From Bacteroidaceae bacterium (GTDB taxonomy: Bacteria; Bacteroidota; Bacteroidia; Bacteroidales; Bacteroidaceae): DNA of 64,000 nt. A program made the translations under genes and the position numbers. The stretch lies in assembly GCA_017466325.1 (NCBI GenBank), contig JAFTUK010000005.1, forward strand, positions 86,227 to 150,226. Reading direction: 5' to 3'. Below, piece after piece: positions 1-64,000 of this stretch; position 1 is the first letter of the stretch, and each line of letters opens with the position of its first letter. The notes below the pieces were generated by a model, which worked only from the letters and a program-made list of their open reading frames with translations, was not told where the DNA came from and ran no database searches.

Positions 1-176
1 GTAACCGCATATTGGAGTCCTGCAATGCAAAGGTTTGAATAATTCCCTAATCTTGATACTTGTTCGGCTGATATTTCACTTTGCATAAACAAGATTTGAA
101 TATTCATCTTATTTATGTTTCGCACTAAACTTAGAAAGTCTAATGCTATGTCTTTTGTGAATTCAATTTGTGACAT
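1..176 (-). CDS. Hypothetical protein, partial, runs off left edge
   Basis: Reading the minus strand from an ATG at 174-176 gives about 58 codons without a stop to the window edge, starting MSQIEFTKDIALDFLSLVRN. It has no signal peptide and is AT-rich like the next two genes. It follows the 120-residue gene on the same strand by about 40 bases, so the three small genes probably form one transcript. I recognise no family. The open frame, spacing and matching strand support a real gene, but the protein is incomplete here. Confidence 0.5.
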   Translation of the reverse strand, partial: MSQIEFTKDIALDFLSLVRNINKMNIQILFMQSEISAEQVSRLGNYSNLCIAGLQYAV

Positions 177-216
177 AGTATAACTGATTAATTATTAACT
201 TAGATGAGTTAAATTA

Positions 217-579
217 TTACCACCCAAGTAATTCGTTCCAACTTCTACCAGTTTGATACTCCATGTCATAAATATGAGAATCTGGATCTATAGAATATAT
301 GGTAACCTCGGAATCAGAATAGCCTTGCAAAATATATTTGAAGCCCATTTCGCAAACATTAAAATCTGTTTTATGCAGTTCTTCTCCTAATGTCATCAAA
401 GAGGTTCCCATAAGATATACGTGCATTAAGCAAGCATCACGGTTGTATTTGATTTTCACCTTATCTACCTTATGGCCACGTACTACAAAATTGGAAGGTT
501 CAAAAGTCATGTATGTTCCATCATCACTTTTCTTAAATTTACTCAATCCATTTAAATTTATAAAATCTTCTACTTCCAT
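217..579 (-). CDS. Hypothetical small cytoplasmic protein (120 aa)
   Basis: The 120-residue product starts MEVEDFINLNGLSKFKKSDD and ends SWNELLGW. It has no signal peptide or membrane segment. The sequence is rich in charged residues and beta-prone, with a tryptophan-containing tail. It lies 11 bases downstream of the 119-residue gene on the same strand, which suggests co-transcription. I do not recognise the family. Small acidic orphans next to a mobile-element remnant can be immunity or defence accessory proteins, but nothing in the sequence shows that here. Confidence 0.6.
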   Translation of the reverse strand: MEVEDFINLNGLSKFKKSDDGTYMTFEPSNFVVRGHKVDKVKIKYNRDACLMHVYLMGTSLMTLGEELHKTDFNVCEMGFKYILQGYSDSEVTIYSIDPDSHIYDMEYQTGRSWNELLGW

Positions 580-590
580 AATGTAAGATA

Positions 591-950
591 TTAATAATTA
601 CCATAGTATCTATTAACTTCCTGCTGTAATGATGCGTAATTCGACGAGTCTGACATTTTTGCACGAACACGCTTCATAACATCTTCATGTTGTGCTGGTT
701 CAAATTCCTTGACAATACTATTCATAGCAACACATACGTTATACGTTATGTTGTCAATAGTTGAAGGTGTAATTCCAGCAAAAGCTCCCTGGCGATAGTA
801 TTCTAAGCACATATCGCAAGAGTACATAATGCATTCTTTAGCAACATCCATTATAAGGAGTTGTTTGGTGAAGTTGTTTGAAACTCGCTTGAGATTGTTA
901 ATAAGTTCAGGCTTAAATGCATTTTGCCACATTGGATTTATTTGCATCAT
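591..950 (-). CDS. Hypothetical small helical protein (119 aa)
   Basis: The product starts MMQINPMWQNAFKPELINNL and appears mostly helical. It contains a cysteine-rich stretch (ECIMYSCDMCLEYY) near residues 40-50, which could bind metal, though the C-x5-C-x2-C spacing matches no motif I can name. Either of the two adjacent ATG codons could be the start. It is the first gene of the three-gene minus-strand group at the left edge, and the disrupted IS982-type element is divergent to it. No function can be assigned. Confidence 0.6.
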   Translation of the reverse strand: MMQINPMWQNAFKPELINNLKRVSNNFTKQLLIMDVAKECIMYSCDMCLEYYRQGAFAGITPSTIDNITYNVCVAMNSIVKEFEPAQHEDVMKRVRAKMSDSSNYASLQQEVNRYYGNY

Positions 951-1065
951 ACAATATCTTAACGTGAGTTAAACGAAATATAACTGCTTATAAATTTGGT
1001 GATTAGCGAAAATTGTTGTATCTTCATAGTTCTCAATTACAAAGAAATACAAAACAATAATCGCT

Positions 1066-1905
1066 ATGATCACTGAAGACAAAGTTACTGAATTATTCTG
1101 TATGGCAGATGATTTTTGCAAGTTTTTTGATAGAATGGTAGCAAAATATACGTTCAAGAGTACAGCAAAGAGTTCTTATCACCGTAATTCCACCATGTCA
1201 AAAGCAGAAATTATGCTCATAATAATACTGTTTCACGATTCCAACTATCGTTGTCTTAACCAACATTTCTATCAGGAGCACGTCTGCAAACATTTGCGTC
1301 ATCTATTTCCTAAAGTTGTTTCGTATAACCGTTTCGTTGAGTTAGAAAGGGAGGTTGCACTCCCACTGGCATTGTTCATCAAAAAGGTCCTTTTAGGCAA
1401 GTGTACGGGTATAAGTTTTGTGGACAGCACACCGCTTCGTGTCTGCCGCAACCAAAGAATACATATTCACAAGACGTTCAAAGGCATAGCGCAAAGAGGG
1501 AAGTGTTCCATGGGATGGTTCTTTGGTTTCAAACTGCATTTGATTTGTAACGAAAAGGGATAACTGCTAAACTTCATGATAACACCAGGTGACATTGATG
1601 ATAGAGAACCATTGAAATATGAGGCCTTTATGAACCTTATTTATGGCAAGTTGGTCGGGGACAAGGACTACATTCGTAGGGAACTATTTCAAAGACTCTT
1701 TGTAAATGGCATACAACTTATCACTAAACTCAAAAGCAACATGAAAGGCGCTTTAATGAGTGTATCATACATACTTCTACTTCGTAAGAGGGCGATAACT
1801 TTGCGTGAAAAAATGCTTTTATCTCACACAAAGGACGCAAAGCTCGCAGACAATGCAAAACGGAGAACAGGAGGTTTTACCTTCCATTCTCCGTTCTTTG
1901 TTTAG
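1066..1905 (+). pseudogene. IS982-family transposase remnant with in-frame stop and lost C-terminus
   Basis: The first 165 codons read as an IS982-type DDE transposase (MITEDKVTELFCMADDFCKF; SFVDSTPLRVCRNQRIHIHK). A TAA at 1561-1563 interrupts it, yet the same frame continues directly as LLNFMITPGDIDDREPLK. The expected residue there is Glu, so one G-to-T change (GAA to TAA) explains the break. The second catalytic Asp lies in the VGDKDY segment. After LLRKRAI, at about 1797, homology stops and the segment carrying the third catalytic acid (usually followed by NDELKN) is replaced by unrelated residues. The element therefore lacks an intact active site and cannot move itself. I could not recognise terminal inverted repeats. 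Confidence 0.85.
1857..1896. terminator. Long hairpin between transposase remnant and lipoprotein gene
   Basis: AACGGAGAA at 1859-1867 pairs with TTCTCCGTT at 1888-1896. Inside it, GGAGGT pairs with ACCTTC around a TTT loop, giving one long, nearly continuous stem. It lies just beyond the stop of the minus-strand lipoprotein gene and is a plausible bidirectional terminator. No strong T-run follows on the minus strand. Confidence 0.5.
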
Positions 1906-1931
1906 CAATTTGTAAAAATCCCGTTCCTTAC

Positions 1932-2975
1932 TCAGTCCTCATATTCAAGTTCGGGATGAACCCAGGTGCCATTGAAATAGGGTTCCTGAGGCAAGTACAG
2001 GCGCAGGAGGTATGTCCACCCGGGGATTATCTCCAAATAATTGGAAGCTTCCTTGTCCTCACCACCGAAGTGTATGGTATACGAACCGTCGGGGTTGGCC
2101 TCGGCAAAGGAGCTGTTCACATTGTATGGGTCGCCCTGCGGGTATCCCTGGGCATCGTAAATGGTGATTGACCAGAAGGCATTGTCGGCAACAGGCACAT
2201 CCTTGAGTGTGAGGGTGCAAGGTTTGTCGTTTTCGGGAATACGACTCAGATAGACAGCCTGGTCAGAGGTGAAACCGCCCCATCCGTATGCCACGCCACA
2301 ATTGTGCTGCTCTTGTGTTAGGGTGCCCTTCTTGCCAAACAACTGGTCGGAGGTGTAGTGCTTTTCATTTGTTATGTTGAGATACTTCTGGCGCATAGCC
2401 AATACCTCATCCATATTCCACACTTCTTTAGGCTGGTAGGAACCCTTGTCTTCCTGGGTCAGTTGTATCTGGTCCTGCAATTCTGTGACAATTGCCATAT
2501 CGGCCTCGTCGCGCATGTTCACCTGTGTGCGAATCATGACAAACACATACCTTGACCCCATAGCCTCCTGTGTGATGGTGTAAGTGCCAGGTTTGTTGAT
2601 GGCCATAGGGTTGTAGTGCTCCTCCGTAACAAACCATGCGCTTTGGTAGCGGCCGTTGGTTTCCGGCATTGTAAGCGTGGCATCGCAATTAAGGTCAAGC
2701 AGGCACATGGAATAGCGTGTGTCGAAGTTGATACGCATCACGGTCTTGTCTGCCGGGTCGGAACTGTGCCTGTTATGAAGCAGGGTTCCTGTTCCGCTAC
2801 CTCCGCTCTGAGCAATAATTCGGTCCCTGTAGTCGGCAAATATAATCTGTGTCTCTGCCAGGGCATAGTTCTCGTCCGTAACGATGTCATACTTTGCCTC
2901 AGGAATGTCAGGCTCGTTGGAGCATCCTATCATAGCCATTAGCATGGCACATGAGAAAATCCATTTTAGTTTCAT
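1932..2975 (-). CDS. DUF1254/DUF1214-type lipoprotein
   Basis: The 347-residue product has a lipoprotein signal (MKLKWIFSCAMLMAMIGCSN, acylated Cys at about 18), so it should be anchored in the outer or inner membrane. The C-terminal half contains the DUF1214 signature: AFWSITIYDAQGYPQGDPYN, then an HFGGEDKEASNYLEIIPGW-like stretch and the terminal LRLYLPQEPY. The preceding part matches the DUF1254 layout. The family is widespread and its biochemical role is not settled, so I infer only an extracytoplasmic protein. A -7 box TACCTTTG lies at 3001-3008 on this strand. It is flanked by the IS remnant and a toxin-antitoxin module, so it sits in accessory surroundings. Confidence 0.8.
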   Translation of the reverse strand: MKLKWIFSCAMLMAMIGCSNEPDIPEAKYDIVTDENYALAETQIIFADYRDRIIAQSGGSGTGTLLHNRHSSDPADKTVMRINFDTRYSMCLLDLNCDATLTMPETNGRYQSAWFVTEEHYNPMAINKPGTYTITQEAMGSRYVFVMIRTQVNMRDEADMAIVTELQDQIQLTQEDKGSYQPKEVWNMDEVLAMRQKYLNITNEKHYTSDQLFGKKGTLTQEQHNCGVAYGWGGFTSDQAVYLSRIPENDKPCTLTLKDVPVADNAFWSITIYDAQGYPQGDPYNVNSSFAEANPDGSYTIHFGGEDKEASNYLEIIPGWTYLLRLYLPQEPYFNGTWVHPELEYED

Positions 2976-3000
2976 AAGCGTAATTATTAGTGTTTTGAGG

Positions 3001-3008
3001 CAAAGGTA
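3001..3008 (-). promoter_or_regulatory. Bacteroidota -7 box for the DUF1254 lipoprotein
   Basis: The minus strand reads TACCTTTG, matching TAnnTTTG, 26 bases before the ATG. No good -33 element is visible at the usual 19-base spacing. Confidence 0.5.
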
Positions 3009-3088
3009 ATGAATAGTTAGGATTAACAGTGCATATTTACATTTATTATGGCATAATTAAGATAAATTTTGCATCTTGCTTCTGCCCC

Positions 3089-3178
3089 CCCTCACACCTT
3101 CAGGAATATCTTGTGGCGATAGAGGAAGTAAAGGAACAGCCACCACACCAGTACGTATGCCGTCCAGTATGCCAGAGC
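3089..3178 (-). pseudogene. 3' end of a lost membrane-protein gene
   Basis: Directly downstream of the PIN toxin, the minus strand has about 29 open codons reading ALAYWTAYVLVWWLFLYF and then LYRHKIFLKV before a TGA at 3092-3094. This is a typical last transmembrane helix with a basic tail. An in-frame TAG closes the frame just upstream. The tail resembles Bacteroidota acyltransferase-type membrane proteins (DUF5009-like), but that assignment is a guess. The last residues, IFLKV plus stop, are repeated on the other side of the toxin-antitoxin module. Confidence 0.45.
3091..3116. repeat. 26-bp direct repeat, copy 1, flanking the toxin-antitoxin module
   Basis: This copy matches 4051-4076 at 25 of 26 positions; the core is CTCACACCTTCAGGAATATC. 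The copies are exactly 960 bases apart and bracket the RelB-PIN pair. On the minus strand both encode IFLKV followed by TGA, so they are two copies of one gene's 3' end. Confidence 0.85.
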
Positions 3179-3199
3179 CTAGAGGTTTTCGGGAACATG

Positions 3200-3607
3200 C
3201 TAAGTTCTTTTCAATATTTCAAGCATTTCTGCTGGTGTTACGACAATGGGAGTGCGAGGGAAATGCTTGGTATTGCCAGTAATCAGGTAGGCGTCGTCCT
3301 TGGAAAGGGCCACTTCATAGAAGACAGCATCCTTTGGGTCGGGAAAGACTTCTTCACTATGTGTACGCCCCGGGCGAATGGACCTATGTTCGATGGCCAG
3401 GATGACAGAATTGACCAACTCTTCAGGAAAACGGAATTTTGGCCGATGCAGTACGTCGGTATACTCATTGATAATGTCATCGTTGAGCAAAGGTGTTATT
3501 CTGCTTTGGAATAAAGCTTCAAGAATCTTTACCGTGGCTGCTTCCGGGTTACGGGTGAGTAGGGCAGAGACAATGACATTAGTGTCTATAACGGCAAAGA
3601 CCTTCAT
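3200..3607 (-). CDS. PIN-domain toxin (COG1569-like ribonuclease)
   Basis: The 135-residue protein has a PIN-domain layout. The first acidic residue is in VIDTNVIVSALL (Asp at about 8), a second is in IINEYTDVL (Glu near 48), and more follow in FPDPKDAVFYEVAL. The end, YLITGNTKHFP, is typical of the COG1569 'putative toxin' group. PIN toxins are Mg-dependent RNases that cut tRNA, rRNA or mRNA; the target here is unknown. Its ATG overlaps the stop of the upstream antitoxin gene by four bases (ATGA at 3604-3607), so the pair is translationally coupled. Pairing a PIN toxin with a RelB/DinJ antitoxin, rather than a RelE-fold toxin, is less common. Confidence 0.85.
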   Translation of the reverse strand: MKVFAVIDTNVIVSALLTRNPEAATVKILEALFQSRITPLLNDDIINEYTDVLHRPKFRFPEELVNSVILAIEHRSIRPGRTHSEEVFPDPKDAVFYEVALSKDDAYLITGNTKHFPRTPIVVTPAEMLEILKRT

Positions 3608-3897
3608 TTCTCCAAGCGTGATTGTTGAATCTCGTAGTTGATTTCTTCCTCGTTCAACAAGGGCAACTCTCCTGCTTCTGCCATCTTTCGCATAGCGGTA
3701 AAGGCAGCGTAGCCTGATGCAGAAACGTCCGTAGGCATGTCTCCCCTTATCTCAAACGGAATCTTGCCACGTTGTACCACGGCTTTTGCAAATACGTTCA
3801 TAGCCGTGTTTGCACTCATGCCAAACTGAGCACACAATGCATCGAAGGTTGCCTTCAATTGCGAATCCATTCTAACCGTCATTGAAACTTGTCCCAT
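3604..3897 (-). CDS. RelB/DinJ-family antitoxin
   Basis: The 97-residue protein opens with a ribbon-helix-helix pattern (MGQVSMTVRMDSQLKATFDA, then FGMSANTAMNVFAKAV), as in DinJ/RelB antitoxins. The C-terminal half (about 60-97) is acidic and probably wraps the toxin. Such proteins dimerise, bind palindromes at their own promoter, and repress the operon together with the toxin. Three CATGA-centred palindromes lie in the promoter at 3926-3977. The gene overlaps the downstream PIN toxin gene by four bases. Confidence 0.85.
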   Translation of the reverse strand: MGQVSMTVRMDSQLKATFDALCAQFGMSANTAMNVFAKAVVQRGKIPFEIRGDMPTDVSASGYAAFTAMRKMAEAGELPLLNEEEINYEIQQSRLEK

Positions 3898-3925
3898 AGT
3901 CGCCTGTCCTTTCTATTTGTCTGTT

Positions 3926-3977
3926 TTCATGAATTATTTGTTGCAAATATAGTGTTATTTCATGACAAACATGATGT
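3926..3977 (-). promoter_or_regulatory. Promoter and candidate operators of the toxin-antitoxin operon
   Basis: The minus strand carries a -7 box TATATTTG about 50 bases before the antitoxin ATG. Three short palindromes surround it: TTCATGAA (3926-3933), TTCATGA (3959-3965) and ACATGATGT (3969-3977). They have the size expected for ribbon-helix-helix operators, and they straddle the promoter as autoregulatory sites do. This is inference from sequence and position. Confidence 0.5.
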
Positions 3978-4050
3978 TTTTCGCATAAACTTATGCCAAG
4001 TTGAGTGAAATTTACGTCAAATTGGCGTCGTTGGCTCCCGTTCTCCTCTG

Positions 4051-4076
4051 CTCACACCTTCAGGAATATCCTGTGG
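4051..4076. repeat. 26-bp direct repeat, copy 2, flanking the toxin-antitoxin module
   Basis: This is the partner of 3091-3116, with one mismatch. On the minus strand it again ends IFLKV then TGA (4052-4054). Here only about seven codons of the lost gene are recognisable, against about 29 in copy 1. Confidence 0.85.
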
Positions 4077-4157
4077 AGGTAGGGGGGAGCGCTGGAATAT
4101 TCTGTGGTTAAAGTTATAAAGAATAAGTTTATAAATCTTAATATGCCATGCTTTTCT

Positions 4158-4188
4158 TTTGTAGGTTGGGCAAAAAGCGTTAACTTTG
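4158..4188 (+). promoter_or_regulatory. Consensus Bacteroidota promoter of the O-acetyltransferase gene
   Basis: TTTG at 4158-4161, exactly 19 bases, then TAACTTTG at 4181-4188 is a perfect match to TTTG-N19-TAnnTTTG. Transcription should start near 4194. This makes the in-frame ATG at 4199 too close to serve as the start and favours the ATG at 4247. Confidence 0.8.
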
Positions 4189-4246
4189 ACATCGGAGAAT
4201 GTCAGTCTCCATTATATATAAACGCACGCATACACACACGAGTATC

Positions 4247-4828
4247 ATGAACAACAAACCCATCCCCTCGGACGAGTTCCGCAAGATGATAGCCGGCGAG
4301 GAGTATTCTGCTATAGATCCGGTCATGCTGGAGGAACTGAACAGGGTGAAGGACCTCTGCTGGGAGTACAACCAGTTGCGCCCAACCTTGCTGAGGGAAA
4401 GGCATGACAAGTTGCAGGAGATACTGGGGCGTTGCCACGAGGACACGTTCATCGTGCAGCCTTTTTATTGCGACTATGGGCGCAACATCCGTGTGGGCAA
4501 GGGTTTCTTTGCCAACTTCAACTTCACGGTACTGGACGAGGCCCACGTCACCATAGGCGACGATTGCTTCATAGGCCCCAACGTGGCCATCTATACGGCA
4601 TGCCATAGCACCGACCCCAAGGAACGCAACACCAGGCGCGAGTGGGCGCGCCCCGTCACCATAGGGCATAATTGCTGGATAGGGGGTAGCGTCACCATCC
4701 TGCCGGGCGTGACCATCGGCCACAACTGCACCATCGGTGCCGGTAGCGTGGTGGTGGATGACATTCCCGACGGCAGCATCGCCGTGGGCAATCCCTGCCG
4801 GGTAATAAAGAAGGTCCCCCTGGAATAA
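4247..4828 (+). CDS. Sugar O-acetyltransferase (maltose/galactoside acetyltransferase type)
   Basis: The 193-residue protein transfers acetyl from acetyl-CoA to a sugar hydroxyl in the cytoplasm. The N-terminal helical cap (MNNKPIPSDEFRKMIAGEEY) is that of the Mac domain. It is followed by hexapeptide repeats forming a left-handed beta-helix (VTIGDDCFIGPNVAIYTACH, then VTIGHNCWIGGSVTILPG). The catalytic His is in TACHSTDPKERN. The ATG at 4247 is chosen because the promoter ends at 4188 and residues before it are low-complexity (KRTHTHTS). The YjbR gene starts nine bases downstream and the esterase follows, so the three may be co-transcribed. The real sugar substrate cannot be read from sequence. 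Confidence 0.9.
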   Translation: MNNKPIPSDEFRKMIAGEEYSAIDPVMLEELNRVKDLCWEYNQLRPTLLRERHDKLQEILGRCHEDTFIVQPFYCDYGRNIRVGKGFFANFNFTVLDEAHVTIGDDCFIGPNVAIYTACHSTDPKERNTRREWARPVTIGHNCWIGGSVTILPGVTIGHNCTIGAGSVVVDDIPDGSIAVGNPCRVIKKVPLE

Positions 4829-4837
4829 GAGACGGAT

Positions 4838-5203
4838 ATGGATATAGAAAGCGTCAGAGACTACTGCCTGTCCCTGCCATTGGCAACGGAGGACTTCCCC
4901 TTCGACGAGACAACCTTGGCGTTCCGTGTCTGCGGCAAGATATTTGCCATGATAGACTTGGAGCGTACCGAGTGGTTCGTGCTGAAGTGTGATCCCGACC
5001 GTGCCATAGAACTACGCGAACAACATGCCGAGATTTCGCCGGCATGGCATATGAACAAGAAACACTGGAACCAACTGAACCTCTACGGCCTTCTGCCCGA
5101 CGGGTTGGTGCGCTCGCTCATCCGCCATAGTTATGTCATGGTGGTGCGCAAACTGCCCAAGGCCGTCAGAGAGGCCAATCCGCAGGTAAATATAAACGAA
5201 TAG
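4838..5203 (+). CDS. MmcQ/YjbR family protein
   Basis: The 121-residue cytoplasmic protein has the full length of the family. Diagnostic stretches are MDIESVRDYCLSLPLATEDF near the start, LAFRVCGKIFAMIDLE at about 27-42, and PAWHMNKKHWNQL at about 70-82. YjbR-type proteins have a CyaY-like double-wing fold and are proposed to bind DNA, but their function is unresolved. It starts nine bases after the acetyltransferase stop and is followed after 27 bases by the esterase gene, consistent with one operon. Confidence 0.88.
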   Translation: MDIESVRDYCLSLPLATEDFPFDETTLAFRVCGKIFAMIDLERTEWFVLKCDPDRAIELREQHAEISPAWHMNKKHWNQLNLYGLLPDGLVRSLIRHSYVMVVRKLPKAVREANPQVNINE

Positions 5204-5230
5204 CATTATAGAAACTTCCTATAACCAACC

Positions 5231-7303
5231 ATGAAAAGAACCATCCTCCTGTTTTCCCTGCTTGTGACCCTCGTGTCGGCACATGCACAGAAGAAAATCC
5301 GTGTGGCTTGCGTGGGCAACAGCATCACCTACGGCTACACCTTGCCCGACCGCGAACAGAATGCCTATCCATTCAAGTTGCAGAAAATGCTGGGCGATGC
5401 CTACGAGGTGGGCAACTTCGGGCACTCCGGTGCCACGCTTCTGAACAAGGGACACCGGCCCTACACCAAGGTGAAGGAGTACGAGCAGGCACTGGCCTTT
5501 GCCGGCGACATCGTTGTCATCCACTTGGGTATCAACGATACCGATCCCCGCAACTGGCCCAACTATCAGGACGAGTTCATAGGTGACTACCGTGCCCTCA
5601 TCCAGTCCTTCCGCAAGGCAAATCCCAAAGCACGTATCCTCATAGCACGCATGACACCTCTGTCCGACAGGCACCGCCGTTACGAGTCGGGCACACGCGA
5701 CTGGCACGAACAGATACAGGAGGCCATTGCCTGTGTGGCGCGTGCCGAGAAGGTGCAGATGATAAACTTCTTCGAACCCCTGCATCCCTATCCCTACATC
5801 CTGGAGGATGCCGTACATCCTAATGTGGAGGGTGCGCAGATGCTGGCGGAAATCGTCTATAAGGGCATTACCGGCAACTACGGAGGTCTGCAGATGTCGC
5901 CCTTCTACACCGACAACATGGTGCTGCAATACGGGCGCGACCTCCTCATCCAGGGTACGGCAAATGCCGGAGACAAGGTAACCCTGTCCATAGCAGGGCA
6001 GAAGCACCGCACCATGGCTGATACCGACGGACAGTGGCATGTCACGCTCTCTCCTCTGGCTCCTGGCGGTCCATATACCATGAGGGTAGAGGCCGGCGGA
6101 AAGGAACTCCAGTACAATAACGTGCTTGCCGGCGAGGTGTGGCTATGCTCCGGCCAGTCAAACATGGAGTTCATGCTCAACCAGTCGGCTACAGGCAGGG
6201 AGGACATCCCCTTGGCCAATAACCCCAACATCCGCCTCTACGACATGAAGGCCCGCTGGCGCACCAACCCCGTGGAGTGGGATGCCTCAGTGCTCGACTC
6301 CCTGAACCATCTGCAATATTTCCGCGACACGGAGTGGACGGAGTGCACGCCGCAAACGGCGGCCCGCTTCTCTGCCATAGCCTATCACTTCGGACGTATG
6401 CTTCAGGACAGTCTCCAGGTGCCCATAGGACTTATCTGCAATGCCGTGGGAGGTTCGCCCACCGAGGCATGGGTATCGCGCCGCATGCTCGAGTTCGAGT
6501 TTCCTGCCATCCTTCGCAACTGGACGCAGAACGATTTCATACAGCCTTGGGTGCGTGAACGTGCGGCACAGAACGTGCGCAAGTCTGCCAACAAGTTCCA
6601 GCGACATCCCTACGAACCATGCTATCTCTTTGAGTCCGCCATATTGCCCATGGAGCAGTTCCCCATACGTGGTGTCATCTGGTATCAGGGCGAGTCGAAT
6701 GCGCACAACATAGAGGCGCATGAACATCTCTTCCCACGCCTCGTGCGCAGTTGGCGGGATTATTGGCAGGATGCCGACATGCCTTTCTATTATGTCCAAC
6801 TCTCCAGCCTTAACCGTCCTTCGTGGCCTTTGTTCCGCGACAGCCAGCGCCGTATGCTCGCCACTATCAACAATGTGGGTATGGCCGTGTCCTCCGACAA
6901 GGGCAACCCCACCGACGTGCATCCCACACATAAACGCGAGGTAGGGCAGCGCCTGGCTTGCCTGGCTCTGAACGACACCTATGGTTTCCGCCATGTGGTG
7001 CCCTCAGGCCCTCTCTTCCGCAATGTGGAATTCCGCAAGGGCATGGCATACGTAAGTTTCGATCATGCCGACGGCCTCCGTCCTGCCAACGAGGGCGAGG
7101 AACTCCTAACCTTCGAGATAGCCGGCGAGGACCGTACTTTCCACCCTGCCAAGGCCGTGGTATTGGAGGATGGCAAGGTGAAGGTGTGGAGCAAGGAAGT
7201 AAAGCACCCCACCATCGTCCGCTATGGATGGCAACCCTACACCAAAGCCAACCTCGTAAACTCCGCCGGCTTGCCTGCCTCCACCTTCCGTTCGGACTTT
7301 TGA
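5231..7303 (+). CDS. Exported two-domain esterase: GDSL/SGNH domain plus sialate O-acetylesterase domain
   Basis: The 690-residue product has a signal peptide ending VSAHAQ. The first domain (about 22-215) is a GDSL/SGNH hydrolase: GNSITYG carries the Ser, GINDT the block III residue, and EDAVHPN the Asp-His dyad. The second (about 230-690) is a SASA-type sialate O-acetylesterase: CSGQSNMEF has the nucleophile and GVIWYQGESN a conserved block, with a late VHPTHKREVGQRLA His region. Dual SGNH enzymes of this design remove O-acetyl groups from sialic acids in Bacteroides; I infer a similar glycan de-O-acetylation in the periplasm or outside. The GH20 enzyme and M28 peptidase nearby fit host-glycoprotein foraging. 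Confidence 0.88.
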   Translation: MKRTILLFSLLVTLVSAHAQKKIRVACVGNSITYGYTLPDREQNAYPFKLQKMLGDAYEVGNFGHSGATLLNKGHRPYTKVKEYEQALAFAGDIVVIHLGINDTDPRNWPNYQDEFIGDYRALIQSFRKANPKARILIARMTPLSDRHRRYESGTRDWHEQIQEAIACVARAEKVQMINFFEPLHPYPYILEDAVHPNVEGAQMLAEIVYKGITGNYGGLQMSPFYTDNMVLQYGRDLLIQGTANAGDKVTLSIAGQKHRTMADTDGQWHVTLSPLAPGGPYTMRVEAGGKELQYNNVLAGEVWLCSGQSNMEFMLNQSATGREDIPLANNPNIRLYDMKARWRTNPVEWDASVLDSLNHLQYFRDTEWTECTPQTAARFSAIAYHFGRMLQDSLQVPIGLICNAVGGSPTEAWVSRRMLEFEFPAILRNWTQNDFIQPWVRERAAQNVRKSANKFQRHPYEPCYLFESAILPMEQFPIRGVIWYQGESNAHNIEAHEHLFPRLVRSWRDYWQDADMPFYYVQLSSLNRPSWPLFRDSQRRMLATINNVGMAVSSDKGNPTDVHPTHKREVGQRLACLALNDTYGFRHVVPSGPLFRNVEFRKGMAYVSFDHADGLRPANEGEELLTFEIAGEDRTFHPAKAVVLEDGKVKVWSKEVKHPTIVRYGWQPYTKANLVNSAGLPASTFRSDF

Positions 7304-7365
7304 GAACGGATATTTGCGATTGAGCGAGAGCATAATGTTTACCGGATACCAATAGATATAAATAA

Positions 7366-7399
7366 AGCGAGGCACACCCCGAAAGGGTAGTGCCTCGCT
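7366..7399. terminator. Bidirectional terminator between esterase and DUF1349 genes
   Basis: AGCGAGGCAC pairs with GTGCCTCGCT, extended by ACCC/GGGT around a GAAA-type loop, followed by TATTTT. It separates the converging esterase and DUF1349 genes and can serve both. Confidence 0.8.
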
Positions 7400-7485
7400 A
7401 TTTTGTCCGAGTTTTCCGAGTGCTCAGAGTTATCCGCTCACGCTCATCGGGCTAAAGCAGTCTTGGAGTCCTCAGAAAAACCTCC

Positions 7486-8136
7486 TTACTGATTCTTCTT
7501 CAACCATTCCTGTCGGCGCAGGTCGGGCAGGTGCTTTATGCTGAAGTGCTCGAACTTGGCCTTGAAACCGTCACCGTCGGGCGAGGCGGCCATGAGACCT
7601 ACCATCACGGGAGTGTTGTCCTGCATCCAGCAATTACGCATCATGATATACTCCTTGTCGTCGAACGAATAGAATACCTCCACGGCATCCAGTCGGCGCA
7701 CGGCCTTTATCCACACGAAGGGGACAGGCTTGTCAAGTTGTACCACGCTCCAGTCGCTGGTGTGGTGGGTCACCACGGCGCTCAGGTTGTACTTGCCGTC
7801 CACGTACTCAATGCCTGTCTTCAGGTAGTTTTCGTGGTCGATGCGTATCATCAGCCCTGCCTGGTCGAAACGGGTCTTGTACTCGCCGGACACCTTCACC
7901 TTCACTTCAAACTCTCCGCCTCTAAGGGTGTAGAGGAACGGGGCATCGTCCACCGTGAAACCATAGTGCGAGATGCGCCAGTAATCGCTCTGTGGCGTTA
8001 CGTCCATCAGGAGTGTCCCATCCTTGATTTCCCAACTTTCGGGTTCGTTGAACCACTGCATTTTTTCCAATGTCTGTGCCATAGTCATAACGCTCAGCAG
8101 CATGGCTGCCATCGAGCATAATATTTTTCTTGTCAT
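7486..8136 (-). CDS. Exported DUF1349 protein (concanavalin-like fold)
   Basis: The 216-residue protein has a signal peptide (MTRKILCSMAAMLLSVMTMA, cleaved after AQ). The rest fits DUF1349: a two-sheet concanavalin-type fold with FNEPESWEIKDGTLLMDVTP, then DQAGLMIRIDHENYLKTGIE, and the terminal APASPDG-like segment MAASPDGDGFKAKFEHFSIK. Members often accompany glycan-degrading enzymes and may bind carbohydrate, but enzymatic activity is not established. It lies downstream of the M28 peptidase gene on the same strand, separated by a 45-bp hairpin repeat. The converging esterase gene ends at the shared terminator. Confidence 0.82.
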   Translation of the reverse strand: MTRKILCSMAAMLLSVMTMAQTLEKMQWFNEPESWEIKDGTLLMDVTPQSDYWRISHYGFTVDDAPFLYTLRGGEFEVKVKVSGEYKTRFDQAGLMIRIDHENYLKTGIEYVDGKYNLSAVVTHHTSDWSVVQLDKPVPFVWIKAVRRLDAVEVFYSFDDKEYIMMRNCWMQDNTPVMVGLMAASPDGDGFKAKFEHFSIKHLPDLRRQEWLKKNQ

Positions 8137-8199
8137 ATTTCAGTTTTTCGTTTGCTCGGAGTAATCGGAGTGTGCCCCGGGTACTTGTTGCTCTTTATC

Positions 8200-8244
8200 C
8201 CAAATCGGTCATTAGCGCATTACAGTCCAATGACCGATTTGGGT
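8200..8244. repeat. 45-bp deletion derivative of the CCCAAATCGG MITE-like element
   Basis: CCCAAATCGGTCATT at the left and its exact reverse complement at the right enclose 15 bases. The interior equals the outermost bases of the full copy at 16257-16418 (AGCG plus ACAGTC) with everything between removed. It forms a 15-bp perfect hairpin directly abutting the M28 peptidase stop. Confidence 0.85.
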
Positions 8245-9267
8245 TTAATTAAACTCCGTATTTGCCATCTTCCACAGGCACAGGAAGGCAGCCTTGGTGA
8301 TGTCCACCATCTTGTCCCAGTTGATGCGTTCTGCGTGGTCCGATGGCATGTGGTAGTCGGGATGCCCGTCGGTGTGATACCACACTATGGAGGCGCCGGC
8401 CTTGAAGAAGGGCACCTGGTCGCTGCCTCCGCTTAGGTCGTCCGAAGGAAAAAGGTCGGGGTCGAGGGCAAGCGAATATTTCTCTATGTCGCTCTTCAGC
8501 CATGTGGCATAGACCGAGTCCTTGGCCAGGTACAGGTATTTCATTTGCCGGGGACGGTGTTCCATGTTGTTGCGCCCGATCATGTCGAAGTTCATGTAGC
8601 CCTTCACCTTCTTTATGTCGGGGAAGTTGTTGACGAAGTATTTCGAACCGAACAGTCCTTTCTCCTCTCCGTCCCAAAGGGCAAAGATTACCGTCTTCTC
8701 GGGTTGCTGGCCGGTAGCTATGAAGGCGCTGAGTATCTGGAGAACGGCCTGCACTCCGGATGCGTTGTCGTCTGCCCCGTTGAAAATATTGTCACCCTGC
8801 AGCAAAGGGTCGTATCCCAGATGGTCGTAGTGTGCACCCACGATGACAATCTCCTCGGGGTTTCTTCCCTCGATTTTGGCCAGTATGTTGCGCATGGGAG
8901 CAATGCGGTGCGGCTTTTTCTTCAGTGTCTCCACTTTGTCCGGGTCCACGGTAAACGGCGCATTACTCCGCTCGGCAGAATAGGCGTTGAAAGGTTGTCC
9001 GAAGCCCTCTTCCAAGAGAGGCTTGGCACCCATTAACTTGAGGATGGAAATCAGGTATTCTCCGGCTACTTGCCCATGTCCGGTACCCGCTTCGCGTCCC
9101 ATCAGGGCATCGGATGCAAGGAACTCCACGTATGCCTCGGCCTTTTGTCTGTTGATGCTAAGCAACCCCTTCTGTTCGGGTGTCACTTTCTCCTTCTTCT
9201 TTGCCTCGCACGGCACCGTTGCCATTGCTCCAATCAGAGCCAGGAGCAGAAAAAATCTCATCTTCAT
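8245..9267 (-). CDS. M28-family zinc aminopeptidase, exported
   Basis: The 340-residue product starts MKMRFFLLLALIGAMATVPC, a signal peptide with a possible lipobox Cys at the end. Metal ligands of M28 peptidases are all visible: His and Asp around VGAHYDHLG, Asp in NGADDNASGV, the catalytic Glu pair in LWDGEEKGLFGS, Asp in MNFDMIGRN, and the late His in DYHMPSDHAE. It should release N-terminal residues from peptides in the periplasm. A GTG nine codons upstream is rejected because the -7 box TACCTTTG (9296-9303) overlaps it. The DUF1349 gene follows on the same strand. Confidence 0.9.
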   Translation of the reverse strand: MKMRFFLLLALIGAMATVPCEAKKKEKVTPEQKGLLSINRQKAEAYVEFLASDALMGREAGTGHGQVAGEYLISILKLMGAKPLLEEGFGQPFNAYSAERSNAPFTVDPDKVETLKKKPHRIAPMRNILAKIEGRNPEEIVIVGAHYDHLGYDPLLQGDNIFNGADDNASGVQAVLQILSAFIATGQQPEKTVIFALWDGEEKGLFGSKYFVNNFPDIKKVKGYMNFDMIGRNNMEHRPRQMKYLYLAKDSVYATWLKSDIEKYSLALDPDLFPSDDLSGGSDQVPFFKAGASIVWYHTDGHPDYHMPSDHAERINWDKMVDITKAAFLCLWKMANTEFN

Positions 9268-9295
9268 AGAGTAGGAAAAGTTGTTGTTCTTCACG

Positions 9296-9326
9296 CAAAG
9301 GTACGAATAAGCAGGCGTAAAACCAA
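9296..9326 (-). promoter_or_regulatory. Promoter of the M28 peptidase gene
   Basis: On the minus strand TTGG (9323-9326), 19 bases, then TACCTTTG (9296-9303). The spacing is exact and the -33 element differs from TTTG by one base. Confidence 0.65.
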
Positions 9327-9380
9327 GTTTATGCCTGCTTTAATTTGTGTGTTGTCGTGCATAAGTGTCAATCTTGCACG

Positions 9381-9514
9381 TCAGATGCTCTCGTAGTAAT
9401 CCAGGAATTCCTTGGGGAATCGTACCGGCTTGTTCCTGTCCATGTTGAAGTAGTATCCCACCTGTCGGGCGGTGCAGAAGGTGCGTTCTCCCTCCACTAT
9501 TTCTATCTCTGCTT
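9381..9514 (-). pseudogene. C-terminal fragment of a thioesterase-like gene
   Basis: About 44 codons before the TGA at 9381-9383 read EAEIEIVEGERTFCTARQVG, then NMDRNKPVRFPKEFLDYYES. Both the pattern and the ending resemble YbgC/4-hydroxybenzoyl-CoA-type hot-dog thioesterases. No start codon or catalytic N-terminal part exists upstream. The fragment begins exactly where the G-rich repeat at 9515-9632 ends, which suggests that insertion or deletion at this repeat destroyed the gene. The open frame does continue through the repeat and across tRNA-Asp, but that is meaningless. Confidence 0.5.
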
Positions 9515-9632
9515 CGGACCCTCCCCCCCCTTGCCTCTCCCAAGGGCGGGGAGTATAATGTACTGCCGATGTGGCCACGAGTCGGTTGTAATTACTCCCT
9601 CCCATACAGGGGAGGGCTGGGGGAGGGGTCCG
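9515..9632. repeat. 118-bp G/C-rich inverted-repeat element
   Basis: The element begins CGGACCCTCCCCC and ends GGGGGAGGGGTCCG, with inner segments CTCCC/GGGAG also inverted around an unrelated centre. A half copy lies at 46763-46804. It is flanked by CTT on each side (possible short target duplication) and interrupts the thioesterase-like fragment. Confidence 0.65.
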
Positions 9633-9644
9633 CTTGGTAAACAA

Positions 9645-9674
9645 AAAGAGGAGAGTCTCGAAACTCTCCTCTTT
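9645..9674 (-). terminator. Terminator of tRNA-Asp
   Basis: A 12-bp stem (AAAGAGGAGAGT with ACTCTCCTCTTT) and a four-base loop are followed on the minus strand by a T-run. It begins one base after the tRNA 3' end. Confidence 0.8.
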
Positions 9675-9675
9675 G

Positions 9676-9749
9676 CGGTGCGGACGGGACTCGAACCCGC
9701 GACCCCTAGCGTGACAGGCTAGTATTCTAACCAGCTGAACTACCGCACC
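9676..9749 (-). tRNA. tRNA-Asp (GTC)
   Basis: The minus strand folds as a cloverleaf: acceptor GGTGCGG pairs with CCGCACC and has discriminator G. The D-arm is AGTTCAGCTGGTTAGA, the anticodon loop is CTGTCAC with GTC, and the T-arm is GCGGGTTCGAGTCCCGT. CCA is not encoded. The promoter lies at 9778-9808 and a terminator follows immediately. Confidence 0.95.
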
Positions 9750-9777
9750 AGCGTTTGTTCTTTCTGTTTTGCGAGTG

Positions 9778-9808
9778 CAAAGGTAAGACATTATTCCGAA
9801 ACCTCCAA
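9778..9808 (-). promoter_or_regulatory. Promoter of tRNA-Asp
   Basis: The minus strand reads TTGG (9805-9808), 19 bases, TACCTTTG (9778-9785), about 28 bases before the tRNA 5' end. It has the same architecture as the M28 peptidase promoter. Confidence 0.65.
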
Positions 9809-9907
9809 ATGATTTGGCAAGTTTTTTTTCATTTCTTCTGGAAATAAGTCTTCGGATGGCGGTAGGTGTTGTGGCAGCCTGGTGCTAAAGGGGTGGGGCG
9901 AAAGTGC

Positions 9908-11047
9908 TCATTTGATATTTATGTTGCCATGCATGTTTTCTATTTGGAAGAGTGTGGGGGCACTGGAAGATGTTCCGAAGTATCCTTCCTTGGAAGAGAA
10001 GAAGTCCTTTTCCACTATGTGTGTGTTCTTGTGTTTTATTAGCCCGTCAATGCTTATTGAACCGAACCTGCTGCTCAGTTTGTAGCCGGCATTTATCTGT
10101 TTGGGTATACGGAGCTTCAGGTCGGTGAAGGTGCCCTTCATGTAGAAACTCTCAAATTTGGTTTTCTCGCTGATGCTGACTTTAATCTTGGAGTGCTGGC
10201 TGTTGGGGATGTTGACGAGTGTGCCTGCCTGACTGAGTTCTATGGACGAGTGCTGGCTGGAAATGGTTGTCTTTCCTGTAGCCAGACCGATGTCTATGGT
10301 TGAGTGTTGTATGTCCATGTCCGCATCCTTGAAACTTCCTATGCTGACATGTGAGAAACTTTCTTTAAGGGCAAGTGTGTTGCAGGTGCCTATGCTTACT
10401 TCTTTGCAATGGGAGTTTTTTATGTCCAACTGGTTGCATTTGCCTATGCTTACATTGCAGAACGATGCGTTTACCTTGGCCCGGTTGCTTCTGGTGAGAT
10501 ACAGGTTGCCGTGTGCGGCCTCCAGGATACATTCTCCATCTGCCTTTATGTTCTGGCACAGCAAGGTTCCGAAACTGACCTTGGCCTCCAGTTTTGCGCA
10601 TTCGTAGTCGGGGATGTGTATGTCTCCGAAAGCGTTTAGTACGGTAAGCGACAGTTCGTTTTCTGGCACATACACCGCCCATGTGGACTCCATGCTGTTT
10701 TGCTTGTCGTTGTTGCCTGTGTCGTTGCGTCTGAGTTCCAGGCTATATGTGTTGCCCTCCTCCTGACGGATAATCTCCGTGCTTTCCAGCATTTTGTCGG
10801 CATAACTCTGGCTTTCGGCCTTTATGTGTAACTTGTAATCCAGTTCTATCATGTCCTTGTCCCAGACATAGATCCTGATGTTGCCAAAGCGGTTGTTTAG
10901 TTTCAGCGTTGCGCCTCTCTTTACGTTCCGGAAGGTAATCTTCCCGGTCTTGCTTCTCTCGAATTGTGCCTCGCTTGCAAGGGCATGCGGCATGGCTATG
11001 GCGAGTAGTGCCAATAGCAGGCATAGTGTTCTGGCGATGTGTCTCAT
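9908..11047 (-). CDS. Exported DUF4097/DUF2807-type beta-helix protein of the sigma operon
   Basis: The 379-residue product has a signal peptide ending PHALAS. The remainder is a chain of short beta turns, repeatedly pairing an aliphatic residue with Asn, Gly or Ser (FGNIRIYVWD, FGDIHIPDY, SFCNVSIGKCN, SHCKEVSIGTCN, SFSHVSIGS, QHSTIDIG). This is the layout of 'putative auto-transporter adhesin' DUF2807/DUF4097 proteins, which form a right-handed beta-helix. The recurrent VSIG turns, about 20 residues apart, mark the coils. It is the third gene of an ECF sigma/anti-sigma operon, the usual place for such proteins in Bacteroidota, where a role in envelope sensing is suspected but not shown. Confidence 0.75.
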   Translation of the reverse strand: MRHIARTLCLLLALLAIAMPHALASEAQFERSKTGKITFRNVKRGATLKLNNRFGNIRIYVWDKDMIELDYKLHIKAESQSYADKMLESTEIIRQEEGNTYSLELRRNDTGNNDKQNSMESTWAVYVPENELSLTVLNAFGDIHIPDYECAKLEAKVSFGTLLCQNIKADGECILEAAHGNLYLTRSNRAKVNASFCNVSIGKCNQLDIKNSHCKEVSIGTCNTLALKESFSHVSIGSFKDADMDIQHSTIDIGLATGKTTISSQHSSIELSQAGTLVNIPNSQHSKIKVSISEKTKFESFYMKGTFTDLKLRIPKQINAGYKLSSRFGSISIDGLIKHKNTHIVEKDFFSSKEGYFGTSSSAPTLFQIENMHGNINIK

Positions 11048-11061
11048 ATTTCTTGGGGTGT

Positions 11062-11598
11062 TTATTGTTGTTTGCTTAGTCGTGCCTGTTTGCCTTCGTT
11101 CAGTATCGTGTGTATGTATTGCAGACTTCTAAGGTGCGACTGGTATATGGATGCTATATGGTATATCTTTTCGTCTTCGGAGAGATGCTCTCCGTCAATG
11201 TCGGCAACGAGCGAATCCGGTGCCATGTTAATCTTGATGACTTCGTCCATGAGCCTGTCTCTGGTTTTGGGGTCAAGTTCTTTGCACAGGTTGGCGATGA
11301 ACTCGGTTTCGTTCCACAACAGGGACCTGTAATAGCCACGTACTTCTGCAATCATCAGGTCGGCTTCGGTGGGAGGGGCTTCATCCCTGTGCATGCCGGG
11401 TGTGACGAAGAAGAACAGCAACAGGGATGCGGCAATGGCCGCGGAGGTTAGCAGGCGCCATGTTTTCCACCGCTTCTTCTCGCGCTCGGCTTTCTCCAGC
11501 CGTTTCATGAACCTTTCCCTGCTTCCCGGTGGAAGTCGGGGGGTGTCAATGCTTGACTTGATTAGAAGTTCCAGTTCTGTGTCATTTATGTTTTTCAT
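11062..11598 (-). CDS. Putative membrane anti-sigma factor
   Basis: The 178-residue protein has a charged cytoplasmic N-terminus of about 45 residues, one transmembrane helix (LLTSAAIAASLLLFFFVTP, about 49-67) and an extracytoplasmic helical domain with no recognisable fold. The cytoplasmic part (TELELLIKSSIDTPRLPPGS) would hold the sigma factor. It overlaps the sigma gene by 17 bases and is followed after 14 bases by the DUF4097 protein. Assignment rests on topology and gene order rather than on a conserved zinc-binding anti-sigma motif, which is absent. Confidence 0.7.
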   Translation of the reverse strand: MKNINDTELELLIKSSIDTPRLPPGSRERFMKRLEKAEREKKRWKTWRLLTSAAIAASLLLFFFVTPGMHRDEAPPTEADLMIAEVRGYYRSLLWNETEFIANLCKELDPKTRDRLMDEVIKINMAPDSLVADIDGEHLSEDEKIYHIASIYQSHLRSLQYIHTILNEGKQARLSKQQ

Positions 11599-12121
11599 AT
11601 CGGAAGCATGTTATCAGTTTCTGTTTCGCCCGTGTCAACTGTGTCCTGATGGTAGAGGGTTTGGCATGGAGCAGGGAGGCGATGTCGTCCGAACTCAGGT
11701 CCTCCACTACGGATAATAGCAGCACCGTCTTGTATTTCTCCGGAAGGGAATCGATGGCCTGACGCAGATTTCCGTTCCTTTCCGCATCAATCAGCATGTC
11801 GTCTGTCCCCTCGTCTGCGGTGATGTCAATGCCCTCCTCCCAACAGTCCCATCTGTTTTTCTGCTTTCTCAGGCGGTCTATGGTTTCGTTTATGGTTATA
11901 CGCCTGAGTCTTCGTTCCATGTCTGCCTGTCTGTCCAGCATCTGTATTTTTCCGGTAAGCGGGAGTAACAGGACTTCCTGTACTATATCCTCCGCTTCGT
12001 ACTCATCGCCTATAAGACGGCATGCCGTGGAGAACATGGTTTGTGCAAACAGATTGTAGAAGGCCGTCTGTGCACTTCTGTCCCTGTTCCGGCATCCCTT
12101 TATGATTTCATCGTAACTCAC
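11582..12121 (-). CDS. ECF RNA polymerase sigma factor
   Basis: The 179-residue protein has region 2 (about 10-75, QTAFYNLFAQTMFSTACRLI, then DEYEAEDIVQEVLLL) and region 4 (about 118-172, AIDSLPEKYKTVLLLSVVED, then SSDDIASLLHAKPSTIRTQL). It should direct polymerase to a stress or surface regulon and is probably held by the next gene's membrane protein. The start is a GTG at 12119-12121; no in-frame ATG precedes region 2. The 17-base overlap with the next gene means tight translational coupling. The divergent GH20 gene across a repeat-containing gap could be a regulon member, but no evidence beyond position exists. Confidence 0.9.
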   Translation of the reverse strand: MSYDEIIKGCRNRDRSAQTAFYNLFAQTMFSTACRLIGDEYEAEDIVQEVLLLPLTGKIQMLDRQADMERRLRRITINETIDRLRKQKNRWDCWEEGIDITADEGTDDMLIDAERNGNLRQAIDSLPEKYKTVLLLSVVEDLSSDDIASLLHAKPSTIRTQLTRAKQKLITCFRYEKHK

Positions 12122-12252
12122 TTCTTGTCGTTGTTATAGGCAATGTTTCTGTCTATATAACGTAAACCGGCGCTGGTTTGCTACAAAGAAAGGCATTTTT
12201 TTCGCGCTAAAGGGCAAAAAACATTCCAGTACCGATTTCTGTGCCCTGCATT

Positions 12253-12318
12253 CGGTACAGGAGTACCGCCGTGTCGGTATTGGAGTACCGTCGTGTCGGT
12301 ATTGCAGTACCGACGTGA
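12253..12318. repeat. Three 22-bp tandem palindromic repeats
   Basis: Three units start at 12253, 12275 and 12297, each beginning CGGTA and containing TACCG, so CGGTA-N6-TACCG is a perfect inverted repeat within each unit. Copies differ at only three or four positions. A partial motif (AGTACCG) also occurs upstream at about 12220 and AGTACTGG follows. They sit between the divergent sigma-factor and GH20 genes, a position suited to regulator binding. Confidence 0.85.
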
Positions 12319-12403
12319 GAGTACTGGCTCTGTAAAGGGTATGCAGATGGGTGTTTTAACACATTATAAGAACTTTGGTGGGGGATGTGTGGATAAATTT
12401 CTG

Positions 12404-12411
12404 TATCTTTG
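12404..12411 (+). promoter_or_regulatory. -7 box of the GH20 gene
   Basis: TATCTTTG matches TAnnTTTG, 33 bases before the ATG at 12445. No TTTG is found at the 19-base distance, so the promoter may depend on an activator or on another sigma factor. Confidence 0.55.
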
Positions 12412-12444
12412 GCGCGTAGAACTAACCAAAACAACGATAACACC

Positions 12445-15400
12445 ATGAAAAGACTGTTTGCATCAATCTCCTTCCTTGTGGCTGCTGCCACCCTGTCCAT
12501 GGCCGGAGTGCTAGTAACGGAGTACATGTCTGCCGTGAAGGGAGAGCAGGTGAAAGGTTCCGTCAAGGCGGATACCTATTATATTATATCCGGTATAGAC
12601 CAGGGGTCCAGGGAATATTACCTGTACGACAACGGCCGGCAGGTGAAGGGCAGCGCAGCCTTCCCCACGGGCGACGAATCCACGGCTTCGCACGTCTGGA
12701 CGTTGAAGTCCAGTGGCGATGCGTGGGTTATAGTTAACGTTGACACGGGCAGGAACATGAACCTAGGTTCGTCCAACGGCAGCGCCATAGGCATGTCCTC
12801 GGCGGAGCAGGAGAATGCCATACATTTCGGTTCTGACGGCTACCTGACAATACTTAACGCCAACGGGCAGGCCATAGACATGACCGCTAACGGTGCCAAT
12901 CCCACCACGTGGAAGGGAACCGCCACTCCCAGCGGTTCGCGCAGGTTGAAGATATATGAGGTTGAGGATGTGAGGATGGAGCAGAAGAAGTCCCTGAGCC
13001 TTATCCCTGCCCCCAAGTCGGCAACGGTGGGCGAGGGCGAGTTCGTGCTGAAGAGCGGTCTTACCATCGGAGTGGGACAGTTCTCCCAGACCGATGTGCA
13101 GAATGCGGTGCTGGCAGACGTGGCACGTCTTATCACCACGCTGGACAATGCAACTGGCCTGGGATGCAAGGCCGCTCCTGGCAAAGCGGACATCACCATC
13201 GGCGAGAACAAGGATGTCGCTCCAGAGGGCTACGTCCTGGACATTGCCCCAGACGGTGTGGAGATACAGGTTTCTTCCGCCGACGGAGCATACTATGCCA
13301 TACAGAGCCTCCTGCGCCTGTTGCCCCCCAATGTAGTACTGGGCAAGGAGGGAGAGGCTGGGTGCACCTATGCCCTGCCCGTAGTCCGTATAGAAGACGA
13401 ACCGCGCTTTGCCTACCGAGGTTTCATGCTCGACGTAAGCCGCCACTTCTTCACCATAGAGCAGATAAAGAAGATGCTGGACCTGATGGCCATCTACAAG
13501 ATGAACGTATTCCACTGGCATCTGACTGACGATCAGGGATGGCGTGCTGAGATAAAGCAGTATCCCCTGCTTACCACCAAGGGAGCCGAGCGCAGGAGCA
13601 GTTACGATACGCCGATTACCAGGGTGGAGGAGAACGGACAGGTCTACTGGACAGGCGAGGGTGCGCAGACAAACCGCAAGTACGGTCCATTCTATTACAC
13701 CCAGGAGGAGATGAAGGACATCGTGCGCTATGCGGCAGAACGCCATATCGACGTGTTGCCAGAGGTGGACATGCCCGGACATTTCGTTGCCGCAATGCAT
13801 GCCTATCCCCAATACTCCTGCCATCCCGACCGTGCCCCCGAGGTGTGGATAAACGGTGGTATCAGCGCCGATGTCCTCAATGTGGCCAACCCCGAGGCCG
13901 TGCAGTTTGCCAAGAACATCATCACCGAACTCTGTGCCATATTCCCTTACCCCTATTTCCACATCGGAGGCGACGAGTGCCCCACTTCGCAATGGGAGGG
14001 CAATGCCCTTTGCCAGGAGAAACTCGCCGCTTTAGGCAAGAGTAGTTTCCGTGCCTTGCAGACGGAGTTCATACGCGAGATAAACGAACATCTTGCCTCC
14101 CTGGGCAAGAGGATGGTTTGCTGGAACGAATGCATCACGGAAAGCGGTGCCGACCTGGACCTGATGAAGCAGTCCGGCGCCACCATTATGTGCTGGAACC
14201 CCTGCCAGAGCGGAGCGGCAAAGGCTGCCTCCCTGGGACTGAATGCCATCATCACGGAGTGGGGTAGCGGTTGCTACTACATAAACCGCCGTCAGAGCAA
14301 CGACTATGGCGAACCCACCGCGGCAGGTTCGGGCAACGACAATGTTGAGGCTACCTACAACTATGTGCCTGTCCCCTCGGGTGTTTCCGCACAGGCGGCA
14401 AAGTATTATGTGGGTGTGCAGGGAACCTTCTGGGCAGAGCATGTCAGCAGTAACGAGTATCTGGAATATCTGGCTCTGCCTCGTCTCATGTGCATTGCCG
14501 AGGCCGGCTGGACACCGCAGGAGCAGAAGAACTGGCCTTCCTTCGTACGCCGCATGACCGTGGACACCGAGATGCTGGACCTCGGCCAGTACATCTATGC
14601 ACGCCACTGGATGGAGGACTATGTGCCACGCCAGGCTCCGTCTTCGCCCATAGCGGACGGCAGTGTGGTTACTTTCACCAACAAGAGCGCCGACCGCGGA
14701 CAGTGCCTTGCCGACGAGGACGGTGCACTGAACGCCCAGGGCAATGTCTGCACGGAGTGGACGCTGGAGTCTGCCGGCAACGGCAAATTCTATATTCGCA
14801 GCAATGTGAGCGGAAAGTATCTCTATGCCGAAAACGGCAATAGCGGAACGATGGTGACGCTGGGCACCTCCAAGACGCCCTGGGCTTTCGACACCACCAC
14901 CGTTCCCGGTTATGTGGCCATCTGTTATGATACCACATCGGGAAATGCCGTCAACAACAATGTCAGCAACGCCACCAAGGCACGCCTCTTTGCCCACGGT
15001 ACGGGCAACGGAGCCTCATTCTGGACCATAGCCACCGAAGAGCAGACGGAACTGAAGGACGGCGAGACAGGCACCCTCGTGTACGATTTCTACTATCTGG
15101 GCATCAGCATAGGGCGCAAGGAGTTCCGCCTCGCGAAGGGCACACCGTATCCCGCCTTTTTGGAGTATGTCCCCAATGGCTATATGCCTATGTCCGATGA
15201 GGTTCCAGCAGGCCAGGTGCACCTCGTCAGCGAAACCAGGGAGATAGCCGTTCAGCGCATCCCCGAGACGGGTCGCTACTATCGTTTCCAGAATACAATC
15301 ATGAACCGCTTCCTCAGCACCGGTGCCGCATCGCTCCAGACATTCAGTACCACCGAGGCAGGGCACAACACCATATTCTATTACGATGCCGGCGAACTGC

Positions 15401-16209
15401 TTTCCTACGACCGCGGACTGTACCTCCAGGGCGCCGGTCTTGCCGAGGCAGGTTCGAAGGGTTCTGAGGTAAGCATCGCACCCAGCCTTGCCAAGGAGAC
15501 GGACAGATACAACATCATCTGCGACGGCACGGACTATCTCAGACTTTACGACGAGGACGCCACGCCCAACACCACGGGCAGCATGTCTACGGCACAGAAG
15601 GCCAAGGCCTACAACTTCCAGTACCGCCAGGTCCTCTCCCTCCCCGTGACATTGGACGCCAATGGGTGGACCACATTCTCAGCTTCCATGCCAGTGACGG
15701 TTCCCCAAGGGTGTATGGCATACGTCACCGAGGCATACGACCCCTCCACAGCCAGTCTTACCCTGAAGGCAGTGGCACCGGGAACAGTGGTCCATGCGCA
15801 CACAGGCCTGTTGCTCCGTGGCACACCATCGGAAACCGTAGAGATGCAGGTGTCCGAGTCCGGAATCCGCTATGAAGGCAACCTGCTGCAACCTTCCGTA
15901 CTTGCTGCGTCCCTGGCGCCCGAGACCAAGGCCTATGCCTTTGTCAGCGAGAACAACACCGTATCGTTCCGCCTGATGGATGCCAGCCAGCGCCAACTCC
16001 CTGCCCATAGCAGTTGGCTGCTTCTGGATGCGGAATCCGCCACACAGAGCATTTCCATAGTCCTTCCCGGTCAGGAAACCTCCATAGGGCACATAGCGGG
16101 AACAGAATCGTCCGCGCAAGGCATCTACAACATCCACGGACAGACGCTGCGCACCCCCCAGCCTGGTATAAACATAGTCGGTGGCAAAAAGGTTGTGCTT
16201 AGGCAGTAG
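12445..16209 (+). CDS. Secreted GH20 beta-N-acetylhexosaminidase, multidomain
   Basis: The 1254-residue enzyme removes terminal GlcNAc/GalNAc from glycans. After the signal peptide comes a ricin-like trefoil (about 30-165, VWTLKSSGDAWVIVNVDTGR). Next are the GH20b domain (about 180-300) and the catalytic barrel (about 310-730), which contains FHWHLTDDQGWR, LPEVDMPGH and the catalytic pair in HIGGDECPTSQW (Asp-Glu near 510). A second trefoil (WTLESAGNGKFYIRSN) and a MucBP-like strand pair (YDFYYLGISIGRKEF) follow. The tail, GIYNIHGQTLRTPQPG then IVGGKKVVLRQ, looks like a Prevotella-type type IX secretion signal. The upstream TTG at 12409 is rejected since it overlaps the -7 box. Length is well above the usual 750-800 residues because of the accessory domains. 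Confidence 0.93.
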   Translation: MKRLFASISFLVAAATLSMAGVLVTEYMSAVKGEQVKGSVKADTYYIISGIDQGSREYYLYDNGRQVKGSAAFPTGDESTASHVWTLKSSGDAWVIVNVDTGRNMNLGSSNGSAIGMSSAEQENAIHFGSDGYLTILNANGQAIDMTANGANPTTWKGTATPSGSRRLKIYEVEDVRMEQKKSLSLIPAPKSATVGEGEFVLKSGLTIGVGQFSQTDVQNAVLADVARLITTLDNATGLGCKAAPGKADITIGENKDVAPEGYVLDIAPDGVEIQVSSADGAYYAIQSLLRLLPPNVVLGKEGEAGCTYALPVVRIEDEPRFAYRGFMLDVSRHFFTIEQIKKMLDLMAIYKMNVFHWHLTDDQGWRAEIKQYPLLTTKGAERRSSYDTPITRVEENGQVYWTGEGAQTNRKYGPFYYTQEEMKDIVRYAAERHIDVLPEVDMPGHFVAAMHAYPQYSCHPDRAPEVWINGGISADVLNVANPEAVQFAKNIITELCAIFPYPYFHIGGDECPTSQWEGNALCQEKLAALGKSSFRALQTEFIREINEHLASLGKRMVCWNECITESGADLDLMKQSGATIMCWNPCQSGAAKAASLGLNAIITEWGSGCYYINRRQSNDYGEPTAAGSGNDNVEATYNYVPVPSGVSAQAAKYYVGVQGTFWAEHVSSNEYLEYLALPRLMCIAEAGWTPQEQKNWPSFVRRMTVDTEMLDLGQYIYARHWMEDYVPRQAPSSPIADGSVVTFTNKSADRGQCLADEDGALNAQGNVCTEWTLESAGNGKFYIRSNVSGKYLYAENGNSGTMVTLGTSKTPWAFDTTTVPGYVAICYDTTSGNAVNNNVSNATKARLFAHGTGNGASFWTIATEEQTELKDGETGTLVYDFYYLGISIGRKEFRLAKGTPYPAFLEYVPNGYMPMSDEVPAGQVHLVSETREIAVQRIPETGRYYRFQNTIMNRFLSTGAASLQTFSTTEAGHNTIFYYDAGELLSYDRGLYLQGAGLAEAGSKGSEVSIAPSLAKETDRYNIICDGTDYLRLYDEDATPNTTGSMSTAQKAKAYNFQYRQVLSLPVTLDANGWTTFSASMPVTVPQGCMAYVTEAYDPSTASLTLKAVAPGTVVHAHTGLLLRGTPSETVEMQVSESGIRYEGNLLQPSVLAASLAPETKAYAFVSENNTVSFRLMDASQRQLPAHSSWLLLDAESATQSISIVLPGQETSIGHIAGTESSAQGIYNIHGQTLRTPQPGINIVGGKKVVLRQ

Positions 16210-16229
16210 GGACACGGCATGCCGTGTCC
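16210..16229. repeat. 20-bp perfect palindrome after GH20 stop
   Basis: GGACACGGCA joins its exact reverse complement TGCCGTGTCC, starting at the gene's last base region. No T-run follows, so intrinsic termination is doubtful; it may instead stabilise the mRNA 3' end. Confidence 0.6.
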
Positions 16230-16256
16230 GCAAATCTGCAGACGCAACCCATTAAC

Positions 16257-16418
16257 CCCAAATCGGTCATTAGCGTTATGATGATAATAGCGTTTGTTTT
16301 TCAACAGATGTTTTGCCACTTTGAGGGCGCAATGGGATTCCATTGTAACCGAGAAGCGACGAAACAGATGACAAAAAGACGGTTTCATTAGCGAATAACA
16401 GTCAATGACCGATTTGGG
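16257..16418. mobile_element. MITE-like element, full copy A (162 bp)
   Basis: It starts CCCAAATCGGTCATTAGCG and ends CAATGACCGATTTGGG, giving 15-bp perfect terminal inverted repeats. The interior contains TTGTAACCGAGAAGCGACG, shared with copy B at 41357-41518. It has no coding capacity. It lies between the converging GH20 and DUF4878 genes. Confidence 0.8.
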
Positions 16419-16429
16419 TTAAACATAGC

Positions 16430-16470
16430 AGTGAGGCTGTATCGGACTTGCTCCGGCACAGCCTCACTTT
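16430..16470. terminator. Terminator between GH20 and DUF4878 genes
   Basis: AGTGAGGCTGT pairs with ACAGCCTCACT around a 17-base loop, followed by TTT on the plus strand. It can serve both converging genes. Confidence 0.7.
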
Positions 16471-16494
16471 GATTGTCATACAACTTGCTATCCG

Positions 16495-16911
16495 TTACTT
16501 CTGGGCATCCAGACGCCAGTCGCCGTCGGCATTCTTCACGAGTTTGAACTTCTGGTCGTCGGTGGTGCCGTCGCCATAGGTAATCTTAACCTTCACCACG
16601 GCAGTGTTACCGTCCTCGGCAATCTCCTCGCTCAGAATTTCGCAAGATGCTATGCCCTGCTTCTTGTCCAGAGTCGGGCCCAGTTTTCCCTGCAGTAGGG
16701 CAAGGAGTTGCTCTTTCTGCTCCTCCACGGTCTTGCCGTTTTTCTCTTCAATCTGGATAAGGTCCACGTAGGCCTCGTAGTTCTTTGCCTTTACGTACTC
16801 GATGGAATTCTCCACCACCTTGGTCGGGGTGTTGCCACCGCCGCAACTCCAGAAGCACACTGCCATTACCACGAGGGCAAGGATACCGAAAACTGATTTC
16901 TTCATAGTCAT
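16495..16911 (-). CDS. DUF4878 lipoprotein
   Basis: The 138-residue protein has a lipoprotein signal with Cys in VCFWSCGGGNTP (at about 23). The mature part is a single small alpha-beta domain of the cystatin/NTF2-like DUF4878 type: PTKVVENSIEYVKAKNYEAY, a charged helix with KTVEEQKEQLLALLQG, then strands TAVVKVKITYGDGTTDDQKF and DGDWRLDAQK. These domains are small lipoproteins of unknown function. Either MTMKK or MKK (ATG two codons on) could be the start. It is not closely linked to the next minus-strand gene (30 bases), but co-transcription is possible. Confidence 0.85.
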   Translation of the reverse strand: MTMKKSVFGILALVVMAVCFWSCGGGNTPTKVVENSIEYVKAKNYEAYVDLIQIEEKNGKTVEEQKEQLLALLQGKLGPTLDKKQGIASCEILSEEIAEDGNTAVVKVKITYGDGTTDDQKFKLVKNADGDWRLDAQK

Positions 16912-16941
16912 TCAGGATTTAAGGGTTAATATATAGGTTTG

Positions 16942-17556
16942 TTAAAAGGCGCATAATGTACAGAGGTGTCTGGACGAGGTGAAGTCCGAGGGCAGTATCA
17001 CGCCCCTGAACGTGAAGACCGGCAGGCTGACATCGTGCCTGGCGCTGTCCGTTATGGACAGCCCTGCCGCCTCTCTGTAGGCATGCTCCACCAGTTCCGA
17101 GCAGTACATCCTTGTGGTGTCCTCCGTGTCATAGTCGTGGTCGAACAGGACTCCCTTGCGGTAAATCCTCAGCGCCACCTCTGCCGCGCTTCGTGCTACA
17201 ATGCTGTCGGCATGTCTCATTATCCTGCCGTTGCTGGTCCTCATGGAAGAGAAGAACACCTCCGGGGCATCCATCTTCACCCTGTCCACGTCCCCGGCAC
17301 CATCGTGCTCGTCGGGCACGGCATGCACTATCATCATCACTCCCGACGAATCCACCGCTATGCCCACGTGCGAGTAGCATCCTCCGCCGTCGGCCATCCT
17401 CACGGCCCTGCTTGTCATACCGCTGCCGCACCTCAGCACCACATCGCCGGCCCTCAGTTCCTGCCCATGGTAAAGGGTGTGTCCGTCCCTGTCCCGGCAT
17501 CCCGTGGTGAGTACGGCCGCCAGTATCAGGATTATATGCGGAAGGCATGTTTTCAT
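16942..17556 (-). CDS. YiiX/YebB-like permuted NlpC/P60 lipoprotein hydrolase
   Basis: The 204-residue product has a lipoprotein signal (VLTTGC, Cys at about 20). The permuted papain-like layout is clear: AGDVVLRCGSGMTSRAVRM opens the domain, the catalytic His lies in GCYSHVGIAVD, and the catalytic Cys lies in RMYCSELVEHAYREA near 155. Such enzymes cut amide or ester bonds in the envelope (peptidoglycan or lipid); the substrate cannot be read here. It is 30 bases upstream of the DUF4878 lipoprotein on the same strand. Confidence 0.85.
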   Translation of the reverse strand: MKTCLPHIILILAAVLTTGCRDRDGHTLYHGQELRAGDVVLRCGSGMTSRAVRMADGGGCYSHVGIAVDSSGVMMIVHAVPDEHDGAGDVDRVKMDAPEVFFSSMRTSNGRIMRHADSIVARSAAEVALRIYRKGVLFDHDYDTEDTTRMYCSELVEHAYREAAGLSITDSARHDVSLPVFTFRGVILPSDFTSSRHLCTLCAF

Positions 17557-17814
17557 AGTTAGTGCGGTGTAAATGTAATGAAAAAATATATATAAGCAAA
17601 GGAAAGTGTCCTGAAATACACGTGGTTGACATTAGTCTTTATTTTTGCATGAGAGAATGAGGCGGTGGGCGGGTCCTCGGGGAAGTCCGAGTTTTCTGAA
17701 TATTCCGAGTACTTCGAAGACAAGAACCCCACCCGTTTTTAGTTTTCCATTCTTCAAGGTTCCCCCATGTTGTACAGTCAGCAGGTCATTTCATACATTC
17801 TGCCGCCCTCTTTC

Positions 17815-17845
17815 TTTGCCGTTACGGAAAAACTGTATACATTTG
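17815..17845 (+). promoter_or_regulatory. Consensus Bacteroidota promoter of the LytTR gene
   Basis: TTTG at 17815-17818, exactly 19 bases, then TACATTTG at 17838-17845: a perfect TTTG-N19-TAnnTTTG. The ATG at 17866 follows after 20 bases, which makes it the only sensible start. Confidence 0.8.
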
Positions 17846-17865
17846 CAAACGAAAAACTGCATGGG

Positions 17866-18230
17866 ATGAAGAAACATCTGGTCATATCCACATCGCTCGA
17901 CCTGGTGCGCATAGCACCCGAATATGTCGTGTACATTGCCTCGGACGGCAATTACTCCACCCTGGTACAGAGGGATGGCGAGGTGCGTATGGTGTCGTAC
18001 CAGTTGGGACAGGTAGAGAAAATGATTTCCGACCAGTTGGGTGCGGAGGGCAATATCTTTATCCGCATAGGCAAGAGCCTGATAATAAACCGCAACTTCA
18101 TATACTAATCAACATTCCCAAGCAAAGGCTGATACTTTCGGACGCTTGCTCGGTGAACCATACGGTGACTGCTTCCAAGGAGGCTTTGAAACAATTGAAG
18201 GAACTTATTGAGCAGGAGGGTAAATTATGA
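17866..18230 (+). pseudogene. Stand-alone LytTR DNA-binding regulator, frameshifted
   Basis: From ATG 17866 the protein MKKHLVISTSLDLVRIAPEY runs 80 codons through the LytTR core (VVYIASDGNYSTLV; FIRIGKSLIINRNFIY) and stops at TAA 18106-18108. One frame over, the sequence continues exactly as the family does: INIPKQRLILSDACSVN, then TASKEALKQLKELIEQEG, ending TGA at 18228-18230. Loss of one C from TACTACATC, giving TACTAATC, explains everything and restores a 121-residue protein. The restored stop overlaps the next start as ATGA, independent support for the restored frame. LytTR proteins bind promoter repeats and often control membrane partners. A true mutation and a sequencing error cannot be told apart here. 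Confidence 0.85.
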
Positions 18231-19159
18231 TGAATGACGTTCAGGAAATAAGAGACGACGAGATTCGTGTCCTCGGCATAACAGCAGATGAGGGGGATGA
18301 TACCTTTCAGAGTGGAGGGAGACGTGGGTGCACGTGGATGTCCCTCCTCGTGGCCGCGGTGGTGTGTGTGGCGGTATTGGGCATGGCATGGTTCTTTGAC
18401 AGCCAGAGCGTGGACGTGCATGCCGTAGATGCGATTGTGGTTGAGGCGGAACCAAGTTTTTTTGAACCCGAGGCCGCGCCTGTTGGGTCTCGCGAAGAGT
18501 GGTATGCCTCTGGCATTAAGTCCCTTGCGGACAAGCCCCACACCGAGGTGATGGACACCATGATAAACGACATTCCCTTGAGAATCTTTATTCCGCACAA
18601 TGCCGTTATGTCGTTGCAGAGGGATTATCTGGATATTGAGGACACTACTATAGTATATGTGGCGCAGGCAGCTGACATACGAGCCGACAACGGTGAGATA
18701 GTGGGTGCCTTTGTCATCAAGGGTGAACCCCTTACGCAAGGTGTGTCCAAGTTGGGATATTGTGCCAGTGTGAATGGCGAGATACACATAGGCATGGCCA
18801 AGAGCACAGACCTGTTTGAGCAGGCGGTGCGTATGGGCGGTTGTTTCTTCCGCCAGTATCCCCTTGTGCACAATGGCACGCTGGTGGAAAACGAACCTAA
18901 GGGTAAGTCGATCCGCAGGAGCGTATGCAAGCTCCGTGGGCAGGTGTTCATGGTGGAGACTCTGTCAAGGGAGTCATTTCACGACTTCGCCCAGTCGCTG
19001 GTAGATCTCGGAGTGGACGATGCTGTATACCTTGTGGGTTCATACTCCTATGGCTGGGCCATCGACAGTGAGGGAAGGAGACATGAGTTCGGCAACAAGT
19101 CGCCATACCTGAACGGATACACTTTCCCCGAAAACATCAATTACATTGTGTGGAGGTGA
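18227..19159 (+). CDS. Membrane-anchored NAGPA-like (DUF2233) protein
   Basis: The 310-residue protein has an acidic cytoplasmic N-terminus, a transmembrane helix (MSLLVAAVVCVAVLGMAWFF, about 38-57) and an exported domain resembling the phosphodiester glycosidase NAGPA/DUF2233 family. That domain has the strand GYCASVNGEIHIGMAKSTD, the FFRQYPLVHNGTLVEN loop, SIRRSVCKLRGQVFMVET and DFAQSLVDLGVDDAVYLVGS. The usual LDGGGS-type glycine loop is replaced by LVGSYS, so activity is uncertain. The start overlaps the stop of the restored LytTR frame (ATGA), a two-gene unit of soluble LytTR regulator plus membrane partner. Confidence 0.6.
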   Translation: MMNDVQEIRDDEIRVLGITADEGDDTFQSGGRRGCTWMSLLVAAVVCVAVLGMAWFFDSQSVDVHAVDAIVVEAEPSFFEPEAAPVGSREEWYASGIKSLADKPHTEVMDTMINDIPLRIFIPHNAVMSLQRDYLDIEDTTIVYVAQAADIRADNGEIVGAFVIKGEPLTQGVSKLGYCASVNGEIHIGMAKSTDLFEQAVRMGGCFFRQYPLVHNGTLVENEPKGKSIRRSVCKLRGQVFMVETLSRESFHDFAQSLVDLGVDDAVYLVGSYSYGWAIDSEGRRHEFGNKSPYLNGYTFPENINYIVWR

Positions 19160-19248
19160 CACGGCGCACTTGAGCACCCCGTGGCGGGGGTAGGGTGGAC
19201 TTACATAATTGCTGCTGGACTGGTATCTTGTACACCGCAGGCATGGAT

Positions 19249-19283
19249 TCGTACAATGGAGTATTTTTTCCTCTGTTGTACGA
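19249..19283. promoter_or_regulatory. Hairpin upstream of the lipoprotein gene
   Basis: TCGTACAA and TTGTACGA form 8-bp arms, extended inward by GGAG/CCTC around a T-rich loop. It lies just before a weak -7 box (GAACTTTG at about 19291) and could end the upstream transcript or bind a regulator. Confidence 0.4.
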
Positions 19284-19337
19284 TTTCTTTTTAGGAACTT
19301 TGCATCAGCAAACAACCCAAAAACACACTTCACCACA

Positions 19338-20333
19338 ATGAAAACCCTTACCCCAAAACTCCTGTGCCTGATGTTGCTGGCCGCCCTGCTGGCGGGATGC
19401 CGGAAGCATGAGGCGGCAAAGGCGGACGAGGAGGCCTCATCCTGTTCCGACATGTATTACGACACCGACAATGCCGTCTACCACTGGAAGACGACCTTCA
19501 GCCCCGACTCCTTCGACCTGTATTTCCTCAACAGGCACAACGTGCGCACCATCTACATGCGCATGTTCGACATCGCCACCGAAACCGACCCCCTGACCGG
19601 ATACTCGCAGGTGGTGCCCATTGCCACAACCCGTTTCCTGAAACCCGTTCCAAAGCACACGAATGTCATTCCCACCACCTACATCACCACAAATGCGCTG
19701 AGGGAGATGCGTGGCAAGGAGGAGGAGTTTGCCCGCCTTATCGTGGAACGCCTCACGGCCATGCATGCCTACAACAGTTGCGGCCTGCTGAGAGAGATTC
19801 AGTTCGACTGCGACTGGACACCAACCACTCGTGCATCCTATGCCAGTCTTTGCCGGCATGCCCGTGAACTCCTGGACCAGAAGGAGGTAAGGCTGAGCAT
19901 AACCCTGCGCCTGCACCAGTTGGACGAGGAGGCTCCGCCTGCCGACCGTGCCGTGCTGATGCTCTACAACACGGGAAACCTGAAGGAGAAGGACACCCGC
20001 AACTCCATCCTGGACGTAGACGATGTAACTCCATATCTGAAGCAATGCGGAAAGTATGCCCTGCCCTTGTCCTATGCCTATCCCCTGTTCGGGTGGGGCG
20101 TGATGTTCCGGGGCGGCAAGTTTGTGTCCATAGTGGCGGAGGACAGCGCCGGCACGTCGGCAGACGAGCATATCCGCACGGAGCGCGCCACGGCAAAGGA
20201 AATAATGGAGGTGAAGGCCTTGGTGGAGAAGCACCTAGGCAAGGCACAGGGACGCACCGTGCTCTACCACCTCGACCAGTCACAATTAAATCACTACACC
20301 GATGAAGAGATACAAAGCATATATTACGATTAG
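19338..20333 (+). CDS. Hypothetical lipoprotein, possibly TIM-barrel-like
   Basis: The 331-residue product begins MKTLTPKLLCLMLLAALLAG with the acylated Cys next (GCRKHEAA). The earlier in-frame ATG codons would disrupt the signal, so this start is chosen. The mature part alternates helices and strands in a way that suggests a (beta/alpha) barrel: RTIYMRMFDIATETD, then LLREIQFDCDWTPTTRASYA, SITLRLHQLDEE and YALPLSYAYPLFGWGVMFRG. The DCDWT segment recalls DUF3142-type proteins, but I am not sure of that. The end overlaps the next gene by 32 bases, so the two are certainly co-transcribed and likely work together. Confidence 0.65.
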   Translation: MKTLTPKLLCLMLLAALLAGCRKHEAAKADEEASSCSDMYYDTDNAVYHWKTTFSPDSFDLYFLNRHNVRTIYMRMFDIATETDPLTGYSQVVPIATTRFLKPVPKHTNVIPTTYITTNALREMRGKEEEFARLIVERLTAMHAYNSCGLLREIQFDCDWTPTTRASYASLCRHARELLDQKEVRLSITLRLHQLDEEAPPADRAVLMLYNTGNLKEKDTRNSILDVDDVTPYLKQCGKYALPLSYAYPLFGWGVMFRGGKFVSIVAEDSAGTSADEHIRTERATAKEIMEVKALVEKHLGKAQGRTVLYHLDQSQLNHYTDEEIQSIYYD

Positions 20334-22500
20334 TATCATGTGTCTGATGTTGCCTGCCGCTTCCAAGGCATGCTGGGTGGGGTGGCACGATGCCGGAGAA
20401 TACTTCATGTACCGTGTCTGCGAAACCGGCGTGGAAGACGTTTCCGGCATACTGAAGTCCGACCCTCTGGTGTATCGTAATTGCAAGGAGTGGCAAAGTC
20501 TGACCAGCGATACCATCCGCTTGCAGGACATCTGTCAGATTGTCTACAAGACTACTCTTCCCGATATGGAGAAAGTCTTCTCTGACGACAAGTGGGAATC
20601 AGGCAATGGCTTTACCCGTTGGCTGATTAATAACGACAGGGCACTGGCGGACTATCTGCTTCTGTCCAAGAACAACGAGCATGTGCGCCATCAGCGCAAC
20701 TCCCGATGGTACTACCCCTCCATGAAGACTGGCGGCAGGATGAGTCTGGAGCAGATCGCGGACACGGCCCTGGCACGCGCCACGGGCAGACTGAAGCACA
20801 GATACCTGCTCCAGGCAGTGCGTGCCCTCTTCACCCTGGGGCGCTACGACGAGTGCATACAGATATGGAACCGCCACCTTGAACACCTGCCCGAGGACAA
20901 CCTCATGCGCAGCCACACAAAACCCTACATAGCAGGAGCACTGGTGCGACGTGGCCACAGGAAGCAGGCCCTGATGTACTATGCCGAGATGGGCGATGCC
21001 GAGTCGCTTGCCGTTTATGGTGGAGAGGGGGACAGGAAACTATACTCTTGGGAGGCACTGGAATTGATGTGCCGCCATGCTCCCGACAGTCCCGCCATTC
21101 CCGAGGCCTTGCAGAAGTTGGTTCGCCAGTTGGAACCGGGATACCCCGCTTACTGTTTCTCCATCAGCGACAAGATAACGCAGGAGTCCGTCAGAGAGAG
21201 GGTCTATGCCCTCGGCCAGCGTATGGTGCGCAACCCCAAGACCAAGGACCGTGCCATGTGGTACTACACGCTGGCTTTCCTGGACGACATCCAGGGCAAC
21301 ACCGCCAGGGCATGCCAACTGCTTGCCAAGGCCGAGAAGGCTCCCTCCACACCTCTGATAGACAAGTCCGTAAAGGTGCTGCGCATCTATCTGGACGCAA
21401 AGACACGCACTTATGACCGTGCCTACGACCACGTGCTCCACAGACAGTTGCAATGGCTTGACCTCCAGATCAGGGAGAACCTCACCGCGAAGGTCTGCGA
21501 AGAGACGGCAGATTTCTACCGTCTGCACACAAACGTCAGTTATTATTATTGGAACGACGTGATGAGGCGCATACTGCTGGGCGTCATTTGTCCCAGGATG
21601 CTGGAGCAGGGCAATGCCGTCCGCGCCCTGCAACTCGCCAACATGGCGGACAACCACCTGCTGAACATCGTGGACAAGGAGTTTGCCACACACACGGGCA
21701 GACCCTACTTGAACCCCTCGCTGTCCCTTCAGCATAGCATAACGCATTACAGGCACGACTCCACCTGGGGCAACCCCAATGACTACTCCAACCACTTCTT
21801 CGAGATGATAGACAGCATAGGCGTGGAGCATGCCGTCCGTTATGCGGAGGTGGCCTGCCGACCTCGCGACAAGTTTGATGCCTTCCTCAACCAGTGCGGC
21901 TACGTTGGCAGCGACTATTTGAACGACATCGTGGGCACGCAATACCTGCGCCGCATGGACTATGCCAAGGCCTTCCGCTACCTCAGCGCTGTGTCCGAAG
22001 CCTACAAGAACCACATCAACGCTACGATGGACTACGACCCTTTTGCCGTTAAGGCCACGAGGATAACCGAAGCACGCGACTTCAAGTACGACTTTGCCCG
22101 CGAGATGCTGCACCTGGAGCAGTGTATTGCCGGCACTGCCGACCCCAACCGCCGTGCCCGCCTCATGCTGCGCTTTGCCACAGGTGTGCGCAACTCGTTC
22201 GGTGTCTGCTGGCCTCTGACGCAGTACTACAAGGGCGAGTGCTACATCTACCAGGTGTGCGAAAAGCGCCAATGGGAAACCGACCGCTACACCACGGCAG
22301 CCCTCCTGCGTTCGGACCGTATGGTGCGCGAGGCGCTGGACATCATCACCGACCCCTGCCTGGCCGCAGAGATGCAGTACACGCTGTGCAACTTTGCCAC
22401 CGTGGCACGCCTGTACCCCAATACACCGTATGCGCGGAAGGTGCGAGGTGCCTGCGACAACCTCAAGGACCATTCTCCCATATTCGCCGCTACGGAATAA
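20302..22500 (+). CDS. Exported helical-repeat protein of unknown function (732 aa)
   Basis: It starts inside the preceding gene with MKRYKAYITISIMCLMLPAA, a signal peptide cleaved near SKACW. The mature protein is almost entirely helical, with TPR-like pairs (HRYLLQAVRALFTLGRYDEC; RRGHRKQALMYYAEMGDAES; YLRRMDYAKAFRYLSAVSEA). It is probably periplasmic or anchored at the outer membrane. No catalytic motif is visible. With the upstream lipoprotein (32-base overlap) it forms a fixed pair. The family is not one I can name. Confidence 0.65.
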   Translation: MKRYKAYITISIMCLMLPAASKACWVGWHDAGEYFMYRVCETGVEDVSGILKSDPLVYRNCKEWQSLTSDTIRLQDICQIVYKTTLPDMEKVFSDDKWESGNGFTRWLINNDRALADYLLLSKNNEHVRHQRNSRWYYPSMKTGGRMSLEQIADTALARATGRLKHRYLLQAVRALFTLGRYDECIQIWNRHLEHLPEDNLMRSHTKPYIAGALVRRGHRKQALMYYAEMGDAESLAVYGGEGDRKLYSWEALELMCRHAPDSPAIPEALQKLVRQLEPGYPAYCFSISDKITQESVRERVYALGQRMVRNPKTKDRAMWYYTLAFLDDIQGNTARACQLLAKAEKAPSTPLIDKSVKVLRIYLDAKTRTYDRAYDHVLHRQLQWLDLQIRENLTAKVCEETADFYRLHTNVSYYYWNDVMRRILLGVICPRMLEQGNAVRALQLANMADNHLLNIVDKEFATHTGRPYLNPSLSLQHSITHYRHDSTWGNPNDYSNHFFEMIDSIGVEHAVRYAEVACRPRDKFDAFLNQCGYVGSDYLNDIVGTQYLRRMDYAKAFRYLSAVSEAYKNHINATMDYDPFAVKATRITEARDFKYDFAREMLHLEQCIAGTADPNRRARLMLRFATGVRNSFGVCWPLTQYYKGECYIYQVCEKRQWETDRYTTAALLRSDRMVREALDIITDPCLAAEMQYTLCNFATVARLYPNTPYARKVRGACDNLKDHSPIFAATE

Positions 22501-22533
22501 CTTTTTCTGACACTAACTTTAATATAAATCATT

Positions 22534-24258
22534 ATGGAATATTTCTTGTTGTTATTGGTGCCTGTCCTGTATGCGACATGGCGTAGTTTTAGAGATAACT
22601 CCGATAAGGATAAAGGTTCGGACGATGCGCAGAGGGTAGAATCAGAGGGAAGGGTTCCTTTCGCTCCGGGCAACGAACTGCCTTGGGAACAGGGGAGCGG
22701 ACCTGTCCCATGTTCTGCATACCGCCAGATGCTTCCCACCATGCTGACTATGGAGGATGTGTTTCACAACGAGGACTGGTCGTACGGAACATACCAGGGA
22801 GGACACTTTGCCTTCTGGTCCGATGAACAGGGCAATAGATTGGAAATCGTCTTCCCCAGCATATACTCTTGTGTTTTGGAAGACCTTCGCAAAGTGGAGG
22901 AAATAGAGGGCAAAATGAACAGCAATAGAATCTGGACCTCTTACCATAATATCAGTTACGATAACCAGGAAGACGAGCAGGTGACGGTTTCTCTCAGACA
23001 TACATTTATGATGAATGAAATGTCTCTGCACCAGGTAGTGGAAACGCTGAAGAAGGTTCTGCCACACGCCTTCGCCATAAGGGATGCCTTTAACGACTTG
23101 ATGAGGCATATTAACGAGGCCAACCCCGACTTGGAGGAGCATCACCAGGACAGCCTTTACAATGCCAAGGTGGATTTCATCCGCAACAGAACTTGTATGG
23201 ATCTGCCATTCACCGCACCAGAAAAGGAGCATGAAACCACTCCCGAGTCGCTGTGGAGAGTGTCGGACATCATTGCCCGCAGCATGTATGGCGCACAGGG
23301 GTGCCTCAATGGCATGACGCTCCTCGTGGACGGCAAGGCAGAGACCATCACCGACCTGCAGCAGATACAGCAGTTCAACATCCGCGACTATGTGCTGGAG
23401 CATTACGACGGACATAACCTCAACTCCATCATCCTCCGACTGGATTTCGAGCATCAGGACCTGCTCATCCACATGCGCAAGGCCAAGGGATGCACGGACA
23501 AGACCCTTTTCTACGACATTTCCTCCCTGCGCAGTTCCTGTGGCGAGGACGGAGGAGGAGTGGGTTCCACCAACATGAGCGAGATACGTCTTGCCGACAC
23601 CAACGAGGACTATTGGGAAGCCAAGTACATGGTGGACGATGCCATGGACAAGTGGAACAGCGGGCGCTACAACGAACTCACCGACGAACAGCGCATGGTG
23701 GTCGATTGTGTGCAACCCACATACAGGACCGACATCTATTGGGCAAAGAAGTATTTCAACAAGAAGTGCTACATGCAATCCCTCTTCTATTTCGACCGCG
23801 TGTTCAAGCAGTTGCAGAGGCAACTCCCCACGACCGACAATGCCCTGCAGGACCTTTACGGCCAAATCGCCCTCGGTCTCGGCCATGTTTACATGAACCT
23901 TGCCATGTACGAACAGGCGTACTATTACCTCCAGATAGCCCGTACGGAAGGTTATGGCGCCATAGACTTGGGCTATTGCATGCTCTTCCTGGAGAATCCC
24001 GGGGTTTTGGAGTACATCCGCGACATACTTCGTTCCGTCACAGAAGAAATGCAAAGCGAGGAGGGTGCCGGCGACGAGAGCCTCCTGACCATACACCTCC
24101 ATGCCAACCGCCTGCTCATCGCTGCCCTCATCAGCAGGGGCGAACTCTTCGAAGCCAAGTCCATCCTGCAGGACATGAAGGCACAGGACTTCGATACCGA
24201 GTTTGCCGATGAAAGCCTTGCAGAGGTGGAAGAGAAGATTCGGAGCGGTGAGCGGTGA
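22534..24258 (+). CDS. Membrane-anchored hypothetical protein with C-terminal TPR region (574 aa)
   Basis: A short hydrophobic N-terminus (MEYFLLLLVPVLYATWRSFR) lacks a cleavage site and probably anchors the protein. Residues 70-350 form an alpha-beta region of unknown fold (GGHFAFWSDEQGNRLEIVFP; LNSIILRLDFEHQDLLIHMR). Residues 395-560 look like TPRs (CYMQSLFYFDRVFKQLQRQL, then IALGLGHVYMNLAMYEQAYY). It follows the exported helical protein by 33 bases on the same strand, which suggests one operon from 19338. No function can be assigned. Confidence 0.6.
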   Translation: MEYFLLLLVPVLYATWRSFRDNSDKDKGSDDAQRVESEGRVPFAPGNELPWEQGSGPVPCSAYRQMLPTMLTMEDVFHNEDWSYGTYQGGHFAFWSDEQGNRLEIVFPSIYSCVLEDLRKVEEIEGKMNSNRIWTSYHNISYDNQEDEQVTVSLRHTFMMNEMSLHQVVETLKKVLPHAFAIRDAFNDLMRHINEANPDLEEHHQDSLYNAKVDFIRNRTCMDLPFTAPEKEHETTPESLWRVSDIIARSMYGAQGCLNGMTLLVDGKAETITDLQQIQQFNIRDYVLEHYDGHNLNSIILRLDFEHQDLLIHMRKAKGCTDKTLFYDISSLRSSCGEDGGGVGSTNMSEIRLADTNEDYWEAKYMVDDAMDKWNSGRYNELTDEQRMVVDCVQPTYRTDIYWAKKYFNKKCYMQSLFYFDRVFKQLQRQLPTTDNALQDLYGQIALGLGHVYMNLAMYEQAYYYLQIARTEGYGAIDLGYCMLFLENPGVLEYIRDILRSVTEEMQSEEGAGDESLLTIHLHANRLLIAALISRGELFEAKSILQDMKAQDFDTEFADESLAEVEEKIRSGER

Positions 24259-24377
24259 ACGGAAGTCCTTACAGGCAATAGGCAGGTATCTGCACTCACG
24301 CATAAATATATTCCAAGCAACCTTCGTTTATCTCATTTGTTTTTGCTAAATTTGTGCGTGAAACAATAGCAGGATAG

Positions 24378-25052
24378 AATCCTTATGATAGTAATAGAGA
24401 ACAAACGTTGCAATACCTTGTGGACAATCTGCCGGAAACGGCAATAGCCACGTTCCGGGCGTTTGCCGAGTGGATGGAGCAGATATGGAACCCGTTCTAC
24501 ACCGAGTACGAGAAGGTGGCACAGGAATAGGGAGGAATGTTGCTCAATAAATTCTACGATGAGGGTTCGTTTGCCACCCTCGTGGCAGCCTGGCGTACGG
24601 GCAGCAAGGTCAGGTGGATGGCGTATGGCGATTCGGTGCTGTTCCATTACAACAGGAGGACCAAAGTGCTGGCACATTCCTTTACCTCAATATCCGATTT
24701 CTCAAAGCCTCCATATCTGCTTAACTGGAAGGATGAGGCCTTGGAGGAGGGCTTTGCATCGGGCGAGTTCGATGTATCTGGACCATCGTATGTTTTTGCA
24801 TGCTCGGATGCCTTGTCGCACTACATAATGATGATGTATGCCGTGGCGAATGGAGAAGAAATCCCCATTGCAGAAGACAAGAACGGCAATATCATTGCCT
24901 TGGCAAGGAGAATGAAGGTGGATTTCGAAAAGGACGTGCTGAAACCAATGTTCAATGCTCTGAGAAGCGATTCCCTGCCAGCTTATTGCCGAAGCAAGTA
25001 CAGGAAAGGCCTCCTTGCCCTCGACGACTATTCTTTGGCAAGGCTGGTGTAA
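24378..25052 (+). pseudogene. Decayed PP2C-like phosphatase gene: missing N-terminus and in-frame TAG
   Basis: One frame from 24378 to 25052 reads as the C-terminal two thirds of a PP2C-like protein: ETAIATFRAFAEWMEQIWNP, then a TAG at 24528-24530, then GGMLLNKFYDEGSFATLVAA and VRWMAYGDSVLFHYNRR. The A-x-GDS-x-LF block and SFATLV are typical PP2C elements. An in-frame TAG at 24375-24377 closes the frame at the left, and the metal-binding N-terminal motif (ADG) is absent. A CAG-to-TAG change explains the inner stop. A 171-residue piece could restart at ATG 24537 after GGGAGG, but it would lack the active site. Confidence 0.65.
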
Positions 25053-25145
25053 CTAAGGTCAACCTTTATTACAATTAAGGCTAATAGTAGTCAACCAAAA
25101 TCGTTAAACTACACAGGAAAAGACATCCTTCATGGTCATTCCAAA

Positions 25146-25208
25146 GTTTCCTCATTGGGAAACTCGAGTTTCCCAATGAGGAAACAGCAGTTCTCCTATA
25201 GGGGAACT
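25146..25208. repeat. Perfect 40-bp palindrome followed by a 20-bp palindrome
   Basis: 25146-25185 equals its own reverse complement over all 40 bases, centred on CTCGAG. Each arm itself contains TTTCC and GGGAAA. Three bases later AGTTCTCC-TATA-GGGGAACT (25189-25208) makes a second palindrome with one G-T pair. Together they fill the gap before the tamB stop and likely act as a converging-gene terminator or an exonuclease barrier. Confidence 0.85.
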
Positions 25209-25215
25209 GACGGGG

Positions 25216-28200
25216 TCACTGCTCTTTTCTTTTGCTTTGCCAGAAGAAGAGGTCGGATATACGGTTGAAGTCCTTTTTGAATTGGATGCCTATACCTTGG
25301 GTGTTCAGCGATGATTGGACGAAATAGCGGTCGTTGGCCTGGTTGTAGGCTTTCAGGGAAATGTTGCCGTTCTTGGTGAGGAGATATTCTACTGTTACAT
25401 CGCTGATGAAATTGCGTTGCGTGTAGTATTTCTCGCGATAGCCGAAATTGCCTGTCAGCAAAAGGCGGTTGTCGAAGAGGCGGCCGCTGAGCATGCCTTC
25501 CACGTCCATATTGCGCCATCCGTCTTCTCCGGTCTTCAGGCTTGTGCCAAAGGTCCAGTTATTTGAACCTACGGCATCGGAGATGAACTGGTTCAGTTGC
25601 GAGGACAGGGTGCTGCTGACGAGCGAGTTCATGGCTGCGCTGCTCTGGAACTCGCCTTCTGCGTCGAAGTTGTAGAAGCGTCCCAATCCCAGGAGGTAGA
25701 TGGCCTGCATGTTGCGTTCCTCCTCGGTGCTGACTATGGAGCGTACCATTTGCCGTTCGTCCTCGCTGGCGTCGGGCAGGTCGAAGTCGAATGTCACGAT
25801 GGGCTGTTCGGGGTGTCCGGTCAGATTCATGACGCAGTCTACGCGTGTCTTGGAGAATCCCAGGGCAGATGTGGTGAGGTCGTCCAGGGAAACGCTGTTC
25901 ACGCTGTAAACCGCCTTTAGGTTGAGGTCTGCATTCATGGCGTCTCCGCCAAAGGTGATTGTTCCGTTTGGCTGGAACTTGAAGTCTTTGCGTATGATGT
26001 CCTGTATGCTCAGACGGTAGTTTCCGCTCTGTACGCGGTAGGTGCCGTATATGTTGAAGCGGCCCTTGTTGTGATACTTGGCCATGATTCTGCCCGAACC
26101 GAGAATCTCTATCATGTCTCCCGATTTGCGGTTCATGAGCAGTTTCATCCTGGCATCGGGGGTGATTTGTAGGTTGAAGTTCATGTATATGTCGGAGGAG
26201 GCGGCAGTCTCGTTTGCTGTCGTTGATGCGGAGGCTGCCCGTGTTTTCCCTCCATCTGTTTTCGCTTGGCCGTGTGCTGACGGGAGCCATGTGCTGTCCG
26301 TTTCTTCGCGTTCCTTGATGGTGATGAACTTTGCTTCGGTGAGCGCGTCGGGCGTCTCCACGTTGTATGTGAAGGTCGTGCCTGCTTCGGGAGTGGCATT
26401 GATGTCGATGTTCAGGCGTCCGGGTATGCCCCTGATGCTGATGTCTCCCGTAGCCAGACAGGTGGCATAGAAGGAACTTTCTCCGAAGTCTGCGAAATCA
26501 TATCCGAGGAAATTGTTGACCTTGGCGTCAAAGTTGAATTTCAGGTCCTTGAAATGCTCGTGCATGAATTTGCCGTTAAGGGAGGCGGTATGTTGTGTGT
26601 TGCCGTTTTTGTATGTGTTGTCGTAGGGTTTGGAAAGGATGGTGGCTGAGGCTTGTTCGTCAAGCAGTGTTGCCTTGATGTCAATCTCTCCCGGTTTGAT
26701 ATGGACGCTGTCGCGGAGGATATGGTATTGGGTTCCCAGCATTGGCATTTTGACGTGGGCGTGGTCCAGCATCAGGTCGCCTTCCAGGTCGATGGCCTTG
26801 AACGGTCCGAATATCCGGCAGTATCCCGATGCCCGTCCTTGGAAATCATCCAGTATGCCTTCGGTGAACTGGTTCATGAAAGCAAGGTTGAAACCTTTGG
26901 TGTTTACTTTCAGGTCCAAACCGTTGCCGATTTCCTTGTTGCCGATGTTGAAACCTCCGTTGATGATTGAATGGTGATTGTTGGAGTCGTCGTCGATAGT
27001 GGCGGCAAGGGCAAGGAAATGAGGCTGTTCGCCCCATTCGGCCTGCGCTTTCAGCGTGCCGAGCGGTGCCTGGTTGAACATGAAGTTCCTTACCTGTATG
27101 TCTGCCGTTGCATTGGGTGTGGAGAGAAGTCCGGATGCCGTTGCCGTGCCAGACGCATAGCCGTCGAACTCTACTGACTTGAAGTTGACGATGTCCAGGA
27201 TGTAGGCAACGTTTATGTCGTGAAGGTTAACCTTGAGCGAATCTTCGGTGTTTTTGGAAACCAGTCCGTTTATGTCAATGCCTCGTCTGTAGTGCCTCTG
27301 TCTGCCGCTTCCGCCACCCGTGCTTATCCTGAAGCCCTGTATCGTCGCATGTTGGTCTTGCCACGTTATCATTGCGGGATGTACATTCCAAAGTGTTTCG
27401 GAAATGGTCAGGTCGGTGGGGGCTATCCAGACATTAACCTCGCGTTTTCCTCCGGTGTTGCGTGCGAAGTTGGCAGTAATGTCCATTTCGCCTTTGTATG
27501 CAGGTTTTCTCTTGTTGTCTGCTCCTGCAATCAGACGCAACCTGTTGTCGTGGGCGCTGGACTTGAGGTAAACGGTTATGAAACCGCTTTTCTGGAGTCG
27601 TTCGGTCGTGACGTCGGTAGTCAGGTCGTTCTTTGTGCCGTTTATGCGTATGCTGCTGTTGCGCAGATGCTCTTTGCCGAACTTTATAAACGGTATGTCT
27701 GCAGTTATGTCGAGGGAGTCATTGCCGTGCATGCTGCCATAGAAATGCACTCTTTCCGGTATACATATACCCTTCATGCCAAGTCGGTCAAGCAGAATCG
27801 TATCTTGAAGACTGAGGGCAAACTGCAGGTCATCGGCCCTTGCGTATATGTTCTTCGCTTCAATGAGGTTAGGCAGACGCTTGTGTAACGTGTTCTGTAT
27901 GGTTGCCGCCAAGGTAGAGAACCTGTAGTGGCCTTGGGCGTCAAGTTTCAGGGGTTCGGAATCTATGTACAGTGTCCTGAACCCTTTTGCATCAATGTCC
28001 GTATTTAAGGTGAACTGTGTAAGGTGTGCTATGGTAGAGTCCTGCTGGTCTGTTTCTACAATGAAGTCACTGATGCTTAGGCTTCCCCTGATGTCGTCAA
28101 TGTCTGTAGCGCTGACATTTACTTCTGTGTTGAGTGAAAGTCTTGCATCTGGATGCATCTTGCCGAGTCCTAACCTTTCTGTCAGGAAGTTTTCTATTTG

Positions 28201-29754
28201 TAGAGTGCCTTGCAGATGTCTTCTATGGCCATTTGTCAGTGTCAGGTGACTTCGGATTTCGCCTTCGTTGTCTTTTCCTTCGGCATCAACGGAAATGGTG
28301 TTGCCAGCCAGTGTGGTTTTTATATCCAGGTTGCGGTACTCTCTTTCCTGTATGCACAAGAGGGGGAGGATGGTGTGGATGTTTATGTGTGGCTTGCCGT
28401 TCTTGTCCTTAAGCACTCCGGATGCATTTATGTCTAGCGAGGTGTGGTTAAGGGTATGACTGCCGTTGTCGGACAGCAATTTTGCCAAATCTATTTTTGG
28501 CGAGGTGATAATGGCTTTGAATTGGTTCCGGTTTATTGCAGAGGAGGAAATTTGGATGTCAGCCAACCTGTTGTTTAGGTTTAATGTCGCACTTTGGCTT
28601 TCTTCCGAGAACTTGACTTGTCCAGACAGGTTTACCGTGTCCAGACGTGTCAGTATCGGGGATATTTCCTTGGCCTGGCCGTTGAGTTCTAGGGTGATAT
28701 ACTGCTGCAGACGGGCATTGGTCTGCAATCTGTTGATTTCAAGCGTGTATTCGGGGGTGTTTATGTAGTCGTTGATGAAGAGTTTTGCCGACAGATTGAG
28801 CGAACCGTTGTTGTTGAGGTTCAGATGGGGCACGTTGATGCACTCCTCCAAACCATAGACTTTGCTGGTCAGTTCTATGGGGGTGTGGGCATTTGCCAGA
28901 CGTGGGGCAAAGGCCTTGAAGTCCGATGGTGTAAGGTGTATGGATGTTTCCGCATACCAAGAGGTACTGCCCAGCCACTTCTTGATGTCCGTACCCTTGG
29001 GAGTGTCAGGCCATGTTGCCATGAAGGAGGGTATGGAAAGAGTGGTGTGGGGTAGTTCTATGTTGAAGTTCTCCAACTTTGCACCGTTGCTTCCCGCCGA
29101 GAATTCTCCAAGTACGTTGGAAAGTTCAAAACCGCTTGCTTCACTGAAGGATAAGCGCTTTAACGACAGGTTCACGGAGTCTCTCTTCAGGACTTTCAGC
29201 CTTGCAGTCATTGCAATGTCCTGAAGATGTATGTGCGACGGGTCGAAGGTGCCGGTTTCCTTGTGCGGCATCCATTGCTTGTCCCACTTGACGTCTATCC
29301 TTCTGAGCACAAGGTTGCCTATGCGGAGGTTGACGGGCTTGCTTTCGGTGTTGTCGCTTTTGAAAGTGTCTATGATGAACTGGAAGTTGGGCTTTTCTTG
29401 TGCCGACCTTTGATACAGGTATGCTTCCGTGCCGAAGAGTTGTGCATTGGCTATACTGATTTTGCCGTCAAGAAGAGGGATGATTTCCAGTTTTGCAGCC
29501 AGTCGCGACACGTGCAGCATGGTGCTGTCCTGCTTGTCCTTCAGGTTGATGTCATCGATTATGATGCGGTTCAAAAGTCCCAGCCTTATCCTGCCGATGC
29601 TAATCTCCCAATCCCAAAGATTATGCAAAACATGCGACGCCACGGAACCTGCCCATCTTTGCACGGGAGGAATATGCATCGCAACCTGCAGACAGAAGTA
29701 TAGTCCGCAGATTATGCCTATTGTCCATTGGATGGTACGCTTCAATAGTTTCAT
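25216..29754 (-). CDS. tamB: TamB-like translocation and assembly module (DUF490)
   Basis: The 1512-residue protein has one N-terminal membrane helix (MKLLKRTIQWTIGIICGLYF) and then a very long, repetitive beta-rich periplasmic region. This is the hydrophobic groove architecture of TamB/AsmA-type proteins that bridge inner and outer membrane. Its C-terminal DUF490 domain is clear: FNIYGTYRVQSGNYRLSIQD, DFKFQPNGTITFGGDAMNAD and LTGHPEQPIVTFDFDLPDAS, ending FKKDFNRISDLFFWQSKRK. Such proteins help move lipids or outer-membrane proteins. Length is normal for Bacteroidota homologues. It is monocistronic, divergent to nqrA, with a -7 box TACTTTTG at 29771-29778. Confidence 0.88.
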   Translation of the reverse strand: MKLLKRTIQWTIGIICGLYFCLQVAMHIPPVQRWAGSVASHVLHNLWDWEISIGRIRLGLLNRIIIDDINLKDKQDSTMLHVSRLAAKLEIIPLLDGKISIANAQLFGTEAYLYQRSAQEKPNFQFIIDTFKSDNTESKPVNLRIGNLVLRRIDVKWDKQWMPHKETGTFDPSHIHLQDIAMTARLKVLKRDSVNLSLKRLSFSEASGFELSNVLGEFSAGSNGAKLENFNIELPHTTLSIPSFMATWPDTPKGTDIKKWLGSTSWYAETSIHLTPSDFKAFAPRLANAHTPIELTSKVYGLEECINVPHLNLNNNGSLNLSAKLFINDYINTPEYTLEINRLQTNARLQQYITLELNGQAKEISPILTRLDTVNLSGQVKFSEESQSATLNLNNRLADIQISSSAINRNQFKAIITSPKIDLAKLLSDNGSHTLNHTSLDINASGVLKDKNGKPHINIHTILPLLCIQEREYRNLDIKTTLAGNTISVDAEGKDNEGEIRSHLTLTNGHRRHLQGTLQIENFLTERLGLGKMHPDARLSLNTEVNVSATDIDDIRGSLSISDFIVETDQQDSTIAHLTQFTLNTDIDAKGFRTLYIDSEPLKLDAQGHYRFSTLAATIQNTLHKRLPNLIEAKNIYARADDLQFALSLQDTILLDRLGMKGICIPERVHFYGSMHGNDSLDITADIPFIKFGKEHLRNSSIRINGTKNDLTTDVTTERLQKSGFITVYLKSSAHDNRLRLIAGADNKRKPAYKGEMDITANFARNTGGKREVNVWIAPTDLTISETLWNVHPAMITWQDQHATIQGFRISTGGGSGRQRHYRRGIDINGLVSKNTEDSLKVNLHDINVAYILDIVNFKSVEFDGYASGTATASGLLSTPNATADIQVRNFMFNQAPLGTLKAQAEWGEQPHFLALAATIDDDSNNHHSIINGGFNIGNKEIGNGLDLKVNTKGFNLAFMNQFTEGILDDFQGRASGYCRIFGPFKAIDLEGDLMLDHAHVKMPMLGTQYHILRDSVHIKPGEIDIKATLLDEQASATILSKPYDNTYKNGNTQHTASLNGKFMHEHFKDLKFNFDAKVNNFLGYDFADFGESSFYATCLATGDISIRGIPGRLNIDINATPEAGTTFTYNVETPDALTEAKFITIKEREETDSTWLPSAHGQAKTDGGKTRAASASTTANETAASSDIYMNFNLQITPDARMKLLMNRKSGDMIEILGSGRIMAKYHNKGRFNIYGTYRVQSGNYRLSIQDIIRKDFKFQPNGTITFGGDAMNADLNLKAVYSVNSVSLDDLTTSALGFSKTRVDCVMNLTGHPEQPIVTFDFDLPDASEDERQMVRSIVSTEEERNMQAIYLLGLGRFYNFDAEGEFQSSAAMNSLVSSTLSSQLNQFISDAVGSNNWTFGTSLKTGEDGWRNMDVEGMLSGRLFDNRLLLTGNFGYREKYYTQRNFISDVTVEYLLTKNGNISLKAYNQANDRYFVQSSLNTQGIGIQFKKDFNRISDLFFWQSKRKEQ

Positions 29755-29770
29755 GACGTAATTTCTTTGA

Positions 29771-29830
29771 CAAAAGTATGCCTTTTTTTTGATTATTTAA
29801 GTCTTTTGTCGGGAAAAAAGCGTATCTTTG
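29771..29830. promoter_or_regulatory. Divergent promoters of tamB and nqrA
   Basis: Minus strand: TACTTTTG (29771-29778) 17 bases before the tamB ATG. Plus strand: TATCTTTG (29823-29830) 39 bases before the nqrA ATG. Neither has a TTTG at the ideal 19-base spacing. The 44 bases between the boxes are AT-rich. Confidence 0.55.
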
Positions 29831-29868
29831 TGCGAGATTATATCAACATTTTATTTTATTAACAGTAT

Positions 29869-31197
29869 ATGGCAAAAGTAATCAAATTGCGTAAGGGCCT
29901 GGACATCAACCTGAAGGGAAAGGCTGCCAAGGAGACTGCTTCTGTGGAATGTCCTGGCGAGTATGCACTCTGTCCTGAGGATTTCACAGGATTGAAGCCC
30001 AAGGTGGTTGTCAAGGAAGGTGATGCCGTTAAGGCCGGTGATGCCTTGTTCGTAGACAAGACGCATCCTGAGGTATGTTTTGTCAGTCCCGTCAGCGGTA
30101 CCGTATCGTTGGTGGAACGTGGCGATCGTCGCAAGCTGTTGAGTGTCCGCGTAAAGTGCGACATGAAGTTTGAGGGCAAGACCTTCAAGACCGACGGCGA
30201 TGTAAAGGCTTTGCTTATGGAGAGCGGTATCTTCGGTATGATCCGTCAGCGTCCCTACGACACTGTGGCTAATCCCTACGACACTCCCAAGGCTATCCAT
30301 GTCAGTGCTTTCAACAGTATGCCTTTGGCTCAGGACTTCGAGTATGTCCTTCAGGGTCAGGAGGCAGAGTTCCAGGCTGGTATTACTGCCCTGTCCAAGA
30401 TTGCTCCCGTGCGTCTTGGCGTAAGCAGCAAGCAGAATGCCAAGGCTCTCCTGGGTGCTGCTAATTGCGAGGTCTATGTGTTCGACGGTCCCGCTCCAGC
30501 CGGCAACGTAGGTGTGCAGATCAACCACATCGATCCCATCAACAAGGGCGAGGTTGTCTGGACCTTGGGTGCTGAGGAGGTTATCATGCTTGGTCGTCTG
30601 ATGAAGACAGGCAAGGTTGACTTCACCCGTACCATTGCATTGGCAGGTAGCGAAGTCAAGGCTCCCAAGTACTACAAGGTGAAGGTGGGTCAGAAGTTGA
30701 CCACTCTACTGGCAGGACAGGTTGCTGAGGGCGACGTCCGTGTTATCAACGGCAATCCCATGACCGGTGTCAAGACCTGTAAGGACGCCTATCTTGCCGC
30801 ACATGCTACCGAGGTAACCGCTATCCCCGAGGGTTCAGAGGCCGACGAGATGCTGGGTTGGATCATGCCTCGTTTCTCTATGTTCAGCACACACCGCAGC
30901 TACTTCAGCTGGTTGCTGGGCAGCAAGAAAGAGTATGTTCTTGATGCACGCGTCAAGGGCGGTGAGCGCCACATGATCATGAGTGGCGAGTACGACAAGG
31001 TATTCCCCATGGACATCTATGCAGGCTATCTTATCAAGGCCATCATCACTGGCGACATCGACCGTCAGGAGGCTTTGGGTATCTACGAGGTTGCTCCCGA
31101 GGACTTTGCTCTTGCTGAATTCGTATGTAGTTCCAAACTGGAACTCCAGCGCATTGTTCGCGAAGGCTTGGATATACTTAAGAAGGAGAATGCTTAA
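29869..31197 (+). CDS. nqrA: Na+-translocating NADH:quinone reductase subunit A
   Basis: The 442-residue soluble subunit sits on the cytoplasmic face of Na+-NQR and takes part in quinone binding. The start MAKVIKLRKGLDINLKGKAA and the lipoyl-like SPVSGTVSLVERGDRRKLLS barrel (about 73-92) are diagnostic, as are the ALPHxGT-type middle and YFSWLLGSKKEYVLDARVKG at about 345. It is the first of six genes spaced 1-19 bases apart. The enzyme oxidises NADH, reduces menaquinone and pumps Na+; it is the main respiratory NADH dehydrogenase in many Bacteroidales. Confidence 0.95.
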   Translation: MAKVIKLRKGLDINLKGKAAKETASVECPGEYALCPEDFTGLKPKVVVKEGDAVKAGDALFVDKTHPEVCFVSPVSGTVSLVERGDRRKLLSVRVKCDMKFEGKTFKTDGDVKALLMESGIFGMIRQRPYDTVANPYDTPKAIHVSAFNSMPLAQDFEYVLQGQEAEFQAGITALSKIAPVRLGVSSKQNAKALLGAANCEVYVFDGPAPAGNVGVQINHIDPINKGEVVWTLGAEEVIMLGRLMKTGKVDFTRTIALAGSEVKAPKYYKVKVGQKLTTLLAGQVAEGDVRVINGNPMTGVKTCKDAYLAAHATEVTAIPEGSEADEMLGWIMPRFSMFSTHRSYFSWLLGSKKEYVLDARVKGGERHMIMSGEYDKVFPMDIYAGYLIKAIITGDIDRQEALGIYEVAPEDFALAEFVCSSKLELQRIVREGLDILKKENA

Positions 31198-31215
31198 TTA
31201 TATTAATAGAAAAAT

Positions 31216-32379
31216 ATGAAAGCTATTAAAAAACTTTTTGACAGTATGCGTCCCCACGTCCAGGAGGGCGGAAAGTTCCATGCTTTCCACTCGCTGTATG
31301 ACGGTCTCGAGACATTTGCTTTCGTGCCCAATACAACTGGCCGTAAGGGTGGTGTAAACATCCACGACGCTATAGACAGCAAGCGCATCATGAGTTTTGT
31401 GGTGCTCGCATTGCTGCCCGCCTTGTTCTTCGGCATGTACAATGTGGGTTATCAGAATGCTTTGGCCGCAGGTGCTGACATGACCGACCACGTTGGCATG
31501 TTCCTCTTCGGCTTGGCTGCCGTTCTTCCCAAAATCGTAGTCAGTTACGTTGTGGGTCTGGGCATAGAGTTCGTCGTTGCCCAGTGGAAGAAGGAAGAGA
31601 TTCAGGAAGGTTTCCTCGTTTCCGGTATCATCATCCCCATGATCGTGCCCGTAAACACTCCTCTGTGGATTCTTGCCCTGGCTGTTGCATTCAGCGTTAT
31701 CTTCGCTAAGGAAATCTTCGGCGGTACCGGTATGAACATCTTCAACCCTGCCCTGATTACCCGTGCATTCCTGTTCTTCAGCTATCCCAGCGCTCTGACT
31801 GGCGACGACACCGTTTGGGTGGCACAGGAGCAGATCTGCGGTTTGGGTCACAATGTGCCCGAGGCATTCTCTGCCGCTACCCCTCTGGGTGAAGCAGCAG
31901 TTGGCAATGCCATTCCTTGCGAGACTATCTGCGATGCTATCGTAGGTCTTATCCCCGGTTCAATCGGTGAGACCAGCGTTATCGCCATTGCTCTGGGTGC
32001 CGTGCTGCTCCTGTGGACAGGTGTTGCAAGCTGGAAGACCATGCTGAGCGTATTCGTAGGCGGTGGCCTTATGGGCTGGCTGCTCGAGGGCGTTGGCGGC
32101 AACCAGTTGGAATGGTGGCACCACTTCGTTCTTGGCGGATTTGCTTTCGGTGCTGTCTTCATGGCTACTGACCCCGTAACCAGTGCCCGCACAGAATGTG
32201 GCAAGTATGTATATGGTTTCCTTATCGGTGTTGTTGCCGTGATGGTTCGCGTGCTGAACCCCGGTTATCCCGAAGGCATGATGCTTGCTATCTTGTTGAT
32301 GAACCTGTTCGCTCCGCTGATCGACTATGTATTCGTACAGAAGAACATCAGCAAGCGTGCAAAACGTGCAACTAAATAA
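31216..32379 (+). CDS. nqrB: Na+-translocating NADH:quinone reductase subunit B
   Basis: The 387-residue integral membrane subunit has about ten helices and forms part of the Na+ path. Its covalently bound FMN should attach to the Thr in MATDPVTSARTECGKYVYGF near residues 320-335; ApbE does this attachment and is not encoded in the window. Other family markers are GGVNIHDAIDSKRIMSF and IFGGTGMNIFNPALITRAFL. It starts 18 bases after nqrA and is 12 bases before nqrC. Confidence 0.95.
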   Translation: MKAIKKLFDSMRPHVQEGGKFHAFHSLYDGLETFAFVPNTTGRKGGVNIHDAIDSKRIMSFVVLALLPALFFGMYNVGYQNALAAGADMTDHVGMFLFGLAAVLPKIVVSYVVGLGIEFVVAQWKKEEIQEGFLVSGIIIPMIVPVNTPLWILALAVAFSVIFAKEIFGGTGMNIFNPALITRAFLFFSYPSALTGDDTVWVAQEQICGLGHNVPEAFSAATPLGEAAVGNAIPCETICDAIVGLIPGSIGETSVIAIALGAVLLLWTGVASWKTMLSVFVGGGLMGWLLEGVGGNQLEWWHHFVLGGFAFGAVFMATDPVTSARTECGKYVYGFLIGVVAVMVRVLNPGYPEGMMLAILLMNLFAPLIDYVFVQKNISKRAKRATK

Positions 32380-32391
32380 TATATAAGGTAT

Positions 32392-33219
32392 ATGGCTACA
32401 AAGAAATTCAAGTGCGAGTTGTGTGGTTATATCCACGAAGGTGACAAGGCTCCAGCCACATGCCCCAAGTGCGGTGCCAGTGCTGACGCTTTCACCGAGA
32501 TTGTTGAGGCTGGTGCCGAGGCTCCTGCCAAGAAGAAGGGTCTGGACACAAGCAGCAACACATACACTATCATCTACGCTTCTGTGATGGTAATCATCGT
32601 AGCGTTCCTGCTTGCCTTCATCTCCAGTGTACTGAAGCCCACTCAGGATGCCAACGTAGAGAACGATACCAAGGGCCAGATTCTCACTTCCCTGAATATC
32701 GACATCAATGCCCCTGGCTTCAGCGTTGCTGACGAGTTCAAGAACGTTCAGGATATGCTCTGGAACGGTACCGAACTGGTTCCCTATGATGGCAAGTTCC
32801 TGTCTTCTTACGGTTCTGCCATCAAGGCTGGCGAACTGCATGTGTTCGTTGCTCAGGCTGAGGGCGAGACAAAGTACGTCCTGCCCGTTACCGGTCGTGG
32901 TCTTTGGGGTGGCCTTTGGGGTTACATTGCCCTCAATGCCGACAAGAAGACCGTTTATGGTACATATTTCTACCATGAGAGCGAGACCGCCGGCTTGGGC
33001 GCACGTATCGGCGAGCGTTGGTTCCAGGAACAGTTCAACGGCAAGCCTGTCTTTGCAGGCGAGAACACCGAGGCCGTAGCCCTGAAGGTTGTCAAGGCCG
33101 GTGCTTCCAAGGCTGAGAACGAGATCGACGGCGTTACCGGTGCTACCCTAACCAGCGTTGGCGTGTCTGACATGGTTCAGGACGGCCTCAGTGTTTACCT
33201 AAGTTTCATTAACAACTAA
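32392..33219 (+). CDS. nqrC: NqrC with an N-terminal rubredoxin-like domain
   Basis: Residues 56-275 are ordinary NqrC: one membrane helix (TIIYASVMVIIVAFLLAFIS, about 59-78) and a periplasmic FMN domain with DGVTGATLTS, whose Thr at about 252 carries covalent FMN. Residues 1-35 are extra: KCELCGYIHEGDKAPATCPK plus CGA, with Cys at 8, 11, 24 and 27. This is the two-knuckle fold of rubrerythrin-type rubredoxins, which bind Fe (or Zn). An Ala/Lys linker (about 38-50) joins them. NqrC normally starts just before the helix. The ATG at 32392 lies 12 bases after nqrB, and no internal ATG precedes the helix, so the fusion is genuine in this sequence. The extra domain would face the cytoplasm. Confidence 0.93.
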   Translation: MATKKFKCELCGYIHEGDKAPATCPKCGASADAFTEIVEAGAEAPAKKKGLDTSSNTYTIIYASVMVIIVAFLLAFISSVLKPTQDANVENDTKGQILTSLNIDINAPGFSVADEFKNVQDMLWNGTELVPYDGKFLSSYGSAIKAGELHVFVAQAEGETKYVLPVTGRGLWGGLWGYIALNADKKTVYGTYFYHESETAGLGARIGERWFQEQFNGKPVFAGENTEAVALKVVKAGASKAENEIDGVTGATLTSVGVSDMVQDGLSVYLSFINN

Positions 33220-33236
33220 TCAAAAGAGAACGCAAT

Positions 33237-33872
33237 ATGAGTAAATTGTTTTCCGAGGAGAACCGCGCTGCGTTCTCCAAGCCGCTGAACCTCGACAATC
33301 CTGTGGTCATCCAGGTGTTGGGTATCTGTTCGGCTTTGGCCGTGACATCTCAGCTCAAGCCCGCCATTGTGATGGGTCTTAGCGTTACGGTCATTACGGC
33401 ATTTGCCAATGTGATTATCTCACTGCTTCGCAAGACAATTCCCAACCGCATACGTATCATCGTTCAGCTGGTGGTGGTTGCCGCTCTGGTTACCATCGTA
33501 AGCCAGCTGCTCAAGGCATACGTTTATGATGTCAGCGTGCAGTTGAGCGTTTATGTAGGTTTGATTATCACCAACTGTATCCTCATGGGCCGCCTCGAGG
33601 CTTTCGCCATGCAGAACTCTCCCTGGCCTTCATTGCTGGACGGTATCGGCAACGGCCTCGGCTATGCATGGGTACTGATCGTAGTAGGTTTCGTTCGCGA
33701 GCTCTTCGGCTTCGGCACCCTGCTCGGCTTCCAGATTATCCCTGAGAGCTGGTATGTGGAGAACGGCGGTTGGTATATGAACAACGGTATGATGGTTATG
33801 CCTGCCATGTCTCTGATTATCGTAGGTTGTGTAATCTGGGCTCACCGCTCATTAAACAAGGAGGAGAAGTAA
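33237..33872 (+). CDS. nqrD: Na+-translocating NADH:quinone reductase subunit D
   Basis: The 211-residue six-helix membrane protein is a member of the NqrD/RnfE family ([40 protein letters not shown]). Together with NqrE it holds the membrane-embedded iron-sulfur centre; the Cys in ITNCILMGR is the ligand type. One base separates its stop from nqrE. Confidence 0.95.
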
Positions 33873-33873
33873 T

Positions 33874-34500
33874 ATGGAACACATGATTAGTCTTTTCGTC
33901 CGCAGTATCTTTGTGGACAACATGATCTTCGCTTTCTTCCTGGGTATGTGCTCATACTTGGCCGTTTCCAAGAACGTGAAGACTGCTCTGGGTCTGGGTG
34001 TTGCCGTAACCTTCGTGCTGCTCGTCACCGTCCCCGTCGACTATCTGTTGCAGACCAAGGTTCTCGGTCCCGACTGTCTCGTTGAGGGTGTCGACCTCAG
34101 TTTCCTCGCCTTCATCCTGTTCATTGCCGTCATTGCCGGTATCGTGCAGTTGGTGGAGATGATCGTGGAGCGTTTCAGCCCCTCTCTGTATGCCTCTCTG
34201 GGTATCTTCCTTCCCCTGATTGCCGTTAACTGCGCCATCATGGGTGCCAGCCTGTTCATGCAGCAGCGCATCGGCATGGAGCCCACCAACTCTCAGTACA
34301 TCGGTTCTGTGGGCGATGCAGTGGCATACGCACTGGGTAGCGGTATCGGTTGGCTGCTGGCCATCGTAGGTCTGGCTGCTATCCGCGAGAAGATGGCTTA
34401 CACCGATGTGCCCAAGCCCCTGCAGGGTCTCGGCATCACTTTCATCACCGTAGGTCTGATGGCTCTTGCCTTCATGTGCTTCAGCGGTTTGAACATCTAA
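33874..34500 (+). CDS. nqrE: Na+-translocating NADH:quinone reductase subunit E
   Basis: The 208-residue membrane protein is the inverted-topology partner of Nqr[21 protein letters not shown] opens it, and [14 protein letters not shown] and [16 protein letters not shown] carry the Cys residues that, with NqrD, bind the intramembrane iron centre. Translation is probably coupled to nqrD. A purine-rich stretch before nqrF (AGGAGG at about 34506) is a stronger than usual ribosome site for this phylum. Confidence 0.95.
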
Positions 34501-34519
34501 TACAAAGGAGGATATACAA

Positions 34520-35794
34520 ATGAATACAAATTTGATATTATGCAGCATAGCAGTATTCCTGGTAATCATCCTTGTGTTGGTTATCATCCTGCTTGTTGCC
34601 AAGAAGTACTTGTCGCCCAGCGGCAATGTTACTATTACCATCAATGGCAAGGACAAGGTTTCCGTTCCTCAGGGCGGTTCTCTGCTCAGCACCATGTCCG
34701 AGCAGGGCATCTTCCTGCCCAGCGCTTGTGGCGGTAAGGGTTCTTGCGGCCAGTGCAAGGTGCAGGTTCCTGCCGGCGGTGGTGAGATTCTGGACAGCGA
34801 GAAGGGCCACTTCACCCGTAAGCAGGTGAAGGAGAACTGGCGCCTGGGCTGTCAGTGCAAGGTTAAGAGCGACATGGAAATCAAGGTTGACGACTCTGTA
34901 ATGGGCGTTAAGGAATGGGAGTGCACCGTTATCGGTAATCGCAACGTGGCCACCTTCATCAAGGAGTACAAGGTTGCCCTGCCTCCCGGCGAGCACATGG
35001 ACTTCGAGCCCGGTTCTTATGCACAGATCAAGATACCTGCATTCCAGATCGACTACGACAAGGACTTCGACAAGTCCCTCATCGGCGACACTTATCTGCC
35101 CGCATGGGAGAAGTTCGGCCTGTTCGGCTTGAAGTGCGTCAACGACACACCCACCATCCGTGCATACTCTATGGCCAACTATCCCGACGAGGGTGACATC
35201 ATCACCCTGAACGTGCGTATTGCCACTCCTCCCTTCAAACCCAAGGAGCAGGGTCCCGGCTTTATGGACGTCAATCCCGGTATCGCTTCATCTTACATCT
35301 TCAGCCTGAAGCCCGGCGACAAGGTTGTCATGAGCGGTCCCTATGGTGAGTTCCGTCCCAACTACGACACCGGTCGTGAGATGATTTGGGTTGGTGGTGG
35401 TGCCGGTATGGCTCCCCTGCGTGCTCAGATCATGCACATGCTCAAGACCCGTCAGTGCCGCGACCGCCAGATGCACTATTTCTATGGTGCACGTGCCCTG
35501 GAGGAAATCCCCTTCCTGGACGACTTCCTGGCTCTGGAGAAGGAGTTCGACAACTTCCACTTCCACCTGGCACTGGACCGTCCCGATCCCAAGGCCGATG
35601 CAGCAGGCATCAAGTACACCGCTGGCTTCGTAGCACCCGTTATGGGCGACACCTACCTGAAGCAGCACGAGAGCCCCGAGGATTGCGAGTACTACCTCTG
35701 CGGTCCCCCAATGATGGCCAAGACCGTCCTCGACCTTCTGGACAGCCTCGGTGTGGAGAAGGACATGATCCACTTCGACGACTTCGGCGGATAA
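34520..35794 (+). CDS. nqrF: Na+-translocating NADH:quinone reductase subunit F
   Basis: The 424-residue entry subunit oxidises NADH. It has a membrane anchor (about 4-27), a plant-type 2Fe-2S domain with SACGGKGSCGQCKV and the later Cys in LGCQC (Cys near 70, 76, 79 and 111), an FAD domain (RAYSMANYP) and an NADH-binding domain (GGGAGMAPLRAQI; CGPPMMAKTV). Electrons leave it for the NqrD/E iron centre. It is the last gene of the operon and is followed by a hairpin at 35824-35861. Confidence 0.95.
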   Translation: MNTNLILCSIAVFLVIILVLVIILLVAKKYLSPSGNVTITINGKDKVSVPQGGSLLSTMSEQGIFLPSACGGKGSCGQCKVQVPAGGGEILDSEKGHFTRKQVKENWRLGCQCKVKSDMEIKVDDSVMGVKEWECTVIGNRNVATFIKEYKVALPPGEHMDFEPGSYAQIKIPAFQIDYDKDFDKSLIGDTYLPAWEKFGLFGLKCVNDTPTIRAYSMANYPDEGDIITLNVRIATPPFKPKEQGPGFMDVNPGIASSYIFSLKPGDKVVMSGPYGEFRPNYDTGREMIWVGGGAGMAPLRAQIMHMLKTRQCRDRQMHYFYGARALEEIPFLDDFLALEKEFDNFHFHLALDRPDPKADAAGIKYTAGFVAPVMGDTYLKQHESPEDCEYYLCGPPMMAKTVLDLLDSLGVEKDMIHFDDFGG

Positions 35795-35823
35795 TCTCCT
35801 GCCCACAAGTCAATATACAAACG

Positions 35824-35861
35824 CAAATGCGCCATTGCCCTCTTAGGGTATGGCGCATTTG
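35824..35861 (+). terminator. Terminator of the nqr operon
   Basis: CAAATGCGCCAT pairs with ATGGCGCATTTG (12 bp), with an inner CCCT/AGGG pairing, 29 bases after nqrF. Only a short T-rich tail follows. Confidence 0.65.
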
Positions 35862-36152
35862 TTGTATAACAGCGACAGGTGGAAGCGACTGCTGAATGCC
35901 ACAATGTGTGACAGCGTGATAACGGCTGTCACACAACAGAGAATACAACTGGGATAAGGATGTAGCGTGCTTTATAGTGAAAGTTTGCTATTCTCGTCTT
36001 TTCCAAGAACAAGCAATCATCTAAGGGCACAATAGTTTACCTTTGTTACAATTCTCGCACCAGTGCCGTCATATTTTACTGCCACTTAGGACGGGGAGAG
36101 GGGGTGATGGCTGTAGTTTACTTGAGAAAATTTGTGAGTTTAGGGGATGGCA
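35862..36152. other. Gap between nqrF and engB without a gene
   Basis: No convincing coding frame is present. The stretch contains one more hairpin (TGTGTGACAGC with GCTGTCACACA, about 35905-35935). Both engB and nqrF converge on it, so promoters are not expected, and I see none. Confidence 0.5.
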
Positions 36153-36797
36153 TTATGCTTCTTGTACCATTCCGTTGACTTCGCCTATGTATTGCAGGAG
36201 TTCTTCACGTCCCATGCTGTTTTCGCTGCTGGTGACAAAATGTGGTGGCAGTTCTTCCCACTGCTTGGAGAGTTCCTTGAGGTAATGCTGCACGTTACCT
36301 CCAAGTCGTCCCTTGCTCACTTTGTCTGCCTTGGTGAAAATAATGGCAAAAGGAACTCCGTTTTCTCCAAGCCATTCTATGAACTCTAAATCTATTTTCT
36401 GCGGCTCCAGACGTACGTCAATCAGGAGGAACAGTAATGTCATCTGTTCGCGTTCCAATATATAGGAACTTATCATATGCTCAAAATTCTCCTGATCCTT
36501 TTTGCTTCGCTTGGCGTAGCCATATCCGGGAAGGTCCACTAGATACCATGGTCTGTCTGCAGGAGACGTGGGCATCTTTCCTTCCGGTGCTCTGTTGATG
36601 AGGAAGTGGTTTATGAGTATGGTCTTGCCTGGCGTGGCAGAGGTCTTGGCCAGTTTGTTGTTGTCGGCCAACATGTTTATGAGTGAACTTTTGCCCACGT
36701 TGCTCCTGCCAATGAAGGCATATTCGGGCAGTTCTGCCTTGGGACACTGTTCCACTTTGGCACTGGAAATGAGGTATTCGGCGGTTCTTATGGTCAT
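36153..36797 (-). CDS. engB: Ribosome biogenesis GTPase EngB (YihA/YsxC)
   Basis: The 214-residue GTPase assists late large-subunit assembly. All G motifs are visible: G1 [13 protein letters not shown] (about 29-41), G2 at SATPGKT, G3 [11 protein letters not shown]4 TKADK and G5 VTSSEN. Length is standard. It follows the DUF3078 gene by ten bases on the same strand, so it is likely expressed from the promoter at 38165-38195. Confidence 0.95.
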
Positions 36798-36807
36798 GTC
36801 TGTTGGA

Positions 36808-38142
36808 TTACCAGTTGTAGTTAAAGCCTAAGGAGAACCATTCTTTCAGCATGAAATAGCTTCCGTGGTCACTTTTGTATCTTGTACTGCTGTCGTCGAA
36901 CTTGGGATATATGAACAGTCTGGCAGACAGATACTTGTTGATTGTCAGGTTGAAAGTGTTTTCCCATTCAATGTTGGTATAGTCAAAGTTGCTGATCCAG
37001 TACATGCGGCTGTTCCATGACAGGTTTTTGAGAATCTGCCAGTAGGCATTGACGGTAATGCTGGGACCGAAGTTGTGGTAAGCATGATGACCAGCTTCAA
37101 TACCATGTCTTGTTGCCAGGCTGATACGGTCTACATAGCGCATGTTGTAAGAACAGGGTGCCATATATACGTTACCACGGAATTTGTTGTTCTTGGTCGC
37201 GAATTTGTAGTCAAGACCGACAGAAACGGTTAGGTTCAATGGTGAAAGGAAGTCAGTCCTTAGGTTGTCTGAATTATTATCGTACAAAGGGACAATCTGT
37301 GTGTTTGCCTGGATTTGGGTGGTATAGTATAAGGTCTTGTAGGCCTTGTATCCCAACTTTGTGGTAAGGCGAAGGAGGTTGTCAGTGGGTTTCATGGAGT
37401 GGAACTTGTCCGACTCTCCAGTGGTCTGGAAACCGAGTCTAACCTCCAGGCGGTTTTCCCATTGCACATTCTGCTTGTTGTCGTAGTTTGCGTTCAGGGT
37501 AAGCAAACAGAGAAATGCGTAGTTGTTTTCACCGCCTTGGAACCAGTTGTCGGAAAAATAATTCTGTGTGAACTGCAGCGAACCGGAACCGGGGAATTTC
37601 CAGAAGTTGGGCTTGCGTGTTACCAGTTTCACGTTTTCGTCCAACTCTGCCCCAAGGTCCACGTTTACAACCTTGTCTGTAAGTTTGGTTTCGGTGGTCA
37701 GAGAACCGTCTACGTCGGTTCGGATGGTTCCGGAGGCCTGTATTTGATCGTCCGTTTGGGTTATCGTTTCAGGATGACTTACATATATGTTGGACAATGC
37801 ATTGTTGACCATCCACATATACATCAGTTGTGGGTCGGAATAAAATATCTTGCTTTCTGCCGAAAACTGTTGTAGCACGGCAGAGGAATAGAACGTGGGA
37901 GGCATTATCATCCTAATGGTGTAGACGCTTGGTTTCTTCCATGACGAAGGATTGGAAAGTGTTGCTTCACGTTGGTCTGCCAGCAATTGAATCTCTTTGT
38001 GATATAAACCGGCAATAGAGTCTACGCGAAATTCCCATCCGATTTTCTTGATGAGCATGGTGCTGTCTGGATTGGTGTCGTCAAAAGCCAGAGCGGTCAA
38101 TGTCAAGAAAGAGAGGGCAAAAGATAAAATGTATTTGTACAT
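36808..38142 (-). CDS. DUF3078 outer-membrane beta-barrel protein
   Basis: The 444-residue product has a signal peptide ([20 protein letters not shown]). The C-terminal half is a beta-barrel with alternating aromatic strands: [20 protein letters not shown] (the DUF3078 hallmark), [40 protein letters not shown] and the closing strand [11 protein letters not shown] ending in Trp. The N-terminal half has [20 protein letters not shown], common in Prevotella homologues. The function of the family is unknown. A promoter lies at 38165-38195 and engB follows ten bases downstream. Confidence 0.85.
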
Positions 38143-38164
38143 GTCTCGTTGTTCTGATAATGCG

Positions 38165-38195
38165 CAAAGTTATATAAATTTGCTGGAATAATCAA
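38165..38195 (-). promoter_or_regulatory. Promoter of the DUF3078-engB unit
   Basis: On the minus strand TTGA (38192-38195), 19 bases, then TAACTTTG (38165-38172), 22 bases before the ATG. Confidence 0.65.
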
Positions 38196-38308
38196 TGATT
38201 TTGGCTGTTTCGTTGATAATAATACGAAAAATGACGTCATAGTGAATATAACACTCCATATATATCCTTTTTTTTGTGGAACAACAAGGCAGGAAACATT
38301 TTTTTTTG

Positions 38309-38316
38309 TATCTTTG
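38309..38316 (+). promoter_or_regulatory. -7 box of tRNA-Thr
   Basis: TATCTTTG, 21 bases before the tRNA 5' end. A run of T precedes it, and no clear -33 TTTG exists at 19 bases. Confidence 0.55.
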
Positions 38317-38337
38317 CAACCGCTTAGAGTTTTTCAG

Positions 38338-38410
<73 letters not shown>

Positions 38411-38417
38411 CAAGGCT

Positions 38418-38464
38418 TATCGGGCAGACACGGGATGCATCCTGGGGTTTGCCCGATATTTTTT
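38418..38464 (+). terminator. Terminator of tRNA-Thr
   Basis: TATCGGGC pairs with GCCCGATA, enclosing a small GGGATGCATCC hairpin, and is followed by TTTTTT. Confidence 0.8.
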
Positions 38465-38475
38465 GTTACGGATTA

Positions 38476-38506
38476 TTGGATAGTGCTTGATTTTTTCCTA
38501 TATTTG
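38476..38506 (+). promoter_or_regulatory. Promoter of malQ
   Basis: TTGG (38476-38479), 19 bases, then TATATTTG (38499-38506), 40 bases before the ATG. Confidence 0.65.
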
Positions 38507-38546
38507 TACGGCATAAACACAGAAAATTCATCGCTATTCCAACGAT

Positions 38547-41291
38547 ATGAAACTTCAATTCAAACTTGAATACGTGACAGCATGGGGACAGGATGTCCGT
38601 GTAGAGATAACGGTAAGGCGCAGGCGTGGTGCAGATTTGATACATGCACACCAACTGAACACCCAGGACGGCATAAACTGGAGTGGGGAAGTGGTCCTTC
38701 ACGAAAAGGAGGCACAATCTTTCAGTTACAGTTACTTCATTGCATCAGGCAACGAAGTTCTCCGCCGCGAATGGTGCGGAGTTCCAAGGACATTCCCCTA
38801 CGAGCAGAGCAAGACCTTCCTGCTCCAGGACTACTGGAAGGAGATCCCCATCCTCAGCCATCTGTATTCTTCGGCCTACAGCCATTGTGTGGCACGTTCC
38901 CTGGCTCAGGACCCCGATATCACATATTACGACCGCACGCTCCTGTTCCGGGTGCAGGCACCCCAGTTGGTGAAAGGCCAGCAGCTGGCCCTGCTGGGCT
39001 CCTTGCCCCAGTTGGGCGAGTGGATGCCGGAACGCGCCATAAGAATGGGCAGGGGAGGTACCCACGAATGGTGTCTGGCGCTGAGCGCAACCGGACTTCA
39101 GTTCCCCTTTGAATACAAATATGTGGTCATAGATGAGAATACCGGCGACCTCATAGCATGGGAAGGGGGAGAGAACCGTATCTCCCCAAAGGTGGAGAAC
39201 TTTGCCCCGGAGGAGTATGGCATGGAGGCATACGCTCCCAATGCCTCCAGAGACAATATGCTCTTGGCTCCGAATACCGTGCAGGTTATCTGGGACCGCC
39301 GCTTGCGCATGGCCGACGAGCATTGGAAAACGGCTGGTGTAGTAATTCCTGTCTTCTCCCTTCGTAGCCAGCACAGTCAGGGAGCAGGCGACTTCGGTGA
39401 CTTGCGCATGCTTGTAGATTGGGCCAACAGAACCGGTATGCGTGTGATACAGTTGTTGCCCATCTACGACACTACCCAGACCTCTACCTGGCGCGATTGC
39501 TATCCCTACAACGCCATCAGCATCTATGCCCTGCATCCTCTCTATCTGGACCTCAGCCAACTGCCCAGTGTTTATGACGAGGCCTTCATGCAAGACTACA
39601 ATCGCGAGCGGGAGGAACTGAATGCCCTGGCCCAGGTTGATTACGAGCGTACCTTCAACATGAAGATGCGATACCTGCACAGATTGTATGAACAGGAAGG
39701 AGAAGCGGTGCTGGCATCACCAGCCTGCAAGGACTTCATGCGCAGGAACGAGGAATGGCTGATATCATACAGCGTGTTCTGCCACCGCAGGGACGAGGAG
39801 GGAACCAGCCACTTCCCCTCATGGCACATACTTTCCGTCTATGACGAGAAGGAGGTGCGTGCCTATGCAATGGAAAAGGGTAGGGAGACAGGCTTCTATA
39901 TATACGTACAATACCTGCTTTCCGCACAACTGTCCGAGGTTACATCCTATGCACGCAGCAACGGAGTCCTGCTCAAGGGAGACATACCCATAGGAATATC
40001 ACCTACCAGCGTGGAGGCATGGACAGAACCGGAATACTTCAACATGCAGGGTTCGGCAGGTGCTCCGCCAGACGATTTCAGCGCGGACGGCCAGAACTGG
40101 GGCTTCCCCACCTACAACTGGAAACGCATGCAGCAGGATGGCAACCGCTGGTGGATAAGGCGTTTTCGCAAGATGGCAGAGTACTTCGATGCATATCGCA
40201 TAGACCATGTCCTGGGTTTCTTCCGTATCTGGGAAATTCCCGTTTCGGCTCGAATCGGACTACTCGGACATTTCGAACCGTGTCTGCCCATGAGCATAGA
40301 GGAGATAGAGCAGGCAGGACTGGAATGGCGCGAGAAGTTCTTTACCACACCTTATATTACGGACCGTTTCCTTCGCTCCCTGCTGAAGGACCAGGCCGAT
40401 GTCGAGGAACTTCGCTCTGCCTTCCTTGAAGCCCAGGGCCCCGACTGGTACAGCCTGCGCGAGGAGTTCGCCACAGAGCAGCAGATATACGGGCACTTCG
40501 GCAATGTGGACGACAATCCACGTGCCCAGACCATCAGGGAAGCATTGTGCAAGATTGTGCAGAACGTTCTCTTCCTGCCCTTGGAGGGAGGTTTCGTGCC
40601 CCGCATTTCTGCACAGAAGACATACATATACGAGTCCCTCTCCTCATCTGAACGTGAGGCGTTCAACCGCATTTACGAGGACTTCTACTACTACAGGCAC
40701 AATGATTTCTGGGGGGCTGAGGCAATGAAGAAACTCCCTGCACTTGTGGAGGCGACACAGATGCTCTGTTGTGCCGAGGACCTGGGAATGGTGCCTGCCT
40801 GCGTGGCTCCTGTGATGAACAGGCTGAGGATTCTCTCCCTGGAGATTCAGGCCATGCCCAAGGATTTCGGAGTGCGCTTCGGACGCCTGGAGAACAATCC
40901 GTACATGTCGGTAGTTACAATATTTACCCACGACATGCCCACCCTGCGCCTTTGGTGGCAGGAGGACGAGGAGCGCCGCCAGCAGTACTTCAACGAAATG
41001 TTGCAGAAGGACGGACGTGCGCCTGAGGTTATGCCGGGCTGGTTGTGCGAGGAGGTTGTGGCGCGCCACCTGTTCTCTCCCTCCATGTTGTGCCTGATTT
41101 CCTTGCAGGACTGGCTTTCCATGGACGAAGAACTGCGTTGCGACAATATAGAACAGGAACGCATCAACGTACCTGCCAATCCCAATCACTATTGGCGTTA
41201 CCGCATGCACCTGACCATAGAGCAACTGATGCAGGCCGATGCCTTCAACGACAAGATACGCATGATGATAGAGCGTGGAGGCCGTGCATGA
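38547..41291 (+). CDS. malQ: 4-alpha-glucanotransferase (GH77, amylomaltase) with two CBM20 domains
   Basis: The 914-residue enzyme transfers alpha-1,4-glucan chains in the cytoplasm, recycling maltodextrins. Two starch-binding CBM20 modules come first (about 1-100 and 125-230; the second shows LALLGSLPQLGEWMPERAIR). The catalytic barrel follows, with the nucleophile Asp in DAYRIDHVLGFFRIWEIP, the acid/base Glu in CCAEDLGMVPA and the third acid in FTHDMPTLRLWW. The N-terminal modules give it the DPE2-like size (900+) rather than the ~500-700 of E. coli MalQ; this form is standard in Bacteroidota. It is monocistronic, with a strong terminator. Confidence 0.95.
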   Translation: MKLQFKLEYVTAWGQDVRVEITVRRRRGADLIHAHQLNTQDGINWSGEVVLHEKEAQSFSYSYFIASGNEVLRREWCGVPRTFPYEQSKTFLLQDYWKEIPILSHLYSSAYSHCVARSLAQDPDITYYDRTLLFRVQAPQLVKGQQLALLGSLPQLGEWMPERAIRMGRGGTHEWCLALSATGLQFPFEYKYVVIDENTGDLIAWEGGENRISPKVENFAPEEYGMEAYAPNASRDNMLLAPNTVQVIWDRRLRMADEHWKTAGVVIPVFSLRSQHSQGAGDFGDLRMLVDWANRTGMRVIQLLPIYDTTQTSTWRDCYPYNAISIYALHPLYLDLSQLPSVYDEAFMQDYNREREELNALAQVDYERTFNMKMRYLHRLYEQEGEAVLASPACKDFMRRNEEWLISYSVFCHRRDEEGTSHFPSWHILSVYDEKEVRAYAMEKGRETGFYIYVQYLLSAQLSEVTSYARSNGVLLKGDIPIGISPTSVEAWTEPEYFNMQGSAGAPPDDFSADGQNWGFPTYNWKRMQQDGNRWWIRRFRKMAEYFDAYRIDHVLGFFRIWEIPVSARIGLLGHFEPCLPMSIEEIEQAGLEWREKFFTTPYITDRFLRSLLKDQADVEELRSAFLEAQGPDWYSLREEFATEQQIYGHFGNVDDNPRAQTIREALCKIVQNVLFLPLEGGFVPRISAQKTYIYESLSSSEREAFNRIYEDFYYYRHNDFWGAEAMKKLPALVEATQMLCCAEDLGMVPACVAPVMNRLRILSLEIQAMPKDFGVRFGRLENNPYMSVVTIFTHDMPTLRLWWQEDEERRQQYFNEMLQKDGRAPEVMPGWLCEEVVARHLFSPSMLCLISLQDWLSMDEELRCDNIEQERINVPANPNHYWRYRMHLTIEQLMQADAFNDKIRMMIERGGRA

Positions 41292-41305
41292 TGGTGAAAC
41301 ATGAC

Positions 41306-41347
41306 AAGAGGCTGTGGTATAATTCATTTATGTCACAGCCTCTTTTT
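41306..41347 (+). terminator. Terminator of malQ
   Basis: AAGAGGCTGTG pairs with CACAGCCTCTT and is followed by TTT, starting 15 bases after the malQ stop. Confidence 0.85.
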
Positions 41348-41356
41348 CGTATAATC

Positions 41357-41518
41357 CCCAATCGGTCATTAGCGTTATGATGATAATAGCCTTTATTTTT
41401 GAACAGATGTTTTACCACTTTGAGGGCGCAATGTGGTTCCATTGTAACCGAGAAGCGACGAAACAGATGACAAAAAGAAGGTTCGTTCGCGCATAACGGT
41501 CTAATGACCGATTGAGGA
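41357..41518. mobile_element. MITE-like element, full copy B
   Basis: It matches copy A (16257-16418) nearly base for base: ATCGGTCATTAGCGTTATGA at the left end, TTTGAGGGCGCAATG and ACCGAGAAGCGACGAAACAG inside. The termini are slightly diverged: CCCAATCGGTCATTAG, and at the right TAATGACCGATTGAGG. It lies between the converging malQ and mutS2 genes and is non-coding. Confidence 0.8.
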
Positions 41519-41631
41519 TAATCGATTTGGGATTATGGTAATTGGCGCGGATTGTATTGAAAAGCCTCTTCCTTAAAGATAAGGTATACTTCGGTTATGT
41601 GTGTTGTCTGGGGAGGACTAAAGGAGGTTGC

Positions 41632-44178
41632 CTATTCTATTTCCACCACTGTTATGCCTGCACCTCCGAAACGTACGTCTTCATCGCGTGCAGACCTTAC
41701 CTGCGGTACGGTGTGCAGATACTGACGGATGAGTTGGCGCAAGATGCCGTTGCCAGTACCGTGCAGGATGCGGATGCGTGACGCTCCCACCAGAATGGCA
41801 TCGTCCATGTAGTGGGTTATGGTGTCAAGTGCTTCGTCACCACGCATGCCACGTATGTCTATTTCAGGATGGAAGTTGAGATGGGTCTCTCTAATCTTGT
41901 CCTGGGTGTCGCGACTTACGTATGTTGCCACTTGGAATGATTGCTGCTCCTGTTTCTTCTCTGCTTTTGCAGGAACCAGTTTCTTGGCATCCATCACGCT
42001 TCGTACCATGCCGAACTGCACTGTTATTCTCTTGCCGTCAATCTTTTCCACTGTGCCTATGGCAGTTGTGCCTATTATCTTTACGGGCATGCCCACGGCA
42101 AGTCCGCTTTCGTTCTTTGGCTTGGCACCGAGAGCGCTGAGCAGGGTGCCGAGGGCGGGACGCTGTGCTTCTTGGGCAGCCTTCTCGGCTTTCTCGCGCC
42201 GGCGGTCCTCCTGTCGCTTCTTGCGCTCCTGGATCTGACGCATCTTGCGCTCTATCATCTCGTCGTGCTCGCTACGTGTGGCCTGGTCCAGTTGTTCGCG
42301 GAACTCGTTCAGTTCGCTGCGTATCTCGCGTGTACGCTCTTTTTCTGCCTGAGCCTCGCGTATTTCTCGGATGGTATTTTCCACCACTGCATTCGAGTTC
42401 TGGATTATTTCTTCTGCCTGCTGGCGTGCACCTTGGATAATTTCCTTACGCTTGTGCTTCAGTTCCTCAATTTCTCGCTCATACCTCTGTATGGTCTGCT
42501 CCATCTGCTTCTCCTGCGAGTGTATGGTCTGGCGCTTGCCCTCCCAGTAGCGTTTGTCGCGCACGATGTCCAGCAGGTACTTGTCGGCGTTCACGTAGTC
42601 CTTGCCTACAAGGTTGGTGGCATCTGTGATGACCTCCTCGGGGATTCCTATCTTGCGTGCTATCTCTATGGCAAAGGAACTGCCCGGATTGCCTATCTGC
42701 AACTGGAACAGGGCCTGCATCTGGTGCCTGTCGTAGAGCATGGCACCGTTTACCACACCATCGTGGGCATCGGCAAAATGCTTCAGGTTCTGATAGTGGG
42801 TGGTGATGACGGCAAATGCGGACTTCTGCGTATACCGCATCAGTATGGCCTCTGCCATGGCACCGCCTATTGTAGGCTCTGTACCACCGCCGAACTCGTC
42901 TATGAGCAGCAGGGTTGAGGAGTCTGCCATCTTCATCATGTTCTTCATGTTGAGCAGATGGCTGGAATAGGTGGACAGGTCATCCTCTATGCTCTGTTCG
43001 TCCCCGATGTCTATGGCCAGTTTGTTGAAGATTCCCATCTTGCTGCTTTCTCCCACGGGAACGGGCAGGCCGCACTGGAGCATGTACTGTATCAGGCCTA
43101 CGGTCTTCAGACACACGCTCTTGCCGCCGGCATTTGGTCCGGAGATGATGAGTATGTGCTGCTTTCTGTCAAGTTTGATTTCCAGAGGCACCACCTTCTT
43201 GCCCTGCTTCTCCAGGGAGAGTTTCAGCAGGGGATGTTGTGCCAGTGTCCAGTCAATGATGGGGTAGGGGGCAACGCCGGGATATATGCCTCCGATATGC
43301 TTGGCAAAGGATACGCGTGCCCTCACGAACTCCAGGTCGGCCAGGAAGGCAAAGGCTCTCAGCAGTTCCTTTGTGTTGGGACGTATCAGCATGGTGATAT
43401 GCTTCAGAATCTGAATTATCTCACGCTTCTCCTCTGCCTCCAGTTCACGGATGCGGTTGTTGGCCTCCACCACCTCCTGCGGTTCTATGAACACGGTCTT
43501 GCCCGTGGCGCTCTCGTCGTGTACGATGCCACGCAAACGCTTTTTCAGCGTAGGGCTCACGGGTATTACCAGACGTCCCTCGCGGAACGTTGGCGTCACA
43601 TCCTGTGCCACCAGCCCTTCATCTTTTACTGTTCTCAGTATGCCGTGCAGGGTGCGGTTCACACTGCCCTCCGATGCCCTCAGTTCGTGTCTGATGCGTG
43701 CCAGTTCGGGACTTGCCTCGTCCTTTATCTTGCCGTACTTGTCCAGAGTCTTGTCTATGGCACCGGCTACGGCAATGAAAGTGAAGACCCCCATGGACAG
43801 TTGGTTCAGGGCAGGGTAGGAATGTTCCTCGCTGCCCTCTGCCGTAGCCCTTATTATCTTGAGCCACGAGTGCAGCGTGTCCAGCGACTTCTTCAGCCTG
43901 CCCAGATCATCCTCCTCTATGTGTGCGCCCTCCAGACGGATGCGCTGTATGGACGGACGGAGATCGTAGAATGCCATCTCCGGCAGTTCCACGGTCTCTT
44001 CCAGTATGGTCTCGAGTTCCTGGCTCTCCTGCAGTTTCTGGCGTATTGCGCTCACCTCGGTAAGCATCTGCAATTCGCCCACCCGTTCTCTGCCCAGTTC
44101 GCTCTGGCAGAAGCCCGACAGCAGGCTCTTGATTTCTTGGAACCCTATCTTGCTTTCGTAATTCTCGGGGTATATCAT
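41632..44178 (-). CDS. mutS2: MutS2 family ATPase/endonuclease
   Basis: The 848-residue protein carries the MutS core and ATPase (Walker A GPNAGGKSVCLK near 345, Walker B region LLLIDEFGGGTEP, then TTHYQNLK). It then has a coiled-coil stretch with repeated Glu/Arg (about 520-680) and a C-terminal Smr nuclease domain (DIRGMRGDEALDTITHYMDD; ILHGTGNGILRQ). It lacks the MutS mismatch-recognition domain, as expected. Roles proposed for the family are suppression of recombination and rescue of collided ribosomes. Its ATG overlaps the stop of the upstream S9 peptidase gene (ATGA at 44175-44178). Confidence 0.95.
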   Translation of the reverse strand: MIYPENYESKIGFQEIKSLLSGFCQSELGRERVGELQMLTEVSAIRQKLQESQELETILEETVELPEMAFYDLRPSIQRIRLEGAHIEEDDLGRLKKSLDTLHSWLKIIRATAEGSEEHSYPALNQLSMGVFTFIAVAGAIDKTLDKYGKIKDEASPELARIRHELRASEGSVNRTLHGILRTVKDEGLVAQDVTPTFREGRLVIPVSPTLKKRLRGIVHDESATGKTVFIEPQEVVEANNRIRELEAEEKREIIQILKHITMLIRPNTKELLRAFAFLADLEFVRARVSFAKHIGGIYPGVAPYPIIDWTLAQHPLLKLSLEKQGKKVVPLEIKLDRKQHILIISGPNAGGKSVCLKTVGLIQYMLQCGLPVPVGESSKMGIFNKLAIDIGDEQSIEDDLSTYSSHLLNMKNMMKMADSSTLLLIDEFGGGTEPTIGGAMAEAILMRYTQKSAFAVITTHYQNLKHFADAHDGVVNGAMLYDRHQMQALFQLQIGNPGSSFAIEIARKIGIPEEVITDATNLVGKDYVNADKYLLDIVRDKRYWEGKRQTIHSQEKQMEQTIQRYEREIEELKHKRKEIIQGARQQAEEIIQNSNAVVENTIREIREAQAEKERTREIRSELNEFREQLDQATRSEHDEMIERKMRQIQERKKRQEDRRREKAEKAAQEAQRPALGTLLSALGAKPKNESGLAVGMPVKIIGTTAIGTVEKIDGKRITVQFGMVRSVMDAKKLVPAKAEKKQEQQSFQVATYVSRDTQDKIRETHLNFHPEIDIRGMRGDEALDTITHYMDDAILVGASRIRILHGTGNGILRQLIRQYLHTVPQVRSARDEDVRFGGAGITVVEIE

Positions 44179-46691
44179 AAGTTCTTTTCAGGGTACATAT
44201 CGTTCCACCACGTCGGGTCGTCCTGCAGCCATTTCTGGAACCATGCCATGATGCTGTCGTGCCAGCGTATGCGCTTGTGGTGGTCTGCTATATAGTGGTT
44301 CTCTCCGTCCACCATGATGAAGGCGGTCTCCTTGCCCAGAATCTTCAGGGCGTTGAACATCTGTATTGACTCGCCCATGGGCACGTTGTTGTCCACGGTA
44401 CCGTGCATGAACAGGATGGGAGTGTTTATCTTGTGTGCATTGAACAAGGGTGCATGCTCCGTGTAGAGTTTGCTGTTGTTCCAGGGGTAGGAGTTGGGAG
44501 ATGCCGCAGCACTGTAGGTGTAGCCCCAGTTGCCCTCGCCCCAGTAACTGGCTATGCTTGATATTCCGGCATGCGACATGGCGGCGGCAAAGATGTCGGT
44601 GCGTGTCTGCAGGTACTGTGTCATGAAGCCACCGTATGAAGCACCCATGCAGCCTATCTTCTTGGGGTTAACGAAGGGATGTTCCTTTATGAACTGCTTG
44701 GTACCGTTGATGATGTCGTCGGCAGTATAGTCACCCCATGCGTTGGAGTGTCGTGCGGCAAACTCCTGTCCGAAGCCTGTGCAACCGCTGGGCTGCAGCA
44801 CATACACCACATACCCCATGGCCGCCCATGCCTGGTAGTTATAGGGACTTTCCAGCAGGCGTCCCACGGGGGTTACACCGCCATAGTAGTAGACAAGCAT
44901 GGGATACTGCTTGGTCTCGTCAAAGTATGGTGGCAGGTAGTAGCAGCCAGTGATACTGTCGCCACGCTCTGTCTTGTATGTCCATTCGTTGCATGTGCCC
45001 ATGGCAATGCCGGCCAGTCGGGTGGGGTTCAGGTCGGTCAGCGATGTGTGCTTGTTCTTCTTCAGGTCCAGCACCCAACTGTGGTCGGTGGTTTCTCCGC
45101 TCAGGCCGGTATATACCATCATGGGCTTTTCCTTTGCCAGGCTGATGCTTCCGCTGATGTAGGGCTCGTTCAGTTGGAGCATTTCCCATTTGCCGTTTCT
45201 CTGTCCCTTCTTCTCTGTCATGTCCAGGCGGAACACGCTTACCTGGTCCTTGTTCTCGCACAGGGCATAGAGATTGTTGTCGTATACGGACCACTGTACG
45301 CTCTTGATGTTGGGGTCAAAGTCCTTGGTAAGAGGCTCCACCTTCTTGGTGTACAGATCCATCAGGAACAGTTCGTACTCGTAGTTGTTGGGAATCATGC
45401 CCTCGGGGCATACATTTCCTATGCCGCCGAAAGCCTCGGGAGTACCGGTGAACAGCAGTTTCTTGCCGTCGGGCGAGAACTGTGCTCCGCGCACAAAGCC
45501 GTCTCTGTGGAAGAGAGTGTCCACCTTGCCCGTCTCCAGGTTCATGAGCATGCCCATGGTGAAGTAGTAGGGACGTTCGTTGGCAACATCGTCGGACACG
45601 CTGATGTAGAGCAGTTTGCCGTCGTTGCTCAAGCTGCCGCCAGTGCTGCGCAGACCTGTGGTAATCTGGCTGCGCACACCCGTCTTCACGTCTATGACGG
45701 AGAGGTAGGAACGGTTTCTCCACCCGGGAAGTCTGTCGTTGGGTTCCAGAATCTGTCGCACCTGGTTGTGCAGTTCCTTCTTGCCCTCAGTGCTCTGTCG
45801 TACGATGATCTTTGTGTCCTCGGCCACGAATGAGATGCCCTCCTGGCTGGGGTGTGTATAGAGGTGCTCCGCCTTTCCGCTGATCACATCCCTGTACTCG
45901 TAGATGCTCTTGTGGTTCTGGTCCACGGTACGGCTTATGTATCTGCCGCCCTTTGCCGCCCACTGCACGAAGTTGTAGGGTTGGTAGCGGTTGCCTGTCT
46001 GCAGGTCCACTATGTACTTTGTCCATTCGTTCTTGCCGTCGGCACGTGTGATGTAGCTGTTTTCCAGCACGAAGCGTCCGTCGGCAGAGATGCTGGTGCT
46101 TGACAGGCGCTGGCCGGTCATGTGGTCATTCAGCGTGTAGTTGCGTTTCTCTCCGGCATTGATCTTCACTCCGGCAAAGTGAGAAGTCCACAGAGTGTCC
46201 TTGCCTGCCACAACCTTTATTTCCACAGTGTCGGGCTTGTCCTCTTTTTGCTGCAGTTTCAGCATGCAGTCATGTCGTCCGGCAATGAGGGCAACTTCGC
46301 CGTTCTGCTGCTTGCCGTCTACGAACAAAGCGTTCTTGCTCTTCGCCTTGACGATGAAACTGACCTTCTGGTACTGGTTGTTGTCCACGGTAAAGCCAAG
46401 TTGGTAGATACCCTTGCCGTTGATGACGAAACCGGTGCTGTCTGTGGCTGAAAGTTCGTGTGTACCCTCTGTGGCAGATTTTTTCCAAGCGTTCATATCC
46501 ATGGGCATGTCCCATTGCAGATCGTCCTGATTATAAACCTTGTCGTTGGCATCCTTTTCTGTTGTGGTAAGTACATTGTGCTGGACGAAAGGTCCTGCAA
46601 CCTTCACGCTCTCCACGCGGATGGTGTCCTTTTGTGCAAATGCCGTTGTGCCGATGGCCAGCAGCAATGCCATGTTCATTAATTTCTTCAT
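44175..46691 (-). CDS. Exported S9-family prolyl oligopeptidase
   Basis: The 838-residue protein has a signal peptide (MKKLMNMALLLAIGTTAFAQ), a beta-propeller (about 180-580, e.g. FSPDGKKLLFTGTPEAFGGI) and an alpha/beta hydrolase domain. The catalytic Ser is in GCMGASYGGFMTQYL (near 660), the Asp in FMHGTVDNNVPMGES, and the His in GENHYIADHHKRIRW. It should cleave peptides in the periplasm. Its stop overlaps the mutS2 start by four bases; the two proteins act in different compartments, so the link is probably only transcriptional. Confidence 0.93.
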   Translation of the reverse strand: MKKLMNMALLLAIGTTAFAQKDTIRVESVKVAGPFVQHNVLTTTEKDANDKVYNQDDLQWDMPMDMNAWKKSATEGTHELSATDSTGFVINGKGIYQLGFTVDNNQYQKVSFIVKAKSKNALFVDGKQQNGEVALIAGRHDCMLKLQQKEDKPDTVEIKVVAGKDTLWTSHFAGVKINAGEKRNYTLNDHMTGQRLSSTSISADGRFVLENSYITRADGKNEWTKYIVDLQTGNRYQPYNFVQWAAKGGRYISRTVDQNHKSIYEYRDVISGKAEHLYTHPSQEGISFVAEDTKIIVRQSTEGKKELHNQVRQILEPNDRLPGWRNRSYLSVIDVKTGVRSQITTGLRSTGGSLSNDGKLLYISVSDDVANERPYYFTMGMLMNLETGKVDTLFHRDGFVRGAQFSPDGKKLLFTGTPEAFGGIGNVCPEGMIPNNYEYELFLMDLYTKKVEPLTKDFDPNIKSVQWSVYDNNLYALCENKDQVSVFRLDMTEKKGQRNGKWEMLQLNEPYISGSISLAKEKPMMVYTGLSGETTDHSWVLDLKKNKHTSLTDLNPTRLAGIAMGTCNEWTYKTERGDSITGCYYLPPYFDETKQYPMLVYYYGGVTPVGRLLESPYNYQAWAAMGYVVYVLQPSGCTGFGQEFAARHSNAWGDYTADDIINGTKQFIKEHPFVNPKKIGCMGASYGGFMTQYLQTRTDIFAAAMSHAGISSIASYWGEGNWGYTYSAAASPNSYPWNNSKLYTEHAPLFNAHKINTPILFMHGTVDNNVPMGESIQMFNALKILGKETAFIMVDGENHYIADHHKRIRWHDSIMAWFQKWLQDDPTWWNDMYPEKNL

Positions 46692-46762
46692 TGTATGATG
46701 TTTTTGTTTGTTTTAGTTATTGAGGTCTTTAGGGTCTTTAGGGCATCTTCCGTTTCCCGTTT

Positions 46763-46804
46763 GTAACTACTCCCCTCCCTTGTGGAGGGGGTTGGGGAGG
46801 GTCT
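46763..46804. repeat. Half copy of the G-rich inverted-repeat element
   Basis: The sequence AACTACTCCCCTCCC, a short loop, then GGAGGGGGTTGGGGAGGGTC matches the right half of the element at 9515-9632. It lies between relA and the S9 peptidase gene. Confidence 0.6.
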
Positions 46805-46808
46805 TCCC

Positions 46809-48725
46809 CTACTGTCTTGTCACGTCTTTCACTCCCTTCACGGTTTTCAGCTTCTTGATAAGTTGTTGCAGGCGGCTGGTGTCGTCCACCATTACGGTAA
46901 GGTTGCCGAAGAAGATGCCGTCGTTGGAATCTATGCTTATGCTCCTGAGCAGGATTCTTTCCTCCTTGCTGATGATGCTGGTAATGTTGTTCACTATACC
47001 GATGTCGTCATTACCGATAACTCGCAAGGTGATAGGGTACTGTTGTCCGCCCTTTCCTGCCCATTCCGCCTTTACTATGCGGTAACCGAAACGCTCCCTG
47101 AGTTGCTTGGCATTGGGACAGTCCGTGCGGTGTATCTTGATGCCGCCACCACTGGTTACGAAGCCGAACACCTCGTCGCCATAGACAGGCTGGCAGCACT
47201 TTGCCATCTGGAAATCAATGCCTTTAAGGCTGCGGTCTATGATGAGGACGTCATCCTTACTCTTCTCTGCATCTGTATTTACGGGTTCTGCCAGGACAAA
47301 CTCCTTGGCGCTGGTATGCTCTGCGGTGGTCTTGTTTTCCGTGGGGTTCAATCGCCCGGCATAGTCTTCCAGCACGTCGTTTATATCCAGTTCCTCTGTT
47401 GCCAGGGCGGCATAGAAGTCCGTCACCATTTTGTAGCCGAAGCCCGTGATGGTGTGCATCAGAGTGGGCTCGTCGAAGTCCAGTTTGCGGTTCTTCATCT
47501 TGCGTTCCAGAACCTCCTTGGCCATCAGCGCCTGACGGAACTGCATTTCCTTCAGACTTTGGCGTATCCTGGCCTTTGTTCTGGTGGAGGTGGCAATGTT
47601 CAGCCAGTCCTGTTTCGGAGTCTGGTTGTTGCTGGTCATTATCTCCACCTGGTCGCCGCTATGCAGTACCTGTTTTATGGGCACCTGCCTGCCGGCTATT
47701 CGGGCACCGGTGCACCGGTTGCCCAGTCCCGAGTGTATATGGTATGCGAAGTCCAGCACAGTAGAGTCAGCCTGCAGTTTGAACAGATCACCCTTGGGGG
47801 TGAACACGAAGATACCGTCCTCCTTGGCCTCCTTCACACCCTTGTATCTCCAGTGTGCGGCCAGTCCGTGCTCGGCAATGTCGTCCATGCGTTCGGTGCG
47901 TATCTGCACTTCCACCCATTTCTCTTCGGGTCCCAGCACGGTGATATGCAAGGATTCGTATCCGTTGTCCTTCGGCACGGAAAGCCAGTCGCGCATACGT
48001 TTTGGGTTGGACTGGTACATGTCCGTGATTATGGAGAACACCTGCCAGCAGTCCTGTTTCTCCTTGTTCCGGGGAGAGTCCAGGATGATGCGGATGGCAA
48101 ACAGGTCGTACACACCATCCACGCCCACATGCTGCTTCTTCATCTTCTGCCAGATGCTGTGTATGCTCTTGGTCCTGCCTTTCATATGGAACTTCAGGCC
48201 TGCTTCCGTCAGTTTCTTTTCTATAGGCCCTATGAAGCGTGCCACGTACTGGTCTCTGGACTTCTTGGTTTCGTTCAGTTTCTCCTTTATGTGGTAGTAG
48301 GCTTCGTGCTCGAGGTACTTCAGCGAGAGGTCTTCCAGTTCGGATTTCAGTTTGTACAGACCCAACTGGTGTGCTATCTGTGCCCACAGGACACCGGCCT
48401 CGCGGCTCTCCTTCTGTTTCAGTTCGCCATTTTCCACGTCCTTAATGTTGCGCATCAGAGCCACATGGAAGGCAATGAACATCATCACCACCTTCATGTC
48501 GGCCACTTCGGACATGATGAGAGCGCGCAGGTTCTCGTTTTCCACGCTTGCCGACTTTTCCTTCAGCATCTCCACTTTCCGCACGGCGGAGACAAAACTG
48601 CTGCCTTCGTCCGAAAGCAGTTTGTAAATGTCCTCCGTTTCTCCGGTCTCTTCCTTCAATATTTCCGATGTCTGCCGGGCTATTTGGACAGGGTCCAAGC
48701 CAAAGACTTCACATAATTGCAACAT
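46809..48725 (-). CDS. relA: RelA-type (p)ppGpp synthetase with degenerate hydrolase domain
   Basis: The 638-residue cytoplasmic protein has the synthetase domain (GRTKSIHSIWQKMKKQ; GVYDLFAIRIIL; DNGYESLHITV; VEVQIRTERMDDIAEHGLAA), TGS (FVFTPKGDLFKLQADSTVLD), the zinc-finger/CC region (DFQMAKCCQPVYGD; HRTDCPNAKQL) and a C-terminal ACT domain. The N-terminal HD domain lacks the HDxxED motif, and the usual ADRLHNMR reads AFHVALMRN. The hydrolase is therefore predicted dead, making this a synthetase-only RelA. The ATG at 48725 is chosen because the -7 box TACTTTTG (48745-48752) would lie inside any longer version; GGAG precedes it. Confidence 0.9.
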   Translation of the reverse strand: MLQLCEVFGLDPVQIARQTSEILKEETGETEDIYKLLSDEGSSFVSAVRKVEMLKEKSASVENENLRALIMSEVADMKVVMMFIAFHVALMRNIKDVENGELKQKESREAGVLWAQIAHQLGLYKLKSELEDLSLKYLEHEAYYHIKEKLNETKKSRDQYVARFIGPIEKKLTEAGLKFHMKGRTKSIHSIWQKMKKQHVGVDGVYDLFAIRIILDSPRNKEKQDCWQVFSIITDMYQSNPKRMRDWLSVPKDNGYESLHITVLGPEEKWVEVQIRTERMDDIAEHGLAAHWRYKGVKEAKEDGIFVFTPKGDLFKLQADSTVLDFAYHIHSGLGNRCTGARIAGRQVPIKQVLHSGDQVEIMTSNNQTPKQDWLNIATSTRTKARIRQSLKEMQFRQALMAKEVLERKMKNRKLDFDEPTLMHTITGFGYKMVTDFYAALATEELDINDVLEDYAGRLNPTENKTTAEHTSAKEFVLAEPVNTDAEKSKDDVLIIDRSLKGIDFQMAKCCQPVYGDEVFGFVTSGGGIKIHRTDCPNAKQLRERFGYRIVKAEWAGKGGQQYPITLRVIGNDDIGIVNNITSIISKEERILLRSISIDSNDGIFFGNLTVMVDDTSRLQQLIKKLKTVKGVKDVTRQ

Positions 48726-48744
48726 AGGCTCCTCTATTTCGAAT

Positions 48745-48804
48745 ACAAAAGTACAAAAAAATGGGGAAAAGACATTCATATATTATAAATAATGTGTATA
48801 TTTG
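48745..48804. promoter_or_regulatory. Divergent promoters of relA and the DUF4301 gene
   Basis: Minus strand: TACTTTTG (48745-48752), 19 bases before the relA ATG. Plus strand: TATATTTG (48797-48804), 26 bases before the DUF4301 ATG. Both are -7 boxes without a clear -33 partner. Confidence 0.55.
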
Positions 48805-48830
48805 CGTTGAAAACCATTAAACTCAATACT

Positions 48831-50348
48831 ATGTTAACAGAACAAGAACGTCAGCAGATTGCCAAGAAAGGCATCAGTGAAGAACAGCTGCAAGAGCAGC
48901 TCAAGAGTTTTGAGAAGGGCTTCCCCTTCCTCCGCCTGCAAGCAGCGGCAAGTACATCCAACGGTATCATTGCTCCCACTGCCGAGGAGCAGGAAGCATA
49001 CGTAAACACCTGGAACAGATACAAGCAGGAAGGTCATCACATCACCAAGTTCGTTCCCGCATCCGGCGCTGCCAGCCGTATGTTCAAGGCTATGTTCGAG
49101 TTCGTGGATGCAGAGTATGATGTACCCACCACCGACTTTGAGAAGAAGTTCTTCCAGGATATAGAGAAGTTCGCATTCTACCAGGCACTGGACGATGCTT
49201 GCAACGTTATTGAAGGCAAGGGCATCAAGGCTCTGATGGAGGAGGGCAACTACAAGGCTGTTGCCGCCGCCATGTTGGATGCCGCCGGTCTCAACTACGG
49301 ACAGTTGCCCAAGGGCCTGCTTCAGTTCCATTCCTACGATGACTGTGCCCGCACTCCCCTTGAGGAGCACCTTGTGGAGGCAGCCCTCTATGCCAGCAGC
49401 CAGGGCGAGGCAGACGTACACTTCACCGTAAGCACCGAGCACCGCGAACTGTTCGAGGCACTGGTTCAGGAGAAAGTGGCAGAGTACGAGAAACAGTATG
49501 GCGTCCATTTCAATGTAAGCTTCAGCGAGCAGAAGCCCAGCACCGACACCGTTGCCGCCAATATGGACAACACCCCATTCCGCAACGATGATGGCACCTT
49601 GCTGTTCCGTCCCGGCGGTCATGGCGCTCTTATCCAGAACCTCAACGATCTGGAGAGCGATGTGGTGTTCGTGAAGAACATCGACAATGTTGTTCCCGAC
49701 CGCCTCAAGGACGACACCACCCAGTGGAAGCAGATTCTGGCTGGTATCCTCATAGACGCACAGATCCAGACCTTTGCTTACCTGCGTCTTTTGGACAGTG
49801 GTGACTACAATCACGACGACATCGAGAACATGATCCGCTTCCTGCGCCACACCCTGTGCACCGACCGTGCCGACATCAAGGAGATGGAGGATGCCGAACT
49901 CGTTTGCTATCTGCGCGAGAAGCTCAACCGTCCCATCCGTGTCTGCGGCGTGGTGAAGAACGTTGGCGAACCCGGCGGTGGTCCCTTCCTGGCATATAAC
50001 CCCGACGGAAGCGTATCCCTGCAGATTCTGGAAAGCAGCCAGATAGACACCAACAATCCCGAGTACATGCGCATGTTCACTGAAGGCACGCACTTCAACC
50101 CCGTGGACCTCGTTTGCGGCATCCGCGACTACAAGGGCAACAAGTTCGACCTGCCCAAGTATGTTGACCCTGCCACAGGTTTCATCTCCTTCAAGAGCAA
50201 GTCCGGCCGCGAACTCAAGGCACTTGAACTTCCCGGTCTGTGGAACGGTGCCATGAGCAACTGGAACACGCTCATGGTAGAGGTTCCTCTCTCTACCTTC
50301 AACCCCGTAAAGACGGTCAACGACCTGTTGCGCGAGCAACATCAGTAA
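48831..50348 (+). CDS. DUF4301 protein
   Basis: The 505-residue cytoplasmic protein starts MLTEQERQQIAKKGISEEQL. It matches DUF4301 throughout: FVPASGAASRMFKAMFEFVD (about 79-98), LFRPGGHGALIQNLNDLESD with VVFVKNIDNVVPDR, and GVVKNVGEPGGGPFLAYNPD. The PASGAASR and GGHGAL segments look like a nucleotidyltransferase-type phosphate loop (UDP-sugar pyrophosphorylase-like), but activity is unknown. The upstream in-frame ATG at 48792 precedes the -7 box and is rejected. Codon use is that of a well-expressed gene. Confidence 0.88.
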   Translation: MLTEQERQQIAKKGISEEQLQEQLKSFEKGFPFLRLQAAASTSNGIIAPTAEEQEAYVNTWNRYKQEGHHITKFVPASGAASRMFKAMFEFVDAEYDVPTTDFEKKFFQDIEKFAFYQALDDACNVIEGKGIKALMEEGNYKAVAAAMLDAAGLNYGQLPKGLLQFHSYDDCARTPLEEHLVEAALYASSQGEADVHFTVSTEHRELFEALVQEKVAEYEKQYGVHFNVSFSEQKPSTDTVAANMDNTPFRNDDGTLLFRPGGHGALIQNLNDLESDVVFVKNIDNVVPDRLKDDTTQWKQILAGILIDAQIQTFAYLRLLDSGDYNHDDIENMIRFLRHTLCTDRADIKEMEDAELVCYLREKLNRPIRVCGVVKNVGEPGGGPFLAYNPDGSVSLQILESSQIDTNNPEYMRMFTEGTHFNPVDLVCGIRDYKGNKFDLPKYVDPATGFISFKSKSGRELKALELPGLWNGAMSNWNTLMVEVPLSTFNPVKTVNDLLREQHQ

Positions 50349-50436
50349 TAGCGAAAATGATTAGTCAACAGAACTCCGTGCCACTCCCTCTTTGCACGGC
50401 TCTTCTGATGCCTAATCACCCCGGGAGGGTTTTTCT

Positions 50437-50466
50437 GGCATCCACCGTTTGGTGGATGCCTTTTTT
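50437..50466 (+). terminator. Terminator of the DUF4301 gene
   Basis: GGCATCCACC-GTTT-GGTGGATGCC followed by TTTTTT is a perfect 10-bp intrinsic terminator. Confidence 0.9.
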
Positions 50467-50599
50467 AGAAATGCCAACATTGCCAAAGTATCGCAAGCAC
50501 TCTGCTATCTCGTTGTATAACAGCACACAATGGGCAGAATTATATCTGATTACATCTCTGCGTCCTTTGCGCTCTCTGCGTGAGTTTTGTTAGAGAGCG

Positions 50600-51060
50600 G
50601 TTAAGGTGATTTGTTTTGCACGCCGATGACGCCGAGAGCGCCGAGTTTTTATTTCATTTTCGTATTTCACGCTGGCGCTGGAGGGTCGCAAACTTCGTAA
50701 CGTCGAGAGTGCGCCGAGGTGAGTTTTCCGTTTTCCGTTTTCACCTTTCCGTTTGTCACGTGCTTTTTCACGTTTTTTAGATTACCCAACGAGTTCGCTC
50801 CTTGCTCCCTGCTCCTCGTTCCTCGCTCCCCGCTCCCCGTTCATTGTCCTCGGTGGTCATTAATTTCGTCGCCCTCGGCGATAAAAATCGTCGCCAGTGG
50901 CGGTGAACTTTGTCGCCAGTGGCGGTTAATTTTATCGCCACCAAGGGCAGAACTCCTCCCTACTGTCCTACGTCTGTTTTCATAGTTGGGAGGGGGTATT
51001 GTAACCGAGAAGCACCGAAATAACTGCCTGTAAGATGACTTCATTATCGTGTAACAGCCG
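50600..51060. repeat. Repeat-rich intergenic region
   Basis: No gene is visible. 50863-50950 holds four imperfect units built on GTCGCC-AGT-GGCGGT with AATTT spacers. 50790-50840 is a T/C-rich run of CTCGCTCC-type words. 50998-51060 (GTAACCGAGAAGC, CTTCATTA, TAACAGCCGATT) is a diverged relative of the MITE-like interior and right end seen at 16257-16418. The region marks the boundary to the AT-rich block that follows. Confidence 0.6.
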
Positions 51061-51248
51061 ATTCGCCGCTTCGACTTAAACTTCTTTAGTGCTACTATCA
51101 GTTTCCTGATTGTTGCCTTAAATTTTTGGTTGGTTAATTGGCGACTTTTAACTCCTTTTCGTGCCTTTTGTTTGAGTTAAATTGTACAAATACTCAAAAT
51201 AAGAGAAATTTTACTCTTGGTATTAACGTTTATTATAAATAAAAGTTG

Positions 51249-51256
51249 TAAATTTG
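51249..51256 (+). promoter_or_regulatory. -7 box of the six-gene envelope cluster
   Basis: TAAATTTG, 71 bases before the first ATG, in a very AT-rich stretch. A GTTTATTA segment about 17-20 bases upstream could be the -33 part. It is the only good promoter found between 51 and 64 kb on this strand. Confidence 0.55.
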
Positions 51257-51326
51257 CGCTCGAATTGCTATTTATACGTGTAATTAAGTGTTATAAAACA
51301 TATATTGGAGTCTAAAAAGTTAATAG

Positions 51327-54059
51327 ATGAAAAAATATTTATTGTTATTCTTGGTTGTTCTGTTGGCATCTGTGGATGTTTGTGCACAAAGGTATAATGT
51401 GTACATTAAGCAAGCGGATGGCTCTCCTGCTATGCAAGTAGATGTGTATTCTTTTGCAAGGGAGAGTTTGGCGAAGGCATCATATGCAAAATATAAGGAA
51501 TTGCATTATGTTGATGATTCAAAAGCAATGGAGACAACCCGTACTAACAATGAGGGCTATTGTGTCATTACTTGTGACAGGGAGGGCTACATTGTTGTCG
51601 ATGATGCTATGTTGAAGAATCCCCAACTTTATTCTGTTGCTAAATTGGCGGGAAATGGTATAGATATTCATATCGTATTGCCTGCCAGGAAGGATGCTGG
51701 TAAGACCAGGAAAAATGAGGCGGGAGAAATGGAGACGGATTTGGATCAGGTAGAAAAGGTTCAGGCTCTTCCCCCTCCTCCCCCAGCTCCCCCTATTCCT
51801 TATAGCTATGGACGTAAGAAAACAATTGGTGGCCATTTTACCATAGATGCGGATTTGGCAAGGAATGATGCCCGTTTTGTTGTATTTCCCAGGGTTTTCT
51901 TTCCGGCACAGGATTCTGTGTTGTATCTGAAACCAACTGTCGTAGATGGTGCGTCGTATCGTGAGTCAATGGAGAGGCGTATGGGCTTTGACTTTACAAA
52001 TGATAAGCTTGACCCCTATCATTTTGATAAGTCTTTTGAGATGCAAGCCCATGGCGAGGATATGTTTCTTTATACTCAGAATATAGAAGTTGATAAGGGG
52101 GTTGCTTATCATGCTGATGCTCAAATTTGGTATGAGGATTACAATGGCGTGTATCATAGGTATAACCAGAAACTTCAAGATGGTAAGGAGGCGGAACCTA
52201 TGCGCTTCTTGGATTGGGAAGCTGCAAAGCGTTCTGTTGTAATAGATACTGTACAGTATAAAAAGGTTGGAAAGATGGAAACGCATAAGGTTCCTGCCAA
52301 TTTCAAATTGGATTTTGAGGTTGGTAAGGAGTCTTTGAATATGAATGATTCTCTGACTATGCTTGAATGTAACAAAATGCTTGATATGCTTAGGCAAAGC
52401 CGTGGCAGTGACAATAATGTCACTGTTCTGGGTATAACAGTTAGAGGTTATTCTTCTCCAGAAGGTCAGTTCGCAAGAAACCGTATGTTGTCCAGAGGGC
52501 GTGCAAATACGGTTGTTAATTTGATCAAGAGAGAATTTCCCAACCTCTCTCGTGAGATTAAAGCAGAGTTGGACGAGAATGATAACGTTGTACCATGGCA
52601 GGCTGTTGCTGATGTGATGAAAAAGAGCACCGACCCTGTCGTATTGAACTATGCTTCTATTATAGATAATGTATTAGAGCGTAAGAGCGGTTATGATGCT
52701 CCTCAGTCGGAACTTAGAACCCATAAGGAATTGTGGGCATACGTTAAGGATAGCGTCTTGCCGTCTGTCAGAAGAACGGAGATTGTTACAGAATTACAAT
52801 TGACAAGAATTCTTCCTTTGGAGGAGATTATTCAACGTTATAATACAGATGCTGATTTTCGTGCAGGACGTGGAATAACTCAGGCTCAGGATTATATGTA
52901 TTATGAGTTGATGTGTTGGCTTGCCAAAAATGAGGATTGGGATGGATTGTACACAATATCCAAGGCTGTGTATGAAAGTCCTGCAATGGTGGAAATGGGT
53001 AAGCAGAAGCATGTTAGAAGAGGACGAATGAATAGAAATCAGGATGCAGTAGGTGGTGATACTGTTGAAACATACGTAAAGTCACGTCCTGGTTACGTTT
53101 ATTTAGGAATTAAGTCCGACCTTAAGGATGCGTCAGATAAGGTTGTATATAAATTGAATGATCGTGTTATAGAGAACGAGTCTGCGCAAAAGCCGGGTAA
53201 GTATAATTTCTCAATTTGTATGGGTGATGTTGTTTTATACAGTCAGCAGATTGAGTTGGTTTCATCAAAACCTCATGTTTTGACTGTTGGGTTGGAATCA
53301 GAAACATCGTCATATCCCTATCCTTTGGCTGCATACTATTACGCATCTTCCTTATTGCATAAGGGTGAGGTGGATACTAAGATAATTCGTCAGTATTTAG
53401 ATGACGGTGCGGTTAATAGAAAAAACTGGGGACAGATTCAGTTTAATGATATAGCAATGATTACAACTCAAATACTTATGCACTGTCAAGATGGTGACTT
53501 CAACTCGGCTAATCGATTGATAGTTAAGTATAATTTGAGTGCAGATGATCCTAAGTTGAAACCACTGATTATGTTTGTCAGGTGTTTGGCAGGTGAATTC
53601 CTGACAAACACGGAAATCCAAGATTACGTCAAATCAACTTCTTTGATGAATCGGGCCGTAGTTTTGGCTGCTTTGGAGAATTGGGATGATGCATTGGAGA
53701 TTCTAAATGATTCAATGCCGCAGGAGGATGTCAGAGTTCAGTATCTGAAGGCGATTTGTAAGTTTAAGGATTTGGGAAGTACGATGATTCAACCAGATCA
53801 TGATCCTTACAATAGCAGTGCGGTCTTTATTGACGAAGAGTCTGGTGCCATTGGTGATCCTTTTGCTGCTCCAATGTTAAAGGCATTTGAATTGGATGAG
53901 TCAAATGTAGAATATATAAAGACAGATGGATATTTCAATGATGCATATAGATTATTGGTATTGTATTTCTGGAAGAGATTGAGCGAAGGTATGAAAATCA
54001 CGGACGTTGCAAAGGAGTATGATGCTTTGGTTAATGAGCGTGCCAAATCAGCAAATTGA
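51327..54059 (+). CDS. Exported OmpA-like protein, first gene of the envelope cluster (910 aa)
   Basis: A signal peptide (MKKYLLLFLVVLLASVDVCA, then Q) precedes an N-terminal carboxypeptidase-regulatory-like strand region (about 20-120) and a proline run (PPPPPAPPIPYSYG, about 150). Residues 320-410 look like an OmpA-type peptidoglycan-binding domain (FKLDFEVGKESLNMNDSLTM; VRGYSSPEGQFARNRMLSRG). The C-terminal 400 residues are helical, with pairs such as LMHCQDGDFNSANRLIVKYN that could be TPRs. OmpA-plus-TPR fusions tether complexes to the cell wall (PorE is one example), but this is not a PorE orthologue I can confirm. It is AT-rich and 61 bases upstream of the next gene. Confidence 0.7.
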   Translation: MKKYLLLFLVVLLASVDVCAQRYNVYIKQADGSPAMQVDVYSFARESLAKASYAKYKELHYVDDSKAMETTRTNNEGYCVITCDREGYIVVDDAMLKNPQLYSVAKLAGNGIDIHIVLPARKDAGKTRKNEAGEMETDLDQVEKVQALPPPPPAPPIPYSYGRKKTIGGHFTIDADLARNDARFVVFPRVFFPAQDSVLYLKPTVVDGASYRESMERRMGFDFTNDKLDPYHFDKSFEMQAHGEDMFLYTQNIEVDKGVAYHADAQIWYEDYNGVYHRYNQKLQDGKEAEPMRFLDWEAAKRSVVIDTVQYKKVGKMETHKVPANFKLDFEVGKESLNMNDSLTMLECNKMLDMLRQSRGSDNNVTVLGITVRGYSSPEGQFARNRMLSRGRANTVVNLIKREFPNLSREIKAELDENDNVVPWQAVADVMKKSTDPVVLNYASIIDNVLERKSGYDAPQSELRTHKELWAYVKDSVLPSVRRTEIVTELQLTRILPLEEIIQRYNTDADFRAGRGITQAQDYMYYELMCWLAKNEDWDGLYTISKAVYESPAMVEMGKQKHVRRGRMNRNQDAVGGDTVETYVKSRPGYVYLGIKSDLKDASDKVVYKLNDRVIENESAQKPGKYNFSICMGDVVLYSQQIELVSSKPHVLTVGLESETSSYPYPLAAYYYASSLLHKGEVDTKIIRQYLDDGAVNRKNWGQIQFNDIAMITTQILMHCQDGDFNSANRLIVKYNLSADDPKLKPLIMFVRCLAGEFLTNTEIQDYVKSTSLMNRAVVLAALENWDDALEILNDSMPQEDVRVQYLKAICKFKDLGSTMIQPDHDPYNSSAVFIDEESGAIGDPFAAPMLKAFELDESNVEYIKTDGYFNDAYRLLVLYFWKRLSEGMKITDVAKEYDALVNERAKSAN

Positions 54060-54120
54060 TTGCATTATTCTTTAAAACATAATAGAAAAATAAAACAGAA
54101 TAATATAGACGATATAGTAT

Positions 54121-54840
54121 ATGTGTTGTTATATGAAACGTAGTGCCCTTATATTTTTGTTAATTCATGGCTTTGTTTCTTTTGTCTATGCCCAAAAACA
54201 ACAGTTAGAGGCTGTAGATTTAGGACTTAGTGTCAATTGGGCCAATATGAACGTCGGAGCTAAATCGCCTGAGGAGTATGGCAACTATTTCGCATGGGGT
54301 GAGATAGAGGAGAAGAGATATTATTATGAGTATATATCATCTAAACACATTGATGTCAATGTTGAAGGTGTGGGTACCTTGGGCGCCTCTTCTGTATCGT
54401 CAGCAGTGACTAAGTATTCTAAAATGGATCGTAAAACCGTTTTAGACAATGAAGATGATTGCGCCAATCGTATAATGGGATCAAAATGGAATGTTCCGAC
54501 TAAGGAGCAGATGCAAGAGCTTATAGATAACTGTGAATGGACTTATATTATTAAAAACGGAACAAGCGGTATATTAGTTAAAAGTAAGGTTAACGACAAT
54601 TCCATTTTCTTGCCTTTAGCAGGTTATAAGACTGGTCACCGTACTAAGGGAACTATTAGACAATATTGTTCAACAGAGGCATTTTATTGGACATCATCAC
54701 TCAATTATGATGAAAGCGTAGATTCAAAGAAGAGCAGTGTTTTGCAGGCACATGCTCTGTATATGAAAAGTACAAGTCATACCTTGATGCCTTTTCATAG
54801 GGCAAATGGTTGTGTCGTGAGAGCCGTGTGTAAGAAGTAG
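54121..54840 (+). CDS. Exported FISUMP-domain protein (239 aa)
   Basis: After a signal peptide (MKRSALIFLLIHGFVSFVYA, ATG at 54133, with an alternative ATG at 54121) the mature part is one Fibrobacter succinogenes major paralogous (FISUMP) domain. It contains VDLGLSVNWANMNVGAKSPE, YGNYFAWGE, GSKWNVPTKEQMQELIDN, LPLAGYKT, AFYWTSS and CVVRAV at the end. These C-type-lectin-like domains occur on surface lipoproteins; no lipobox is present here. It is 21 bases before the TPR-like gene. It may provide the exposed or ligand-binding part of the assembly. Confidence 0.8.
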   Translation: MCCYMKRSALIFLLIHGFVSFVYAQKQQLEAVDLGLSVNWANMNVGAKSPEEYGNYFAWGEIEEKRYYYEYISSKHIDVNVEGVGTLGASSVSSAVTKYSKMDRKTVLDNEDDCANRIMGSKWNVPTKEQMQELIDNCEWTYIIKNGTSGILVKSKVNDNSIFLPLAGYKTGHRTKGTIRQYCSTEAFYWTSSLNYDESVDSKKSSVLQAHALYMKSTSHTLMPFHRANGCVVRAVCKK

Positions 54841-54861
54841 GACAACATAAGACAAGATGTT

Positions 54862-56523
54862 ATGAAACATAATATAAGATTTTTCGGTTTAATTTTTCTT
54901 TGTTTGTCAGTAGTTGTGAGTATTCAGGCTCAATTGCCAGAAAAAGGTGATTGGAAGACTCGTGTTGGTGTTAAGACTCCCGACAAGGTACAGGGTTGGG
55001 TTCAGGATGTATTTGATAATCCCCCCATGTCTAATGCTAGTTCAGATTTGGATTCCGCATCTTTTCTGAAGTACTATTTGTCTTTTGGAAAATTGGTAGA
55101 TAATGCTCCATATGTTCTTTATCATTTATATTCAGGTGCTTTTTCTGAGATGCAGGCTGGTCGTAAAGACTCTACTAGCATTTATGACCGAATGATATCA
55201 TCTCAGTCAGATCCTGCGATTAAAATGATGATTGTGGACGATATTTTGAAATTAGGTCGTAATTTCATTGATAATTTGGATAGCGTTAATGTCGTTCGCA
55301 ATAATCGCGATACAACAGAAAAGGCAGCTGATGATACTCTAAGTTTGCCGGTGGCTATGACAAAATATGCTCACCTGTATTACAAGTATGCGAGTAATCC
55401 CGCATACTATCCAGCACATTTGTACGATATTGAGCAAGCAAGAGAAAACTACAGAAGTGCTTTTATGATGCTTCGTAAAAGAAATATTGATCCAGGAAGT
55501 GAGCTTGAGGGTTTTTATGTAAATGAGTACTACAAGACATGTGAAGAACTATTCAAGTCCGATGAAGAAAAGTATTATGAACAGTTTTTGGAAGACTACT
55601 TGGAAATTGTGCAGACTTGCGATAATCTTCTCATTCCTTTTTATGATATTCCTGATTCAATTAAAAACTACTCTAAAGAATCAAAATATCATAAGTTCCG
55701 TAGTTATAATTACTACACCAATCATAATGTAGAAGGTGTTAAGGCTTTGTTCAAGGCTAGTGGTGCTGCTACTCCTGAGCGTTTGAACGATTATTACATG
55801 GCACAGTTGAAGGAGCATCGGAAGGATACTGCTTATCTTAATAGAGCCATCAATGTGTTAAATGAAAATAATTGTTCTCAGACTCCAGCCTTTTATTCAT
55901 ATTGCGAGGCTTCTTATATGATAAGACCTACTTATATGAATTGTATAGGTTGTGCTTTTGCAAGTAAGGAAGATGGGATGCGTGATGACATGATTAAATA
56001 TTTTTTGGAGGCTTATGATCTTGCAAGTACAGACTTGCAGAGAGGACTTATTGCTTATCAAATTGGTTGTGCTAACAATACTCCAATTCCCACAACGGAC
56101 ATAAAATCTGCAGAGTATTCTAAATGGGTGGATAATATGAACACGGCGTATTCTAATCTAAAGAAAGTGCTTGATGTTCAGATGGCATTTGGTGAAAGTT
56201 CCAGTATACAGGTTAGGGAAATTCCAGCTCGTACTGCTTTTGAATTGGCTCAGAATCGTTATCGTCTGCGTTATACTTTGACATCTATCGCAGAGATGGA
56301 TGAGGCTGCAGGTTATGTAAAATTAGCAATGGAGGCTGCACCAGATTTGTATAATAATCCTGCTAACCAAATAGGACCAAAACTAATGGCTCAAATTACA
56401 GAAAGACGCCAGAAACTTGTTGCAGATGCTAAAAATGCAAGCATTCGTAAGGCTCAGGAAAAGGCATATGCTGAATACCTTAAGAAAAAGCAGGCTGAGG
56501 AAGCATTCTGGAATCAGCATTAA
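54862..56523 (+). CDS. Exported helical-repeat protein of the envelope cluster (553 aa)
   Basis: A signal peptide (MKHNIRFFGLIFLCLSVVVS, cleaved after QAQ) precedes an almost all-helical protein with TPR-like spacing (MTKYAHLYYKYASNPAYYPA; MIKYFLEAYDLASTDLQRGL; VKLAMEAAPDLYNNPANQIG). The C-terminus is a long charged helix (RRQKLVADAKNASIRKAQEK then AEYLKKKQAEEAF). Four Cys in two close pairs (NCSQ, SYCE, MNCIGCAF) could form disulfides in the periplasm. It is a likely scaffold. The family is unknown to me; similar proteins of this size sit beside DUF3575/OmpA genes in other Bacteroidales by my recollection. Confidence 0.65.
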   Translation: MKHNIRFFGLIFLCLSVVVSIQAQLPEKGDWKTRVGVKTPDKVQGWVQDVFDNPPMSNASSDLDSASFLKYYLSFGKLVDNAPYVLYHLYSGAFSEMQAGRKDSTSIYDRMISSQSDPAIKMMIVDDILKLGRNFIDNLDSVNVVRNNRDTTEKAADDTLSLPVAMTKYAHLYYKYASNPAYYPAHLYDIEQARENYRSAFMMLRKRNIDPGSELEGFYVNEYYKTCEELFKSDEEKYYEQFLEDYLEIVQTCDNLLIPFYDIPDSIKNYSKESKYHKFRSYNYYTNHNVEGVKALFKASGAATPERLNDYYMAQLKEHRKDTAYLNRAINVLNENNCSQTPAFYSYCEASYMIRPTYMNCIGCAFASKEDGMRDDMIKYFLEAYDLASTDLQRGLIAYQIGCANNTPIPTTDIKSAEYSKWVDNMNTAYSNLKKVLDVQMAFGESSSIQVREIPARTAFELAQNRYRLRYTLTSIAEMDEAAGYVKLAMEAAPDLYNNPANQIGPKLMAQITERRQKLVADAKNASIRKAQEKAYAEYLKKKQAEEAFWNQH

Positions 56524-56590
56524 TAATTCGTATTTTCAGAGATGAAATTACAAATCTTGCATACATAATATATATATAAAGTTTCAACCA

Positions 56591-58510
56591 ATGAATTATT
56601 ATCACTTTATCCATAATTTTTGTGGTAGAGCATTTACTATATTACTATTGTCTTTTTGTGTAGGACTAAGTGTCTCTGCGCAGAACGACGATAATAATAT
56701 AGAAATACCTGTTGAGGCACAGCAGTTTTTTGATAAGTTGGTTCCAAAGAAGGATACAACAAATACAGAGGAACTAAAAAAATATAGGCAGGACAAGTTC
56801 ATTAAACGTATCAGCATCCATACCAATATAGTAGATTGGGCAACTCTTGTTCCTAATATTGGTTTGGAGATTGACTTGAAGGATTCTCCAAGGAATAACT
56901 ATAGTGTTTCTATATATGGTAAGTATAATGGTAGCCCTACTCTGGGTAAACTTGTCTATAATGTTGCCGCTGTTAGATTAGAAGGCCGAAAGTATTGGCG
57001 TACAGGAACACGTGGTAAGGGTAATGGTAGTGGTGAGTATTATCTTATGCCAGAATACATTGTTGACTCATTGGCAGGAAGCAAATATGTACTTGATTCA
57101 ATTGGTCGTAAGGCCAAGAAGGTAGGTGTGAAATTTTCTGATGAATATCCAGATAGGTCCCAAGAATATAAGGATAGTTTGGATAGTCAAATGGATTCTC
57201 TTGGCTTGAACAAGAATGGTTTACGTAACTGGTTTTACAATACTTATAATAAGTTTACCCGAAATGTAACGTCTGGACGAGGTGTAGATAATCCCAAAAA
57301 TTGGCGTGCTTACTATTTGGGTATATGGGCAGGCTTTGACGATTGGAATGTATCTCTGACAGGCAATGGCAAGCGTGGACAGGGGTTAGGCCTGGGTATC
57401 CTTGGTGGTTACACCATCCCTTTGCTTCCACAGAAGTATCCTAAGGAGGGAAGCTTGGACTTGGACTTGGGTTTGGCTATTGGTGTGAAGGGTGTTAAAT
57501 ACGATGCTTATACCTATGTTGCTGCCAATCCGGAAGGACAGAGATATGTTGACAACCCTGCAAAATCACAGACCTCATGGAAAATCGTTCCATATCCTGT
57601 TATTCAGGATATTCATGTCAGTTTGGTTTGGCGATTCCGCGGCATAAAGAATAAGGTTGACAGATCCTTGATTGATGATTACTTCAAGAAAGTTGCTAAA
57701 ATTGAAGAAACCAGAAATTCTTTATATAACAAGGAAAACTATGTTAAAACACCTGCAAGACAAAAGTTAGAGGAGTTAATATTAGCAAGACTGCATAATA
57801 AATCTGACTCTACAGAGTTTTGGGATTACTTCCACAAGCGTCGTTTGGATAACGCAAGGAGACTTAATCCGGATACCGTATTTACTGATGCTGATCAACT
57901 TCTGTACCTTAAGATTGTCAATAAGGTTGATACTACAGAAGCCAAATTGATGTTGAAGCGTTTTAAGGAGGAAACCAAAGATAGTCTTGAACGAGTTGCA
58001 CGACAGGCTCGCCGTGACAGTATAGCAACAGCTGATTCTATAAGCAAGCAGCTTAGAATTAATGCCCGCCAGGCTCGAAGAGACAGTATTGCCGCAGCAG
58101 ATTCTATAAGTAGGGCGTTGAGACTGGCCCGAAGAGACAGCATTGCAACTGCCGATTCAATAGCAGAGGCATTGAGAGATGCTTCAAGACAGTTTAAGCG
58201 TGACAGCATAGCTGCAGCCGATTCCATAGCTAAGGCATTACGAATAGCCCGAAGAGATAGTATAGCTGCCGCCGATTCTATAGCCGATGCTTTGAGAGAG
58301 GCAGAAAGGAAGGCCAGACGTGACAGTATAGCTGCTGCCGATTCCCTGGCAAAGGCTATGAAGAAGGAGGGGCGTAAGAATAAAGCCAAGAAAAAGAAGG
58401 ACAAGGATGCTCCTGCCGAAGAGTCTGGAAATTCTGCCGAGACACCGGTTCTTCCAGTAGGTGAAGATGAGGATGCCCAGCAGGGAGATGTTAAAAAAGA
58501 CGAGGAATAA
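56591..58510 (+). CDS. DUF3575-type protein with a six-fold RRDSIAxADS helical repeat (639 aa)
   Basis: A signal peptide (ending VGLSVSAQ) is followed by a beta-barrel-like domain (about 75-365): IHTNIVDWATLVPNIGLEID is the DUF3575 signature, and GLGLGILGGYTIPLLPQKYP and VSLVWRFRG are later strands. Residues 470-600 contain six units of the pattern RRDSIA(A/T)ADS(I/L)-x2-ALR, spaced 17-21 residues. They are strongly charged and helical, followed by a Lys/Glu tail. The unit repeats at the DNA level too (58010-58350). I infer an outer-membrane barrel with a long periplasmic arm. It starts 67 bases after the previous gene. Confidence 0.72.
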   Translation: MNYYHFIHNFCGRAFTILLLSFCVGLSVSAQNDDNNIEIPVEAQQFFDKLVPKKDTTNTEELKKYRQDKFIKRISIHTNIVDWATLVPNIGLEIDLKDSPRNNYSVSIYGKYNGSPTLGKLVYNVAAVRLEGRKYWRTGTRGKGNGSGEYYLMPEYIVDSLAGSKYVLDSIGRKAKKVGVKFSDEYPDRSQEYKDSLDSQMDSLGLNKNGLRNWFYNTYNKFTRNVTSGRGVDNPKNWRAYYLGIWAGFDDWNVSLTGNGKRGQGLGLGILGGYTIPLLPQKYPKEGSLDLDLGLAIGVKGVKYDAYTYVAANPEGQRYVDNPAKSQTSWKIVPYPVIQDIHVSLVWRFRGIKNKVDRSLIDDYFKKVAKIEETRNSLYNKENYVKTPARQKLEELILARLHNKSDSTEFWDYFHKRRLDNARRLNPDTVFTDADQLLYLKIVNKVDTTEAKLMLKRFKEETKDSLERVARQARRDSIATADSISKQLRINARQARRDSIAAADSISRALRLARRDSIATADSIAEALRDASRQFKRDSIAAADSIAKALRIARRDSIAAADSIADALREAERKARRDSIAAADSLAKAMKKEGRKNKAKKKKDKDAPAEESGNSAETPVLPVGEDEDAQQGDVKKDEE

Positions 58511-58581
58511 TCTGTTGAATGATATTTCAGAATACGGAGATTTGACGTTGTAGAAAGAATTTAGAATCTGAAGCCGTTAAT

Positions 58582-59127
58582 ATGATAAAGATTAAAAAGA
58601 TACTTGTGGTTGCTCTGTTGGCAATGACATCGAGCATCGCACATGGGCAACTGATTGCAGTGAAAACCAATGCGCTTATGGATGTGGCCATGGCTCCAAA
58701 TATTGGTTTGGAAGTTGCCTTAGGTAATAACATTTCTGTTGCAGCAAATGGTTTTGCCAGTTGGAATATATATGGTATGAAGGCTAAGACCTATGGTTTT
58801 ATACCGGAATTCCGTTATTGGCTGTACGGTAACACGTTCTCAAAACTGTTTGTCGGTGCAGGTGCTACAATGGCTCACTACGACGTTTCCGTGTCTGACT
58901 ATAACTACTATGGCTCGACATACGGCATAGGTGTGAATGTAGGTTACAACCTGTGGCTTTCAAAGCACTGGAGTGTGGAGTTTCACGGTGGCGTAGGTGG
59001 TTATTATTATCATCATGCCCGTACCGAGATGTCTGTTCCCAGACCAGAATTGCCAGAGTATAATGCAAGTGGTTGGACGGTCCTTCCTTATCAATTAGGT
59101 ATTAGTTTCGTATATATAATAAAATGA
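58582..59127 (+). CDS. DUF3575 single-module outer-membrane protein (181 aa)
   Basis: The product has a signal peptide (MIKIKKILVVALLAMTSSIA, cleaved after HGQ) and one compact barrel: AVKTNALMDVAMAPNIGLEV (the DUF3575 start), IPEFRYWLYGN, KLFVGAGATMAHYDVSVSDY, GIGVNVGYNLWLSKHWSVEF and the closing strand QLGISFVYIIK. It has the size of an eight-stranded OmpA-like barrel. Its stop overlaps the ATG of the giant barrel protein (ATGA at 59124-59127), so the two are made together in coupled amounts. Confidence 0.82.
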   Translation: MIKIKKILVVALLAMTSSIAHGQLIAVKTNALMDVAMAPNIGLEVALGNNISVAANGFASWNIYGMKAKTYGFIPEFRYWLYGNTFSKLFVGAGATMAHYDVSVSDYNYYGSTYGIGVNVGYNLWLSKHWSVEFHGGVGGYYYHHARTEMSVPRPELPEYNASGWTVLPYQLGISFVYIIK

Positions 59128-62100
59128 GGTTAAGATTTTTAGATATGACAGGATTTCTTTCGCTTGTGACAAGCAAAAAGGGAAATCTGATGCTACTTCT
59201 TATGTCCGTGGGCATGCAGTGTTCGTATGCTCAGACGAATGCCGATTCCTTGTCTGTGTCCGATGAGGAACCAATAGAGGTTGTGGCACCTAAGAAGTAT
59301 GTTGATTTCACACCCGAGGAGGTTCAGTTGCAAGATAGGTACAGACCTACTGAAAATGACTACCTCTTTCCTTCTAAGTGGTGGAGACGTATGTACTTTG
59401 GCTTTGGTGGCGGACTGAATGTGGTTACAGATAATGCGAGCAGTTCCTTTCAACCTCAGTACTACGGATTTTTGGGTTACAAGTTCTCTCCGATTCATAG
59501 TTTGAGGGGTAAGTTCTCCATTGCCAATTATGAACTGGCGAATACCGGTACTTCTGTTGGTACTTATGGTTTTGGCCTTGAATATCTGGCTAACCTCTCT
59601 AATTTTGTCAATGGATACAATCCGAGGGGTCGCGTATTTGATGTCAGCACCGTTATGGGAGTTGGTATGATATATTCGTCCAAGGGTTTGCCCAAGAACA
59701 TGCTGCCTTATGCAACGTTAGGTTTCAATCTTAATGCACATTTGTCAAGTAATGTGGATTTCTTTGTTGAGCCTTATGCTGGTATTATGGGTTCTGCGGA
59801 AGATGTTTTTGGTCGTAAATCTTCGGAGAAAATAAATCTGCAGTATGGCGTAAATGCCGGCGTACAGTTTAACCTGAACGAACGTTTCAACAGATATGAA
59901 AATTCTGATAGCGTTTATCGCCTTCCTTTCGTTGACGTTAGTATAGGCGCTATCGCTTCTGGATATAGCGGTGGCTTGCTACACAGAAGCGGTGTTAACT
60001 ATCAGGCAGCTTTAGGTATGTGGATAAATCCGGTGTTGGGTGTAAGAGTCGGTTTGCAGGGCCAGTCACATCATTGGTACTCTGGAGCAAAGTACTTGAG
60101 TGGTGTTAAGGTAACAGAAAATAAAGACCAGGTATTGTTCGGTGGTCGTGCTGAGTTGATGATCAACCCTCTGAATATCTCCAAGAAGTGGCGTGACAAG
60201 CAGGGAGGTCATGATTTCGAGCTGAACCTGCTGGCCGGTGCTGATTTGGGTGGAACTATGAGAGCATATGTGCCTAAGTCACCAAGTAACATTGCGTTCT
60301 ACTATGGTATGACAGGTGCGTTGCAGTTCCTGTATAGGATCAATAATCCTGGAACTTATATATACTTTGAACCTCGTTACTCAACTGCTACATACGATAT
60401 TACCAAAACTGACAATTCTGTAACGTCTCATACCAATCATTTCATGTCTTTGAATGTTGGTACGCGTGTTTACATGAACTACAATGCATTTACCAATAGA
60501 GATGATGATTACTTTGAACCACATTGGTGGGCTGGTGTTGACATCGGTGGTGTTAAATGGCAACGTAGCAAAACTTACACAACTGGTGGATTGGGTGTCA
60601 ATCCCTCATTTGGCTTGAATGTAGGCTATGATTGGAGGAGATTGGCATCATTCCGTGCACAATTGAGTTACCAAAGACTGTATGACACACATCAGGCATC
60701 ATATAAGGGAATGAATGAAAACAATGTTCCCAAAAAGGGTTATGGCCTTTGGAACAGTGCATACAACCTTATGGATTTGCGCTTGTCCTACATGATGAAT
60801 TTAAGCACTCTGTTCCAGGGATATAACGAAGACCGCAAATTGAATCTTTGGTGGACAGTCGGTCCAACTGTATCTTATGTTTTCAGTCAGAATGACTCAT
60901 ATGTCGAGGGACAGAAGAATCCTGCACCTGATTTGAAGGATATTGAATTGTCAGACCATAAGGCTGGAAATATATCTCCGGGTATGTCAACATCTTTGAT
61001 GGCATCCTTAAGGGTGGCAAGACAGATGGATATTACGGCAGAGGCTTTTGGACAGTATAATTTCATTGCTGGAACCAACCCAGGTAGTCGTCCCCGTATG
61101 AACAATGTAAAGTACGGAGTCAGCTTAGGTACAAGATATCATTTTGTGCCTGGTCAGTTGAAACTTCATGGTAATAGCGATTACAAGGAATTCTTCTTTG
61201 ATGCAGGTCTTGGATGGACCAGCAATAGCCTGTCTACTTTGCATAATGCGGGTACAGCATACAGTGCTGCGCTCGGTAAGTGGTTCAATCCATTGCTTGG
61301 TATGCGTCTCGGTTTGAATGGTAATACCTTTAAGCATGCGACAGAAATCCGACAGGTTAACGGTGTGGATTTGCGTTATGCAAAGAGCATGGCTACAGTT
61401 GGCGCTCGTGCAGAACTGTTGGTGAATCCCCTGAATTTATTCAATTCATGGCGTGAGAAACCCGGAGGTCATGATTTTGACATGAATCTGTTGGTTGGTG
61501 CAGATCTGGGCGGTGTTGCCAAGAATGGTTATGGCAGATTCTATGGTATGTACTATGGAGTTACTTCTGCGATGCAGTTCTTGTATCGTATTAACAATCC
61601 TGGTACTTACATTTATCTTGAACCAAGATATCTTTCAGCAAGGTATGATGCTCCCTATGAAGGAACAAACATAGAGCATAAGGTTAAGGACAATCTGTTC
61701 TCCATGAACATTGGTGTTCGTACGTATATGACAGATCCTTCGTTCACTCCAAAGAATTCTGATGAGATGATTCCCGGATGGTGGATGGGAGCAGATTTTG
61801 GCGGAATGAAGATTCAGCGTTCTTCCATTTATACAAAGCCTGGTGGATTAGGATTGAATCCTTCTGTAAGTTTGTCTGTAGGTTATGATTGGAAACCGTT
61901 AGTTTCTTTCCGTACCCAACTTAGCTATCAGCATTATTCAGAATATACCAAATCCAATTACACAGGTATAACTGCTGAGAATAAAGTTGTTAAGGGTAAT
62001 GGGTTGTGGAATCGTAATTACAATATTCTGGATTGGCGTTTTGCTTACATGCTGAACCTCAATAACTTCTTCCAGGGATATAATCCTGACAGAAAGTTCA

Positions 62101-63713
62101 ATTTCTGGTTGACTGCTGGTCCTGCCGTAACATTCATTACCGGTGAGAACGATAAGTGGGTAGAGGAGCAGAACGTTATGATGAAGGATGTTGAGGACTA
62201 TAAGCTGCCAAACAACAAGGCAGGTAATGTTTCTCCTGCACTCCATGCCTCTTTCATGACCACCTATAAGGTTAGCAATAAGGTTGATTTGACCGCAGAA
62301 GCATTAGGCCAGTACAACTTTATACCTGGAACTAATCCCGGAACCAAGGGCAGAATGAACAATATGAAGTATAATTTTGCTTTGGGTGCCCGATATCATT
62401 TCGATCAGGATAAGTTGGAGGATTTCTTTCGCGGAACGGATTTACAGCCTTGGAACAAGGGATGGATGCTTGAAGCTTCTTATGGTTGGGCAATTCCTAC
62501 TGGTACAGGAAATGGTATGAATGGAAGTGGTAGCAGTATATTTGTTTCTGCCGGCCATTGGCTGACCAATGTGTTTGGTTTGAGATTCGGTTTTGGAGGC
62601 CAGCAGACATATTGGGGTAAGGCCGAGTATCCTGCTATAGTTAACGCCAATGGTCAAACCACACGTGGTGCATATACATTGTATAAGGAGCAGCTTATGC
62701 TGGGAACACGCCTGGAATTGCTGATTAACCCATTGAATTTGCTGAGCAGTTCTCGTAGAAACGCTTCTGCCGCACCCAAGTGGGACATGAATATGTCTAT
62801 GGGTCTTACTTGTGGTGGTCTTGCAAAGGTTAGTGCTGCCATTGGCGGAGGATATGTTGGATTTACAGCAGCAGTGACAGGTCTCTACCGTGTATCTAAT
62901 ACCACCCAACTCTTTGTTGAACCTCGTATAGAAACCCATAATTATGATTCTGACGAGAACTCTATGGGATTCACCAGATCATATACTGACAAGATGTTCA
63001 TGATTAATGTAGGTACTCGTGTTACACGCCCTGTTGGTGAGTCTAAGGAAAGCAAAAGAGAGTCGGATCCTGCAAAAATGTCTCATCGTGGCTGGTGGGC
63101 AGGTGTTACATTTGGTGGAAGCAAGATGAACCAGACTAAGAAAATCGGTGCCGGAGGTTTGGGACTCAATCCTTCTTTCGGTTTGACTGCCGGTTATGAC
63201 TTTACACGTCTTCACGGTTTGCGTGTGCATTTTGCATATGACATACATTCACGCCTGAGACCTAATCAGAAGTATACAATGCTTGTTAACGGACGCAATT
63301 ACAGATACTCAGGAACAATGGAAAGTTCATATCACCAGTTGGATGCAAGATTACTGTACATGTTGAACATGTCTAACTTGTGGACTGGTTATGATAAGCG
63401 CAGTAAGTTTAATGTTTACTGGGAGATTGGTCCGACACTGGCCAGTGTACTGTCTGAGAGTCATTCTCTTTCGGATAAAGAATATGTTAGAGGAACAGAC
63501 TTCAAGTACGTTGGCAGGAAGTATGCCGGAGAAACATCTTTTGGTTTGACTACAGGCGTACTTATGACTCTAAGTGTTTCAGACCAGTGGGATATCATGG
63601 CCGAGGTCTTGGGCCAGTACCATACAAACAGAGGTTATATGCCAGAGGTGCACCATATTTTCCTTAATGGTGTAAAGATGAATTTCAGCCTTGGAACAAG
63701 ATATAATTTCTAA
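59124..63713 (+). CDS. Giant outer-membrane protein of seven tandem barrel modules (1529 aa)
   Basis: After a long signal peptide (hydrophobic part LMLLLMSVGMQCSYAQ) and a 40-residue linker, the protein consists of about seven modules of ~205 residues. One leads (about 75-262), then come three pairs starting near 269, 688 and 1112. Equivalent segments recur: GGHDFELNLLAGADLGG and GGHDFDMNLLVGADLGG; FLYRINNPGTYIY (twice) and GLYRVSNTTQLFV; GGLGVNPSFGLNVGYDW, GGLGLNPSVSLSVGYDW and GGLGLNPSFGLTAGYDF; FQGYNEDRKLNLW and FQGYNPDRKFNFW. Each module resembles the DUF3575 neighbour and could be an eight-stranded barrel; the last ends in an aromatic residue (TRYNF). It is translationally coupled to the DUF3575 gene. 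Chains of barrels in one polypeptide are rare. Confidence 0.75.
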   Translation: MRLRFLDMTGFLSLVTSKKGNLMLLLMSVGMQCSYAQTNADSLSVSDEEPIEVVAPKKYVDFTPEEVQLQDRYRPTENDYLFPSKWWRRMYFGFGGGLNVVTDNASSSFQPQYYGFLGYKFSPIHSLRGKFSIANYELANTGTSVGTYGFGLEYLANLSNFVNGYNPRGRVFDVSTVMGVGMIYSSKGLPKNMLPYATLGFNLNAHLSSNVDFFVEPYAGIMGSAEDVFGRKSSEKINLQYGVNAGVQFNLNERFNRYENSDSVYRLPFVDVSIGAIASGYSGGLLHRSGVNYQAALGMWINPVLGVRVGLQGQSHHWYSGAKYLSGVKVTENKDQVLFGGRAELMINPLNISKKWRDKQGGHDFELNLLAGADLGGTMRAYVPKSPSNIAFYYGMTGALQFLYRINNPGTYIYFEPRYSTATYDITKTDNSVTSHTNHFMSLNVGTRVYMNYNAFTNRDDDYFEPHWWAGVDIGGVKWQRSKTYTTGGLGVNPSFGLNVGYDWRRLASFRAQLSYQRLYDTHQASYKGMNENNVPKKGYGLWNSAYNLMDLRLSYMMNLSTLFQGYNEDRKLNLWWTVGPTVSYVFSQNDSYVEGQKNPAPDLKDIELSDHKAGNISPGMSTSLMASLRVARQMDITAEAFGQYNFIAGTNPGSRPRMNNVKYGVSLGTRYHFVPGQLKLHGNSDYKEFFFDAGLGWTSNSLSTLHNAGTAYSAALGKWFNPLLGMRLGLNGNTFKHATEIRQVNGVDLRYAKSMATVGARAELLVNPLNLFNSWREKPGGHDFDMNLLVGADLGGVAKNGYGRFYGMYYGVTSAMQFLYRINNPGTYIYLEPRYLSARYDAPYEGTNIEHKVKDNLFSMNIGVRTYMTDPSFTPKNSDEMIPGWWMGADFGGMKIQRSSIYTKPGGLGLNPSVSLSVGYDWKPLVSFRTQLSYQHYSEYTKSNYTGITAENKVVKGNGLWNRNYNILDWRFAYMLNLNNFFQGYNPDRKFNFWLTAGPAVTFITGENDKWVEEQNVMMKDVEDYKLPNNKAGNVSPALHASFMTTYKVSNKVDLTAEALGQYNFIPGTNPGTKGRMNNMKYNFALGARYHFDQDKLEDFFRGTDLQPWNKGWMLEASYGWAIPTGTGNGMNGSGSSIFVSAGHWLTNVFGLRFGFGGQQTYWGKAEYPAIVNANGQTTRGAYTLYKEQLMLGTRLELLINPLNLLSSSRRNASAAPKWDMNMSMGLTCGGLAKVSAAIGGGYVGFTAAVTGLYRVSNTTQLFVEPRIETHNYDSDENSMGFTRSYTDKMFMINVGTRVTRPVGESKESKRESDPAKMSHRGWWAGVTFGGSKMNQTKKIGAGGLGLNPSFGLTAGYDFTRLHGLRVHFAYDIHSRLRPNQKYTMLVNGRNYRYSGTMESSYHQLDARLLYMLNMSNLWTGYDKRSKFNVYWEIGPTLASVLSESHSLSDKEYVRGTDFKYVGRKYAGETSFGLTTGVLMTLSVSDQWDIMAEVLGQYHTNRGYMPEVHHIFLNGVKMNFSLGTRYNF

Positions 63714-63741
63714 TAGGTTATTTGCTTTAATACATAAAAAG

Positions 63742-63776
63742 AAAGAGGGTGTGTCAAAATTGGCACATCCTCTTTT
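63742..63776 (+). terminator. Terminator of the six-gene envelope cluster
   Basis: AAAGAGGGTGTG pairs with CACATCCTCTTT (one G-T pair) around a ten-base loop and is followed by T. It starts 29 bases after the last stop. Confidence 0.85.
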
Positions 63777-64000
63777 GGGTACTCACGGTATGTGATTATT
63801 CCGATGTAGACAAGGGTGGTAATAGAACATAAGCAGGCATCGCAAGCTTCCCGATAAACTATTATTGGTGTCCGATAAAAGTTTAAAAGTGTATAAGAGT
63901 GTGTCTCAATCGCAGTATTTATGCGGTTGAGATTTCTTTTTTCAAATTCCAAGCCCCCAATTCAGAAAAGAGTTAATTGATGTGGCGAAATTTCATCAAA
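63777..64000. other. Right-edge non-coding stretch
   Basis: No credible gene is visible. A second hairpin with T-run (TCTCAATCGCA with TGCGGTTGAGA, 63904-63942) looks like another terminator. The phrase GGTGTCCGATAAAAG at about 63867 resembles ends of Bacteroidota IS elements as I remember them, but no partner end lies in the window. Confidence 0.4.

Follow-up and report, generated by a model that had tools for sequence, protein, structure and literature searches.

The 64,000-nucleotide window analysed here (positions 86227-150226 of contig C11 of its source genome, G000, up to the contig's end) carries a six-gene locus that probably (probability about 0.6) represents the outer-membrane part of a type V pilus-type locus of Bacteroidaceae, from which the pilin genes were lost and in which the gene order was rearranged. 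Three of its genes, E, A and F, are a conserved core triad, and this triad is more widespread than its link to pilins. Gene D, which the window has and stand-alone triads lack, accompanies the pilin-bearing form of the locus, and genes B and C are additions, seen in this genus only. An earlier note, made from the sequence alone, had described the locus as a non-fimbrial machine; as the whole answer this description was rejected, since pilin genes are found at the same place in relatives.

The six-gene locus and its products

Genes A to F are six open reading frames on the plus strand (51327-63713), separated, in that order, by 61, 21, 67, 71 and -4 bp. A candidate Bacteroidota -7 promoter box of the TAnnTTTG type (TAAATTTG; 51249..51256, plus strand) starts 78 bp upstream of gene A, and a TTTG element is absent at its usual distance of 16-24 bp upstream of the box. 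A TAnnTTTG motif is present at most 250 bp upstream of the first gene in 12 of the 15 loci inspected, versus about 3 expected from shuffles. A rho-independent-type terminator stem (63742..63775, plus strand; -23.3 kcal/mol, z -6.9) follows gene F, and no plus-strand open reading frame of at least 80 aa starts in the 287 bp 3' of F, at the end of which the contig stops (the assembly, of 2.59 Mb in 56 contigs, is 88% complete). By eye, all six N-termini are of the signal peptidase I type, ending in AQ or GQ, and none is lipoprotein-like or carries a lipobox. The six exported products, the single -7 box and the single strong terminator described in the earlier note were thereby borne out; the genes would form one transcription unit, and an outer-membrane location of their products is predicted. 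A Pfam scan of the six proteins revealed no pilin, SusD or TonB family, and the Por/Spr families of the type IX secretion core were absent from this general scan, which was not aimed at that secretion system. The earlier statement that fimbrillin, TonB receptor and SusD are lacking is therefore valid for the six proteins of the window, but not for the locus family, where pilins occur.

The distinct, AT-rich composition of the locus was confirmed (40.8% G+C versus 51.8% for window positions 1-51000). AT-richness was nevertheless rejected as a hallmark of the system: of 20 related loci, 10 exceed their flanks in A+T content and 10 do not. An invertible promoter was also rejected, as the upstream inverted repeats are short, imperfect or GC-rich. 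A GC-rich inverted repeat of 26 nt, 81% complementary, is located ahead of the operon (50877-50939). RNA elements were dismissed, with no Rfam match in window positions 48000-64000.

Gene A (51327..54059, plus strand) encodes a 910 aa protein composed of a signal peptide, an N-terminal part, an OmpA-like stretch (approximately residues 328-405) and a helical C-terminal part. It shares with the OmpA C-terminal family (PF00691) the frame GYxSPEG....N..LS..RA, reading GYSSPEG in A itself, and differs from this family by a score below the cut-off (13.6 versus 27.2 bits), by long extra N- and C-terminal parts and by a serine in place of an aspartate. Indeed, from alignment by eye, S377 of A corresponds to what we take to be the Asp of peptidoglycan-binding OmpA, and R392 presumably to the Arg of the binding site; position 377 is Ser in 15 of 15 A-family rows and R392 is invariant, so that the role of peptidoglycan tether earlier ascribed to A could not be upheld. 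Distant relatives of A consist of a carboxypeptidase-regulatory-like N-terminal domain (above cut-off in A of loci L113, L117 and L065), then the OmpA-like stretch (SPEG or SPDG), then a helical part. In a PDB search with the A family, SusC N-terminal domains were the only matches at E<=0.01.

Gene B (54121..54840, plus strand), which encodes a 239 aa protein with a signal peptide, had been read as a FISUMP domain protein, a reading that did not reach the Pfam cut-off: no Fib_succ_major (PF09603) match was obtained for B up to E 1, and its weakly Fib_succ_major/Lcl_C-like orthologues remained sub-threshold in six of seven cases (15.7-27.2 bits, cut-off 33.9), the seventh giving no match; an eighth protein in that set was discounted as a non-orthologue. 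Among the loci examined, B is limited to the clade with the order A-B-C-D, plus a large, partly similar protein of genome G060. Gene C (54862..56523, plus strand) encodes a 553 aa protein with a signal peptide, helical according to the earlier note and belonging to no Pfam family. A TPR-like protein of 470-490 aa, encoded elsewhere in most congeneric genomes (in G000, 469 aa, L016:8698-10107, contig C14), is distantly related to C; a count of C in 126 of 139 congeners was set aside, most of the matching rows being this separate paralogue. PDB searches with B and C gave nothing useful. C of the sister species G039 (L034:3073-4773) is 33% identical to C of the window, versus 42-51% for C of the other six clade members, and looks like the replacement of one gene, given that A, D, E and F of G039 are the nearest relatives of those of the window.

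Genes D (56591..58510, plus strand; 639 aa) and E (58582..59127, plus strand; 181 aa) are both above the DUF3575 (PF12099) cut-off of 21.1 bits (33.9 bits and E 2.5e-8 for D; 127 bits and E 6.5e-37 for E), as had been proposed, and are related to each other (profile comparison, E 4e-16). E is a DUF3575 barrel, 67-79% identical to E of other clade members. D combines a DUF3575-type barrel with a variable charged arm; the barrel type was retained, but the charged helical arm is no constant feature, being short or absent, by eye, in about 4 of 11 rows.

Modular architecture of F

Gene F (59124..63713, plus strand) encodes a 1529 aa protein with seven barrel-type modules, M1 followed by three a,b pairs, and a sub-threshold Pfam match to OMP_b-brl. 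Modules M2, M4 and M6 are mutually similar (z 33-62 versus shuffles), as are M3, M5 and M7 (z 44-104); M1 is closer to the M3/M5/M7 kind (z 4.5-5.8), and the two kinds are related to each other (hhalign E 1.5e-6). Averaged hydrophobicity, a rough measure, gives 10-11 amphipathic peaks per module, which, after merging of neighbouring peaks, may be read as approximately eight strands. No kinship between the F modules and E was detectable by profile comparison (probability 1.5%), and no significant relative of the modules was found in the PDB (best match of the b modules 2jmm, an OmpA, E 0.13; chance matches for the a modules).

Relatives of F have three to nine modules, and the number changes by pairs in the cases compared. 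In Bacteroidaceae and UBA7333 (n=42), three modules are found in 19 proteins, four in 1, five in 9, seven in 12 and nine in 1, and the counts in other families (n=8) are 5, 5, 5, 5, 6, 6, 8 and 8; related species are not independent in these counts, and the loci were picked with a long profile, so that chains of fewer than three modules are unsampled. A strict odd-number rule fails, the number being odd in 41 of 42 proteins of Bacteroidaceae and UBA7333 and in 45 of 50 overall. F proteins of eight modules each, 1587 and 1577 aa long, are encoded in L151 and L152 (genomes G494 and G597). According to best scores, M4+M5 is absent in G002 compared with G067 and in G133 compared with G131; F of G041 has one module pair fewer than F of G048, and in the nine-module F of G119 the closest copies are M4-M5 and M6-M7.

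Several homologous barrel-type domains are thus present in one chain of F, as in the multi-barrel outer-membrane proteins (Solan et al. 2021 PNAS, as discussed in the accessible part of PMC8592465). Unlike in those proteins, the modules of F are OmpA-sized, number three to nine and are of two alternating types in the clade of the window, and their separate closure is putative.

Gene order and pilin genes in relatives

A clear F (E < 1e-35) is encoded in 25 of 139 congeneric genomes; a count of 129 of 139 was set aside, since past these 25 genomes most frames are OmpA-sized and E rises abruptly (2.5e-41, then 5e-16). Full-length A (E < 1e-60; next match 2e-32) is present in 24 of the 139 genomes, all among the 25 F-bearers, the F-bearer lacking A being G014, whose F lies on a 4.3 kb contig. 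Relatives of F with titles come from MAGs named Bacteroidaceae, Prevotellaceae or Bacteroides sp., several of them ruminant-derived. The gene orders within the genus are (i) A-B-C-D-...-E-F in G000, G039, G002 (D and E on two contigs), G037, G067, G048 and G047, (ii) A-C-D-...-E-F in G131, G133 and G056, (iii) C-D-A-E-F in G005, G009, G045, G079, G078, G060 and G119, and (iv) E-A-F in G025, G043, G118 and G065.

Between D and E, the window has an empty 'pilin slot' of 71 bp (58511..58581, plus strand), which is also empty in G039 (71-73 bp) and is filled in many congeners, either by one to six pilin-type lipoprotein genes, of the Mfa type, or by one small lipoprotein gene. Pilin-type genes are located in or beside the locus, mostly between D and E, in 14 of the 25 congeneric F-bearers (G002, G037, G067, G048, G047, G041, G014, G005, G009, G045, G025, G043, G118 and G065); they adjoin F on the opposite strand in G005, G009 and G045, and G014 has a fragment only. 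A single small lipoprotein gene occupies the slot in three (G131, G133 and G056), no pilin gene was found at the locus in five (G000, G039, G078, G060 and G119), and the remaining three (G079, G134 and G064) were left uncounted on account of contig ends. The pilin labels rest on profiles that we built from the slot genes of L021 and from the gene 3' of F in L054; the L021 seeds number four, two of them scoring above the PF13149 (Mfa_like_1) cut-off, one below it and one giving a sub-threshold DUF5119 match.

Some pilin-less members have PF13149 genes elsewhere in the genome (G000, G039, G133 and G060). The sole PF13149 matches in G000 are five genes on contig 46, in an ordinary fimbrial region (L044; G000:C46:44001-62000) with two DUF3575 frames and two DUF5119 proteins. 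On contig 70 of G060 (L090, L091), ten Mfa_like_1 matches are found in approximately 26 kb, several open reading frames of 750-1000 aa holding two each. Profiles of the anchor (A3) and of g2 (A2) gave no match in G000 and G039, so that no relocated relatives were found there, and those of the slot genes g1 and g2 gave none in G000; with an assembly 88% complete and a contig that ends 287 bp past F, unlinked pilins are possible. In a tree of A+D+E, midpoint-rooted and including the long rows G065 and UBA7333, G000 and G039 (100/100) are sister to six pilin-bearing genomes (100/98), all eight forming a group with 100/99 support; pilin presence requires five changes on this tree, at least four of them on well-supported branches. 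The simplest account, based on D and the gene order, the tree being only midpoint-rooted, would be that the lineage of the window lost its pilins.

Beyond the genus, F-profile matches (E <= 1e-25) were obtained in 46 of 301 family genomes, from 14 of 30 genera; outside the genus, 18 of the 44 F-positive family genomes, from nine genera, were fetched and the other 26 left out. The order in these 18 loci is E-A-F in 15, A-F-E in 2 (L113 and L117) and E-A-x-A-F in 1 (L103). Two tandem E-A-F triads are present in L107 (G227:C9:25001-45000). Pilin-type genes occur in 12 of the 18 loci (seven genera) and were not found in 6. The PF13149 cut-off was passed by five of the six stalk-type genes tested from other genera, the sixth (L100) remaining below it, and the anchor-type gene of L106 had no meaningful Pfam match. 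With the 12 pilin-bearing loci extended upstream, D is located directly before the anchor gene in 11, and in the twelfth, L124, a 407 aa DUF3575 protein ahead of the anchor scores better as E. The common operon of the family is D - anchor lipoprotein - pilin-like lipoproteins - E - A - F.

At the level of the order, a search of 247 genomes detected full-length A (E < 1e-130) in 9, which belong to five other families; two weaker matches were left out (G626, E 2e-49; G522, E 3e-43). In eight of the nine loci chosen by A (four families), E-A-F is contiguous, without D and, in the stretches covered, without pilins; in the ninth, L153, E-A is present and F is missing, and one Mfa-like match lies close by. 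The same genes without D and, in the stretches covered, without pilins are found in L113, L115, L117 and UBA7333, and flanks are short for several stand-alone triads (L146, L151, L152 and L065). The only D-profile matches in stand-alone triads are to E itself, so that D marks the locus of the window as the pilin-type form. The eight neighbours of stand-alone triads that were scanned, in other families, include a sigma-54 regulator, MgtE, an acyltransferase, HisRS and cytochrome bd, and have no common theme.

Of the machine of outer-membrane-type proteins proposed in the earlier note, the exported set that travels together thus stood, and its separation from fimbriae did not, since pilin-type genes accompany the locus in 14 of the 25 F-bearing congeners and in 12 of the 18 loci fetched from other genera. 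Its genes are not scattered over most genomes as far as A, E and F are concerned: the triad stays together, and gene order is conserved for E-A-F (15 of 18 loci of other genera, 8 of 9 of other families) but not for C and B, which were searched for and found in none of these 27 loci.

Relation to type V pili and alternative explanations

The subunits and processing of the type V pilus (Fim/Mfa) loci of Bacteroidia have been described, and the accessible parts of these open papers name no outer-membrane platform of this kind (PMC12632263, PMC11316588). The locus of the window is homologous to pilin-bearing loci: in relatives, the operon includes genes for Mfa_like_1 lipoproteins and for an anchor with a sub-threshold likeness to DUF5119. 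Furthermore, L048 of the congener G067 encodes, beside a fimbrillin gene, DUF3575 and DUF3868/OmpA-like/TPR proteins that E and A resemble. There, a protein with DUF3868 above cut-off, the OmpA-like motif of A and sub-threshold TPRs is encoded between the DUF3575 gene and the fimbrillin gene; over the OmpA part, blast relates A to this protein with E 0.002 and to its G002 counterpart with E 1e-7, and DUF3868 (PF12984) has no match in G000. In Bacteroides thetaiotaomicron, DUF3868 and DUF3575 genes (BT4233-36) occur near the Mfa1-type gene BT4227, according to the accessible part of PMC10434189. Unlike type V pilus loci, in which the pilin subunits are made as lipoproteins and, once cleaved by a protease, build the filaments, the window has no pilin gene, its six proteins showing neither a lipobox nor a pilin-family match; D, C and B, and most of all the multi-module F, are components beyond those of such loci. 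In the proposed mechanism, F would be a line of small barrels set in the outer membrane, A could link E, D and F to one another on the periplasmic side, and the resulting E-A-F(-D) platform may present or anchor surface lipoproteins. In many relatives its cargo would be the pilins of the D-E slot; in the species of the window, the cargo may be encoded elsewhere or may not be a pilin.

The occurrence of E-A-F without D and pilins in other families and in L113, L115, L117 and UBA7333 suggests that the basic work of the triad may be unrelated to pili. E-A-F could accordingly be an old envelope module with a non-pilus function, e.g., outer-membrane stabilising or general handling of surface lipoproteins, with pilins as later passengers in Bacteroidaceae; the lack of a common theme among neighbours of stand-alone triads, and the five F-bearing congeners with no pilin gene found at the locus and three more with only a small lipoprotein gene, are in line with this. 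We consider it rather unlikely, in view of the pilin-type genes found at the same place in more than half of the F-bearing congeners and of the loci fetched from other genera, and of the resemblance of the E-A pair to the adjacent proteins of L048, where a fimbrillin gene comes next. That the locus is a decaying remnant, with pilins gone and the remaining genes being lost, is very improbable: the G000+G039 lineage does lack pilins and C of G039 is far more diverged than C of the other clade members, but every frame is open in the window, and likewise in G039 as far as its contig reaches, and identities between these pilin-less sister species, G039 being the nearest relative of G000 for each of the four proteins, are 61% for A, 58% for D, 79% for E and 62% for F, which argues for continued selection.

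If the pilins acted in trans, the five Mfa-type genes of contig 46, the only PF13149 matches in G000, could use the A-F platform. This is improbable, as that contig seems to carry a complete ordinary fimbrial set: two DUF5119 proteins there pass the cut-off, and of two DUF3575 frames the one that was scanned gave a weak OmpA match. In addition, G000 has no relative of the slot genes g1 or g2. As for F, the earlier reading as a seven-module giant barrel stood for the seven modules and not for the one barrel. A single very large barrel, with as many as 56 strands and serving to conduct proteins, so that the platform would be a secretion system, would agree with seven homologous modules in a single chain and with the ends of the last modules, which are beta-signal-like in 36 of 42 cases. 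It appears quite improbable, since each module seems complete, with approximately eight amphipathic segments by a rough measure, entire module pairs are gained and lost, 66 of 79 odd internal modules retain a beta-signal-like end (background 648 of 2100), and no significant PDB relative of the modules was found. Even modules rarely have such an end (32 of 78), so that F could also consist of an 8-strand M1 followed by 16-strand barrels, each made of an a+b pair.

In summary, the preferred reading remains that of a pilus-type locus deprived of its pilins. A wider proposal, tentative and somewhat unlikely in our opinion, is that E-A-F is an undescribed outer-membrane machine present in several families of the order, a raft of three to nine tandem small barrels that moves or anchors surface lipoproteins, is coupled to type V pili in Bacteroidaceae as their missing outer-membrane platform, and has another cargo in the species of the window. 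The triad accompanies pilins in seven other genera of the family and also occurs alone; it offers a testable candidate for the outer-membrane platform of type V pili. F, whose barrel-type repeats number up to nine and come and go in pairs, is an unusual case for the folding of outer-membrane proteins.
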